A stretch of 64,000 nt of DNA from positions 1 through 64,000 of the forward strand of contig NC_134831.1 in the NCBI RefSeq assembly GCF_004210375.1. The letters are read 5' to 3'. The position numbers and the translations under genes are program-made. Source of the DNA: Tachypleus tridentatus. Its lineage: Eukaryota > Arthropoda > Merostomata > Xiphosura > Limulidae. This document shows positions 1 to 64,000 of this stretch, piece by piece; positions within the stretch are counted from its first letter, which is position 1; each line of letters begins with the position of its first letter. The notes beneath the pieces are model-generated. The model worked only from the letters and a program-made list of their open reading frames with translations, was not told the origin of the DNA and did not search any database.

Positions 1-514
1 GCAGTGCGCAAGAAAAAGGAATGTCCAAGAATGCATGTGAACCTCATACATAACGTATGGGAAGTAACAGAAGCATTTGGAAAAACTGTGATTGGAGAAG
101 AGAAATTTCCACTGAAAGTTAGAGTCTATCAGGGATCAAAATCCACACTTCACTTTCATAACAGTGCTTGACAAAACATACAAGAAGACAAATGCAATGA
201 TGTATATTATTTGCAGTACATTTTGTACTTTGTGGAGAAAACAAAAGTGAAGTGGAAATAGAATGGTGAATATAATGTCTATAGAAATATAGTCCGAATG
301 TAAGTAGGAGAAAACAGACTACAAGATAACAAAATCCAAAGAGAGGAGAAGATAGAGAGAATAGCAAGGTACTTCACTGCTGGCGAAGAGTTAAAAGAAA
401 GGGAGCGTTTAAATATTTCAGAACAAATGTGTAACATATGGAATACTGAGTAAAGAGGTCAAGGAAAGTACATAATAAAGCATGGATGACATGGGGAGAA
501 GTCGTTAGAGTGAC
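1..514. other. No gene recognised
   Basis: AT-rich sequence with short unrelated reading frames on both strands. No coding homology, RNA gene or repeat of the families seen elsewhere in the window could be recognised here. Confidence 0.5.
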
Positions 515-655
515 AGTGGCGTATTTAAGTAGGGGCTAGAGGGGCTCAGCCCAGCACCCAGCTGATAATTTTATTCTATGTAAAATTACATGGGTTGTAG
601 GGTCCACAAGAATATTCGCTTATGGGCCCACACAATATTAAATCACACTAAGAGT
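515..655 (+). mobile_element. hAT-like element terminus (remnant)
   Basis: The stretch begins CAGTGGCGTATTTAAGTAGG and continues with G- and C-run-rich sequence (GGGGCTAGAGGGGCTCAGCCC). That is the usual form of a hAT-superfamily terminal inverted repeat (CAGTGGCG...). No matching CGCCACTG end and no transposase were found nearby, so this is only a possible terminus, perhaps of a deleted copy or a MITE. Confidence 0.3.
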
Positions 656-1316
656 GATGTCTTACAGTCACATGTGAATAGAGACAGAAAAAAATTATAA
701 GGCGATTAATGTTGAGTTTAAGAAATGAGGAGCAGATGGTGAGGTGGGTAACAGGGTATCAAAGAAAGACGACATAAAACTTAAAGAAAGAGGTTGAAGG
801 TAACTACATTTTACAAAGAAGACAAGAGGAATATGTTGCTTAAAAGAATGAAAAAAAGTAAAAGTGGAAGGAAAACCCAAAAGATAGTGATAAATGTAAT
901 ATGAAATGATACGAGAGTATGCCAAATCAATTTAGCTCTGAAACAGAACAGAAACCAGTAGATGGCAAGGATAAAAAATTAGGTTCCATGTAATTAGGAA
1001 AACTACTAAATAGGAGAAAAATGTATTTGGATCAGGATTAGTTATCTATATATTCTTACGCGAACAATTTTCCGTTTGAACATATTTTGCAAAGTTAGAC
1101 GTTAGAATAATTTACAATTTAAGACATCTTAAAGAAACGTTACAGAAGAAACAAACGAATTTATCATCATGTAAATTGAACTTTTTTCACTATCTAATTT
1201 AAAAGAATCTACAGAACAAAAGAATAAAGTTATAGAACTATATTTTGTGAATTTGCGCGTCACTTTGTGATCGTGCAGAGTGTGTGAAAGCGAAATTTTC
1301 TCTTGAATTTTCCTCA
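656..1316. other. No gene recognised
   Basis: AT-rich intergenic sequence. Several short reading frames exist on the minus strand, but none has recognisable homology or splice context. Confidence 0.5.
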
Positions 1317-1532
1317 AAGCTACACGAAGACTATCTGTGTTAGTTGTCCCTAATTTTGCAGTGTAAGACTAGAAAAAAGGCAGCTAGTCATCACCACCCA
1401 CCGCCATTCTGGGATATTAATACCAACTAATAATGGGATTGACTGTTACATTATAACGCCCCACGGAAAGGGCGAGCATGTTTTGTGCGACGGGAACTCG
1501 AGTTCCTTTACCACCTGGCCATCCCGGGTCGT
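1317..1532 (-). repeat. tRNA-derived SINE (main family), diverged copy
   Basis: This is the reverse complement of the main SINE family. The body motifs are present (CCCTAATTTTGCAGTGTAAGACTAG, CAGCTAGTCATCACCACCCACCGCC and GGGCGAGCATG, each given in short form here). The tRNA-like head lies at the 1532 end (TGGCCATCCCGGG). It is more diverged than the copies at 38.6, 45.5 and 51.3 kb, so it is probably an older insertion. Confidence 0.85.
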
Positions 1533-1837
1533 TCAAGGTTAAGTCAGAGCATTTACAAACACTAAAAATTTGGTTTATAAACCTCTAGCAGGCATAGCAC
1601 AAATAAGTCATTATATTGTATTAAAACAAGTAAACTTTTCAGCTTTTGTTTTGCAGCTAATGATCGTATGTGTGTGTGTAATGTGTCTTACATGCTCAAA
1701 TAGGTTTTATTTGACTAAGTTTATAATGTATTGTATTTCCGCATGAAACAGTCGAAGAGTTTTCTTTCATGATTTTATCGGATGATTGCATAAAAAAAAG
1801 GGTTTATGTTTGTGTTTTTACTTTAAAATCAGCTCCA

Positions 1838-2080
1838 GCATGGCGAAATGGTTAGCTCTCGATTCGTAACGTGAAGGTTGCTAGTTTACCTCCCTCTCGT
1901 CCTAATGTGTGTTTGTCATTTCATCTTTGGGCCGTGGTAACGTGACGTTGGTAGCACCTCAAGAGTTGGCAGTGGGTGGTCATGACTATCTTCTTTCTCT
2001 CTAATTTTACGCTGCTAAAATAGGGAAGGCTAGAGCACATAGCCCTCATCTAGGCTTGCGCATGATTCAAAAACAAACGT
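1838..2080 (+). repeat. tRNA-derived SINE (main family), old copy
   Basis: The copy runs from a degraded head (CAGCATGGCGAAATGGTTAG) through AAGAGTTGGCAGTGGGTGGT to the family 3' end and a CAAA-type tail (CAAAAACAAAC). The head and middle carry many substitutions and small deletions. Confidence 0.8.
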
Positions 2081-2084
2081 TTTA

Positions 2085-2213
2085 AAGAAACCTAGTGGCA
2101 TAACGGTATGTCTGTACACTTAAAACTCTAGAAACCCCGTTTCGATACCAGTGGCAAACAAAGCACAGATAGCTTATTGTGTAGCTTTGTGCTTAACTGC
2201 AAACAAGCTGTTC
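2085..2213 (+). repeat. Minor SINE family, copy
   Basis: A short tRNA-like repeat. A 5' part (TAACGGTATGTCTGTACACT) is followed by a B-box-like GTTTCGATACC and the 3' end AGCACAGATAGC...GTGTAGCTTTGTGCTTAA. Related copies lie at about 27.3, 37.0, 40.3, 50.4 and 51.6 kb. It directly abuts the main-family SINE ending at 2080. Confidence 0.6.
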
Positions 2214-2639
2214 ATTTTAAAATTATAAATAAATGCTATGGTTTCTATCATGAATCAGAATACGTTTTTATTAATCTTGAATTGATTATTTTGTGGTAAA
2301 CTTATGATATGCAATGAAGTAAAACCACATAGCTATGTATTGTACTGTTATAATTTGACATAAAAACCAAGTTTTACATACGCTTATTAGCAAAAATACA
2401 ATCACATGCCAAATGACCTACCAGCACACTTTGTTGAAATAAATTATTATAGATTATTTGAAGGTGTACAAGAATTATTTCTGGTTGAAATGTATAATCA
2501 ATACGAGAAAGAAAGGAAGTTTCACAGCAAAAAGAAAATAATGTCACTCTCAAACTGTATTTATGACTGTTGGCTTTAGATATTTGAACACTATAAAATA
2601 AATTGTGTATTGTGGTGAATTTTACATTTTTTATAACAC
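2214..2639. other. No gene recognised
   Basis: AT-rich sequence without recognisable coding or repeat content. It may include the lost 5' part of the hAT element whose transposase remnant follows. Confidence 0.45.
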
Positions 2640-4419
2640 CAGCAACTTGAAAACAAAGCAGCATTGGAGGCTTCATACAGAATTGCTCGAAAAATTGTAC
2701 AGATCAAGAAGCCTTACACCATTGGTGAAGATATGATTAAGCCTTCCATTCTGGAAGCAACGAAGGCAGTTCTTGGAGAACAGTAGGCACACCAGTTGAG
2801 GGCAACTTCCCTATCAAATGATACAATCAAAGTCGGATCTCGGACATGAGCAAGGATATTCTGCTGCAAGTTGTGACTGCTGTGAAGAGTAGTCCTGTGT
2901 ATTCATTGCAACTGGATGAGTCAACAGATGTTGCCTCGTGTTCCCAACTCATTGTTTATGTTCGTTGTCTTGACAGAGTAGTTATGAAGGAGGAGTACTT
3001 GTTCTCTGAGCCAGTGGCCACAACTCGTGGAGAAGACATTTTCAAAATCACAGAAACCTTTCTCTTGAAATATGGGCTGAGTTGGGAAGCACTTGTTGGT
3101 CTGTGTACAGATCTCCTTCCATGATTGGTCGCAAATCCGGCTTCAAAGCCTTCGTGAAGAATGTTGCTCCGCATGTCTCGTTCACTCATTGCATGATTCG
3201 TCGTTATGCTTTGGCGATGACGACTCTCCCACATGGACTTCAAGAAGTGCTCACAGACGTTGTGAAGGTTGTAAACCATATCCGAGGGAGCGCAACAACT
3301 TCAAGAGTTTTTAAAGTTCTTTATGAAGAAATTGGTGCTGACTTCTCTATTTTTCTGTTTCATACGGAGGTACGTTGACTCTCATGTGGCAAGGTTCCGA
3401 ATTGGGTTCTACAACTTCGAGAAAAAATAACGATGCTGTTGAAACAAGGTCGTACCTCGAAAGAGAAACTTCTTCATGAAAAGATGCAAGATGACCATTT
3501 CATAACAAAGGTTGCCTACCTGGTTGATTTCTTCTCTGAGGTGAATTTCCTGAACATTTCACTCCAAGGAAATCTTGCAATGCTGCACACAGTTCTTGAC
3601 AAAGTGGCAGCGTTCAAGTGTTAAAATTCAACTTTATCAGAAATGAGTTCAGGACGGTGACACAACGTTCTTTCCTCAGATGACAACTATCCTGGCTTCT
3701 ATGTCAGAAGCTGAATGCATGTTCCGTGAAGAGATCTTAGCTCATTTTCTGGCAGTGAGTGACGCCATCGAAAGTTACTTCCCAGGACTGGATGACCGCT
3801 GTACTGATGTGTGGATCTTCAGACCCTTTTCAGTGAAGGAGAGTACCATCAGTGATACTGATGTTGCTGCCAAGGTAGAATTTCTTCAAATTTGTGAGGA
3901 TACTCTGATGAAAGTCGATTCTTCTGAACAAAAGCTTCCTACATTTTGGGCAAAACTGAAGGACGACTATCCTCTTCTTTCAATGTGTGTACTGACTATG
4001 CTGATATAGTCCCCCCTCTACCTATCACTGCAAAGCTGGATTCTCAGCAATGATGGCTCTGAAAACAACGGCATGCAAAAGGCTTGTGATTTGATGCCGA
4101 CATGAGGTGTTGTATTTCGAGCACTGCTCCTCACCTTGATGTACTTATGGCTGCAAAACAATATAAACTCTCACACTGAGAGAATAAGTAGGTTTCGTAT
4201 GATGTTCAGTAATTCCATGGATTTTGCATTTGTTTAGCACTTGTAGCATTTCTCAAGGCCATTTATTTGTAACATTTTCAATAAATTAGGATCTTTATAT
4301 AGTTTTGTTTTATTCTACCTTTACGCAAAGTTCATCATTACAAAAATTATTATAGGGGTCACGGTAATACCCTGGGGAGTCTCAGGGGGTAAGACGATGA
4401 AAAATGTTAAGAACCACTG
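2640..4419 (+). pseudogene. hAT transposase pseudogene, ZBED5/FAM200-like, with 3' terminus
   Basis: Translated pieces in shifting frames follow the colinear order of ZBED5/SCAND3-like hAT proteins. First comes an N-terminal segment (SYRIARKIVQIKKPYTIGED), then QLDESTDVASCSQLIVYVR at 2910-2965, a GLCTD segment, and GRKSGFKAFVKNVAPHVSF from 3121. The catalytic-core continuation FLFHTEVR ends near 3377, and a C-terminal part runs to about 4010. At least one in-frame stop (near 2785) and several frameshifts break it, so no functional transposase is made. The 3' end TTAAGAACCACTG at 4407-4419 is the complement of a Charlie-type hAT end (CAGTGGTTCTTAA). No left end was found, so the 5' side is probably lost. 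Confidence 0.85.
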
Positions 4420-4888
4420 TTTTAGAAGTTGTAAATTGTAATATATTGTCACAAGTTCAGAGTAGAGCTATATGTTGTTGGTATTGCCATTAATATAGAA
4501 AAATACAACTGTCTCTCTTCAAACAACAAGTATCTATCTGATATTGTAGGCACGTCACGTTACTAAGGGTAAAAACCTTAGGAACCAAAAAAATTAACTC
4601 TAATCGATCTAAAGTGCAAATGGTGTATTAAAAGTTTTATGAAGTAATCTCTTTTATGAAAATGTTTTCGCTTTTCAGAACATCTTCTAACAAGTTTTTT
4701 TTTATTAAAAGCAATCTGTGCTTGATGGTTGTCATATAAATTAATGTTGTTATTATCTGTTATATTTCCAAAATTAACATGTTTGGGTAAGTTATAAGTT
4801 TCATTTTAAACCATTAGCTTGGTTTGTGTTAATTTGCATAATTCGCAATTACTCATTTACGGTATACTTACACTAATGTAATTGCAGT
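4420..4888. other. No gene recognised
   Basis: AT-rich sequence following the hAT terminus. Nothing coding was recognised. Confidence 0.5.
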
Positions 4889-4992
4889 TGTTGGTCCTAC
4901 AAATGTTTATAAAGATGTGTATGTCTATTGTTAGTATGTACACTAAAATAATAAGTTATTCAACTTGTTACGAACACATTATAAATCTGACA
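4889..4992 (+). repeat. Direct repeat unit R1 (copy 1)
   Basis: About 100 bp (from TTGGTCCTACAAATGTTTAT to CATTATAAATCTGA) recurs at 6444-6546 in the same orientation with few differences. Shared stretches include ACTAAAATAATAAGTTATTC and AACTTGTTACGAACA. The two copies are about 1.55 kb apart. The nature of the repeat is unknown. Confidence 0.75.
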
Positions 4993-4998
4993 TCCTTC

Positions 4999-5352
4999 AA
5001 TCGCTTTATTTTGTCAGTTATCCTGAGAGCTGCAACCATCGATGCTCAATTGTGGATACCCTTTCAGAGTACTTAAAAACATTACGATCATCTATTGGGT
5101 ATTCACGACATTGACATGTCTTGAAGTATGTGTTCTAATACTTGAGGAATTAAAGGTGAGATCTAATATCTAAACCTCTTATATCAAAATCGCTTTGTCA
5201 GTTATCCTGAGTATTCTAAGAGCTGGAACCACAGATGCCCAGTAGTGGATACGCTTTTTACAGTACTTAATATACCTTACAATCATCTATGGGGTATTTA
5301 CGATACTGATATATTTTTCTTCTACTACTTGAAGAATTAAAGGTGAGATTTT
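4999..5352 (+). repeat. Tandem duplication of an unknown ~160-bp unit
   Basis: Unit 1 (about 4999-5166) and unit 2 (about 5202-5352) share an ordered series of motifs: TCGCTTT..TGTCAGTTATCCTGAG, AGAGCTG.AACCA..GATGC, GTGGATAC.CTTT, TACTTAA, ATCATCTAT.GGGTATT and GAATTAAAGGTGAGAT. The match is good but interrupted by indels. No coding potential was seen. Confidence 0.7.
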
Positions 5353-6443
5353 ATTTCAAATCGCCTAATGTAAGAATGTTACTGATAATCCTTTAGCCAA
5401 ATGAAGAAAACTTTGATTTTAACACGATTACGTAATTTATTTATTGGTGGTTATCGCATAAATTAAATGTCAGGGTTACCTGTTTAAAATTTATATTTTT
5501 ATAGTGATTAACTTAATTTATGCTTGTCAAACATTTTTTTGTCTAGAAGTACACAGTAATGCAGTGAAATATATAGGTGTGCTGGACAAAGTATCTAATT
5601 TGTTAGTGGTAGTAAATTTAGCAATAAATGAACAGTACGCTTATGTTAAAATAGTGTATAGTTATATGTACAAAAATAATTTAAACTGTGTATCATAGTT
5701 GTATTTTAAATCCCACACTGTAGAGTTCTCTTTTTGTTGTCAAGAAACTACTTTAGAATCCAGGTGAAAAGATCAACTATCTTTCATTATTTTTGATTTA
5801 AACAATAACAGTGTATAACTCTTATTTGGTTTACCTTTATGGTTCCTTTTATCATAATAGTATCTTAACTTTTGAAACACGTCTTCTCTTTTTACGAAAG
5901 GCAGGTTCAGTGGTCATAATAAACACTTTGACGACACAAGTTATTCTCTCAAAATGGAAGAAAATTGTTAATCTCCCCTTTAACATATAAACCGTTTGGC
6001 TATTCGTTCCTACGACGTTTAACTTTACTTTTTCTAACCTTTCTCTGAACGAAATTATCTTTCAGTTAACTAACTTTACTTTTTGCTCTCTTCCCGCTCA
6101 CTCGCTTGGTAGCAGCCTTTTTACATCTCTCAATAAGGCGTTAACATACAGATCAGTAACTCACAAACAACTTCCAACAATCGTCTGCTTTTAATTTTAA
6201 TTATAAAAAAAAAAAAAAGAGATATAATCTCACAAAATAAATAAATGAATACTACTAATACCAAACTGCCTTTTATACCTGAAAATGTTGCAACAAGAAA
6301 CAAACAGCACAAAACAATACAGGAATTGTTATTTATGACAAAAACATTAAAGATGGATTTTTTTTGTCTAACTATGAGATTTAACGTCATTCACATCATT
6401 TGTGGTGTAATTTGGAACGTTCTATATAGCAGTCGAAACATAT
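5353..6443. other. No gene recognised
   Basis: AT-rich sequence with a poly-A run near 6206-6219. Overlapping frames on both strands at 6130-6445 lack any recognisable domain. Confidence 0.45.
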
Positions 6444-6546
6444 AATTAGGTCCTATGGATGTTTGTAAAGATGTGTATCTCTATTGTTGGTACGTATACT
6501 AAAATAATAAGTTATTCAACTTGTTACGAACATATTACAAATCTGA
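6444..6546 (+). repeat. Direct repeat unit R1 (copy 2)
   Basis: Second copy of the ~100-bp unit at 4889-4992. Its right edge (AAATCTGAA) coincides with the 3' edge of the LINE ORF1 remnant that follows, which suggests a junction created by insertion or rearrangement. Confidence 0.7.
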
Positions 6547-7059
6547 ACTTTCTTGAGACCTTGTACTACTTTCTTTTCCACCCATTTAGGGCAAGAAGTA
6601 AAATAGGAAGGATGTGAACCGTTACAGTTAATACAATGTGATTCTAGTTGTCATTCAAAAGTATCATGGTCTTTACCAGCACAATGGACACATGTTAAGG
6701 AACCACAGCAAGATGTTTTCGAGTGACCAAATCATTGACAGTGAAAACATGTAACAAAATTAGGAATATAAGGCCATACCTTACAATTCAGATATCCTAC
6801 CTTGATTGTAGTAAGAGGTCGTGATGTTGTAAATGTTAATATTAGAACATTTGTTGGCTCCATAATCCCATCTCTATGAGTATCAATTGGGTGCATGGCT
6901 GTAATACCTTGACTCTGGAATGGTCTTTAAATCCCTCTCAACTATAACTCCTCTCTGAAATAATTCAAAGTAGAAAGAAGAGTAACCTGAATGAGGATAT
7001 CCCCAATGGCTTTCGACTTCAAGAGGAGTTTTGAATATTGTGATGAAGATGTTTCCACT
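6547..7059 (-). pseudogene. LINE (Jockey/CR1-type) ORF1 remnant, zinc-knuckle part
   Basis: On the minus strand the reading, with frameshifts, gives a retrotransposon Gag-like ORF1. A GDI...V/T-like segment and a VERDLKTIPE segment come first. Around 6760-6570 there is an array of CCHC knuckles (CFHCQ..GHSKTSC, then CVHCAGKDHDTFE, then CINCNGSHPSY, ending SCPKWVEKKVVQ). This arrangement is typical of Jockey- and CR1-like ORF1 proteins, which bind RNA. The same ORF1 continues at 10182-10400, because the hAT element at 7060-10181 was inserted into it. Stops and frameshifts make it non-functional, and no ORF2 (endonuclease/RT) follows. Confidence 0.75.
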
Positions 7060-7538
7060 CAGGGGCAGAGCCAGAAATGGCCATTTGTGTTTTTTTTTTA
7101 GTTTGAGTGCTTGATGCAAGCACCACAAGTGCGAAGCCATGCTAGGGGGGTCTGGGGGCATACCCCCCGTGAAATTTGTTAATAAAAACATAAAAGAAAA
7201 GCCTGAATTATGCATTCTGAGACCACCCTTTTAGCAAATTTCAGAATGGCACACTGAGGTGTTTGTCTTATTTTTTTAATCATAAATAAATATATAGGCC
7301 TATATCAATAATATATAAGTTATTAGGCCCAGCAAAGTAGGCCTACAGTCCTGTCATCAACATATGAAATGTAGAGTCACTCAGGAGAGTGCATAATTTA
7401 TGTCTATAATCTGTATTCAAATATCATGGACAGTGTATGTTCAGATTCCCTGGATTTCAAGAATTAACTTCACAAATAAACAGTAGTTGGCACCGTGGCA
7501 GGCTGGGCAGCACCATGGCATTAATTTAGACCATTGAT

Positions 7539-7575
7539 GCGCCATCTATAGTGAATGATTCACTATAGATGGCGC
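7539..7575. repeat. Near-perfect palindrome inside the hAT element
   Basis: Two 18-bp arms (GCGCCATCTATAGTGAAT and its complement) are separated by one base. A further ACCATTG/CAATGGT pair lies just outside, past a 2-base bulge. It lies about 60 bp upstream of the transposase start codon at 7634, so it could be a transposase-binding or regulatory site of the element or the scar of another insertion. The inverted repeat is certain but its function is unknown. Confidence 0.9.
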
Positions 7576-7633
7576 CAATGGTACTGTTAATGTGACGTTG
7601 ACAAACAGAAGTTGCGATAAACAATCATTCGTT

Positions 7634-9905
7634 ATGTCAAGCCTGAAAAAGCAAAAGACACTACATGGATTCTTTGAACCCATTCATGAGGATGAACCTG
7701 ATCAATCTGCTGCAGCCAATCAGGTTGAATCAAAATTATCAACTGAATTGTCAGAGTCATCACTGTGGCCTTCTACCAGTGCTGCCACTTCCACCTCAGG
7801 TCCAGTCTGGGACATTGGAAATTATATTTCTGATGATGTCAGCATTGGTAAACAGGTAAGTCGACTCCTCATGATATCAATTTTGTGTTAAAAATCATGC
7901 AAATACTCTGCATCGTTGGATTTCACAGTGGAGGTAGCTACTCTACACTCAACATGCAAAGGGTGCTTTCTGCAAGTACTGCTTTCTTTTTTGCTCCTGA
8001 TGGTGCTGGTGTTGGAAGCCAGAAATTGGGACAACGAGTGAAATTTCCACACACAAACTGGAAGAAGGTTGTTGAAGGCTTCAAGGCATATGAATTTAAA
8101 CAGTACCACCAAGGCAGCAAAAAAAAAAGCTAACAATTTTCTACAGGTCGTAAACACAAGTTCATCTGTGCACTTGCAGCTTCATGCAACTTACAAGCAA
8201 CAAAATGAACAGAACCAGAAATATTTAATGCCTATTATTGATACTGTATTGCTGTGTGGGAGACAGGGTTTAGCTTTGAGGGAAAAATATGATTCTGGTC
8301 CAATGTTTGTTGGTGAAACTGATGAGGAGCCCATCAATAATGATGGGAATTTGTGAGCAATTTTGCACTACAGGGCAAAAGGTGATGTCAAGCCTTAAGA
8401 GTACAAAGAGGAATGCTATATTTCTGAGTCCTCAAATTCAAAATGAAATCATCAATGCCTGTAATACTCATGTTCTTGATGCTTTGGTCAACAGAGTTAA
8501 TGCTGCAAGGTGTTTCTCAATATTAACTCATGAAACAACAGATATTTCAGGCATTGAACAGTGTTTGCTGTATGTTATATATTTGCATGCCAATAACAAA
8601 TCTGTTGCAACGAGAGAAGATTTTTTGCAATTTATACTTGTTTATGATGTGACAGAAACTTAGCTGATGTTATCATAACCAATCTGACAAAATATGGTAT
8701 TGATATGGCTTACTTGCAAGGACAAGGGTACGATGGTGCTACCTCTATGAGTGGGAAATTCAATGGTGTCTAGAGACACATAACTGATAAATTCCCACCT
8801 GCACCCTATGTACACTGCAGTGCCCATTCCCTAAACTTGGCAATTTTTGATGCTTGTAAAGAAGTTCCTGTGTGAAATTGCATGGAGTAATTTCTAGCAT
8901 TGAAACCTTTCAATACACCCAAACAAAAGCACGTTTTGTCTCTTTCAGTGGAGAGTAAAGCACCTGAATAAAAAAAAAAAAGTTTGAAAGGTCTCTGCCC
9001 CACCCATGGGGGTTGAGAGGCATGACTCAGTTATTGTCTTTCCAGAATTAATCCATGCACTTGCAGATGCCCTTGAGATCATATCAGATTGACAAGACAG
9101 AGATTCTGCCATGCAAGCCAATCAATTGTTGTGTTCTATAACATAGCCAGAATTCATCATCACTCTACTTACCATTGCTAAATTGTTTTCCTTCAGTTTA
9201 CCTCTGTGCAACTTACTGCAGCAAAAGAACATTGACTTAGGTGTTGCGATGCATCACGTAGAAATAGTCGAAGATTTAATCCGTTCACTCAGAAATAATA
9301 CTGTGAATGAATTTAACAACATTTTCTGCGAGACTCAAATTGTGTAGTGAGTTCCAAATTGACATCATAATGTCAAGGCAGGCAAAAGACAGATGTACCG
9401 TGCTAACCCACAAATTGCTAGCCCTGAGGAGAACTTTCATATTGTTGTATTTGTACCATTTGTTGATCACTTTCTTTCACAAATATGTAACCGTCTGTCC
9501 AATCACAAAACTCTCCTTACAAACTTCATGTGTCTACTACCATCAGGATCTACCACAGAATGGTCAGAACCTACAGCACAACAATGTGACCAAATTAAAG
9601 AGTTGGTCAATATATACAAGGCTGAAATTGACAGCACTTTATTAACTGCAGTAGGTAAACTTAGGGTTTGGTACAAATCACTTGCGAACAACAGACTAAA
9701 AAATGTCATAGATACATATGCAATGTGCAATGCAGAAATGTTCCCAGTCAATTCTGGACTGTTGAAAGTATTTGCCACATTGCCTCTGTCAACGAGCTCA
9801 GTGGAGCATTCGTTTCAACTCTCAGAAGACTCCACATGTATTTGACAAATATCACCACTGAAGATCAATTGAATGGCCTTGGCCCCATTACACATTCACT
9901 GTGAT
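7634..9905 (+). pseudogene. hAT transposase pseudogene (TTF-type zinc finger, ZMYM1/P52rIPK-like)
   Basis: The gene starts ATG at 7634 (MSSLKKQKTLHGFFEP, the usual N-terminus of this hAT group). Exon 1 ends at 7855 on a GTAAGT donor, and an acceptor (TTTCACAG) lies near 7928. Exon 2 begins with the TTF-type finger (KGAFCKYC, then APDGAGVGSQKLGQRVKFPH and NWKKVVEGFKAYE..QYHQGS). The catalytic region follows (VNRVNAARCFSILTHETTD, then QGQGYDGATSMSGKFNGV, then YVHCSAHSLNLAIFDACKE). The C-terminal dimerisation region is near 9765-9900 (FATLPLSTSSVEHSF; TTEDQLNGLGPI). It is broken by stops (for example after FNGV) and several frameshifts. It is the element's own gene, now inactive. Confidence 0.9.
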
Positions 9906-10181
9906 ATTAAAGTTGAAACAAACTGTGTTGTAGATGTCCTGGCAAGAACGAACAGGCGTTTGAGCCTTTCATAGATATTTGATTGCATTTTTCTAGTTCT
10001 GACAAAACTTGCTGTATTAAAAGTGTTCAATCAGAAATTTGCATTTGACCATTTGTTGTATGTGGAATTATCTGCCATTCAATCACAGATCTTTATGAAA
10101 CTTCACAGGTAGAAACTGAACTTGTCTAAAAAGTTTGGGTCCATGGGGGGTTAACCCCCAACCCCCCTGGCTGTGCCCCTG

Positions 10182-10830
10182 TTTCCACTAAAATGTCCCC
10201 AAACCATAACTTTCTTTACCAATTTAGGTGAACCAGCAAGCCCTTCTAAACCATTCTGAATAAGAAATGGAGACATCTGTGCTGAGGGTTTTTGAGTTAA
10301 AAAATGTAAAATTAAAAATTGTAGGACAGATTCAAGTTGCGAGTTTGACCACACAGAGTCATCAATGCGCAGTCGTTTGTCAGTACTCACATTTTTCTCT
10401 ATGCTGTCATGCTTGGTTTTCTTTATTTAAGGGGTATCCATAATAAAAAAAAAAGAATATTTCAATGCCCACCCACCATGAAGTCCGAAAAGGGGACGCA
10501 CTACAGTGCCATATAAAGTCACTGTAGTGACGACAGGGTTTCGTGAGCACTATACCCAAACACCAGTTTCAGACATAATGTGCATTACATCTGTTGAGGA
10601 CATCCTACACTGACATTCAGTTGACCCTGGCCCAAATTTACTACCCAACTGATCTTGCGGGGCCACTCCAAGACTGCCTGTCTACAGGAATTCAAGACCA
10701 AAGTGGTGTGTTGAAGTTGGACCCTTCAACCACCAGGATACTCTCCTCCCCTTCACAGGTCACCATGCACAGCAAACATGCAGGTGAATGTTTAGATCCC
10801 AGAGGAAGTGAACTGAGAGAATAGAACCTT
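10182..10830 (-). pseudogene. LINE (Jockey/CR1-type) ORF1 N-terminal part and probable 5' UTR
   Basis: The minus strand of about 10390-10190 reads TDKRLRIDDSVWSNSQ and then LSPFLIQNGLEGLAGSPK-type ORF1 sequence (visible as MSPFLIQNGLEGLAGSPKLV). This is the N-terminal half of the ORF1 whose zinc knuckles lie at 6547-7059. The upstream stretch to about 10800 is more GC-rich than its surroundings (for example GACTTCATGGTGGGTGGGCA on the minus strand) and is probably the LINE 5' UTR. That assignment is an inference. The hAT insertion at 7060-10181 splits the two halves exactly at the TTTCCACT duplication. Confidence 0.65.
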
Positions 10831-10898
10831 CTTTGGGAGGTCTCCTCACCATGTTCAAGAATCCACATCAATGGGCATTTTCTACTGAAATATTTATA

Positions 10899-10901
<3 letters not shown>

Positions 10902-10932
<31 letters not shown>
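10902..10932. repeat. (AT)n microsatellite
   Basis: An uninterrupted AT dinucleotide run of about 30 bp, followed at 10963-10978 by a poly-T run. Confidence 0.95.
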
Positions 10933-10935
<3 letters not shown>

Positions 10936-11612
10936 ATGGGAATGATGAGATTATTAGTATATATTTTTTTTTTTTTTACAATGTCCAGATAATAGCTTTA
11001 AAGGAAAATAAATAGCTAAGTGAAATAACAGTACACAAACGATTCACAGCTTCTGAACGCTTAAAGGCATGGTATGATTTCGTGGAAATGTGTTTAGAGA
11101 CAGACGGAGAATTTTTTTTTTTTTCCCATTTCTGGCTGTGAGATCAAATACCTGATAAAGGAGTGACTTCATGACTATATGTATATCTATATGAGTGAGT
11201 AATGTGCAAAGTCTTGTTTTCATCTTTATCATTATTGCTGTTCCCTGTAGTTGCTGAAAAACATCTTTGACCAAAGAAAACAATTGTGTTTTGAATTTTA
11301 AAAAAATATAACTTTTAAGAATTTGGGTGTTGTGATAACTTCTGAGAAATATTATTATGGAAACCTTTGTCTTTAACTAAAGCAAAGCATTAATTCATAC
11401 AAATTCTTGAAGGATCTTGAAACTGATTATGAAATACTTTAATTTTATCCAGTGGAAGGCTCTCTCAGATTTATTAAATCAAAATTTTCTACTATCATCT
11501 CAAAGTATTTACAAACAAAAATTAAAAAAGGGAAGACATTCAAATTAGGAGAAAGTTGAAAATTCAATCTTATCTTTCTCCTTGGCTGTAAATATTGCTT
11601 GGCAACACTTAC

Positions 11613-11809
11613 CATGAGAGGATCAGTATTAAAATAAGGAGGTCCACCTTCAATCATCTCAACAGTCATAATTTCAAATGACCAGATGCCAACCTCAGGC
11701 CCATATTATTTCATTGTTACAATTTCTGGAGCCATCCAGCAAGAAGTGCCAGCCATTGTTGTTTGTTTACTTCACTCTGGTGTTATTACAGCCCATAATC
11801 CAAAGTCAG
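11613..11809 (-). pseudogene. Decayed exon of a group-I PAK-like Ser/Thr kinase
   Basis: On the minus strand this 197-bp block reads ADFGLWAVITPE-stop-SKQTTMAGTSCWMAPEIV, then a second stop, [20 protein letters not shown], and finally [11 protein letters not shown]. It matches the activation segment and subdomains VII-IX of p21-activated (STE20) kinases: DFG, the activation-loop Thr, the APE motif and the D/G.WS.G region. The exon is bordered by an acceptor-like TGTAG and an intact GTAAGT donor at 11612-11607, so it comes from an intron-containing gene, not a processed copy. Two in-frame stops and several changes at usually fixed residues (Trp for Phe after DFG, GIWSF for DIWSL) indicate a pseudogene. 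No other PAK exon was recognised nearby. Confidence 0.8.
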
Positions 11810-11819
11810 CTACATGATG

Positions 11820-14520
11820 GAAAGAATCAAGAATAATAGTTTTCATGTGAGAAAAAATGAAGACAGAAATGACTTGGAGATAATTTCAAATTTGCTTTAC
11901 AAAATTAACTTAAGGCATATTAATAACTGTCACAGTTTTGAAGTCAGTTTGTTAGTTTAAGACTGTTAAAACTACTTTAACATTATTCAGTTGTATAATA
12001 TCCTTTTTTGAGAGTGTGTTAAGTTTACATTCTTTTTGTCCATTCTCCTCCTGTAAAATCAGCGATGTAACAAAACTATCTTTTCAATATTCAGACTTAT
12101 AATTTATAACAAAATAAAATTTTATTATCATTTGTTACAGATAAATTAATAAAAAGACAAATTCAAATAGTTAACTCTAATTTTGATTTGTTCTGCTTCA
12201 ATTACAAAGTTTGATTGTAAAATAAAAATGATTAATAATTCAAATGCACAAATAAAATTTGTCAACATACACAAATTTGTTACAGTCTGCTAATTTGTAC
12301 AAGTTTTTTGCTTAGTTTCAGAACAAGTAATTTGTGATAAACTGTTGTTTTGATTTTACTGGTGTTAAAAGAATGTAAAATCCAACTAAATACACAATAT
12401 GTATCTCCGGATGGTTGCTATGGATGTAAACATTTTTACTAATAAAGCAGAAAACAATATTTCAACCTTCTTAGGTTATCTTCAAGTCATCATTAACCTT
12501 ACATGCCTTCAAGTAATCTATGACAATTTCTTTCATTAAAGGGGGCTAGCAAGTTACTTGGTACATGATTGTATTATTTGTAATAAGCATATGTAAAACT
12601 TGGTTTTTATGTCAAATTATTGTCATATTCATTAACAGAATAATCCATAGCTATGTCATGTAAGTGATTATGTTTCAATATATAGTGTAAGTTTACCAAG
12701 AAAAATCAAATTAAGATGAAAAGATATTCAATGTTTCACACAACTAGATAAAATATTTTTGGTTAAAGTTTATATTTCAATAATATTTAAAAAATTGATA
12801 TTAAAGTAAAAAGGAAAGAAATAAAGAGTCACAGCATAAAATATCAAATATAACAGCAAGTATTTAAGATAAATAAAGAATGGATATATATTATCTAAAT
12901 AAGGAAGATGTATCAAATTATCAAATGTACACATCTTGTACTGAACATAAAAATTGGAAACACACTGATGCACATGTAAATATTTTATATTTCTGAGTAA
13001 ATGTGATTTTTATATAATCAAGTAACTTACAGCTATCATGTAAGGTTTCAACACCTTCATAATATATGTTTATGTTCACTTAAGAATGATATAAATGATT
13101 TTAATAACAAAAATCATTGTGTAAACACTGAATGCTGGAAAACATTATTAAAATCCAACAGGTTTAAAAACTATTATAAGAACAAGTAAGTACAGATTTT
13201 TTTTAAACATTGTTATTTTATCCAGGTGTGTGAGAAACAGTATTTCAAATCTATCTTTTGTCTTCAACTAGTTAGAGCCAAATACGATTTTATTGAACAA
13301 CAGAACTGATCAGTTTGGCTGGATGGTGAGAGACAAAAAATGTCTATGAAACTATCTATACATAAAAGATAAAATCTACTGATCATTACAACTTAAATGG
13401 TGTAAACTGCTGATATATTGTAAAAGTTATAAATTATTGTAAAACATGTTAACTACAGAAGTATTTCATTTTCCATTTTCATCTTAATTTCTTCACTGTG
13501 GCTAAAAATTAGAGATATATAAAATAGAGACTTGTATTATTATTTGTTTTAGACAGTCCTGATTTTCAGTGGACAATGGACTAATTAAAGTAATCTGGAA
13601 AAAGAAATCATCTGTAGTTAACTTGTTTTTCTGATAAACAAACTTGAAAAATTAAAGTTCAGAGAGAGAGGTTTTGTAAAAACTAATCTGTTATCAGGTT
13701 GCCAACTAATCTACAGAAAAGGAAACTGTTTAAAAAAAACTTAATAAAATATTCAGAACTACACATGGTTGCAAAGTCATTACATGTTTCAAAACTTACC
13801 AAGTTTTATGCTCTAATCCATTCAAACTAACATATTCAAACTTTTAATATCCCTATGGATTAATTACACTGTTGAGGTGCAGAAATTCTGTTCCTTGAAA
13901 AACCTGAATGAGAGATGAATTTATTTCAAAGATAAATATTTTTAAATATTACTATAATTTTAATTCAATGTGCTTGTTGCTTTTATTTCTTTACACATGG
14001 ATACATACATATATATATATATGTATATATTTGGAGAAAACAATACAAACATGAGATAGAATAAGGAAATGTTAATACTTGTTTATATTCATAAACAGCA
14101 GAAATAACCAGCATTGATCTTGTTATTTGTTGATATATTAGTTGTTTTACCATCTGCTGAACACCCACCATAAATCTGGCCCTGAGAAAAGCATGGGCTA
14201 TGCAGGTCAAGACCAACAACCTTGAGTGACTGCCCCTGTGCAGCAGTAAACTTAAATTGTTTCAGTATTTTCTGTTATATCACTAACATTTTTAATAAAA
14301 AAACTTTAAACAAATCAACAAATGGTTTCAAGTTTTGTTATTTATATGTTTCATTTTATATTTTCAGTACATAGATAAAGAGCAATATTAAATTATACTT
14401 CTATAGCTAATTAACATGACATAAAAGCCATTGCTGGAAAGGATTGTTGGCAAATCACCTTGTTTTTTATATATATTAGATGTTGTTATATAATTGAAAC
14501 TTCTAGCTATGCTCAGGTTA
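11820..14520. other. No gene recognised
   Basis: Very AT-rich sequence with a short TA-rich simple repeat near 14008-14030. At 14180-14240 the minus strand shows CAGGGGCAGTCACTCAAGG, then CAGGGCCAGATTTATGGTGG, both of which resemble hAT-type termini. No transposase accompanies them. Confidence 0.45.
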
Positions 14521-14522
14521 TT

Positions 14523-14675
14523 AGGTTGATATACTCAATATAACAGAGGTGGACCAGCCATGCATCATGGTACCTGGGCCCCTCAAAAGAAATGAATGGG
14601 TAATACATGACTTTCAATGCTGGCAGAATGGTATGGGCCCTACCTCATAATAAGAAGGTGTGGTCCCCAAAAAGG
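14523..14675. mobile_element. Possible hAT-like non-autonomous remnant
   Basis: A GC-richer island begins near CAGAGGTGGACCAGCCATGC and ends near GTGTGGTCCCCAAAAAGGG. The first block resembles hAT-type termini. No clear inverted end or target duplication was found. Confidence 0.25.
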
Positions 14676-14684
14676 GTTTGGTTC

Positions 14685-14950
14685 TTGAATTTTATGCAAA
14701 GCTACAGAAGGGCTATCTGCACTAGCCATCCCTAATTAAGCAGTGTGAGACTGGAGGGAAGGTAACTAGTCATCACCACCCACCACCATCTCTTTGGCTA
14801 CTCTTTGAGCAACGAATAGTGGGAATGACAGTCACTTGAAAATGCTCCCACAGCTGAAAGGATGAGCATGTTTGATGTAACAGGGATACGAACCTACAAC
14901 CTTAAGATTACAAATTGATCACCCTAACCATCTGGACATGCCAGGCTCCC
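14685..14950 (-). repeat. tRNA-derived SINE (main family)
   Basis: A reverse-strand copy. The 3' part (GCAAAGCTACAGAAGGGCTAT) comes first in the given strand, then the conserved body (GTCATCACCACCCACCACCA). The degraded tRNA-like head lies at about 14890-14950 (ACAACCTTAAGATTACAAAT, ending ACATGCCAGGCTCC). It is diverged throughout. Confidence 0.85.
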
Positions 14951-15129
14951 AAAAACAGACCATTCCACCTTTACTAAACAATGTTATTGTGTGTATCTTG
15001 AATCCATTTTATCATAAAAGTAATACCTATGAACATTTCTACTGAAGCAATATAAAAACTTTTGTTGGAACATGTCATTAACAAATTGCATGGACTATTC
15101 TATATATTAAATGTTGTTATATAGGGAAA

Positions 15130-15570
15130 ATCTCTTTTCTATGTAGTTTCTTTTACTACTTTGCCTCCTTAAAAAGATGTACACATGCACACACGCATAC
15201 ATGTCTGTCTGTGATTTCCATTTTTAATAGGAACCACTTCTTTTCTCTGTTGTTTTCTGCTACTTTGCCTCCTTAGATAGATGCATATGCACATGGATGA
15301 ATAGCACTTAGGTGCACACCTTCAGAGGTTTTTTGGTATGGGAGCAAAATTTTAGGTTTCTAAAATCTGAAGATATGGCTGTCACATATTCTTTTCTATA
15401 TGTTTTTCCCAAGCTTTTTTCTTCAAAGATGCACATACATGTGAATAAGTAATAAAACCCAGATGCACAACCTGAGAGTCCACTTACTATTGGTGCAAAT
15501 TTTCAGGTTTCTAGGCTCTGTCCTTTGGAGACATGGTGGTCATACACATGCAGACACAAACTCTTCTATT
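15130..15570 (+). repeat. Degenerate tandem repeat, ~130-150 bp unit, about three copies
   Basis: A motif series recurs three times with drift: TTTTCT.T.T...TTTCT.CTACTTTGCCTCCTTA, then A.AGATG.ACA.ATGCACA, then (in two copies) a block with GGTGCACA..T..GAG and AAATTTTCAGGTTTCTA. The units start near 15136, 15240 and 15390. The sequence is non-coding and of unknown origin. Confidence 0.5.
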
Positions 15571-16789
15571 ATTATACGTAAACAATGTTATTAGCAAAAT
15601 ACTGTTTGCATAATACACACAGTAGATTTTTCATGTTTCTAGTATATCCTGAAAGACTAGGCCACCATCTGCAGTAGTTTTTAAATGTGTATTCTTTATA
15701 ACTTGAACGAGTTTTGTCATTTAGAGTATTATAAATTCTAAAACTAAAGTTTTAGTCTAGTTTAAGATGAACTATATGTTAAGGTTTTATTTTATTTGAA
15801 CTATTAGCCATTTCTTATTCTTATTCTTTTTCAAATTAATAAGTTGTATGATAGAAGATTAAAATTATGCTGTACATTTACCATCAAAGGCATAAGTTTC
15901 ACTGATATTTAGTACAGTTAAATCTTGCCAATAGTAAATTAACAAGAATATTTGTAAACTTGTTGAAGATGTGCCTTCCCATAATGCCCTGGAAGTGAAG
16001 AAAGAGCCATACAGTTTACACTGTGATAACCACATCAATTTTAGATGGAAATTCACTATTACTGGCTGAAATGTTATTTGAAATATTTTTATCACTCAAG
16101 ATATTAAAGTTTTTAGGAAGTGTCCTATTTTGTTACCAACTTCAAAGAGTTTTAAAAAGGAACTGCAATAGTTATTGAATAGTTATGCAATAGTTAAATT
16201 ACTATACTCAGACATCTTTTAAAATCACCCTCTCTATTAAAAACAACTGCTGATATTTCATTTTCAGACAGACAGGTTTAGGTGAGAACATTATTTAAAG
16301 AGTCAAGTACCAAATAATATTCCATTATCACCTAAACAAAGTTTAAAATTTCACTTCTATGTTATTCTTTAATAAAGCCATATATAAATAATAAGACAGA
16401 ATATTTTTTTCCTTACTTAAGATTCTGCCAGTAATTATATATCTAATACAAATACCCACACCAAAGTTCTTCCAATAATTCTTCACGAGGTAAAAAATAA
16501 AGTAGCTATACTTCTTCAGTGCTCTTTTTAAGAGTTAGTTTATTATCATCTAGAACAGTGTTTACAAAAGCATGATATGTGTACCTCTGATATCACACAA
16601 GATAATTTTAGGTGGTACATGGATTAAGATTTTTGCTTAATGGTGGTATGTCTGAGTCATCACAGATTACTGGTTAAGAACAGGCTTTCTAAAGTATAAT
16701 GGTAAGGACTGTGAAGGAAATGAGATAAAGTGGTGTGAGCTGTGAGAACCAATTTAATGAATCACCAAAACTGTTTGATAGTGTTGTAA
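15571..16789. other. No gene recognised
   Basis: AT-rich sequence without recognisable coding or repeat content. Confidence 0.45.
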
Positions 16790-17830
16790 AAGTACCAGCT
16801 GCAAAGAAACCAAAAATATCATGTAAATATGATGAAAATTATTTGTAAATTGGATATTGATGGACAAGCAATAAGAGAAGGTGTATTCCATTATGTGCCG
16901 TATGTATGGAGACCTGAAGCATCATTTTGAAACAAACCATGAGGAATACCATGTGTAAACTGTTGAATTTTTCAAAGAAAAGGGAAAGGACATTCCAGTC
17001 TCCCAGAAAGTAAAGCACAGTGTGGCAGGGGATGATAATGTGAAATCTGTGAAAACCTCTTTATAGTATCATATGTAACTGTAAATGCCAGAGTTATTGG
17101 AGTAATAGAAGAGACACTAATCAAACCTGTTGCCAAAGAAGTGATAATGGGAAGCAATGCAAGCTAAACAATAGATATATGCTCATTTCAACAACCTAAA
17201 TTTATCATTCTAAAGCAAGCTTATATCAGTATTCTACATGCAAGACAAAGTTAATGCAATGATTACAAAACTGGAGCTATGGGGTACACATTTTGGTTGT
17301 AGTGAACTGGAATCTTTTCCATTTTTCATTCACATGGCTATGAACTCATCTGAAGCACTTGCTGAATATATGTTGAACATAATGAAGACACACTTCAAGG
17401 ACTTCATGAAAGATCTTCATAAGAATTTTTCCAAACATGATGGAAGTTGTGAGTGGATGAGGAACTACTTTTTCATCACTTTGCACACATTACCAAATAA
17501 CTTGACACCTTCAAAAACATATCAGCTTCTGGAGAATGCTTCACATGGTGTCTTGAAGGAAAAGTTTGTGTTGAACAAAAGTCACATTATTTTACTTAGG
17601 TATTGATGCACAGTATCCAACCTTGTCAGAGAAGGCAATTAGGTATCTTTCATCCTTTCCTACTAAATTGCATACACATGTGAGTTGGGATTACCTGTGA
17701 TGGTTAATGTCAAAACTTAAAAAGGAATCTTATTTTCAGTGTAGAACCTCATCTTCATCTTAAACCAAGCTTCATCAAACCGAATATTTCTTTACTTATT
17801 GCAAACAGTTTCATTTTTCTCACTGAGAAA
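16790..17830 (+). pseudogene. hAT (Charlie-type) transposase pseudogene
   Basis: A BED-finger-like segment near 16890-17000 (RMYGDLKHHFETNHEEYHV, then EFFKEKGKDIPVS) has lost its first cysteines. After a deletion of the central catalytic part, an open segment at 17238-17606 carries the late hAT region (MQDKVNAMITKLELWGTHFG, FPFFIHM, then FKDFMKDLHKNFSKHDGS). A frameshifted C-terminus follows to about 17830 (LSEKAIRYLSSFPTK, then NVKT.KKES, the segment that in Charlie/ZBED proteins precedes the end). Stops and frameshifts disrupt it. It is followed directly by the Tc1-like element starting at 17868. Confidence 0.75.
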
Positions 17831-17865
17831 CATATTTTTGGAAATTCATTTTAACACCAATTATA

Positions 17866-19008
17866 TACTCTTCAAAAAAAGAAATGCAAAAGGGATATTT
17901 TTGTTATTTTAAAGAGAAATATATGTAATAACATTACAAGCTCAGAGTATGTGATGTTACATGTGTAAGACACTAATTGTCAGATCAAAATGACAATAAA
18001 AGTTGTGCACTTTGAAAACGGAGGAAAACATCGGATTTTTCGCGAAAACGATTCGTGTCCAATAAATTTGTTTGAGAGATCTGCATGTTCTGCAAGTGCA
18101 ACATGTGCAAAATCCTTATAAAAGTGACGGGTTCTCGGTTTCCATAGCTCAGTGTTAAGCCACCGACACGCAATACAGTTACGCCAAGACTGACTGAAAC
18201 ACAATGCAACAACGCCACTGGTCGCTGGAAGCAGGCGAATCTCAATCAGATGTTGCCAGAGCTGTGAATGTCCACCCAAGCACCATCACAAGGCTATGGA
18301 ATCGTCACCAACAACATGGATCAACTCATCACCGCCCACGATCTGGCAGACCTCGTGTGACCAAGTCCGCGACAAGATCGCTACATCCGTTACGCCACCT
18401 TCGATAGGACCACCACTGCGACGTCTACTGCCTCAGCCATACCAGGGCTGTGTAGATTTCCGATCAGACCGTTTAACCGTTGGACGAGATTCTAGGCCCC
18501 ATGTGCAACTCATCATGGTAAACGACATTTTTTCAACATGACAACGCCTGTCCTCACACAGCCCGACTCACCACTGTCTTCTTGAGACACCACAACATCA
18601 ACGTTCTTCCCTGGTCCTTCAGATCACCAGATTTAAACCCCATCAAACATCTTTGGGACGAGTTGGACCGATGTCTGTGACGGCGAAAACCTCAATCGCA
18701 GACTCTACCTAAGCTTGCAGCAGCTTTGCAGGCTGAGTGGACAGCCATTCCGCAGGATGTGATTCGTCATCTCATCGCTTCCATGGGCAGGAGATGCCAA
18801 GCAGTTATTGATGCTCACGGGGGCATACTCGTTATTGACGTTGAGTGACGTTAAACGTCAACTAGTGAGCGTGGACTTCGTCTTTGCAGACTTTGGATGT
18901 TCAGCAGTGAATGTGCAAAGTTTCACACATCATACAGAACTACCCAGAATAAACTTGTTAACAATATGTCTCAAATTTTGCCTTTTGCATTTCTTTTTTT
19001 GAAGAGTA
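17866..19008 (+). mobile_element. Tc1-like DNA transposon, internally deleted, with both inverted ends
   Basis: The ends are inverted and read CTCTTCAAAAAAAGAAATGC followed by AAAAGG. They are identical over about 26 bp and flanked by TA at 17866-17867 and 19007-19008. Inside, the plus strand codes a Tc1-type transposase. An N-terminal helix-turn-helix (MQQRHWSLEAGESQSDVARA, then VHPSTITRLWNRH and GRPRVT) starts at 18204. A C-terminal catalytic part at 18530-18850 contains FQHDNACPHTARLT, then SPDLNPIKHLWDELDR. The region with the first catalytic Asp is missing (deletion near 18420-18520), and stops are present, so it is inactive. Confidence 0.9.
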
Positions 19009-19429
19009 TATTTATTATTAGTTAGAGCATGAATTGTGAAGTTATTTTCACTTTGTTATATCAATGTAATTTTGAAATGAGAAAAATAATGACATAAGAA
19101 ATACATAAAGACAGAAACTGCATAAGGCAGAAATCTGTACAAGCCAAAAATATCAAGATTTTGCAGCATTATCTTAAGATTTCTCTTATAAAAGGCCTTC
19201 TACATGGTGGAACCTGCATAATGCTGACAGAAAATTATCTTTACCAACCTCATCTACCAACAGGTAGAATTAGAACTTGAATAAGGCAGAAAAAATGTTT
19301 TTGATTAAATATTAATTTCTTGTTTAATTAATAATTTGTTTAAATATTAATAAATTCTCAGACATTTTGTATTGGTTAAATATATTCTGTTAATTTTTCT
19401 GCCGTCATTTTTCCGAAGGTCATAATTCG

Positions 19430-20553
19430 AATAAATGATTGACTGTATTTTTGGTTGCATTTGTTGATGGAAAACGAGAGAACCCATGGGTAACAGGTAA
19501 AAGTGAAAATCTGCAAAGTTTCAAAAATTTAAGGAAGAATCAACTTCCTGTGAAATGGAAAGCGAAAAATAAAGCATGGATGACAAGTGCTATATTTGAG
19601 GAATTTTTGAACAAAGGAAAACGAAAGAATGGAACGAGAAAATAGGAATATTCTACTTTTCCTAGATAATGCAACTTGTCACCCAAAAGTTCAACTTTCA
19701 AATTTTTGTTTAGTCTTTCTCTCTCCACGTACAACATCAGTTCTACATCCACTAGATAATGGAATTATACAGTTTATAAAATTGAAATACAGAATATTGA
19801 TCCTTCAGCATATTATTGCAAACATGGACAACTGTTAGAGAGCATCTGAAATTTTAAGTCATTCAATCAAATACATAAAAGATAAATGTGTAATAAAGTG
19901 CTTTCAAAACTGTGGATTTATTCTTGAGAAGTTATTTGTTATGATGATTCTGGTGAAATCCAAACTCTGATTGAGAAAATTAAAGCAGATGATTCTGTAA
20001 ATGTGGAAAGTTTTGTAAACAAGAATGTTTTTACAGAAACTGATGAAATTGATTTAAAATCTGTAATAGAATCACAAGATGGTAACAGTGCGAGAGATTC
20101 AGAAGATGAACAAAATGGAAAAGATAGTGAGAAAATAGAAATTCCTACTTAATCACAAGTGTTAACGCTATCAAGTTGTATGTAAAAATGAAGGGGGAAA
20201 ATGAACTTCATGAAAAGGTCAGAGATTAGTGTTCTCTTTTAACCGCATGAGAAAGCCCATTAAAAAAAAAAAACAGTTAAAATTGGACACTTTCTTCAAA
20301 TAAAGTTAAGGTTATGTGTATTTATGTATATTTTGAATGTCTATTTTGTTCTTATTCTAATAAATATAGCAAAAACAGTATAATAAGTTTATCCACAAAC
20401 GTCTCACTTCCCTTGAGTCAAGCAAGTACAATGTCCTGCTCAAAATTATATATCATTAAGGAAATACATGCTCACTCAATAAGCTGGAAAACCTGCTTAA
20501 GCTAGAAGTTTTACTCGGTCCGTGCAATTCTGCCTTAAACATATTTTACTGTA
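19430..20553 (+). pseudogene. Tigger/pogo-type transposase pseudogene with 3' end
   Basis: Translated segments match the DDE_1 transposase of Tigger elements. QLPVKWKAKNKAWMTSAIFE at about 19537 is followed, after a frameshift near 19629, by LLFLDNATCHPKVQLSN, then TTSVLHPLDNGIIQFIKLKY and RASEIL. The C-terminal tail with KLDTFF lies near 20280. D-N-A-T-C-H-P carries one catalytic Asp, and the N-terminal half with the first Asp is gone. The right end ATATTTTACTG followed by TA at 20541-20553 fits a TA-targeting element. Sequence related to the right end (AAGGCAGAA) occurs near 19120 and may mark the left side. Confidence 0.75.
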
Positions 20554-21774
20554 TTAAGATAAGTGATACTGATTTTCCTTTTATCCTTGTATATATGAAA
20601 TTTTCTTTTCAAATAAATTTATTTAAATCAAAAAGTGAATTGCTTTAAAGAAAAATATGAAGTGGAACTTTAATAATATTACAGGTGGCACTCAGATATA
20701 TAAAAAATCAGTAAGGTGGTACATGAATGACAGAAGATTGAGAAACACATATCTAGAAAGAAGTGTTCTTCATTGAAAAATTCTATTTCAAGAGTGTTAA
20801 AAAAGAGTGAATTCTAAAGAATAGTTTTACGTCTTTGTTTTCTTCAATTCCTCATGTTCATTTTTCTACCTCAAGATTTTTTAAATGTTTAGAAGTACAA
20901 TCTTTAATATAAGACTAAAGCTGTGATGTGATCCCAAACATTTATAAAGAATTGCATTGGTTTTGTAATTTGCTTGTAACACACTAAACAATGTTTAAAG
21001 CCTTCCAAATAATAATGCATTTAAGTATATCATATAAGCTACTAATAATTTAACAAACTCAACTTTTTCACTTTTTCTATGAAATAATTTCAACAACCAA
21101 ACCACAAATACAAAAATGTGAACCAAAACACACATAAAAGATGAATAAAGTAATGTTGTAAAATAGTGTTATAGCTAAATCTTGTTCTGGTGGGAGAAAT
21201 TATTGGTAGGAGCACAGTATTTAAGTTATTTTAAAGTCATATATATATGTAGTGATATAGATGTGGGATGTTGTGGGCTTCAGCACCCACATCTCACTCT
21301 CCTGATTTCTAAATTTCTCATGTAAGACTAGCAAATTGGAAGTTAAGGTTGAAAAACAGTGTCTCCCCATTGCAGTGTGGGTCCTACTTCATCAGTCACC
21401 TACAAAACCTAGGATACATATTTTAATCCCACATTGTAGCTTGTACCCCAGGATCTTTTTTTTTTTAAATATGCAGTGTATTTAGCTCAATTTGAATGTG
21501 TTTTGATTATGGCTTGAAAACTTATGGTTACATATAAAATGAAGTGAAAATCAGTGTATCAAAAGCAATTGTGGCTACAACCCACAGTCTCTCACATTAA
21601 AATTATTGTGTATTATGTATAACCAAAATTTTAAAAAGGCAAACCAGTGAGAGTGATATGTAAAATTATTCTTAAACCAAGTGTTACTCAAAATTGATCT
21701 ACTAAGTTTAATAGGTATTACCTTAAAGTACACTCTACAGAATGTTAAATTAAAATTACAGGAGAATTAACTAA
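20554..21774. other. No gene recognised
   Basis: AT-rich sequence with a poly-T run near 21460. A GC-richer stretch at 21250-21450 shows no coding or repeat identity that I recognise. Confidence 0.45.
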
Positions 21775-23307
21775 TACACTGCTGGCCAAAATCTTAAGGT
21801 CAATGAACATAAAGAAAAAAAAAAATATGCAATTTGCATTGTTAGATTCAACCACTAATTTGAGTAGAACTTTGAAAGATGATAATTAAAAAAGGGAAAA
21901 TAAAAAAATTTTTTAGCATTTAATAGGGAAAATGTGAACACTATGGAATTAGCCTAAATACTAATTGGCCAAAAATTTAAGACCATACCAAAAATAAGTC
22001 CTAAACAGGGTAGAAAATGCCCAACAAGAGATCTTAGTAGTGAGTTGCATTGGGAACAACTGCAAACATTTGCTTTGGCATGATCGATATAAGCATTTGC
22101 AGAAGGCTGGCTTGAATGTTATTCCAAGTGATGAAGATGGCTTCATGAAGATCACGTTCTGTTTGAAATTGATGTCCATTTTTACAGACTTTCCTGACCA
22201 TCCACCCCAAAACATTTTCAATGGGGTTCAGTTTGGGCGAACACACTGGATAGTCCAAAAGAATCATGTTATTCGCCATGAAAAAGTCTTTTGTCCTGCG
22301 GGCATTGTGGATTGCAGATCCAGTTATTTCCACACAAGTGAGGGCCTTCAGTCAATAAAGATGCTCTCTTCACCATGCCAATATAACCAGCTTCTATTTG
22401 ATGCCCCTGTATAACCTGCAGCTCCATTGTTCCATGGAAGGAGAAAGCATCCCAGATCATGATGGAACCTCCTCCACTGTGTCGTAGAAAATGTCTCGTG
22501 GGATATCCTTATTGTGCCAGTGACGTTGGAAGCCATCTGTACCATCCAGGTTAAATTCTTTCTCATCAGAAAACAAAATCTTCATCCACTTTTCTATATC
22601 CCATGTTTGGTGCTTCTCAGCAAAATTTAACTGAGCTGTTTTGTGGTGTGGAAGGAGGTGTGTCCTTTGAGATGTTTACGGTTTTTAAAGCCTTTCTCTC
22701 ATAGATGCTGTCTTATTGTTCTTGAGCTACATTTTGCATCCATAAGGGCCTTAATCTGGTTCAACAATCAGCTGGTGTCTTGCCGACAACCTGTCAAATC
22801 CTCCTGCTCAAGCATAAGAAATTTTCTGGGGCTGACCACTTGAAATTCTCATTCTGTATCCCTCAGGGTCTTTTTAGAAATTTGCAACTGCAGTTTTACT
22901 GCACTCAGTCTCACCAGTGATGGCACATTGAGAAAGACCTTGCTTTTGCAACTTGACAATTCTGCCAAGTTCAAACTTTGTCAACTTTTTAGCCTTTGCC
23001 ATGTTTTTATTCAATGTAACACAGGAGATGTCAGTGAGAGATATTGACAACACTCATGCTTGAACACAAATGACTAAATTTCGTTACGTGTTTACTGATT
23101 AACACTTCGTTTTAGTATGGGCTTAATCTTTTGACCAGCTTGTATTTAGACTAATTTCACACTGTTCATTTTCCTATTAAACACTAAAAAATTTATTTCT
23201 GTTTTCATCTTTTGAAGCTCTTCTCAAATAAGTGGTTGAGTCTAACAATGCAAAATGCATTTTTTTTCTTTATGTTCATTGGCCTTAAGATTTCAGCCAG
23301 CAGTGTA
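21775..23307 (-). mobile_element. Tc1-like DNA transposon, near full length, with long inverted ends
   Basis: The element spans 21777-23305 (1,529 bp, the usual Tc1 size) and is flanked by TA at 21775-21776 and 23306-23307. The inverted ends read CACTGCTGGCCAAAATCTTA and CACTGCTGGCTGAAATCTTA. Similarity continues inward for about 100 bp (TCTAACAATGCAAA.TGCAT). The transposase is on the minus strand, with the N-terminus near 23002 (MAKAKKLTKFELGRIVKLQK, helix-turn-helix) and the end near 22035. The gene is broken, so this copy cannot make its own enzyme. Confidence 0.95.
22030..23002 (-). pseudogene. Tc1-like transposase pseudogene
   Basis: The minus-strand translation, over several frames, follows a Tc1-type transposase from an N-terminal paired-like helix-turn-helix (KLQKQGLSQCAITGETECSK) through WMKILFSDEKEFNLDGTDGF (catalytic Asp in FSDE) near 22600. 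It continues to SPKLNPIENVLGWMVRKV near 22220, where NPIENV carries the third acidic residue, and to a C-terminal end near 22035. Frameshifts occur near 22460, 22350 and in the N-terminal third, and there are in-frame stops. It lies entirely within the element at 21777-23305. Confidence 0.9.
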
Positions 23308-24740
23308 TGTAACACTAAGAACACTTGCCAAGAGTTCATCTCTTACAAGATAACTATCCACAAAGTTCACAATGTTCAAATGTTTCACATCACACAATAT
23401 TAATAGTTCAGTAATTAAACACTCTTCATTAGGTTGCTCAGTTAGATAAATCTTTGTAACAGCAACTTACAACTAAGTTCCTCTATCTATTGCTTTATAT
23501 ACACCTGCTGAATGACTAACACAATAAAAGAAATATCATTAGAATCTGTAATGTACTCGAATGTGAAGACATTACCAGAATCTAGTGATAAAATTATGCT
23601 TTAAAAAACAAATGAACAATGGAAAATCACCTGTTTAAAATATTTGTACAATAATAAAACTGTATGCATATCTTATTATACAGGAAACACAATATCATAC
23701 ATAACTAAATGTCTCTCAATATATGAAGACTACCATAAAGTTTCAATAAAAAATAAACAGAAAGTGAAATTGACACACACAAGCACCACTTTTTAAAATA
23801 ACATTAATAACTTTTTGGGAGTGATTCTAGTGTTACAATTGAGATGTACTAGTAACGTGATGATTTTAGAATCTTTTCAGCTAATCATTCATGAGTGAAT
23901 TAATCCATTGAAGTAAATTTTTTTTAGTATGAGAATATCAATGACTATTGATTATTCTGCTCTATAAATCTTGTAAATTTGTGTATGGCCAAATATGCTT
24001 TACAATTTCACAAAGTAATAATGTCTTTATACACTGTTATTCTACTCAACAGAAGTTACTAAATGCTCTCTTTTAATCAAAATGTGCAGTTATTCAGTTT
24101 CAAATTTTAACTTTATGAACTATGTAAGTATTTTTGCTGGGACTTAGTTATTTTTTAACACAAACTTTTGTTGAAGTAAAATGTAATAGCTGTATTTGTG
24201 CGAGATGAATCAAACTGTCCACTTGTTATCTGCATTTGTTTAATTCCTTGGTAGGTCAGAAAATGGCAAGGTGTTACTTACATTGAACATTTCTATATTT
24301 TATGATTTAAATCACATTTTCAATACATCAGGAATATGTTAAGCAGCACATACATTTCCCCTTTACATCACATATAGTGTGATAATGTTATAAACGCCAT
24401 TACTTTCTTTACTGAAAATGCATTTCCATGCACTACTTACCTTTTCTTATATAAATAGCTATTCACATGCATTACTGCCCTCTATATGCAAAACATTTTT
24501 ACATGCATGCCACAAGCCTTCTGCTGCCCCTCCATCAGAAATGATTTATTCTAATATGTCTCATGCAAATTATCAGGACAACCCTCAACCAGTGAAACTG
24601 CCACATATTCAGGGTTACTCATGTTATTTCCTCTATTGAATTTTACCAGAATATCACAACGAGTTTTTCCACAAATTGGAAGATTCTGCTTTAAACAAGA
24701 AAGTGAGATGTGTGAAAGGAGTTAAATAACAATCAAAAAT
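23308..24740. other. No gene recognised
   Basis: AT-rich sequence. The plus-strand frame at 24418-24639 has no recognisable domain. Confidence 0.4.
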
Positions 24741-24746
24741 ACAATT

Positions 24747-26480
24747 TTAGTATTGAAAAATTATAATATTATATATATGTTCACATAAATACCTAGAATT
24801 CATATTCCATACAAAAGAACCAGAGCCACAAAATAAAGGAAGAATCCTTTGAAAGCATAGAGGGAAAACATATGGAAACAAGAGAATAAGATGCAAAGAA
24901 CTGATGTGAGAGACTGTACTACAATTGAACTCTTTGTCCATTGAAGAAAATTGTGGTACATGTGGATGGAAAACAGTGTCCAAGTAGTGTGTGAAAAAAA
25001 CAATGGAATTGCTTCCAGAAGTACAGTGAATAACATACAACAGACCACACTGAACAAGCCAACGACATCCAAAACCCAGGTTACTGGGAACTAACATCCA
25101 TACAGTGATAGGGTGAGGAGCAAAATGTCTACACTTCAAGTTCAGAAGATGCAATAACATTAATAACAACAAGTAATTACCATCAAAAGGTAAATAAGGC
25201 CCCTGAAAAATTTAATAATAATAAAAAATAACTTACCGAGCCAAAGTCACATGGAAATTTGAAGAGTGGCTGTACATCAAAAAAGACAGCCCAATGAGAA
25301 TGAAATGGTGATACTATACAAACAGCGAGAGACGAATGTGTTAGACGTAGTCAACTAGTGCAGTTGAAGAAGTTCTTCCAGAGGATGATAAAGGTGAAAT
25401 ACAAGAGAAAAGGTAAGACATCAAATATGATGAGAATAAATATGAAACAAAAAAGTACAGGACGACAACAAAAGAGACGAATAAACTAACTGAATCAAAA
25501 GCCCTGTCCCCACTGGTGAAGCTGAAAAGAGAAATATCACAAACACAGTGTAGTTACCAAGGAAAAAAAGAGAGGGGAACAAGCACAACAGATGACAGTT
25601 GTATAAGCAATGAAACATTGAAGATTACATACAGAAAGTAGTCTGTCTGGATCAGACATATGATAAAGGTTACTAATGGAAGGAAGGTAGATCAATGAGT
25701 TATCCTCACTAGCTACTGTTGTTTTGAGGAGGAAAGAATGATTCAGATAAAGGAGAAATATGTAGGATGATAAAGAGATAATAGCACATTGAATATAAAT
25801 GTTGTAGGAAAATTAACTTGTGTTAAGATCATAGAATAAAAGAACTGATGTCCCAATGTAAAGACTGAGAATTACTGTAGTACATGCCAGAAGCATGAAA
25901 ACAATATCGATGTAGCTATATTGGAATGTACAATACTCTGACAAAGTTAGCCCTGTAATGTATGAGCTGCACAGATCCAGTGCAATGTACATAGAACACA
26001 TTTATCAGCTGTGTCCACACATCTCAGACAAACCCTTAGTTCACTGGCTTGACCAGGAGACTGCAGATGAAACCAATGAGTCAGAGGAGGATGAGAACAT
26101 TGTTTATGATTGTTACATCCTGCATGAGAATAGAGAAAGGAAACTGTACTTGTATAGAACATCTGAAGATTAAAAAGAGAAAACATCCAAAAAAGGACAG
26201 CACAAATCTAACGTAGCTTATCCAAATATTAAATGGAATATAATTAAAGGCCACTTTATGAGAGAGGAACAATCGCAGCCACAACAACACAAACAACCAG
26301 TACCTGGCACAAATCATAAGGTGTGTTATCATGTAATTTGCCCTGGTGTTCAGAGGTACTGAGGGAAGTAAGATAAAAATGACATTGGAGGGTACAGCAT
26401 CTAACTAGTTTTACCTCCATATTGTCAGCCCACATGATTAAGACAGAAATTGAGCAAATGTGGAAAGCTGGATGTTCACA
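24747..26480 (-). CDS. Unidentified hydrophobic minus-strand exon series (candidate multi-pass membrane gene)
   Basis: I do not recognise a family. Blocks on the minus strand show exon-like borders. Block 1 is about 26480-26304, ending CAG|GTACTG in phase 0. Block 2 starts at 26162 after TTTTTAATCTTCAG, also phase 0. Block 3 is about 25990-25633, hydrophobic (SYIDIVFMLLACTTVILSLY) with one internal stop near 25812, ending TCT|GTATGT. Block 4 is 25313-25237, ending TCG|GTAAGT. Block 5 starts at 25202 after AATTTTTCAG in phase 0 and is open to 24747. Blocks 1-2 and 4-5 join in phase; 2-3 and 3-4 do not. Reverse complements of purine-rich DNA often look hydrophobic, so chance is a real alternative. 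It could also be a decayed gene. Confidence 0.22.
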
Positions 26481-26509
26481 AAAACTAAATAAATAAAATA
26501 AAACCAAAA

Positions 26510-27319
26510 AAATGATAATAAATTATAATGAAAAAAAACATTACACCAACAGGGAAGACAGCAAAACTGTCCTTGAATTTAGCATTTCAGCTCTCAATAC
26601 AATGTTTTGACATAAATAACAAAGTATTAGGGTGTTACTATACAGAACCCAACCTACATTATAAATATAGTTCCCATCCTGCATCCTTTATGTTACCATC
26701 TGAAAATTCAATGGTTCTAATGAGATCCACAGAGTAGCAGGTATTATATAAAGTTAATAACATAAAGCAAAAAAAAAAAGATATTACATACATGTATAAT
26801 AACTTGTCTGTAATGCTATTTGAGATTCTCCCTCATAAAAAAAGTACCCCTCTAGGAAATTTTGTTAATTTGTTGTATCTTTCATTAGATAACAAAACAT
26901 AAGTAAAACTATAAGTTTTTAAAATGGACTCAATAAGATCTGTTCAAATATGATCTCAAATCCTAATTTCAACATTGTTCAAGGTGGACACCCAAATGCC
27001 ACTGGGTGCAGAAGGCTCAGAAGCAAAATACACACCTCAGTACTTTTTAAGACCTCAGATGGATAATACAGTAATGTATCATATTCATGTTCCTAGATTT
27101 GGGAAGATGTCTCCCACCAACAGTTCACACATCAATAAAAAATATTTCCAGTAGCTTCTCAGCATAAACACCACGTGGTGATATGGTAGTTTGATAATAT
27201 CCAAATAATGTGTAGCATATGCTTAGTAATAACATAACTTCATAGCATTTTGGCATTACACAGTTAACACGTAATAATATAACACTTTTTTTATGCAGTC
27301 AGAATGTACTCTTATGACA
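26510..27319. other. No gene recognised
   Basis: AT-rich sequence with A-runs near 26529 and 26770. Nothing coding was recognised. Confidence 0.45.
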
Positions 27320-27407
27320 TGTAGTACTAACTGTGCTCTGCCCACCACTGTATCAAAACTAGGTTTCTAGTGGTATAAGTCTGCAGACATACTATTGGGG
27401 AGCCACA
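27320..27407 (-). repeat. Minor SINE family, partial copy
   Basis: The reverse complement reads TATGTCTGCAGACTTATACC..CTAGAAACC.AGTTTTGATAC..GTGGTGGGCAGAGCACAG. This matches the arrangement of the minor SINE copies at 2.1 and 40.3 kb. Confidence 0.6.
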
Positions 27408-27995
27408 TAGTGCTACTAAGTAGCAATAGCATGAGTATATTAATTTCATTTGAAAAGCAAAAAGATAAATCAGTTAGCAGTGTAACTTATAGGCTATTAG
27501 GTATTCCACACAGTATTTGTTTTTGGTGTTTAAACATTACTTTTGTATACTTAACATTGCATCCAAATAAAAATATTATAAATTGTGTAAAATATTATTT
27601 TCCATATAAAAAGAAAAAAGGATAATTAGTTGCAAATTTACTTACTTATTTGATGTACTTGTTATAATGTGGATAAGTCCTAAACTTCAGGAATGATGTT
27701 ATAGCTTAATTATACCTAATTTGAATAAGATCATCTCAAATGTCCAGCATTCTTGAATTAGCAACTTTAAATCTCCAAAATACTAATTTACATAATGATA
27801 AAATATGCTTTCTACATCCACAGAAAGTTTGTAGAATGTTTAAAATCACAAACTAAAAAAGAAGTTGACAGCAACAGTATCAGATGGAATAAGTAAATAA
27901 GTCCTAGACTTCAGGGATGAAAAACAGGGTTTAACAATATATATTTAGTTTTGTTGTCATACCACAGTCACAAAAGCACAGATCAGAGAATTTGC
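27408..27995. other. No gene; short direct repeat
   Basis: No gene recognised. The phrase ATAAGTCCTA.ACTTCAGG.ATGA occurs at 27672-27696 and again at 27898-27922. It is probably a small duplication or the residue of the Tc1-like element that follows. Confidence 0.4.
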
Positions 27996-29010
27996 ATAAG
28001 ATCTTTATGTGATTCTCTTTGGACTCTCCAAATTCTACAGACTTCAGTTGTTCCCAAAACACTGTCAAACACATCCTTGAGGCCAAGACAGGAAAATTTG
28101 AACATAGAGGCAGAACACTTAAACTCAATGATACTGATGTCAGGTATCTTTGTTCATTCTGCCTTCAGTACAAAGGAAAGACTGCCACTGATGTCAAAGT
28201 GATATAAATGAACATATATTAAATGACAGAAAGGTGTCCAGATCTAAAGAATCAAGAAGACTCACTGATAATGTAATATCTGGTTGTGTATCAGTTAAAA
28301 AGCTTTTACTTTGATATTCAAATATCAGCAAGAGACTTAAATTTACTGAAAAATACAAAAAATGGACTGTTAATAATTGGAAAGAGCTGTTATGGATGGA
28401 TGAGTCCAAGTTTGAAGTATTTCGTCAAAGTGTAGATAGTATGTCTAGCTGAAGATAGTAGAAAGATACTTATCTCAATGCATAGCACCTGCCATAAAGC
28501 ATGGTAGAAGCAGTATGATGATCCGGGGACATTTTTCTGCTGAGGTGATAGAAAATATCTACAAAATAAATGGAATAATAGACCAGCACAAGTACAATGC
28601 AGTATTGATCGAGTAGGGTATACCCGGTAGTTTACATATTATTGGTAAAGGACTCTACTGCCAAGATTATAATAACTTCAAATACTCATACAACCTATGC
28701 AGAAAAATTTACTTGGCTATGAAAGCTGTTGCTGAAATCATTTCAAATGATGTAACTGCTCTCCAAAGAGTTGCAGTCTCAACCTAATTGAGCAGATCTG
28801 GGATTTGATAGATTAAAAACTTGGCAAATCAAAAGTTACTTCCAAAAAGCTTCATATGAGTGTATCAGAAACACTTGGAATAAAATCTCAAAGGACACTC
28901 TTATTAAATATCTTGCAGCAATACCTGAAAAACCATCTACTGTAATTAAAGCAAGAGAAAGACAACAAAATGTTAACTGTTTCCTTAATCAATCACTCTA
29001 ACTATATTTC
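27996..29010 (+). pseudogene. Tc1-like transposase pseudogene
   Basis: Plus-strand fragments follow a Tc1-type transposase. There is a bipartite DNA-binding region (SQNTVKHILEAKTGKFEHRG, then LNDTDVRYLCSF) and an N-terminal-to-core linker (RKVSRSKESRRLTDNVI). The first catalytic block is FTEKYKKWTVNNWKELLWMD, then ESKFEVF, near 28340-28425. The C-terminal end is WNKISKDTLIKYLAAIPEKP, near 28885. Many frameshifts and stops lie between these. Clear inverted ends were not found. Confidence 0.75.
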
Positions 29011-30166
29011 AGTTGTACTAAGTTAGAATAACAATAAAATATTGATGTTTAGTATGGGATTCACCTTCTATTGTTCTTTTGAGACAACCTGAAATCTATT
29101 TTTGACTTTGTCCTAACACATTTCCACACTTCTGTATTACAAGTTTAACATATGTTACAGGGAAGAGCATTATAAAGACAGGCTGATAAATAAAGAGTAT
29201 ATAACATTAAACTACAACTTTTTACCAACACAATTTGTATAAACAATGACAAAGTAAGTGTACTGTAAATTTGACTTGCATTGTGAAGAATCTATAGGGA
29301 TTCATACTTAACCATTCCTCTGTAAGAAAATGTTTTCAAGCTTGAAATTTCTACTGACAAAAATGTTACATATGCTTTATCATAAGAAGCATCAAAAAAT
29401 AACATTACAAAAAATTAACTCTCGACTCATTAACAGTCTTACAAGAGTCTTACTGTAATTTATTGAATAATTCCCAATTTTATTAGTAATACAAGATATT
29501 ACAGAATGTTCTTTACTTTGGAATTAAACTTGAAGAACAAAAAATAAGATTTTCTACTTGTTTCTCAAACAATTAATGAAATTCTCCATAAATTATTATA
29601 AACAATTTAAACTTTTCCATCACTATTTTTAAAACATTTGTTTTATATTACAAGTTACCAGTACTGATAATGGTATCACTTACATTTAGAAGTACATGTT
29701 TTTTTAGTTGATTTGTTCATTTTTCTCTCACTCATCTCAACAAATATTATAAAAGGTGGAATGATATCTTTAAATTTCTATAAATATCCATAAATGGTTT
29801 TCTTTATGAAAATTTACTTAACACCCAACTTTCATCATTATTCTCATGATGCATGACATTGTAGGTATGTCATTTTCTTTATTTTCCTGAACTTTCAAAA
29901 CTGTATCATATGACATGAAGTATTAATTAGAAAGGTTCTAGTGTAACTTCCTCCTCAAGACATTATGTAGTAAATTACATTCACAGCAACACAAATTGGT
30001 AAGTTTGATATGAAAGATGTGCAACTCACAGTAATTCACTTATTTTATATATATCAGATATTTGAGAATAAAATAATATGATAGAAATATTTGCTCCTGA
30101 AAAAATGCACAGAAAAGGAGCAAGTAGATGGTGATTCCAACTACCATAAACAAACAGTAACATGTG

Positions 30167-30207
<41 letters not shown>

Positions 30208-30253
30208 AAAAGTTATTAATATTCTTTTTGCATAGAAGTTTTTCTTATATACA
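29011..30253. other. No gene; TA/TG microsatellite
   Basis: AT-rich sequence. A compound dinucleotide repeat, (TA)n followed by (TG)n, lies at about 30165-30207. No gene was recognised. Confidence 0.5.
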
Positions 30254-30255
30254 TA

Positions 30256-31482
30256 TTAGGTCATCCCATAATTAATGTCGTTTTTTGGGATAGGATAAGT
30301 TTAAATGCATATTTCTTGGCTAAATGAAGTTATTCTCAAAGTCACACAAGTTATATGGGATGAGGTGATAACATTCAGAGTAAACCAATTTGTTTCTTTA
30401 CTAATTTTTGTTGTATTTATTTTAGAAGCCCCAATTATCATGGAGGTATCAGAAGAGCACATAAAGAATATAATGTTTTACAACTTCAGAAAATGAAAGA
30501 GTGCTACTGAAGAAGCATTCAAGATGTGTACAACAATGACATTCTGAATGTAGGGAAGTGTCAAAGATGGTTCCATAAGTTTAAAACTGGTGACTACAGT
30601 TTGACGGATGCAGCTCGCACTGAGTGCCCTGCTGAGTTTGACAATGACCTGCTTCTAGCAATACATGAGAAAGATTGTGCTGTAACTGTTGTCCATCCTT
30701 CCATTGTCCATCAACATTTGCAACTTGGTAGAGTTTTAAAGTTTGGAAAATGGATACCACATGAGTTGTCAGCTTATAATCTGAGAGAATGAGTAGACAT
30801 CTGCACATCTCTTCACTCTCATGAACTTCAAGCTTCATTTTTGAGCCACCTAGTTAGTGACTGGAGATAAGAAATGGATACTCTTTCAAAATGTCATGCA
30901 CTGCCAACAGTGGGTTAATGCAGTAGAACCAGCTACACCACAGTCAAAAGTGAACCTGTACTTCACGTGGTGTAATACTCTTTGAGTTGTTACAAACAAA
31001 TCACACAATAACTGCTGAGAGATGCTGGCAGTAACTGGATTAATTGAAAGCTGCACTAAAAAATAAATAAAAAGAGACCTGCTTTGGTAAATCAGAAAGG
31101 AGTTGTTTTCCACCAAAACAATGCACATCCTAACATTGCTAGGGTCACTTTTAAAAAAATTGAACAGCTTAGCTGGAAGAAACTTCCCCATCCTCCTTAT
31201 TCTCCTGATCTTGCTCCTTCAGATTATAATCTTTTCAAAACTTCACACATCATCTGAATGAAAAACAGTTTACTTCTATGATTTGTTAAAAGTAACTCTT
31301 GTACCTTTTATATCTCAAAACAACTTGATTTTATAAGTGTGATTTTGAAAATATTTTGATACATTTCCAGACTGTTATTGAGAAGAGATGAAAAATATGT
31401 AATTGATTAAAGTTGTTATTTGAGTTATTTTTCTCCTTTTAAATCTTAGTGTTAAAATGATATTACTTATGGGATGACCTCA
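30256..31482 (+). mobile_element. mariner element, internally deleted, with both ends
   Basis: The left end is TTAGGTCATCCCATAATTAA (30256 on) and the right end, inverted, is AGGTCATCCCATAAGTAATA (near 31480). TTAGGTCATCCCATAAGT-type ends are typical of mariner elements. Transposase remnants are on the plus strand, beginning with MEVSEEHIKNIMFYNFRK at 30439. A frameshifted DNA-binding region follows at 30526-30790 (KCQRWFHKFKTGDYSLTDAA, then RTECPAEFDNDLL). The catalytic end has VVFHQNNAHPNIARVT and then YSPDLAPSDYNLF near 31195-31235, the D34D signature of mariners. Part of the core is deleted, and stops are present. Confidence 0.9.
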
Positions 31483-33870
31483 CAGTTTTCATATATACAG
31501 TGTAATCCAGACAGGAAACCTAAACAGTAAAAAAAAGGAAATAACTGCATCACTGACAATGTTTCTGTTTAAAGCTTTATGTGATTTTGTAGTCAACAAA
31601 TTCAAGATGCAAAAAGAGCTTAAAATTGTATTTATAAAACAGAGAGTAATCTATCAATTAATTTAGGATTAACTGGATAAGTTCATTTATTCCAGAACCT
31701 TCAACAGAAAAACATGTGTCTTTGAAATAGCATCTCAATATTACTTGCCAGAAAACAAACTACCAGAGCAGTTCCTAAAATTAAAGATATAAGTACCTAT
31801 CAATTAAAATACATACAAACATGTACTCACTTGTTTAGGCACACTTTCCCAGTTTGAATGATTTAATATTTCTTAACTCTTTTCTGTCTTCAATCTTATA
31901 AAACCTTATTTCTTGATCTTCTAACCACACTACAACATTGAAAACTCATTCTCATCTGTGAAATATGTATTTGAAAATACATTTGAAAACACACTAGTTA
32001 ATTCCATCCAGAACACAAACAAAATCAATTTAACTTGAGAAATACCAACTAAAATATTATTCAAAACATTGCCAAAAGCAATTTACCACTGTCTTACTAA
32101 TATTAAAGTATATAACTTTACAACTACATGAAAGTGTAATTCAGAGAATAAAACAAATTATCAATCACTTTCAACTATAAAAACCTGAGTTTGAATACAA
32201 TATCAAAAGTCTTATAATATATCTAAACTGCTATAAGTTGCACTAACATTACATTTAAAAAAAACACTTTACTACTAATATAAATTTCTAAATGATAAAA
32301 TGAGACACATCTTAGTACAACAAATAGAAATACAGTTAGCCACATTGCACAGATGTTTAACTTGCATTTCTTTCCACATAAAACAAATATTCTAACAAAA
32401 TGTATTAAATAACATTAAATTATCTCTCATAATAATACTGTTCTGAAACTTTATGTACACTTCATTTTAAAAGATATAAACAAAAGGCAGATGTAAATAT
32501 ACTTCAGTCAACATTTTGAAGTAACACATATTAAAAGCTTATCAAAGTTTTAAAAAGGTCTAACATTAATAAGTCATACAATAACATGGTAAGTTTATTT
32601 ATTGTTTTGAGTATGGTAAAGTTCAGCCCTAACTAAATTAAACCAACAAATATATATAAATTACAGTGACAATTTATTTCTTTAGAGCAGAAAAGATGTA
32701 TACAAAACAAATGTCAGGCCTAAGACAAGTGGACTTAGAATTATGGTGTATGTGATAAGAGTTCTTTTGTATTACTCTAGTATTTAAAGAAGTACTGTTA
32801 CAATAAATATATTAATTTTATTGCAAATGTTTTGTGGGTCTCTTTAAGCTAAAATTAATAAACACCAATTAACCAGTCATATTTCCTGAGTAACACTCTC
32901 TTATATTTTTGTTCTCAGAAGAATAACAAACCTGATTATCCTTTCTGATTCTAAACATGTTTCAATATGTTTCTTGTTGAAAATTGTAAAGCTGTTTGAT
33001 ATATTTCTGCTCATAAAGGACAATGTAACTCAATATGGGTTTTAGATAAATTTCTAAATTTACTATGTAATGGTACTGTTGCTTCATTATGGGTCTGTAT
33101 TACATATGTATCTTAAACATTTCTTGGGAAAGTAGTTTTTCTAACCTAATCTGGTACAGATTTAATAAAACTTCATTGCTCTAACTCAAGTAGGATATAG
33201 TAATAACACTGAGGTACAATTCAAAGTATACAGCAGGCCAACACTAAAATAAGTATTTAACTTTGAATGAAATAACTGTATTCTTTGAACTTTTTGGGTG
33301 AATTATTTTAACGTATTTAATTCATTTTATTATCATAATGTACCATTAAAAATCTATAACAATACTCATTTTGAAACTGGTTGATATTTAAAATGAATTT
33401 AACAGTTTGATAGAAATATGGAGAATAACTTGTTACACAGTATTCTAAGTTAGTTCAGCTTGTGAAATGGATTCTAAAATAATTTAATCAGCCTAAGTGG
33501 ACTTTTAACATGAAGAGAACTGTCACATTTAAGATACAACTGTAGTCATCATAGTTTAAAGAATTCTTGTAGGTACATTTAACTTGTTTTAAATATCTAA
33601 TTTTAAAATAAGTGGACTGCTTGCTGCATGTTATTTTCAAATTTATCACTAACAAATCACAGACATCAACTGTAGAAGAATCCTAAAACTTTGATGTATG
33701 TAGTTTTTCTCACTATGAGTTGAATGTAAAAATCTACACAAGTATGCAGTGGAGTTAAAGTGTTGATAGAAGCCACATGTTTATTTCCTCTTTGGTTACT
33801 TTGTCTCAAAAACTGGAAAGTCTCACCTAAATACTAAAATTTGTTAAGTTCATATTTATTGTGACTAGTG
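31483..33870. other. No gene recognised
   Basis: About 2.4 kb of strongly AT-rich sequence without recognisable coding or repeat content. Confidence 0.5.
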
Positions 33871-33879
33871 ACATACACA

Positions 33880-36262
33880 ACATGACTAGATAGTGGTGAG
33901 GTCCACGATAAACTAATGAAAAATAAATAGGAGAAAAGTTTAGTTGAGGAAATTAGTGTAGAAGTAATTATAAGGGTAGACTTATTATTTACTATCATAA
34001 TAACAGAAGTAAAAGATATAAAATAGATAACTTTAGAGCATTAGTAGGAATGAAAGATTTTGATGTAATGGGAATAACTGAAATACGGTTAAACAAAGAT
34101 GATGTGTGACAAAAATTTCCTTCAAATATAGTGTTAAAGGTTTTTTAAAAATTAGAGTACAAAAGAGAGAAGATGATTTATATGTAAAATGTAAGTTACA
34201 TCCTGTTTTAGTTAAAGATATCAAAAATAACAGCAATGAGATTATGTCCAGTGAAGTTTCTATAAGTGGATATAAAGGGAAATGACATTTAATGGGAATT
34301 TGTTACAAACAACCAAAGGATATTGACAAAACTCAAACAGTTACAATGAGATTAAGGTTTCAGCTGTTGTATTAGGTTTGATGTTTTTCCTGCATATTGA
34401 AATGAGAAATTACAATATTTTGATTTCAAATTTTAAAGGGAAACAACAAGAATTATCTGTTAACTGGACAGCTGAGTTATGCTGAGACACTGAGCAAATG
34501 TGGAAAATCTTCAAAAAAAACTTTCAATATTCAAGGGAAATATTTTCCTTACAGAAAGAATAAGGAAGCAGCAAGTAAAAACAATGTTGGCTCACAAAGA
34601 GTATTAGAAATAAAATTAATGAGAAGCATAATAAATTGGAAATTAGGGGTGATGAAAATTGTCCCAATACTTATAGACCCATTAGTCTTACATCAGTTGT
34701 GGAACACATTTTGGAGAATCTGATTTAAAAAAAACTCCAAAAACTTATTTAACCAAGCTAAGAATTTTATTGGATAACTAACTGATGGAAAACCTTGCCT
34801 TAGAAATCTGTTGACATTTTTTCAAAAGGTTACCACTTGTGTTAATGAGAACAAGAGTAGATCTGGAAGAAAGGATTGTCACAAATGCAGTTCAACCAAA
34901 CCAGATTAATGTCACAAATGAGGTACCTCAGGGTTCAAGTCTTAGAACCTTTGCTCTTTTTGATTTGCATCCATGTCACAGATGAAAGAATGGTCAATAA
35001 ATTACTTAAATGTGCAGATTACATTAAGACATAGAGTGTTACTACCTGTGAAGAGGATGCTACTGATTTGCAGAAGGATTTATATCATTCAGTGAATTGG
35101 ACAAATAAATGGCAGATGGGATTTAATTATAATAAATGCAAAATAGTGCTGGTGGGTTATCATAATTTGAATAATAATTTGGATGGGAATAATCTAAACA
35201 GTGTCATGAAAGAAAGGGATCTTGATGTAATAGCTGATCAGTCTCAGAAGCTATCCAAGCATTGTGTTATTGCTGGTGGTGGGACAAATAAATTTCAGGT
35301 CATATTTAGAGAGATTTTCAATACGAGTCTAAAGCAGTTATAATTTCATTGTATGATTCATTTGTTGTGTCATATTTGGAGTATTGTGTTCAGTCTTGGT
35401 ATCCTTACCTTAGGAAGGGCTTTGAATTGTTTGAAGGGTTCAAAGTTGGGTTACTAGAATGGTGCTTAGGATGGAGGAGTTGTCATATGAGGAGTGGCTG
35501 AAATCTCTTGTACTGCTTTCTCTTGGAAAAAAAAGAATTGGAGGAGGGTGTGATATGATTGAGGTGTTAAAGATTGTAAAGGGAATTGATAATGTTGATG
35601 CATCATAATTGTTCATAATTAACAGTGAGAATAGTAGCGCTAGAGGACTCTAGTATAAACACTGGCAGGTTGGTTGGTTGCTTTAATGTTTTATGGCACA
35701 AAGCAGCTAGGTTATCTGTACCAAACATCCGGTAAAAAGGTAAAAGTAAATTTAGTACAATTCATAAAAGGAAATTAAGGTAAAACAAAACAAAGTTTAA
35801 AAAAAAAACATAAATAGCATAAGACCAATGTTTACATCTAGTCTACAACATCATAACTACAGTAATTCAAAGTTGTAAAGGACTTTCTGTAGCATGACTG
35901 TAATAATCATAACTCACCAGGAAGACTAACAGGTAAGTACAAAAACCACCATCAGTAAACTGAAGTTGGCCTTTCCAGTCCTGGTTTCAAGTTACTTAAT
36001 GGACACTGGCAGAGTAGAAGTCACCTTCAGCTAAGATAACTTTATTTTTCTTACAAGATAGTTGACCTTTGAAGTGGGTTTTCTTTGGATGTTATGGAGC
36101 AGAAAATTTAAACATGTTTAACAGAAAGCTTGATAAGTATATGAATAACTGTTGGCTTTAAGACTTCTAAAAATTTATTCATTAACATTTATAGTTTAAA
36201 TTAGAGGATGTAAGTGCCAGGATGGACCAATAGATCCCATACTGTTCCAAAACGTTATGTAT
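33880..36262 (+). pseudogene. CR1-like LINE, decayed, split by a SINE-like insertion
   Basis: Plus-strand fragments of one LINE ORF2 in order. The endonuclease part is at about 34030-34330 (FRALVGMKDFDVMGITE, then YVKCKLHPVLVKDIKNNSNE and LMGICYKQPKDID). After a deletion come reverse-transcriptase pieces: TYRPISLTSVVE near 34670, QGSSLR near 34930, then at 35045-35340 EDATDLQKDLYHSVNWTNKW, MGFNYNKCKIV and KERDLDVIADQSQKLSKH. The C-terminal region is near 35345-35600 (YLEYCVQSW, then MEELSYEEWLKSLVLLSLGK). The last codons resume at about 36100 (MFNRKLDKYMNNCWL) after an insertion at 35669-36002. Frameshifts are frequent, and the polymerase active-site region is missing. Confidence 0.85.
35659..36012 (-). 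repeat. SINE-like insertion with 10-bp target duplication
   Basis: A 334-bp insertion (35669-36002) lies in the CR1-like LINE and is flanked by a perfect ACACTGGCAG at 35659-35668 and 36003-36012. Its 3' end on the minus strand (GCTTTGTGCCATAAAACATT, then AAAGCAACCAACCAAC) resembles the ends of the SINEs in this window. Its 5' part (from CCATTAAGTAACTTGAAACC) is not the tRNA-like head of those families. A different SINE family, or a SINE with another head, is likely. Confidence 0.8.
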
Positions 36263-37009
36263 TATGTCTAGTGCTTCAGACTGCAGTCTAATTCCAAAAG
36301 ATTTAATATGTTTCTAATGCAACAATAAAACTTTTGTCGATAATGTAGCTTCTAACTCAGCTTTATTGTTAGTATTACATGGTTCACTATGGTACTGAGA
36401 GTAAGAGTAAGACCATACAACATAGAAGAATATGGTATTGGGAAAACTAACTTTTAAAAAGTTGTATTCTAATACCTAACTTTGTTTTGTTTCGATGGTC
36501 CCGGTTTGATTCTATTTCGGTTCATCTGTCCATTTGATTACAAACATATCTTTATACTGATGTTTATGTGTTAATGGTCGACGTTGTGTTTATTTCTGCA
36601 ACATACTAGACTAGGACCAACAAGGTATAGCAAAATATAAATTCTCTTTCTAAGAGTATGAATAACCTGGTCCTGAATTACATTGTTGAGTTGGCGAGAT
36701 CACTCGGCATATTACATTTTGTCTTTTGCAAAAAAGAACATTCTAAACGACCAAGAAATTTTGGCAACCAGAAAATAAAACATTTAAACTCACCATTTAC
36801 ACTAAAGTTATCTAAATTGTGATAACCGAAAGCTGTAAATTTCTTATTAAAAATCCTTATTTTTCGGTATTAATCAATGAACTATGGTCTACAAAAGACC
36901 TCTGCGCTACATAGTGGTTAGATTTTGTATAACGTTATATTTACATATTTGTTTAATTATAAATAATAATTAATTATAGATTATGAAAAATAAAATAACT
37001 CTTCATTGT
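36263..37009. other. No gene recognised
   Basis: AT-rich sequence without recognisable features. Confidence 0.45.
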
Positions 37010-37125
37010 TTGGTTGGTTGGTAAGTACAAAACAACACAACAGGCTATCTGCGTTCTGCCTACCACGAGTATCAAAATCCGATTTTGAAAGTTATAAGCC
37101 CCCAGACTTTCCGCTTAGCCACTGG
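37010..37125 (-). repeat. Minor SINE family, copy
   Basis: The reverse complement starts CCCAGTGGCTAAGCGGAAAG, followed by TCTGGGGGCTTATAACT, a B-box-like TTTTGATAC, and GGCAGAACGCAGATAGCC with a TTGTGT tail. This matches the copies at 2.1 and 40.3 kb. Confidence 0.7.
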
Positions 37126-38569
37126 GAATATAACATTTGAACATCGATTGTGTATTGATATCTAGCAATGTGCAGTAAATACACTCTTTTGGTAAGAAAT
37201 GAGCCTTAATGAAGGTTCCTGAAATAAATTAGAGCCATGTTTGTGATTTCAGAAAAATACTAACAAGCAAATAAATAAATTAAAATTTGATATCTTTCGA
37301 CAAAACTGTTTTAAATAACCACGAAATAGATTAAAAGGGAAGTTAGTTTTCAAAAGCTGTAATTTTATTTATGTACAGTTTTATAAATTATTATGGAAAA
37401 GTGAGCGAAACACTAATAATCAGAAATTTAGGGACTGGTAGCCCAACTACTTCCAGAACTAGTGTATTGTATATACACGACACACCCGTGCTTTACTTAT
37501 GAAAACCACTTCACACGAAATATGAAATTTGCAGTACAAATTACAAGGTTCAGCCACGCGAGTGGCAATACCTCCATTATTACGCTTACATCAAGCATTT
37601 TGAAGCTTAAATCTGTCACCTTTCTAATGGAAAAAAAATTAATAAAATATGTAATAAAATTGTTTGTTTTCACAAATATTTCAATCTGCATGACTGAAAA
37701 TATACCAATCACAAGAAGTAAAACATTGAACTACACGTGTTTATGTTTGTTATGATTTCATTGACATTGACAATTTTATCCACTTATTAATTTTCAATTG
37801 ATTAAGATAAGATATTCTTGCATTATTCTTTTGAAAAACATTAGGTACAAACTGGATTAGAAACACCATATGAAACCGTGTTCTTAAAGATGTAAAACTG
37901 TATTCTCTCTCTCTTGCCAGTAGCGTGAGTCTTTTTGTTACTATGGTTTCTTCCATGAAAAAATTGCCACTTGTAATTCTTAACGCAAGGCTTTTGGATT
38001 CTCTTTTGTTCGTTATGTATTTTATTTTACCATACTTCTTTAGACCTGTAGATGGATTGGTTAACTGATGAGTCCAAGCTTGTTGTGTCTGAAGCTAAAG
38101 TGTTGCGCAGTTGAATAATATGTGATGTTCGAAATCTTTAAATGTTGGTGGTTAAATTCTATAGTTTTTTCGATTAATAGGCATTAATCACAATTATAGT
38201 TTCCTAGGCCTGTAGCACATTGACTGTAGATGTCCAATAACAATATTCTTCTTCTCTCTTGGTGCGCTGCTTTTATATAAATCATGAGAAACTAGATTAT
38301 ACACCGAAGGTCGCTTGGCAAAAGTATTGTCAATCGCTAGCATTACATATACACCTAGCACTTTGTTGATTCTTACGATCGAGAATCTTCTATTAATTTC
38401 GAGAACAGGCAGGACTTGTGAATTACACAGCCCACAGTAAACGTCATAAGAAAAAATAAAATTACACTGAAAGCAGCGAAGGTACAACACTAAATGTACA
38501 ATAGTAAATCTGTTACAAAATAAAAAACCGATAACTCAAGTGAGATTGAATTACCTTTTAACGAGGAAC
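37126..38569. other. No gene recognised
   Basis: AT-rich sequence. Frames at 37462-37755 and 38194-38490 have no recognisable domain or splice context. Confidence 0.4.
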
Positions 38570-38850
38570 GGCCCGGCATGGCCAAGCGTGTTAAGGCGTG
38601 CGACTCGTAATCCGATGGTCGCGGGTTCGAATCCCGGTCGCGCCAAACATGCTCGCCTTTTCAGCCGTGGGGGCGTTATAATGTGACGGTCAATCCCACT
38701 ATTCGTTGGTAAAAGAGTAGCCCAAGAGTTGGCGGTGGGTGGTGATGACTAGCTGCCTTCCCTCTAGTCTTACACTGCTAAATTAGGGATGGCTAGCACA
38801 GATAGCCCTCGAATAGCTTTGTGCGAAATTCAAAAACAAAAACAAAAATT
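38570..38850 (+). repeat. tRNA-derived SINE (main family), full length
   Basis: Starts GGCCCGGCATGGCCAAGCGT. The tRNA-like head has A-box-like sequence, the anticodon-loop position CTCGTAA (CGT, Thr-like) and a perfect B box GGTTCGAATCC. The unrelated body follows (GGGGGCGTTATAATGTGACG, AAGAGTTGGCGGTGGGTGGT) and the copy ends in a (CAAAAA)n-type tail. It belongs to subfamily 1 (TTAAGGCGTGCG; ...TTCGAATCCCGGTCGCGCC). It is little diverged, so probably a young insertion. It is not a functional tRNA gene, because the head runs directly into the SINE body. Confidence 0.95.
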
Positions 38851-39164
38851 GAGGAGAAACAGATAAATAAACAGAAACTTCAGAGTCAGAGGATGTTAGT
38901 GTTGTGTTAGTTGATGAAGTAATAATGACAAAGAGCATCTCAGTTAAAAAACACTAAAAGTGAAGATAAGAGCCCCAGTAACAAATAATATGTCAAATAC
39001 TTTCCCAATGATATATGAGTAGAACCTTATATCATGCAGATGCTCAAGTAGTTGCATACAAACCCAAGAATGATGTGAATGAAAGTGGGTAATATTGCCT
39101 CTAATGACATAACAAACACTGGATAACATGATACTCTATTTATGAAGTTGTAATTACGTTAAGT

Positions 39165-39413
39165 AGGTTTGTTTCTTTGTTTTGAATTTTGCACAAAGCT
39201 ATACGAAAACGATCTACGCTAGCTGTCCCTAATTTAGCAGAGTAAGACAAGAGGAAAAGCAACTCCTGGGGTACTCTTTCAAACGAATAATGGGATTGAC
39301 CATAATAACGCCCTAAGAATGAAAGGGCGAACATGTTTAGTTTAACGTGGATTCGCACCCGTGACTCTCAGATTACGAGTCGAGTGCCCTTACCACCTAA
39401 CAATGCATGGGCA
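39165..39413 (-). repeat. tRNA-derived SINE (main family), diverged
   Basis: A reverse-strand copy. The TTTTGAATTTTGCACAAAGC 3' end is followed by the body, with a short deletion where CATCACCACCC would be. The head near 39350-39413 has GATTACGAGTCGAGTGC and ends AATGCATGGGC. Confidence 0.85.
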
Positions 39414-39710
39414 CGTAACGTAGGATAAGTCATATATGTATATAAGTACATAAGATTATATGTTTATCAAATAAATTATACCATTTATTTTAAGAATAAA
39501 TACTTAATGATTGTTTAGCTTTATTTGTAACATGAGAGTCACAATCAATTAACTTAAAGTAAACATTATGACAAATTTAATTACGAAACTCGATAGGGGT
39601 CGTACGCATTGTTTGTAACTCATTGATGCAGAGATTATCGAGTGTCGCGTGAAATGTTTTGATGTGTAGAATACAGAAAACAGACGATTAGGTGTAGTAA
39701 AGATAAATAG

Positions 39711-39765
39711 TTTGGTTTGCTGTTTCATGGCACAAAGCAACTCGACTATCTGCGCTAAAGATAAA
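39711..39765 (-). repeat. Minor SINE fragment
   Basis: TTTCATGGCACAAAGCAACTCGACTATCTGCG is the inverted 3' part of the short SINE family. It also resembles the 3' end of the insertion at 35669-36002. Confidence 0.45.
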
Positions 39766-40278
39766 TAAATAGTGTGATTGGAATGGTAAAAGTAGAGAAA
39801 CAGACAAAAATTAGCAGACGATATGTTACGAAACGGAAGTAGGCCAAAGAAAAATAAAAAGGGAAGTTAATCGTCGTGGAAGGCCTTACGATTAATATAG
39901 GCCTAATAATTGATATATTATTGTGAGTATTGTAAAAGATAACGAAAATAATTTATTTCGCCAAAGAGAGTACTGAGCATATATTTATATCTAATCTTTT
40001 AAAATCAAAATTACAGCTTCACTTCCGTTTGACGTATCTTAAAAAAAAAAAAAAAAAAAAAGCCAGCTAAGCCTAAAGTTACCACTAACCAACGTAAGCC
40101 TTATCGAAAGAATCTGATTCTTTTATGGCGAAATAGAAGTTAAGTAATTTATTTCATTACAAAAAATTATGATGAAATTCAAAAATGCGATGCGAAATGT
40201 AACGTTAACAAAACTTGCAGATTAGAAAAATTGACACCAACCTTCCTAAAAATAAAAGTATACCTCCAGACCAAAAAG
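39766..40278. other. No gene recognised
   Basis: AT-rich sequence with a poly-A run of about 20 bp at 40041-40060. Confidence 0.5.
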
Positions 40279-40402
40279 CCCCCCAGTTTCTCAGCGGTAT
40301 GTCTGCGGAATTACAACGCTAAAAACTGGGTTTCGATACCCGTGATGGGCAGAGCACTGATAGTCCATTGTGTAGCTTTGTGCTTAATACAAAACAACAA
40401 CC
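40279..40402 (+). repeat. Minor SINE family, copy
   Basis: CCCCCCAGTTTCTCAGCGGTATGTCTG is followed by CGGAATTACAACGCTAAAAA, a B-box-like GTTTCGATACCCGTG, GGGCAGAGCACTGATAGTCC and GTGTAGCTTTGTGCTTAATAC. It is one of the better preserved copies. Confidence 0.8.
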
Positions 40403-40593
40403 TGACCAAAAAATCAAATATATCACAGATGAACTTCAAATTAAAGTTTAAAAGAAAGTATAAAGGAAATTATCTGCAAAAATGAACTGAATCCCCGCAA
40501 CAAACTTGCAAGTTTAACTTCCTCTGAAGATTACTATTATCATCATTCATACGTAAAATCACATACTATAAAGGCTTAACAATCAACTAAAGC

Positions 40594-40680
40594 AGCCCTG
40601 GGTTAACCATTAAGCAAAATACGCACGTGATTAGGGCACCAATGGAAGGGAGAGCCACAGAGATTTCCCCTTTGTTATAA
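40594..40680 (+). mobile_element. Possible hAT-like terminus
   Basis: CAGCCCTGGGTTAACCATTA, then GCAAAATACGCACGTGATTA and GGGCACCAATGG, has the form of a hAT terminal repeat with its G/C-rich subterminal part. No partner end was found. Confidence 0.25.
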
Positions 40681-41949
40681 TGCCCTTACCTCTTTCACTA
40701 CCACACTTAACTTTGGTTGATTTTTTTTGTATTTGCTCTTACCTACCGTGCTTGACTTTACTCTGCGTTGTTAAAAAAAATTTTCTTTGGCTCGGTTAGT
40801 GACTAAAGTTTCGAGAATCTACTAAACTATGTATCTGAAGTAAGACGTAATTGATTTGCGAAAGATTAATGTAAAGAGCGGTACAAAATGTTGATACAAC
40901 TTCAGGTAAAAGATGATCATATGTTATGATGTCTAACCTTGCAGATGAAATATTTTTCTCAATCATTCCTTCTGCTGTGGCTATATATAAGAAATTTTCG
41001 GCAGTGGAACTGTTTTGTTTTATCTTTTACTGCTTTATTGAGTCACATCTACAGAAATAAAAGAGAATAATACCACAGAAATATAAGTAAAACGAAATGG
41101 TAACAGATGTGTACAGAGACGTGGCTAGTTTGATGTTTCTTTTCGGCTTTGTTTTCGTGCCTTATATTTAGGTTATTGTCTTGTTTGTTTTAGTTTTATT
41201 TGCGTTAGTATTGCTTTATTTGTGTGTTTTGTAATATTTTTAGAAGTGTGTTTTTCACTGAAGTTTTCTGAGCCGTAACGTTTTTTGGCTTCAAACAGCT
41301 TGCTGTTAAAAAACCTTTGTTTGTGAGTACATGGTTTGCAATTTATCATACCAAGAAAAATTTTAGAAAGGAATGCTACTGTGGCAATGCCACCGTTCAT
41401 ATATTACATGTAACCTATAAGAGCATTTGGGCATATATGTATACCCTTGTAATTATGTAATAATATAAGCAGATCTGAAGCTGAGATTTACTAAGGAGAT
41501 AAGTACAAGGGTGCCTTCTGGTGATATTTTTTTATGAGACGAACGAACAATCCGAGACAGAAACACAAATACAACGATGAGAAACTTTCAGGTGTAATTC
41601 AACTATTTTGTGACTATAAATTCAGATCACTATGTGTTGTATAACATTTCTGAAAAGCTGGGAAAACAATTGAATGATCGAAGCAGTCTAAAGGCGATAA
41701 TTCGACCTTTTAGGTCAAATTACGTAAGACTTCGACATGTTCGATAACAAGGTTCTTAACATTGCTATGTTTATACCATACGAGTAGTAGTAGTACAGTA
41801 CTGTGGCACCGTGGTCATACGAAGATAATGTAAACTGAAAAATCAAGAAAATCAATTTAGGATTGAAAAAGTGCATAAACTAAACAACTTCATGTGAGCA
41901 AGGTTAGTACTAAGTACTAGGCTTAACGTTAGTGGCCTCAGTTGCAATG
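40681..41949. other. No gene recognised
   Basis: Mixed-composition sequence. A small minus-strand frame at 41173-41400 is unrecognised. No splice-linked coding blocks were found. Confidence 0.4.
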
Positions 41950-42189
41950 TACAGGGTGGCCCAAAAGTCCCTACCCATCCATATATCTTATGTATCCAGT
42001 GTATCTGTGTGCTGTCCCTCATTCTCGCTGCATAATATGGGACGCCATGTTCTGTGAGACATTTTCAAGTATAAATGGGCTTACATCGGCCATATTTCTG
42101 TGAAAAAAAGAAACGAATATATAATACATGCGTAATTGAATATAACATAATAACATATGGATGGGTAGGGACTTACGGGCCACCCTGTA
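41950..42189. mobile_element. Tc1/mariner-type MITE with 36-bp inverted ends
   Basis: A 236-bp element (41952-42187) has inverted ends CAGGGTGGCCCAAAAGTCCC, then TACCCATCCATA, on the left. On the right the inverted end reads CAGGGTGGCCCGTAAGTCCC, then TACCCATCCATA. It is flanked by TA on both sides. There is no coding capacity. The CAGGGTGGCCCAAAAGT-type end is seen in many animal IS630/Tc1/mariner elements, so it probably moves with a related autonomous transposase. Confidence 0.9.
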
Positions 42190-43037
42190 TTAGCATTAAG
42201 CCTGACGTTAATGTCATCTGAGAACTGAGTGACAATAACGTTAAGCCTAAATACTGTAACTAGTTTAGTGTAAGTACACTGGAAACGCTACTGCAGCCTG
42301 GAATAATGAAGTGGACTATTCCCAGTGTAAGGCTGTCGTTTTGAATTTGCCTTCGCATCCAGGCATGTAAGTAAAGTTTCAGACATATGCCTATTTTGTT
42401 GATGTATGGTTTGCTGGCTCATCTAAAGTCCCAGGTCAAATCTGAGTTCAAAAGAAAAGTTGAGGTTACAACTCATTCTTCAGATAATAGGATTAAGGTA
42501 CTCTAGCCAAGGCCTAACCCAGTATTTAATAATTCAATGTGCAATACAGTTTACAACTGATTATATGTTATATATGTGTACTATTACAGAATGATTACTG
42601 TGTATATAGGCTACTACAGAATGTGTTGTGGATCACAAATTGTTTTGGAATACTCTTTGGCTCACAATGGATTTACATATTACCATTGACATTGCTTCTT
42701 GCAATCAGCTACCATAACAACAACCTTAATGAAACTTTTGCAATGACTGAAAATTAATTTTTCTAAAATGGATTGAGGCCAGTCATGAATGGTTTTCAAC
42801 ATATCAGAATACAGCAAGTCAATAAAAGTATTTATGAATTCATGTTTATGTGCTGATGGATCTGGACCCTAGGATAACTTTCTGACAGTCTTTGTCTAAA
42901 TGTAGACCTAGAGTTTAGTATGTTTGACTGTCTTACGAATATTTTTCTTTATAAATTTCGGTGTTTTTCTTATCATTATAACTATATATGATCTGTATTA
43001 TTTTGTGTTTTTTTCTCTGTATATTTTAGACTGCAAG
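42190..43037. other. No gene recognised
   Basis: Sequence without recognisable coding content. It may contain the 5' non-coding part of the hAT element whose transposase starts near 43038. Confidence 0.4.
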
Positions 43038-44700
43038 ATGAAACAAGTTCATTTAAGTGGTGCACAAAAGAAAAAACTGGCAAAAGAGAATCAACAAAAG
43101 GCTTTGGATTTAGTGGCCAAGACTAGATAGCAGACTAATTTTTTCACTGAACTTACACAACAAGATCTTCCAAGTCAAAACCCATCTTTGCCATGAGAAG
43201 TTACTTGTACTGTATCTGACTCTGACATGATTAAAGTTGAATCAAGCTCCACATCTACAAGTACCACTTTGTCCACTTGAAGGTCAGAACATTATGATGA
43301 CGTTGAGGTGTCACAGGCTTGCTCAACTGGAACAACTTTCACAACTGATCTTACTTTGCCTGTAAATTCTCCAGATATCTCTTGTGTTAATGTTGATGCA
43401 AGTTTCTCTACAAGACAGTTTGAAGTTGAAATAATTTCTGAAAATGAAAATTGCTGAACTATGGTAAAATGCTTCAGTCTACAAAAGATGAAGAAACTAA
43501 AGCAAAAGATCCAGGGTTGTGGCTCGATTTCTCTGCTGCTGGTGTGGCTTATTCGATTGCTTGTGGACCCACTGACTGTTAACACCACAATGGGTCATTT
43601 GTTAAATCTTGCTGGACTTTCAATAGTAGCAAACCAATGAAATACTGTTTGCAAAAACTTTTCTTTGGGGTAAAAGCCAATGGTGAGTAATACAAGAGAG
43701 AATGGTTGTTGTATTCACTATCGACTTTTTGTCCCTAAATTTTCCTCGTGTTTTGTTGAAAGAGAAGGGTTCAGTGACTGGCGAAATACTATTGTAATTG
43801 ATAATTATGAAGGAAGCACTACTCACCGAGACTCTATGTTAACATACTTAACTTACAGACAAGGTTTAGGCTTGCAACAAGAGTTGGAAAAACAAATTAA
43901 AAGAAGAGTGCGATTACTGGGAGCATGTCTTGGAGCATGCAATAGCTGTTATTTGTACGTTAGCTGAACGTAGCCTGGCTTTTCACAGAACAGATGAAAT
44001 TTGGTTTACTGCAGAATGGGAATTTTTTAGGGCTACATGAGCTCATAAGTCAGTTTGATACATTTTTAGCAGGGCATATTTATAAATATGGAAATTCTGG
44101 AAAAGGAAATCCTTCATACTTGTCCAAAACCGCCTATGAAGAACTCATTGAACCAATGGTTCAGAAGGTCCACACATTCGTTGTTGATGAAGTAAATTCT
44201 TCTGGTTATTTTAGCTTGTCAGTTGACTCGACGCCAGATCTATCACATATAGATCAGTTAAGAGTTGTACTCGATACTTAAAAAATGGACAGCCTACTGA
44301 ATGCTTTTTAACCTTTCTGGAACTAAAAAGTCATATGACTGATGAAATGGCAAACCAGGTATTGCAGTACTTACGTGAACTTTGCAAACTTAATTTTACA
44401 AAATATAGGGGTCAGTCTTATGATAATGCTGCTAACATGTCTGGGCGTTATAAGGATATGCAGTAAAAGATTTTAGATGAAAATAAGTTTGCCATATATG
44501 TGCCTTGTGCAGCCCATTCATTAACTCTGGTAGACCGAAGTTCTTTCTACTGCTGTCAAGTGGCAATTAACTTTTCTCTACAATGTATTTGCTCTATACA
44601 TTTTTTTCAGCCTCAACCAGCCAGTGGAAAATTTTTAAAGCTTGCACAATTAGGCAGAACGTGCTTCCATATTGATCTCATGTTACTCTCGCTTCGTTGA
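43038..44700 (+). pseudogene. hAT transposase pseudogene (ZMYM1-like)
   Basis: The N-terminus MKQVHLSGAQKKKLAKENQQ is at 43038. A frameshifted, stop-containing middle part follows. The best-preserved catalytic part is at 44026-44280 (GLHELISQFDTF, then GKGNPSYLSKTAYEELIEPM, YFSLSVDSTPDLSHIDQLR). After that come RGQSYDNAANMSGRYKDMQ and YVPCAAHSLTLVD near 44410-44535. These are the catalytic-core landmarks of ZMYM1-like hAT transposases. The C-terminal half with the dimerisation domain is missing. The sequence ends where a Tigger transposase on the other strand begins (about 44700). Confidence 0.9.
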
Positions 44701-45475
44701 TATTCTCGATAGCACTTCTGATGATGTAATTTTTCCAGAATTTAGTCGAAGATAGTGCAGATTCTGTAATTGTAGTCTTTATTGCTTGAGAAAAAGTTCG
44801 CTTCAAATAATAATCTTTAAACGTCACAATGACACCGTGATTCATTAATTGCAGTAGAGATGTTGTATTGGGTGGAAGAAGATGAATTTTGACATTTCCA
44901 TTAAAGTCACAAAGTCCTGTTGGATGGCTTTAAAGTCCAAGTTGTTTTCTTTTGCAGTAATGTTCAACTGCAGGACAAAAATAACTTTTTTAACCAGTCT
45001 TCAAACAAAGGTTTTGTGACCCATGCTTTTTTTTATTTGATCGCCAAACAACTGGGAGAGTCTTCTTTGCACAACTGATAAGTGTTCGGGGTGTTTCCGC
45101 ACGATACACAAGCACAGGGTTTAATTTAAAATCGCCAGATCCATTTCCGCGTAACAAGTGTCAAACGATCTTTTAACGCCTTCTAATGTGGCCGAGTTTT
45201 TTTTATTTTCTGATAGAAAAGTTCTTGAAGGCACTTTTTCCCCAAAATAAACCCGTTTTATCAACATTAATATTTGGTTATCTTCGTACCGAACTTTTTA
45301 ATAATTTCTATAAATTCATTAGGAAATGTTTCAGCAGCATCTTTGTCTACACTTGAACTTTCGCCTGCAATACGAACATTATGAAAACCAGAGTGTTTTT
45401 AAAACGAAAGAACCAATCACGGCTTGCCGAAAACATTTCTTTAGTTCCCCATTCACCAACGTTTTCTTTAAAGGC
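44700..45475 (-). pseudogene. Tigger (pogo) transposase pseudogene
   Basis: The minus strand reads, from 45475 downwards: NVGEWGTKEMFSASRDWFFR, then FKN (end of the CENP-B-like DNA-binding part). The catalytic core follows: NINVDKTGLFWGK with the first Asp, then GNGSGDFKLNPVLVYRAETP and LPVVWRSNKK. VKIHLLPPNTTSLLQLMNHG, then VIVTFKDYYLKRTFSQA, lies near 44900-44800. The second-Asp block (LxLDNAPGHP) is lost by a deletion near 44940. Frameshifts and stops are present. The N-terminal end is cut at the SINE starting at 45476. Confidence 0.9.
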
Positions 45476-45843
45476 GGCCCGGCATGGCCAAGCGTGTTAA
45501 GGCGTGCGACTCGTAATCCGAGGGTCGCGGGTTCGAATCCCGGTCGCGCCAAACATGCTCGCCTTTTCAGCCGTGGGGGCGTTATAATGTGACGGTCAAT
45601 CCCACTATTCGTTGGTAAAAGAGTAGCCCAAGAGTTGGCGGTGGGTGGTGATGACTAGCTGCCTTCCCTCCAGTCTTACACTGCTAAATTAGGGACGACT
45701 AGCACAAATAGAGGTTTTACGTGAACCTATTAGTGTCACGTGACCACAACGAGGTTTGTAAACATACCGCCATATTGGGTGGCAAGTGTCCCGCATGACT
45801 GAACGAGTTAACAACTGCTGTATTCAGTACTATTCACATGTAA

Positions 45844-47110
45844 ATGGCTGCCGCTGGCTTTTCATCACTTGTAGCACACCTGACAGGTGCTGAAAAGGCC
45901 AGGTATGAGGAAAAAGTGAAGGAACTGGGTGTAGGAGACCCGTATATGCTCTCGTCACGTGTATTTACGCCAGTAATATCCAGCCAAGACAACGTTGCTC
46001 AGAGTCAGACTGTTGCCGGAGTAGATCTGCCAAATATTACATATGGTGACATTTATATATATTTGATAAACAGGACTTCCACCTATACAAATGAAAGTCT
46101 AAAAGGTTACAAAAGCCTTGATGCGTACAAGTACTTTGTGGCAGGATTTGTACAGAATGTCCAGATAACCAGGGCAACGACGGATAAAGTCATCATTACA
46201 GCAAAGGTTTGTACATCATGTTATATTACATACATGTATCATGTACTCTGTATGATAGATTTAACTACATTTTAGACGAAGACTAGATACTGAAGTAAAG
46301 TAGGGCCCCCATTTTAATAAATGGTTCAATATTATTGCACTACATGTGTACTGACTGTTGTCAAAGCTCTAGCCTAGGAGCACTTCTATACATGTTTGTA
46401 TAATGATATTAAGACACCTAATTGTCTAGGCTGTTTCAAAACTTAATTTATGATTAATTTTTGGTACGGAATCAATATATAGATAATAAATAGTACAAGT
46501 AGACATAGACCGTTAAAGCTGGTCAATAGCCATGTTAGGTTTCTGTAAAAATAATTTAATATTTAACTGTTCTATTATTTTTTTATATTATTTTATTATT
46601 TGACACATGTATCCCAACCTGATACCCAGTTGTCTTTAAAAGCTTATATATACACAACTAAATATTTTCTTTGTTATTTTACAGGTGTGCTACTCTTAGC
46701 GGCTAAATGAACCACCACTAAAGCCATGGGTTGCTTGTTTGTTTGTTTGTTTGGGAATTTCGCACAAAGCTACTCGAGGGCTATCTGTGCTAGCCGTCCC
46801 TAATTTAGCAGTGTAAGACTAGAGGGAAGGCAGCTAGTCATCACCACCCACCGCCAACTCTTGGGCTACTCTTTACCAACGAATAGTGGGATTGACCGTC
46901 ACATTATACACCCCCACGGCTGGGAGGGCGAGCATGTTTAGCGCGACGCGGGCGCGAACCCGCGACCCTCGGATTACGAGTCACACGCCTTACGCGCTAG
47001 GCCATGCCGGGCCCTGCCATGGGTTGCTAGCTGCAGGAATGGAGAGATAATATCTTCCCACTGCACCTGCAAGGCTGGACTAGGTGAAGTCTGCTCCCAC
47101 GTTGGCATTC
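45844..47110 (+). pseudogene. SWIM zinc-finger gene of the THAP/SWIM transposon (truncated)
   Basis: Exon 1, 45844-46205, begins MAAAGFSSLVAHLTGAEKAR and includes GDIYIYLINRTSTYTNESLK and GYKSLDAYKYFVAGFVQ; it ends near KVIITAKV. Exon 2 starts after TTATTTTACAG at 46685. After an in-frame TAG it reads RLNEPPLKPW, is interrupted by a SINE (46736-47015), then continues VASCRNGEIISSHCTCKAGL, then GEVCSHVG. The C-T-C...C-S-H pattern is a SWIM zinc finger. In related transposon proteins this region precedes a YqaJ-type nuclease domain. Here the frame runs into the opposite gene at about 47105, so that domain is absent. The stop, the SINE and the deletion make it non-functional. Confidence 0.8.
46723..47028 (-). 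repeat. tRNA-derived SINE (main family, subfamily 2), nested, 13-bp target duplication
   Basis: A minus-strand SINE at 46736-47015 lies in the SWIM exon and is flanked by a perfect 13-bp GCCATGGGTTGCT at 46723-46735 and 47016-47028. The tail is (CAAA)n, seen as (TTTG)n. The head differs from subfamily 1 (AAGCGCGTAAGGCGTGTGAC; B box GGTTCGCGCCCG; GGGGGTGTATAATGTGACGG), matching the copy at 51277. This is among the most recent events in the window. Confidence 0.97.
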
Positions 47111-48156
47111 AGATTCAAGTCTAACTAAGTCTGTGAATGATATTTCCGTCTGCATACATGTCTCAGTTGTATATTGTGATGCACACAAGTCAAAATTATC
47201 ACATGTAGCTTCAAGTTCATCAGCAGAATCAGTACAGCTGCTATCAGTGGCAGCAGTGCCAGCAGATTCTATGAAAGCAAGGTCAAGCAGCCCAGCAGCA
47301 GCTTCATGTCTCTTTTGTTGTTCTTTTCTCCTTTTGGTCACTTCTTTCCTGTTTTCATATTTACACAATTCAGCAGCTTTCCTTCTCTTCAGGGGAGAAC
47401 GTGTAAAATGAAATATGGAAGGTACATGGTCAGGTAATGGGGATCATCACTCTTCGTCCCTGAAACAGAGTACAATAATTTAGTTAAGATATAGATCTAC
47501 AGGCATCATCAGATAATATTTATACATATAACACATGCACTGTACACTTTTAACTGAATATATATATATATATATATAACTGAATATGCTGAACATTGTT
47601 TAACAGTTGAATGTACAGCCAACAAAGTAATTATTTGCACACTTTTTAATCTTGTGCCAGTTGTGGTTTTCTGATGAATCACTTAAATTGGTCCTTTAAG
47701 AGATATTAACATTTTGTCTTAATGTACAAATGGCTATATAACCTATTCATCATGAATAATATTGTTCCTTCAGTAAATTTACTATTCAGTTATTTAAAAG
47801 TAAAAGAAAAGTGTGCAAAAACATTTCTTTGACTGGTGCTGCAGTGTGTTCTGCTATACATATATCATGCGTGTAAGTTTCAATTTATTCAGCCTGGCTA
47901 TAGATGAATTATACATACCTGACACAAAATGTTTACTACAAAGTCTGGTGTGCTCTGTGGGTGTCCAGTTTTTCCAATTGACAGCTGCAATCCATCGTCT
48001 TCTTCGGTCGGGATCTTTAGGAAATCTGTTGTATGACACATTTTCCACCTGTCCATGTCGATTTGAACAGTTAAATGCACAACACGAGTGTACCATCGCG
48101 CACTTTTGCCTATGAATCACCCTTGTGTTGGAATATAAACATGCCGAGCGTGCCAC
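47105..48156 (-). pseudogene. THAP-domain transposase gene of the THAP/SWIM transposon (truncated)
   Basis: The start codon is at about 48117 (MVHSCCAFNCSNRHGQVENV). The THAP zinc finger follows: C-x4-C, RFPKDPDRRRRWIAAVN.., W.P, then LCSKHF; the C2CH residues are all present. Exon 1 ends after HFVSG at a GTATGT donor near 47920. Exon 2 begins near 47462 (GTKSDDP). A 1-nt frame change precedes the AVPO-like LPDHVPSIFHFTRSPLKRRK, then coiled-coil-like KEVTKRRKEQQKRHEAA and CMQTEISFTDLVRLESE to about 47110. In relatives a DDE (Tnp_4) domain follows; here it is deleted. THAP fingers bind DNA at transposon ends. Confidence 0.85.
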
Positions 48157-48253
48157 CCATCATGGCGGTCAGCAGTAACTAGGTCAAGAGTGACGTCACA
48201 CGCCAAACCTCTATAGCCTTCGAATAGCTTTGTGCGACATTCAAAAAACAAAC

Positions 48254-48851
48254 TATTGAAATCATATTAGTTTTGAAGAACAAAATATTTGATACAGCTA
48301 ATTGTAGTCATTAATCCCTATATAACACCATGGAATGCAGTATTTGTCACACAAGTTATATATGTGAATATTCTTTAACTGATTTTTCAATTTAAATATT
48401 GTTACAGTGTTTATACATTTATAATTACTCAATTATAATTTATGTATCATGAGACATCTGTTAGCAGTCTTATTATGGTTGATATCATAAATACCGACTA
48501 AGACTTGTATTGTCAGAAGAAATTGCAAAGCAAAACTTCGTATACATTTTATTTGCTTTTACCTAAATTTCAAGTTGAAATCTCAGGCAAGTGTTGTTAT
48601 TGTTTATTAAATCTAAATTATGCAAAACATAAACATGATTATAATTTCTCAGTTCAAGGGTCTTTCACACTACAGAAAGCAATAAACTTTGCAATCATTA
48701 TTGTTAGTAAAACGTTTTTCCACCGAACAATGTTACTTCAGTTCATGACGTCATTCAAACAAGAATACTTTGTACGCATAGTAACACTGATATTTCACTT
48801 AGAAACAATACAGAAAGTGATTTACAAAGCGTACAGTGCAAAGAGAATTCA
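48254..48851 (+). promoter_or_regulatory. Upstream region of the Ig/Cys-rich gene
   Basis: About 600 bp between the SINE tail and the first recognised start codon. It probably contains the promoter and 5' UTR of the gene starting at 48852, or a further upstream exon. No TATA box or other specific element can be assigned with confidence. Confidence 0.3.
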
Positions 48852-49152
48852 ATGGCTAATTACACTCAATTATTTTATATTTTCGCTAATTTCCTGCTTG
48901 TTTCAGGTTTTAAATTCGTCTACGAAACTGAACGTGGTTCTACTCTCACATTAATTTGTTCAAACCGAGCTTATAAAAGAGCGAGAGAAGAACCAGTAAT
49001 TTGGTTCTCAAATCTCAATGAACAAGTTATTAACAGTGAGAAAACGCAAATAAAATACGGTGGCAAATTAGTGCTAACCGACATCCAATTTGAAGACGCG
49101 GGAATTTACACATGCAAAAATCGTGAAGGTGATTACAAACATGATGTCAGAG
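48852..49152 (+). CDS. Exon 1: signal peptide and Ig domain
   Basis: ATG at 48852 gives MANYTQLFYIFANFLLVSG, a typical signal peptide. An I-set/V-like Ig domain of about 80 residues follows: LTLICSN (first Cys), VIWF (core Trp), GGKLVLTDIQFEDAGIYTC (D-x-G-x-Y-x-C motif with the second Cys). The exon ends CAGAG|GTAAAT at 49152/49153, phase 1, as is usual for Ig-domain exons. The start was chosen because the hydrophobic leader follows it directly, although an upstream non-coding exon cannot be excluded. Confidence 0.85.
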
Positions 49153-52100
49153 GTAAATTCAAGGTTGTTTTTTTTAAAGACCGTATTTTCATTTATTAAA
49201 CGACACTAATTTAACAGAAATAACACCTAAATCGAAATCGTCCATCTTGCTTTTAAATTTCTTTCAGCCATAACCTTTTCGTTTGATATTTCACTCACCA
49301 TGTGTATTGATTAAAAATAATAATTGTCTGTATATACGTAAGATTACACTGTGTTAGAAAATTTTTACCTTTACTTGTTTCTGGGCACAAAATGTTATTT
49401 TCTAATCGCTTATGCCTAAAGTAAATGGAAAAGGTCTATTCTCTTCAAACTTTGCTTTTGTGACTTGGGAGCGTGTATAACGAAAACCTGATGGGAGAAT
49501 ATATTTGAGGGCTGATACCTGAAAGGGATTTATATTTCTGTCGCAAATCTCGAAAAAGTGCTTGCTTCTAAATATTTTTGTATAACTTTAGTATAAATAC
49601 ATGTAAATCTTGATTCATATGCTGTTAGGGCTCGGCATGGCCAAGTGTGTTAAGGCGTGCGACTCGTAATCTGAGGGTGGCGGGTTCGCATCCCAGTCGC
49701 GCCAAACATGCTCACACTTTCAGCCGTGGGGGCATTATAATCTGATGGTCAATCCCACTTTTCGTTGATAAAAGAATAGCCCAAGAGTTGGCGGTGGGTG
49801 GTGATGACTAGCTGCCTTCCCTCTAGTCTTACACTGCTAAATTGGGGACGGCTAGCGCAAACAGCCCTTGAGTAGCTTTGTGCGAAATTCACAAACGATC
49901 CTATATTGTTTTATTCAGACATTATGTAAATTTGCCCGTTTCTACATGTGTATTGACTACAAAATTATTTATATTGCCCATGTATACGAAAGATTATGTT
50001 GACAGTAGTATCACTTTTAACTTAATTATTTCACAATAAAAATTTCATGTTATGTGTTACGTTTTTGTAAACAACCAAGCCGGGTGTTCATACAAAGAAA
50101 AAAGAAAGTTAATTCTGTCATTAATTATCGTTTGCAAAGCATTTGTATTCATTGGTTAGAGCTATGGAATTCCTGATTTTTCTCTTACAGAGCTTGGTAG
50201 TTAATGAGGCTAAAAGTAAACAAGATACTCTCTGACAAATCAACCTTAGGAATTCAAAGATTTGGTTAAAAATTTGAAACTCTTATTGACACACTACACT
50301 TTCAATCTATTTAAAGTTTCTATACAGTAGTTTCAAACTGCCAATACCACTGCCGTTCGATTTTTCCTTTTTCTTTTTTTTTTTGCTAGCTTAGCTCTGC
50401 CCCTTACTAGTACAGAGGTAAGTCTACGGATTTACAACGCTAAAATGAGAGGTTCGAATCCCATCGGTGAGCTCAGCAGATAGCCCGACGTGGCTTAGCT
50501 GAAAGAAAACACACAAACATAAACAACTCAGCTCTACATTTATTTTTACATATACAAATTAGATATTTTCGTTCTTACCATAAATGGATGTTTCTTTAAT
50601 AGTATAAGGTTTTGATGGGGAGTGCAGAGGTTAGTGAAGCCTAATAATTATGTTTAACGTCACATTTGCTCGCAAATATTTCTGCCTCATTTTTCTCAAT
50701 TTGCTCATTACCGATTTTAAGTCAGTGGTGTGCGAAAATCTCGTTTTAGGAGATTTCTTTAATGCTAGAACCCGTTAGTAGGTCTCATTTATAGCGATCA
50801 AAAATATTTTTTCTTTATTCGTTGTAAAATATGTACAGGATGGGTAGAAAATGTTTAAGTTGGCGAAGCAATGATATTACACGATGATTTAATGTTTAAA
50901 CTGGAATAAATGTGACTGAATAATTTCTTTGGTTAAAAGGAATTTTGATTAAAACTTCATTTGTTAAAACTGGTGTTTTCTTTTAAATTGATCCTCTTAT
51001 TCTTGTGATTCAGTATTTTCAAATGACTTGCAAATACGTTGTTTTTCACATTCTTTATGAATAGATTTAAATCCAAGTCGTATAAGTATGTGTTTAGTTT
51101 AAGTAAAGTGCATATTTACAGAGAAAAATAGAAGCAAAAACTCACAGATTAAAAACGTGTAATATAATCTATTGTACCATTTAATCATTCATTAAAAAAC
51201 GTTACGATTATAGTCTTATAATCGAACTGATAAGCAACCAGTTTTGACTGCAAACAGATAAAATTAGTTAACACTTGGGCCTGGCATGGCCAAGCGCGTA
51301 AGGCGTGCGACTCGTAATCCGAGGGTCGTGGGTTCGCGCCCGCATCGCGCTAAACATGCTCGCCCTCCCAGCCGTAGGGGTGTATAATGTGACGGTCAAT
51401 CCCACTATTCGATGGTAAAAGAGTAGCCCAAGAGTTGGCGGTGGGTGGTGATAACGAGCTGACTTCCCTCTAGTCTTACACTGCTAAAGTAGGGACGGCT
51501 AGCACAGATAGCCCTCGAGTAGCTTTGTGCGAAATTCCAAAACAAACAAACAAACAAAAAAAGTTAACACTTAACTTTAAATAACTATGTTCATGGAGTT
51601 ATTGTTTTAATGAAATAGTCTTCCGATGGGACAGCGGTAAGTCAATGGATTTACAACGCTAAGATTAGGAGTTCGATTGCCCTCGGTGGACACAGTAAAT
51701 AGCCCGATGTGGTTTTGCTATAAGAAAAACTATGTGTGCTTGATCATTCGAAAAGCTTTTCATTCTCTACAGTTAATTAGAAAGTTAAGTTCTTGCTTTC
51801 TACTCCAAGTAAGCTATCAAATATATTAGACAAAAGCGAAAGATTAAATCACACTTACAGTTGAAGGTCCCTACATATAGTTGTCAGATTTTCATGTATT
51901 ACACGTGGACTGATATTAATACAGCTACAATATACAGCTGCATTTCTTTTCAATTTGTTTAAACATTTTCAAGGTACCTCTAATTGTAGCTGTAGTAATG
52001 TCAGTCCGCGTGTAATAAATGAAAATCTGATAACTGTGTAGGGACCACAAACTGTAAGTGTGAGGTAATCTTTTGCTTTTGTTTAATAGATTTGATAGCT

Positions 52101-55100
52101 TACTCAGAGTAGAAAGCAAGAACTTAACTTTCTATTTGCGGTCACATACAGTGCTTGTACTAATTTAGCTAACTCCGATCTACTGTTTTCCACTGTAAAA
52201 GCCAACTACTGTTAATTATTCTGAATTTTGTCATTGAAAACTAACATCTCAGCTCTTGTTTTATATATTTTATTTTGTTTTTCTCTGATATGTATTGATA
52301 TATTAGTGATGCTTACCAATGATCTGGATACTTTTCTAATCATGGTTTTCAGTTGGTTGAGTCAAATAATTCATATTATTCGTTTGTTCACCTACAAAGT
52401 AAATAATTTCTTTATGGAGTTGTCTCTGCTGATCAAACTGTTGTTACTGCACCAGATAGGAATTTTAAAATACTCAAATCTACGTTAAGTAAACTGTGTT
52501 TTTATCAATTTCGTTCATAAAACGACACATTATCTTTTATATCATTTAATTATAATGATAATTGAACTGTCTTGTCTTCATATGATAGTTTTTAACAGCC
52601 TTCGTGTAATTTCCTATTAATACTATCTGCATTACTCTATTCTCAGAATATTTTGTAAATTATAAAATCTTGAAAATTAAAAGTATCATCTTCAAACTAT
52701 AATACATCGAACAAGATTTATTAAATCTTATTAATATAGATATCAAAGTGTTTTTTTATATTGGTTTAATGTGTGTTTGCTCTTGTATTACAAGGAATTA
52801 TTTGGTTTATTGTCTAGTGATGTTGGATTCTCTGTTTAGTATTTAAATGTTACCTGAAAAATATTTATTTGAGTTGCAGTGTTAAATTTAAAAACGTGAG
52901 ATTTTATTTTTTTGTGTTACATGAATGTTGTTTTGAGTTTCGGGCTTGTTTCTCTGACGTAAAATACGTGGAAGTTGCCATAAAGTATTTTATAAATGAC
53001 ATTAGTATTGTATTTGCTTTATTTTTTTACAAGAATTTAAGTATTTTGTTTATTGTATTTTGGGTTATTGACTGGGTGAGTATCGTGTTGTTGACTGAGG
53101 TTTCTCTATATCACCGTATCTCAAATCTCCTTCCTAATCGCTTTATAACCTAAAAACGTCGAATTATATATGAGTTTTGTAATAAAAAGTTTTAAATTAC
53201 CCATTGTAGAATGTCTGCAAAATTTGTTAGCTTCAAGTGAGTTCCTCAGAAATATAAATGCATGAAATAGATTATGACAACAATGTTAAAAGTACTTACA
53301 ATGAATTATTACATTAGAGATAACATGAAATCAGTTTTTCTTAATTTTCATGAGAGGAAGTGTCGATGTTGAAGTGTGGTATGAATAACTATTGGTAAAC
53401 ATATCGACATATAATTACTATAAATGTTACCATCAATACTACACATTCTAAAGATAAACCTCACGACTCTTTGTTCGTCCATATAGTGGTCCAACTAATA
53501 AGGACTCCAGTAATGGTTGCACAACTCCAAGGTGCAGATGTTGATATTGACAGTTATAATATACTCTTGGAAGATGCATCACATTCCATTAGTTGATGCT
53601 GAATATGCCCTGAAATAACTTTTTCAGGGCAGTGATGAAGACGAACTCGTAATCTTGTCGGTACTCCTGTAATAAACATACAGTATTAGTCAGAGGCTGC
53701 TACTGATGTTCATAGCAATAATAGTTTATAGGGATTAGTAAGCCATACCAAAACAGTTTTGAATGTGCAACCTGGCATATAATGTGACTTAATCTGATAT
53801 AAAGTTACGGCAGAACAGAATTTATCAGAACAACTTCATGATATAGCTTAACATTTCGTAAATGGTGTAATGTGACCGAAAATTGGTTGCTTTTGGGAAA
53901 GGTATGTAACAGACCTTTTCAATGTAAATTTTTATATGCCCAAATCATGAAAATATATTCAAATGAGAATTTAAAATATTCGAAACAAAGATATATATTG
54001 TACTTAAGAGCATCGAAAAAATAATTTTGGTTCGCCAGAACAATTCGGAAAAAGACCTGCAACAAGTCGTACGAACACAAATGTCAGAGACAAAAACCGC
54101 TGAAGTGTCCCAGGCGACGGTACGTAAAAAAATATTCCAGTTTTCTAACCGCTGAGTAATTAGATAGATATGCACACACAGACATACCAGTCACGTGACT
54201 GATGTAGTAATTATAGATTTCTATGTGATCAAAGACGAGATGGATTGTGGTAAACCTGTAGAGAGAAGTGATGAGGCTCCAAAGTTATTTTGATATAATG
54301 AACTCAACTTGTGAATGTTGAAGCAAAATCTTATGAACTGTAAAGATACAAATCATATCTACGAAGTTTTTTAAGAACGTATTTTGAATAAACAATACTT
54401 TAAATTTACAGTGAAAGGTGTTAGATCGCAATATTATTTATCTTGATAAATCCACAAAATATTAAGTATTTGCTTTTATATTAATTTCATATGAAAAATT
54501 TTCTCGGAATGCATATCACGCATTTTCTGCATTATACGGATATTATTTGATATTTTGTTGTTTGCAAGACACAATCATACACTGATACATTTTCATACCT
54601 GATATTAACATAAACAGTGACAACAGTTTCACGTTTAACTGTGACAAATAAGAATTTTGCAAGGGAAACACCAACGGAAATCTAATGTATCAATAATAAA
54701 AAAGATTGTGTGTAATTTTATAAACTTCCAAGTTTGTGTGATTAGTTTCATTAGTTAACTCCATTAGGAAGTACATAAAGAAACAAAAGTCTACTGTTAA
54801 GAAACTGTTTTGACACGTTTTATTTTTCTCACGAAAAGTAACATTTATGTTGTTATTTTACAGAGTGAATCATAATTAATAGTATAACTAGTGCGTCGTG
54901 CTCATTGTGAAAAACCTTAAAATTCAAACGGTGACACAAAAGGTGCTTACAAAAATATTAACTCTCTGTTGTTTTCTCCAGTGTATGTTCCAGCCGAGAA
55001 TCTCAACTGTACTCGAGGATACCAAAGAGATGTTTACAGGTGTTGTAAGTATATATGATACTCAATTACTTTAAACTGTTCACATTAAACACAAATAGAT

Positions 55101-58100
55101 GAAAGACTTTTAAAAATATGGAATTTTGGTTAAACAAATACGTTTTTTGACACTAAAGACGTTGTTAGAACGATAAAAAATTAACACTGGGTAAATAAAT
55201 GTTTAGCTATGTACTTTTAACGCTTTTAGATCCATGTCCTCCTGGTCACTATGACAATGGATTCCAAACTCACTGCCTGCCGTGTCCAGGAGGGACTTAC
55301 ATGACATCATTTGCTGCTGACGCCTGTATACCTTGTCCTGGAGATAAAATTACTGATGAAGAAGGGGCTGATAATAAAGATCTTTGTAGAAGTAATGGAA
55401 CAAAAGGGTTTTAAAGTTTTCTTTTATTGTTTCCTTAACATTTTAAAGATGTTTATTTTTGTTCAGGCAGATTGTTATAATACGATACTTCTTCATAACT
55501 TTCATGGTTTTTAATGTATTAAAAAGCTTTGCTTTTACTGAGAAATCATACTACTCTTTTTAAAGATGAGCTCAAACACTTACGACAAATAGTATTGAAT
55601 AGCTGTCTTACCTCCAGTGTATCATTTCAAAATTAGGAACGGCTAGCGCTGAAAGCCCTCGTTCAGCTATCCGCGAAATTGAAAAACAAATATAACGGTG
55701 TCTCGATAGCACATCTGTGTGCGTCACATTATTACTAAAAGACCAAAGATATTTCACTAAAACAGTGTATGTTCCAAAACATAATTTAAATCTATGTTTA
55801 ATATGTTTATTTTGTGTACATAATGTCGTTTTGTAATAAAAGAAAGTAATTTGTCCAAATACAAAACAAATGTCTTAATATAAGATTATAATAACATTGG
55901 ATTATCAAAACGTTAGCGCCGTCTCGTAAGTTCTGAACAAAACTATTAGAAAGAATTGTTACAAAGTAAGCGAAAAAACTTCATGAGCAGTGACGTACGA
56001 CGTCCAGTGTTTGTGGTCAAAATGGTGTCGTTCTTTATCTGGTAAATTTACAGTAAAGACAAATTTGTAAAAATTACAATTGTTAATAGTGTTATAAAAA
56101 CGCAGAAACTACCATTCAGTGGATACGATTCGATAGCAAAATATAATTGTGTACCATAATAAGTGAAGAAGCTAATTATAAAACTTAATTCAGTAAATGA
56201 ATAGCGATTAAACAAACTGGCTTTATTAAGTAGTCAATGGAAAGACGGTTTGTTTAATTTGTGTTATATATTCTTACAATTTAAGTGAATCGAAGTTGAT
56301 TTTACTCACTGTGTTATACTGAGTTGTATAATATGTAAATTATCGTAAAGAAAATGTCGAGATTTTTCTTATATCGTCTGATCACGTGTGTTTGGAATGG
56401 GAAGTCAGTAGGTTTCGTGATATATCGTCTCACAATGTAAATATGTTGGAAAACCTAGTTGATTTCCCGTTATATAACTATATAGTTATTGTTATTACAC
56501 AACTGTACTATTTGTCTACTAGTAAGGAGCTCAACTAATATAACAGGCGTCATTTTTCTTTGATAATTATCTGTTTAATGTGTAAAGATAAAATGTATAT
56601 ATACAGTTGTCAAATTGTAAAGGTTGTTATCAATGTTTAATATGAAAATATATTATAAATGTAAGAAATATCATATTTATTTAATTGAAATTTTTAATAT
56701 GTTAAACCAAGTTTATATTTGAGCTTAAAGAATTATACACTTCCCTATTATTATGAAGTTACATTTGAAGTATTCTTTCTGTTTTATGTAATCGATACAA
56801 TGTGTAAAACGGTTTTAAAAAACAACTCTCTCTCTCTTAAGATCCAACTGATATGGTTCTCAAGATTACTTTCCCCCTGGGCGACCAAACCTACAGTTGT
56901 GAGGTATCCTTGGTGGATGGAAGAGCTGACACTAATTTCGATTTGTCTTATTGCTTTGTGGTAAGTTACAAGTTATCTTCCAGTTCTTGCTAATTAAAGT
57001 ATGTGGAACAGGGGTGAGAGAGCATCTGACCTCAATACCCAATTATCTTTTAATTGAATAGTAGGGTTGGATATTTGAAAATGTCAAGTGTTTTCAGTGC
57101 CCCTTTGGTAGTTAATTTGTGAAAACACTAATGTGAACCTTGTAAAGCTGAATATGTTTAATTAACCTTACAAATGAGGTCAAAATAACTTTTCAATTAT
57201 AGTTAACACTTCTTACGGAACTTCTACATGGTGATTTATCAAGTGTTTTTGTAGATCTGTTTGCTTACGATAAAACCAACAAAAAAGACAACTATTTAGA
57301 GTTAATCTTTAATAGTATTGTTTATATAGAAAACTGAAAGAAAAAAATCGCGTTTTTATTTCTCATTTAATTTTTATTATTTAGTGTTCTTTGTTGTTTC
57401 TGCAATGTGAATGAAAGAGCCCGGGGCAAATGGAAAGCTCTAAAAAAAACCGCATCCTCGGGTCTTGTGGTGTTTTTGCCTACACGAAGCTAGGAGACCA
57501 GGAGCTTGAAACTAAAAAGATCACCCCCAGTGAATTAGACATTTTGGAAGCTGTTTCCATGATCCCTGAGTGTGAGAAGGCCCCAACAAATAAGTTCAAT
57601 AAAAGAGAAACTAATGTGGTATTAAAGGAAAAGCAAACAGAACCAACCATATTGCAGACAATAAATGAAAATCACTCAGTAGAAAAGAAACCAGAAAGAG
57701 CAGAAAACGTGAGCAAGCCTGCTTCAAGTCCTGATAAAACTGAATTAAAGACACGCGTTGAGACAATCGTGAATAATGAGAAACCTGAAGAGACATTAAA
57801 ATCTGATTCACTGACAACGGTTCGTATACGTTTAAAATTCTTTTACTTTATAGTACTCAGTATTATACAGCATAAATATATAACCATTAATAAATAGGAT
57901 GCGCTCTTAATATTAAACTTTCACTTCGTACAAGTTAATTTATACCTACATATATATATATATATTGCAAGAAGCAACTGAAATATAATGGAATTAATAG
58001 CACATTATTAATGTTAATGCAAAATTACTGTTATAAAATAATTACAACCATTCTGATACTTAATTTCTGTGAATATCTGTATCTGGTTCAAAACTGAATT

Positions 58101-59835
58101 AATTTCTCATTCATATTACGTTTATGATTAATATTTGGTAGAGTTAAAAAACATTTCACTTTAATGTAATGTATACTGTGTCAAACTGTGTGATCAATAT
58201 GATATGCTTGCTTACAATGAGTGTTGTTAAGACATCCACAACTACAGAAAAACATGCGTTCAGAGTCATTTGAATACATGTAATTCTTCTTCCAAAAGAG
58301 ACCTATACATGTTCGATACTATTGAGGTTTGATAGGTCTGTACCCTAGTTAAACTGGTCAATTACCTCTTCTTCAATATTATTACATGTGGGAAGACAAT
58401 TATCATCCATTTAGCTAAAGCCAGAACCAAACATTACAATATATGATAATGTAAAAGGTACTTCCATTGCTATTATGACATCTGGAAAACATATAGGTCT
58501 GATTGTCGGTTCATGATTTTTCATTACCACACATACTTCCACTACTGATATTAAAGTGAGTTACTTTGTGTCTTACTATAACTAAAATTTACCTTTCGTT
58601 GTTAATATTACCAAACTTTATGAGTTTTTAACCGTACATACACTGAAATGACGTTCTGTTGAAGCTGCGAACATCTGATTCTGTTTTTAACAGTTATCAC
58701 ATAATTGCTGCGAATCGTTAGATCACGGTAACTTCTTAAAATGTGGATTTTATTATTCTTAGTTTAGTACCAGTGTATTTGTACCATTTTGTAACAAGTG
58801 ATTCCACCATATCTTGTTAATAACACCTTGATACATTTTACAACAGTTTGTTTTTTATCGTCAGCCAAATTTCACTGGTCTGACAGACATTTAGTGAAAT
58901 ATCCAATTGTCTTCTTTTGGACTAAGATTATTGAATATTTTAAAGTACTATAAACTCCGTGATTTACTTCAGTGTTACAACTATGATAAGACAGTTTGAA
59001 AACTCTTTCTCTTTATAGTCATTTGTAGTTCAGATTACATAACTTTTCATGTTTAATTTATATAACAATGAAATGAGGAGAACAACTAACATTTATTTAT
59101 AACAGTAGTTTTATCTTATTTTAACAAGTTAGTTTTTGTGAACTTACAAAACATAAATGTTAAACAGTATTTAAAGCTATTGTCTGCTCTATATTACCTT
59201 CCTCACTATTTGGGACAATGCTTGAGATATATTTCGTAGTTTCGAGAAAACGTTTATCAGATATCTTAACCTAATTTCATAACATACAATTTTCATATAA
59301 ACACTTATTTGGTTTTATTCATATTATAGTAAAATGATTGTTACATAAAGAATAAATTATATATTTTTTAAAATGTTTATTAACTGATTATTGTTATTAA
59401 AAGTTTGTTGTTTTTTTTCCGATTGATGAGTGTTGCCTCACTAATTATGATTTACATCTTCAGGCAGACCAAGCTTCAAAAGAAATAAGAGACGTTGATT
59501 GTATCCAGAGGGAGGTGTCAAGCAACATCAGGCCTCCCTCAACTAGACTTTTCCACAATGTTGATAAAATTATTACTGTAAGACTTGGCAGTAAACCAGA
59601 AAATCATCAAAAGAGAAACGTTTTTATTGTTATTGAAAATAGTGAAAACCGAAACAAATTTGTTATTGGAAGAGCTCCAAAATCAACACCTATGTGTCAA
59701 TTGAAACGTTGCCAAAGCGAACATAAATTTATTGTACAGAAACCTAAAGAGAATAATCAAATTAAACACGTTGACAGCCCTCACAAGATTGTTTTCACAA
59801 GAAATCCGAAACTGGAACCAAAACCCAAAATTTAA
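48852..59835 (+). CDS. Multi-exon gene for an Ig + ephrin-receptor-like Cys-rich surface protein (six exons)
   Basis: Host gene without stops in the main model. Exons: 48852-49152, 54982-55044, 55230-55391, 56842-56960, 57418-57819, 59464-59835. Junction phases are 1, 1, 1, 0, 0, so all agree. The product is about 470 residues: signal peptide, Ig domain, Cys-rich ephrin-receptor-like module, one extracellular-looking segment, and a long Lys/Glu/Asn-rich tail. It should be secreted or at the cell surface, in adhesion or recognition. Signal, Ig and CPPG-type repeats recall Sp38/ZPBP and receptor ectodomains, but I cannot name an orthologue. A problem lies in exons 4-5. A hydrophobic segment (LTLISICLIALCVLCCFC, then basic residues) appears when exon 4 is read in another frame and joined to an acceptor at 57384, but that frame stops at about 57484. 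Either the acceptor at 57417 is right, or the assembly or gene has two frameshifts. Confidence 0.7.
49627..49901 (+). repeat. tRNA-derived SINE (main family, subfamily 1) in intron 1
   Basis: The head is GGGCTCGGCATGGCCAAGTG, then CTCGTAA and GGTTCGCATCCCAG. The body is conserved and the tail is GCGAAATTCACAAACG. It lies in the first intron of the Ig/Cys-rich gene in the same orientation, about 480 bp after exon 1. It is slightly diverged. Confidence 0.93.
50403..50521 (+). repeat. Minor SINE family, copy in intron 1
   Basis: ACTAGTACAGAGGTAAGTCT is followed by ACGGATTTACAACGCTAAAA, a clear B box GGTTCGAATCCC, GCAGATAGCCCGACGTGGCT and a CACACAAACATAAAC tail. A tRNA-like head with the B box intact. 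Confidence 0.8.
51266..51572 (+). repeat. tRNA-derived SINE (main family, subfamily 2) with 11-bp target duplication
   Basis: The SINE is 51277-51561. Target duplications AGTTAACACTT lie at 51266-51276 and 51562-51572. The head has AAGCGCGTAAGGCGTGCGAC, CTCGTAA, and B box GGTTCGCGCCCG. The tail is (CAAA)n. It is in intron 1 of the Ig/Cys-rich gene. The perfect duplication marks a fairly recent insertion. Confidence 0.97.
51617..51735 (+). repeat. Minor SINE family, copy in intron 1
   Basis: GGGACAGCGGTAAGTCAATG is followed by GATTTACAACGCTAAGATTA, GGAGTTCGATTGCCCTCGG, AATAGCCCGATGTGG and TTTTGCTATAAGAAAAAC. It lies about 45 bp after the main-family SINE and shares the layout of the copy at 50403. 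Confidence 0.8.
51779..52133. repeat. 355-bp foldback (long inverted repeat)
   Basis: Two arms of about 165 bp are inverted copies. The left starts AGAAAGTTAAGTTCTTGCTT at 51779 and the right ends with its complement at 52133. Matching inner pairs include AAGTAAGCTATCAAAT, CACACTTACAGTT, GGTCCCTACA, TCAGATTTTCAT, TATTACACG.GGACTGA and TACAGCTACAAT. The loop is only about 25-40 bp. Arms are about 90% alike. It could be a foldback/MITE-type element or a locally duplicated inversion. It has no coding capacity and lies in intron 1 of the Ig gene. Confidence 0.93.
52134..54981. other. Intron 1, remaining part
   Basis: AT-rich intron sequence. Small frames at 52228-52488 and 52869-53153 have no recognisable domain. 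A GC-richer stretch at 53460-53680 was not identified. Confidence 0.45.
54982..55044 (+). CDS. Exon 2: short Cys-containing linker
   Basis: 63 bp, between TTGTTTTCTCCAG and GTAAGT, phase 1 to 1. It encodes VYVPAENLNCTRGYQRDVYR and a following Cys. Two cysteines and an NCT sequon indicate an extracellular linker leading into the Cys-rich module. Confidence 0.8.
55230..55391 (+). CDS. Exon 3: ephrin-receptor-like (GCC2/GCC3) Cys-rich module
   Basis: 162 bp, phase 1 to 1, after TTAACGCTTTTAG and before GTAATG. It reads CPPGHYDNGFQTHCLPCPGG, TYMTSFAADACIPCPGDKI, then ADNKDLC. The spacing C-PPG-x-Y...C-x2-C-x2-G-T-Y...C-x2-C-x-G is the tyrosine-kinase ephrin A/B receptor-like pattern (Pfam GCC2_GCC3). 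Such modules are found in secreted and surface proteins such as SCUBE, SVEP1 and Eph-like ectodomains. Confidence 0.88.
55602..55690 (+). repeat. Main-family SINE, 3' fragment
   Basis: Only the 3' quarter is present (AAAATTAGGAACGGCTAGCG, then CCCTCGTTCAGCTATCCGCG, then AAATTGAAAAAC). It lies in intron 3 of the Ig/Cys-rich gene. Confidence 0.8.
55691..56841. other. Intron 3, remaining part
   Basis: AT-rich intron sequence without recognisable features. Confidence 0.5.
56842..56960 (+). CDS. Exon 4: extracellular-looking segment, frame uncertain near its end
   Basis: The acceptor is TCTCTCTCTTAAG and the donor GTAAGT at 56961. In phase 1 it reads NPTDMVLKITFPLGDQTYSC, then EVSLVDGRADTNFDLSYCFV, open and soluble-looking. 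A second frame is also open and ends MEELTLISICLIAL, a half transmembrane helix that continues in phase into sequence after 57384. The phase chain supports the first frame, but the second is chemically striking. Confidence 0.6.
57418..57819 (+). CDS. Exon 5: charged tail
   Basis: Open from 57415 to the GTTCGT donor at 57820, phase 0 to 0. It reads MESSKKNRILGSCGVFAYTK, then LGDQELETKKITPSELDILE, followed by low-complexity Lys/Glu/Thr/Asn-rich sequence. The acceptor is placed at AATGAAAG (57417) because that keeps phase. The better-looking acceptor TTATTATTTAG at 57384 gives a stop in the model frame. An A8 run lies at 57440-57447, where a one-base length error would connect the transmembrane frame to this tail. 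No known domain was recognised. Confidence 0.6.
57820..59463. other. Intron 5
   Basis: AT-rich sequence with a (TA)n stretch near 57950-57964. Nothing else was recognised. The GTTCGT donor at its 5' end is weak. Confidence 0.5.
59464..59835 (+). CDS. Exon 6: terminal coding exon
   Basis: The acceptor TTACATCTTCAG and phase 0 match exon 5. It begins ADQASKEIRDVDCIQREVSS, continues with a basic region (VDKIITVRLGSKPENHQKRN, VFIVIENSENRNKF) and ends ...LEPKPKI with a TAA at 59833-59835. The open frame spans the whole exon. No known domain was recognised. It is followed by polyadenylation signals. Confidence 0.75.
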   Translation, partial: ADQASKEIRDVDCIQREVSSNIRPPSTRLFHNVDKIITVRLGSKPENHQKRNVFIVIENSENRNKFVIGRAPKSTPMCQLKRCQSEHKFIVQKPKENNQIKHVDSPHKIVFTRNPKLEPKPKI

Positions 59836-59926
59836 ATAACCCATGAGTTGCATACCATATTAAAAAGAATTACTTTACCTTATCTCATAAGTTACTATTT
59901 TTTACATTTTACTCACTGATATAAAT

Positions 59927-59936
59927 AATAAATAAA
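59927..59936 (+). terminator. Tandem polyadenylation signals
   Basis: Two overlapping AATAAA hexamers, at 59927-59932 and 59931-59936, lie about 92 bp after the stop codon of exon 6. They fit the 3' end of the Ig/Cys-rich gene. Confidence 0.65.
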
Positions 59937-59939
59937 ACA

Positions 59940-62900
59940 TACTCATGAAAAACAAAAAATATGATATTCGCCTGGGTCTTCTCTTTTTTGCTGTCAACTG
60001 TCATGAAACTTAAGCTCACTTTTGATGTACTAAAGGTATTGATACAATCAATAATGCAGAAAACACTGTCCTATAAATATGATAATTTTCTGGCTTTTTT
60101 AACTATGTGATAATTTCCTTAAAGAAATTAAGCTAAGCTCTCCAATGTAATTAGTAATTTCCATCAGAAGAAATTTGAAACCAAATGATAAAATAGACAA
60201 AGCTGCATAAAGAAAACAACAAACCAGATCGCTAGATACTTTAGTTTTCTATTGGGTATAAATAATATAGTGTAAAACACTAAAGATAACTATTAGCATT
60301 TGTGAAAGATGGAATTGCAGGACGTTGGTCTGATTACCTAGTTAACAGTTTGCAGACGAATAACAAATAGAACTTTATCACTGTGTTAAATTTTGTGTTA
60401 ATTGAACAAGAAACGTGGAGACGTATAGGAAACAGACACATACACATATACTGACATTTATTTATATAGATTCAATGACAGTGAACATTTTAAAAATTCA
60501 ACTAAAGCCCAGTAAAGTATGGCTGAAAACTCAATTGTCGAAAACAATAGGTCGTAATGAAACTCCTTCTTTATAAATATTAGGTAAAATTCAAATTGTG
60601 CTTATAATTAAGAATGTCATCTTTATTAATTTCAATGAATATCTTGGCAGTTTTGTTCACTTTTATTAATACCGTTACTATGCAGTTCCTCTGCCTTTAC
60701 TTTTAACGAAACTTAAATGTTTATAAAAATTGGATAGCTCATACATTTACCTTGTTTGATATATTAGAATAAATACTGTATTTCTTTTCATGTTAAAAAC
60801 TGCTGAATTTATAACGACTTATATCCGTACATTAATTTAACTTAAAAACTAAGTCGACCACAGATATAAAACATTGAATGTGTAATCGTAACATTTTTTT
60901 TTAAAGATTCGATGGTCTGAAAAGGACCTTTAATTGTAACTCACTAACTAGGAAAAATTATTATCACTTTCTACAGATCCTGTTAGATCTGTAAAACAGA
61001 AAAGGAACATTTTATATTTGAACGATTTTAGGCCCTGTTTATACACCCCCTTTCAGCTTGCAAGCCCCATTTTACTTTTAAAAGATGCTGTCATATAGTG
61101 ATCATAAGGTGGTGTGTTATAGACTTGAAGGATATGACATTTGATGTAAATTAGACAACATATATAGTTTTATTCTCGAATGATTATTAGGAGTGTCTTA
61201 AAGTTTCAATATATTCTATTTAACCCTTAAACAGTGGGAATGTTCTAGGAAGCAGGATCAGTTGATGATGGCTGCTGTTTAAGGGATGAATTTATAGGAA
61301 TTGTAGATTGTTGTTCAATGTCAAACATATTCAGGACCATATACTTCACTGATGAAAAGTTTAGGTTTTTCTATTTAATACTTTGATATGCGCAGTTTCT
61401 CACTCCACCATTGACCCACGATGAGATGCGATCTTCATCAAGTTCATCCGTAAAATGTACGAGAAACTATCCTAGAGGTGGACCGTGAGTTCCAACTGAT
61501 ATATGAACGATACTATACCACAATACAGGTAGACCTAACTTTCAAATGTGTTGCGAAATTTCAGTCAAGAGTGAGAAGTGGTGAGTCAGCTGTAAAGATG
61601 TTCTTTTAGTCACTTTGAGGAAAATATTCATGTTTGCGCTTCCAGTGGGGAGCAATAACTCCATCATTGATAATTTTGGCTGGAACACGCATTAATGTAC
61701 AATATTCTTTAACAAATGTTGCATACGTCAACTGGGCGACATCCGTGATAGCTGACTCTCACTAAACTTATAGACATTGTTTCGTTCCATACAAAAGTCA
61801 TCTATCCTTCAATTAAGAATGTGTTTTTCTGAACCATTCAGGATATATCTATTGTTAATCCCTTTTGATTCCTCAATAAAATCTAGCCACCATATACTGA
61901 CTGACCTGTATGTGTTATATCCACGGTTGAGGATCAGAGCGGTGTGTAATGAAGGGCTAGAGTTACTCGTTTATGTAACCTTACACGTGAAAACAATGTT
62001 GGTGGATATAAGAGGGAATTATCATACGTTGAAAAACATCTTGTCCTAGAATTATATAAAGTACTATCGGAATATGTCGATATCATAACGGCATGTGAAT
62101 AAAAAACTTTCAGTTATCGGTTGGTTATGTACATATGTTTTAAAAAATGTATAAAAACTCAATAACAAAATATCTTAATATTTGATGTTAGATATCAAAA
62201 TATTTCCTGTACATCTGTTTCTGTAAAGCAAAGATGTAACTTTCCTCCCGTTACTATTGATGTCATTCCAGAAATTTCTTTCGAAGTACTGTTGTCATGG
62301 TGTCTTATGAATAAAGTCTGATGTTTGGTACGAGTCCCTGGCAATTATCTTCGGTTCTTCTGTGTAACAAAGATGGGAAATATTCCTTCTATAATTTTAG
62401 TAAGACAAAGGTTTTTGAGAACACAGCTGAAGGTACAAGAATAAAACTGAGGTTGTTAATGATTCTGATCTTAAGGTATTATATCTCCACCAACAATGAT
62501 ACTTGGCTTATTGTAGTTTTGTCCTTAACGTCAAACAAACAAGCTTTATACCCTTAAAAAAATGTTTACTTACCGTTAAAATCATGGACCGCTTAGTAAT
62601 AAATTTCATAGCTTCCTTTATTAGTGTCAAAATCTAATGTTTGTAAAATATCTGTAACATCCCTAAACTGAAGAACATACAAATCATTTGGTTCTATGAA
62701 TGTGAATTTTACAGCCGTCATTTTTCCACACCAATGATTCTCTGAAAAACATTGTTTTTATTGGATTTTCAAGATGTTGAAATAATATCTGTATTGATAA
62801 CACCTGATATGATAGAGTTGGAGTTTTATCTATAATTTTTACCTGTTATAACAGCCTACCAATTTGAAAAACCTGTTGAAATCTATAGATATTGACCTTC

Positions 62901-63640
62901 TGTAGAAATGTTAGAGTAATATACAATACAATAGGTAGAACAATGATGATCATTTAATTATGCAAATCCTCTATCCCAATTCGAGCAATACAAACTTAAA
63001 CCAAATAAACCTTTCCACGTACTTTTGATCGTGTTTATAAGAAGAACAAATAACAAAGAACAGCTAGACTGATCTTCATTATGACGAGAACACTTGACCC
63101 TCGAAATATACCCAAAAAAATGTCTATTATAAAATAATCTGTAAACATGTAAAAAGAATTTAATTACATGAAAAGATTTCCCCCTTCTTCACCCTACATA
63201 ATCAAATAACTTGTTATTGTGTCTTTCTTTAGCTTGTAAGTTTACTTATATGTTAATAGCTGAGAGTGAATCAAGTGAAATCTAAACTGTAAAAGTCTGT
63301 CTCTCTGGCTTCTCCATTTCATTAGAACTAGTGGATAGTGAGTTTAATTCCTACACAAAAATAACAAATATACATATTAAGTCAGGCTTCATAAAACATA
63401 AAAATATTAATAAAGGGTAAATTTGCTTACAAGTCAAAATCACTTTTCGTATCACATTGCAGAAGTAGATAATGTTTGTTACTTAATCTTCCTAAACATT
63501 GCAAAAGCAATTGACCAATATGTGTAACATGCTGACTTTATATACAAAGATTTATACCATATAAATCTGAGAACATTAAATGTATGAATAGATACTTTCA
63601 TATACGATCGTCTAGAAACAGGTAATACAACTGTACTGCA
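59940..63640. other. No gene recognised
   Basis: AT-rich sequence downstream of the Ig/Cys-rich gene. A less AT-rich stretch at about 61380-62050 contains frames on both strands (for example 61777-62049) that I could not assign to a family. No splice-linked exon series was established. Confidence 0.4.
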
Positions 63641-63760
63641 TTACTTGGCTCAGCGATAAGACAAAGGGCTAATAACGCTACAAATTTGGTTTCATTACTT
63701 TCGGTGAGGAGAATGTAGATATTTGTGTGGGTAGTTTTCAACTTAACAACAACAACACAA
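63641..63760 (+). repeat. Minor SINE family, diverged copy
   Basis: ACTTGGCTCAGCGATAAGAC, AGGGCTAATAACGCTACAAA, GGTTTCATTACTTTCGGTGA and TAGATATTTGTGTGG follow the layout of the minor SINE family with many changes. Confidence 0.45.
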
Positions 63761-64000
63761 CAGTTTAATACATTACAGTTTGTGACATGTTATGTATCGG
63801 GCGACACGAAACAGTCCTTTCAAGAAGACGTAGAAAACACACTATCTATCCTCTGGTGTCACTTCATAGAACTATACATCCACTATCAAATTCTTCTTCT
63901 TCATCTGGATTCGGTCCATGTTTTGGACTATGGAGTGACAGGTATAACGTAGACCTCCTCCTCCCTCTCTGGAACTGTTATTTTATCTGTACTACCACTA
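63761..64000. other. Window edge, no gene assigned
   Basis: The plus frame at 63725-63952 is unrecognised. The minus strand is open for 22 codons from near the window edge (ending EEVYVIPVTP), which could be the end of a neighbouring gene but is too short to judge. Confidence 0.3.

Follow-up and report, generated by a model that had tools for sequence, protein, structure and literature searches.

The 64,000-nucleotide stretch of the Tachypleus tridentatus genome analysed here (contig NC_134831.1, hereafter the window) contains a SINE split by a sequence of some 2.5 kb that keeps both of its ends and the beginnings of two genes, and the question raised by this locus is what kind of element this is, what it has lost, and whether it is private to the locus or was copied along with its surroundings. 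The insertion is defined by the following features:

45710..48212, no strand: internally deleted ISL2EU-type element, 2,503 bp with a later SINE counted in
45710..45717, plus strand: left terminal inverted repeat AGAGGTTT, perfect over 14 bp in 9 of 10 long relatives
48205..48212, minus strand: right terminal inverted repeat, the element ending in AAACCTCT
45708..45709, no strand: left AT target duplication, as read from empty sites
48213..48214, no strand: right AT target duplication, as read from empty sites
45476..45709, plus strand: 5' part of the outer SINE, apparently mosaic, its two source SINEs standing apart in paralogs
48215..48253, plus strand: 3' part of the outer SINE

The joined halves of the outer SINE match an uninterrupted SINE at 38570-38840 of the window at 96.7%. 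A genome search with the right flank of the element gave at least 107 matches (the best 40 of 12896 candidates scored), and 29 host-unit loci were fetched from such matches (14 + 15): 13 are filled, with the right border at the identical base, 15 are empty, and one (L057, without coverage of the site) is uninformative; among the filled loci, L029 and L030 are truncated and L051 was partly read. Nine of the 15 empty sites read CACAAAT|AGCC exactly, L041, L045 and L052 are one base off, and L042-L044 are several bases off at the site itself. Because the empty loci run on into the unique flank beyond the SINE, they are paralogs of this very place and not merely other SINEs, and given that they lack the element, the insertion added the element and one AT. 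The first-pass annotation of this DNA had drawn the borders by removing the element together with one AT, and the 15 paralogous empty sites agree with it, six of them with differences of a few bases. An equally long TA phasing of the duplication was considered and rejected, since the ends are symmetric only under the AT phasing; TA is also unfit for L019, which reads aaat[...]atgg.

What the element has lost can be read from its relatives. Full-length two-gene relatives had been predicted elsewhere in the genome, and the search for longer centres found them, at about 5.0 kb. Searching the organism's own genome (2.17 Gb, 205 contigs) with the element gave at least 86 matches (the best 40 of 1184 candidates scored), and searching with the 2.78-kb centre of relative L009 that is missing from the window gave at least 45 (the best 40 of 77 candidates scored); the whole of this centre is covered by at least 11 matches, L009 itself included. 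Eight fetched relatives measure 4,985-5,014 bp, with L027 (4,951) and L028 (4,734) shorter, and the perfect 14-bp terminal inverted repeat AGAGGTTTTGCGTG is present in 9 of the 10 long relatives, the right end of L027 having decayed. Several of the long relatives are broken; L009, for instance, has no single continuous DDE frame.

In the right-end gene, a THAP domain is matched in L009 (Pfam E 1.5e-14), and HTH_Tnp_4 (E 1.3e-17) together with DDE_Tnp_4 (E 3.9e-51) in one 448-codon frame of L026, the latter Pfam model being common to PIF/Harbinger. The transposase (P0001) has D, D and E at residues 272, 347 and 394, which we take to be the expected motifs, and a sequence comparison of this protein with PDB returned no relative. 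THAP exon 1 would be joined to exon 2 in one transposase ORF by splicing, as we infer. The left-end gene of the relatives begins with an N-terminal exon without a Pfam match, followed by a SWIM-like motif (Pfam SWIM E 0.023 in L009, under the cut-off) and by YqaJ, which is matched in an ORF of L017 (Pfam E 1.7e-20; PDB exonuclease 3syy, E 5.4e-7) and finds the lambda-exonuclease model of NCBIfam below the cut-off only. At its C-terminus, the YqaJ protein carries an ING-like PHD finger (best PDB E 1.9e-6 in L017 and 5.4e-6 in L026), located at L017:4867-6147 and L026:3716-4951, for which the Pfam PHD model is matched below the cut-off only; this region is similar in L026 and L019, one C is replaced by F in L017, and the frame of L018 stops earlier. 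Viral contigs, searched as a possible source of the nuclease, yielded 10 pattern matches, with no relative among them; records near the organism's own genome may be absent from this set. The two genes both start near the ends and converge, as had been suggested from the window, and the YqaJ and DDE_Tnp_4 domains that a domain search had been expected to reveal are both found in the relatives, on opposing genes. The earlier reading as a THAP plus SWIM two-gene transposon of ISL2EU type is likewise upheld, with THAP at E 3e-14 in the window and SWIM below the Pfam cut-off; the PHD finger of the SWIM-YqaJ partner had been missed.

On its sequence features, the family is filed as ISL2EU type, by published coding capacity and AT duplication. 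In the accessible portions of the literature, ISL2EU elements are described with a THAP/HTH/DDE ORF and a YqaJ ORF (PMC4482050, PMC9179366), autonomous elements average about 4,840 bp, the terminal inverted repeat usually begins with GG, an A|AT|T target with conserved flanking A and T is reported (PMC4482050), and the function of additional ORFs is stated to be unknown (PMC4482050); a paper on scallops (PMC10225492) mentions both YqaJ and the THAP domain. The likeness lies in the AT target duplication, the terminal inverted repeats, the length of about 5 kb (4,985-5,014 bp in the relatives here), and the presence in these relatives of a THAP, HTH and DDE gene and a separate YqaJ gene, whereas the window copy, internally deleted and presumably inert, has lost HTH, DDE and YqaJ. 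In other respects the family differs from ISL2EU (PHIS/Harbinger-like): its ends start with AG and not with the usual GG, it prefers T|AT|A where A|AT|T is reported, a tendency that we do not treat as group-defining, and its partner protein adds a SWIM motif together with a PHD finger of ING type, neither of them mentioned in the accessible portions of the ISL2EU descriptions. Among the matches listed in a literature search on YqaJ, none pairs it with a SWIM zinc finger or domain or with a PHD finger. PIF/Harbinger elements also combine a DDE transposase with a second ORF, but according to the accessible text of PMC4482050 they have a 3-bp TWA duplication and a Myb/SANT partner instead of the AT and YqaJ found here.

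The AT duplication reproduces at other copies, as had been anticipated. The count took one representative per distinct locus with both ends readable, giving 20 loci, and left out L018 and L071 (flanks equal to those of L017), L026 (flanks like those of L019), L060 (left flank equal to that of L059), L016, L020 and L025 (no right end aligned), L027 and L062 (right end decayed), and all host-linked copies except the window. AT/AT is read at 18 of these 20 distinct loci, L066 and L070 having one changed side. The 18 contexts are T|AT|A in 10, A|AT|A in 4, T|AT|T in 3, A|AT|G in 1 and A|AT|T in none; T|AT|A is thus enriched (10/18 vs. 9.5% of the AT contexts of the window itself, P about 1e-6), and the lack of A|AT|T among the 18 is within chance expectation (P 0.13, again against the AT contexts of the window).

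In the window, the two genes and the deletion between them stand as follows:

45844..46206, plus strand: exon 1 of the SWIM-YqaJ gene (MAAAG...ITAK), open, with splice borders set by inspection
46685..47100, plus strand: exon 2 of the SWIM-YqaJ gene, with an early stop after VCYS and a SINE insert, cut by the deletion
47101..47102, no strand: central deletion junction, about 2.79 kb lost (YqaJ, PHD, DDE, HTH), with a 2-bp GT microhomology
47103..47459, minus strand: exon 2 remnant of the THAP gene, frame-shifted in the window
47919..48096, minus strand: exon 1 of the THAP gene with the THAP domain, open (Pfam E 3e-14)

The loss of the nuclease and DDE domains through a central deletion had already been proposed, and alignment with L009 confirms that about 2.79 kb, YqaJ and DDE included, is missing. 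Window and L010-L015 have the common junction CCCAC(GT)TGGC or CCCAC(GT)TGCC against L009, while L016 and L031-L040 (the latter fetched at the right border only) span the junction unbroken and L029, L030 and L051 do not cover it, so that the identical junction is readable in 17 of the 20 other fetched host-linked copies. The fetched loci represent 13 deletion types in all (window, L022, L024, L058, L059/L060, L061, L062, L063, L064-L066, L067, L068, L069 and L070), the small deletion of L028 being uncounted. By coordinates, the THAP exon is retained in all 13, which is partly selection, given that most loci were picked for both ends matching the window; the first exon of the opposite gene is also retained in 10, and the SWIM exon in three (window, L022 and L024). 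With genes that begin close to the ends and point to the centre, an internal deletion sparing the ends takes away the C-terminal sequence of each. The retention of both N-termini had been called unusual, and this does not hold, since 10 of the 13 types keep both first exons, to which the selection of loci contributes. Three loci whose flanks are unrelated (L064-L066) have the junction 750/3952 in common and form a small non-autonomous subfamily that has been mobile.

The insertion occurs at more than the window locus, having been duplicated along with a host unit. The element search yielded seven more filled loci (L010-L016), and 20 other fetched copies of the duplicated host unit hold the element at the identical site. 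Between the window and L010-L016, the flanks match in pieces at 91-98% identity over several kilobases; in L015, beyond the SINE, the match is on the right side only (pieces >300 bp). In L016, the right half of the element is gone and the sequence then joins an empty unit (C19:42772501-42782400), so this locus is a broken filled unit plus an empty unit, the trace of a recombination between host-unit copies. Searches with 34.0-37.5, 48.3-51.2 and 57.0-60.0 kb of the window match the same neighbourhoods, for example C19:63.171-63.198 Mb, and therefore the host unit spans at least about 26 kb; its copies lie on several contigs, often C19. Downstream of the element, the unit contains this exon:

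48907..49152, plus strand: Ig-domain exon of the host unit, with borders inferred from AG/GT (Ig_3 E 3.7e-7)

The best PDB match of this exon is contactin-1, and a protein search with it gave at least 150 matches genome-wide (the best 150 of 354 candidates scored), at least 107 of them, window included, at 80% identity or more. The frame of this exon is open in the window; of seven paralogs read, six likewise have it open and L012 has a frameshift. This unit may belong to a large Ig gene family or be a large mobile unit, spread by segmental duplication or as a giant mobile element.

That all host-linked copies sit at the same SINE base could also be accounted for by repeated, independent, targeted insertions into one SINE position, an account to which we give next to no credence and which we rejected on the long flanks common to the copies, at about 91-98% identity with the window; these copies also have the identical deletion junction wherever it is readable and form one clade, and the other loci of the element family have unrelated flanks. 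The clade comes from a tree built on the element's right part, with 17 host-linked copies (window, L010-L015 and L031-L040) and 23 other copies, in which the 17 fall together with a FastTree support of 0.987. By plain distance, the right part of the window copy is 0.027-0.041 from the host-linked copies vs. 0.020-0.034 from other loci; it is not nearer to the former, so that what supports the clade is shared derived sites, and common descent is argued from site and junction. Either drift peculiar to the window copy or a great age of the duplications accounts for this. An unrooted tree built from up to 226 bp of flank places all 15 of the empty loci together on one side, with a weak support of 0.744. 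The spreading unit could conceivably also be the derivative, moved in trans as a non-autonomous family, instead of the host unit; that derivatives here are capable of moving is indicated by the 750/3952-type junction at unrelated-flank loci. However, every examined copy with the window junction lies within the host unit (40 of 1184 candidates scored), which leaves this reading very unlikely. Copying of the inserted element together with the host unit is thus the explanation that we retain.

Both genes of the window element are broken. The SWIM motif (CxC..CxH) is still present at 47062-47100, and the premature stop of this exon is absent from the 17 other host-linked copies read. The element would be inert, except possibly as a substrate for the transposase of another copy. 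It might still be imagined as a repressor in the manner of the P element KP derivative, in which a truncated THAP protein without its catalytic domain would bind the transposon ends and block transposition. Repressors are a frequent product of small P elements, the 207-aa KP protein being one, and the internal deletion that retains an N-terminal THAP domain and both ends is alike in KP and here (PMC7776569, in its accessible part); the window has an open THAP exon 1, and among 17 host-linked copies that contain both exons, four (L010, L034, L038 and L040) have exon 1 and the retained part of exon 2 open. Against this, exon 2 is frame-shifted in the window, and in the remaining 13 of these copies, among them the window, one THAP exon or the other is disrupted by lesions of several kinds, partly common to close copies, in a pattern that looks like neutral decay. 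In most copies here, the reading frame is thus not retained as in KP, and a repressor function seems to us highly improbable. P elements, moreover, belong to another superfamily, with an 8-bp target duplication, reported for zebrafish P-like elements in the accessible text of PMC7776569, vs. the 2-bp AT here. One of the lesions, a 9-bp deletion at about 195-203 of THAP exon 2, occurs in host-linked L031, L033, L035, L037 and L039 and also in the unlinked L062, L065, L066 and L067. Its presence at unrelated insertion sites conflicts with simple descent, and we take it as probable recurrent slippage in what by eye is an imperfect 9-bp repeat, gene conversion being the other candidate.

The SINEs record later events at this locus. 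The inner SINE and the remnant next to the outer one are placed as follows:

46736..47015, minus strand: inner SINE, 280 bp, in opposite orientation
46723..46735, no strand: 13-bp duplication GCCATGGGTTGCT flanking the inner SINE, with its second copy at 47016-47028
43801..45475, minus strand: stretch with a degenerate Tigger/pogo-type remnant (two DDE_1 matches), its limits being those of the translated stretch

The inner SINE lies inside the SWIM exon with its 13-bp duplication, as first annotated; relative L009 has a single, uninterrupted copy of GCCATGGGTTGCT, and the 17 other fetched host-linked copies covering this site (L010-L016 and L031-L040) have no SINE there. As to the outer SINE, the order in the paralogs is Tigger remnant, SINE A, a spacer of about 1.4 kb, and SINE B holding the element, where the window has one SINE only. 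At 22 sites the majority of A differs from that of B. Among those lying up to 45602, the window has the A state 11 times, the B state 4 times and neither state once; the 6 that lie from 45659 on all show the B state, and at 4 of these 6 two of the seven A copies have it too. The mosaic is imperfect because of the four B-like sites on the left, yet this distribution strongly suggests that the outer SINE of the window is a SINE-SINE recombinant, with a crossover near 45603-45658 that would have removed about 1.4 kb. The first-pass annotation had described a Tigger remnant cut at a SINE: the remnant stands, with its two DDE_1 matches, and the simple nested insertion probably does not, the boundary being most likely a recombination scar. 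Taken as a whole, the observation made in that annotation is confirmed, and its interpretation is supported in part. Elsewhere in the window, 8280-8660 gives a weak DUF4371 match below the cut-off (E 0.00088), which we take to be probably a hAT-type transposase fragment.

In summary, we hold with high confidence that the window element is a non-autonomous, internally deleted cut-and-paste transposon of ISL2EU type that was carried along by duplication of its host unit. Its parent is an element of about 5.0 kb with two convergent genes, SWIM-YqaJ(-PHD) from the left end and a THAP-HTH-DDE transposase from the right end, from which a deletion of about 2.79 kb at a 2-bp microhomology removed the nuclease and the catalytic domain, no order relative to the insertion being implied. 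As the empty sites show, one copy inserted into the SINE upstream of the Ig-domain exon and duplicated AT; the host unit was then duplicated many times with the element in it, as the common site, junction and flanks show. Later, the window copy received a SINE in its SWIM exon, and on its left some 1.4 kb was, as is strongly suggested, lost by recombination between two SINEs.

Taken by itself, the window copy is an ordinary element whose history reads cleanly. What the analysis adds is that the element was amplified passively along with an Ig-exon unit, that the SINE around it probably carries a SINE-SINE scar, that the full-length relatives encode a SWIM-YqaJ-PHD partner, and that the family prefers T|AT|A. 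We consider it possible, if on the whole doubtful, that the PHD finger reads histone H3 and so tethers the SWIM-YqaJ-PHD protein, as an accessory nuclease, to marked chromatin; if true, such a tether would give the second ISL2EU ORF a testable role and could bear on the choice of T|AT|A targets. The SWIM-YqaJ-PHD partner in the full-length relatives offers, in any case, a concrete lead on that second ORF, and an exactly bounded insertion with many empty and filled paralogs gives the order in which this insertion and the duplication of a large Ig-exon family took place.
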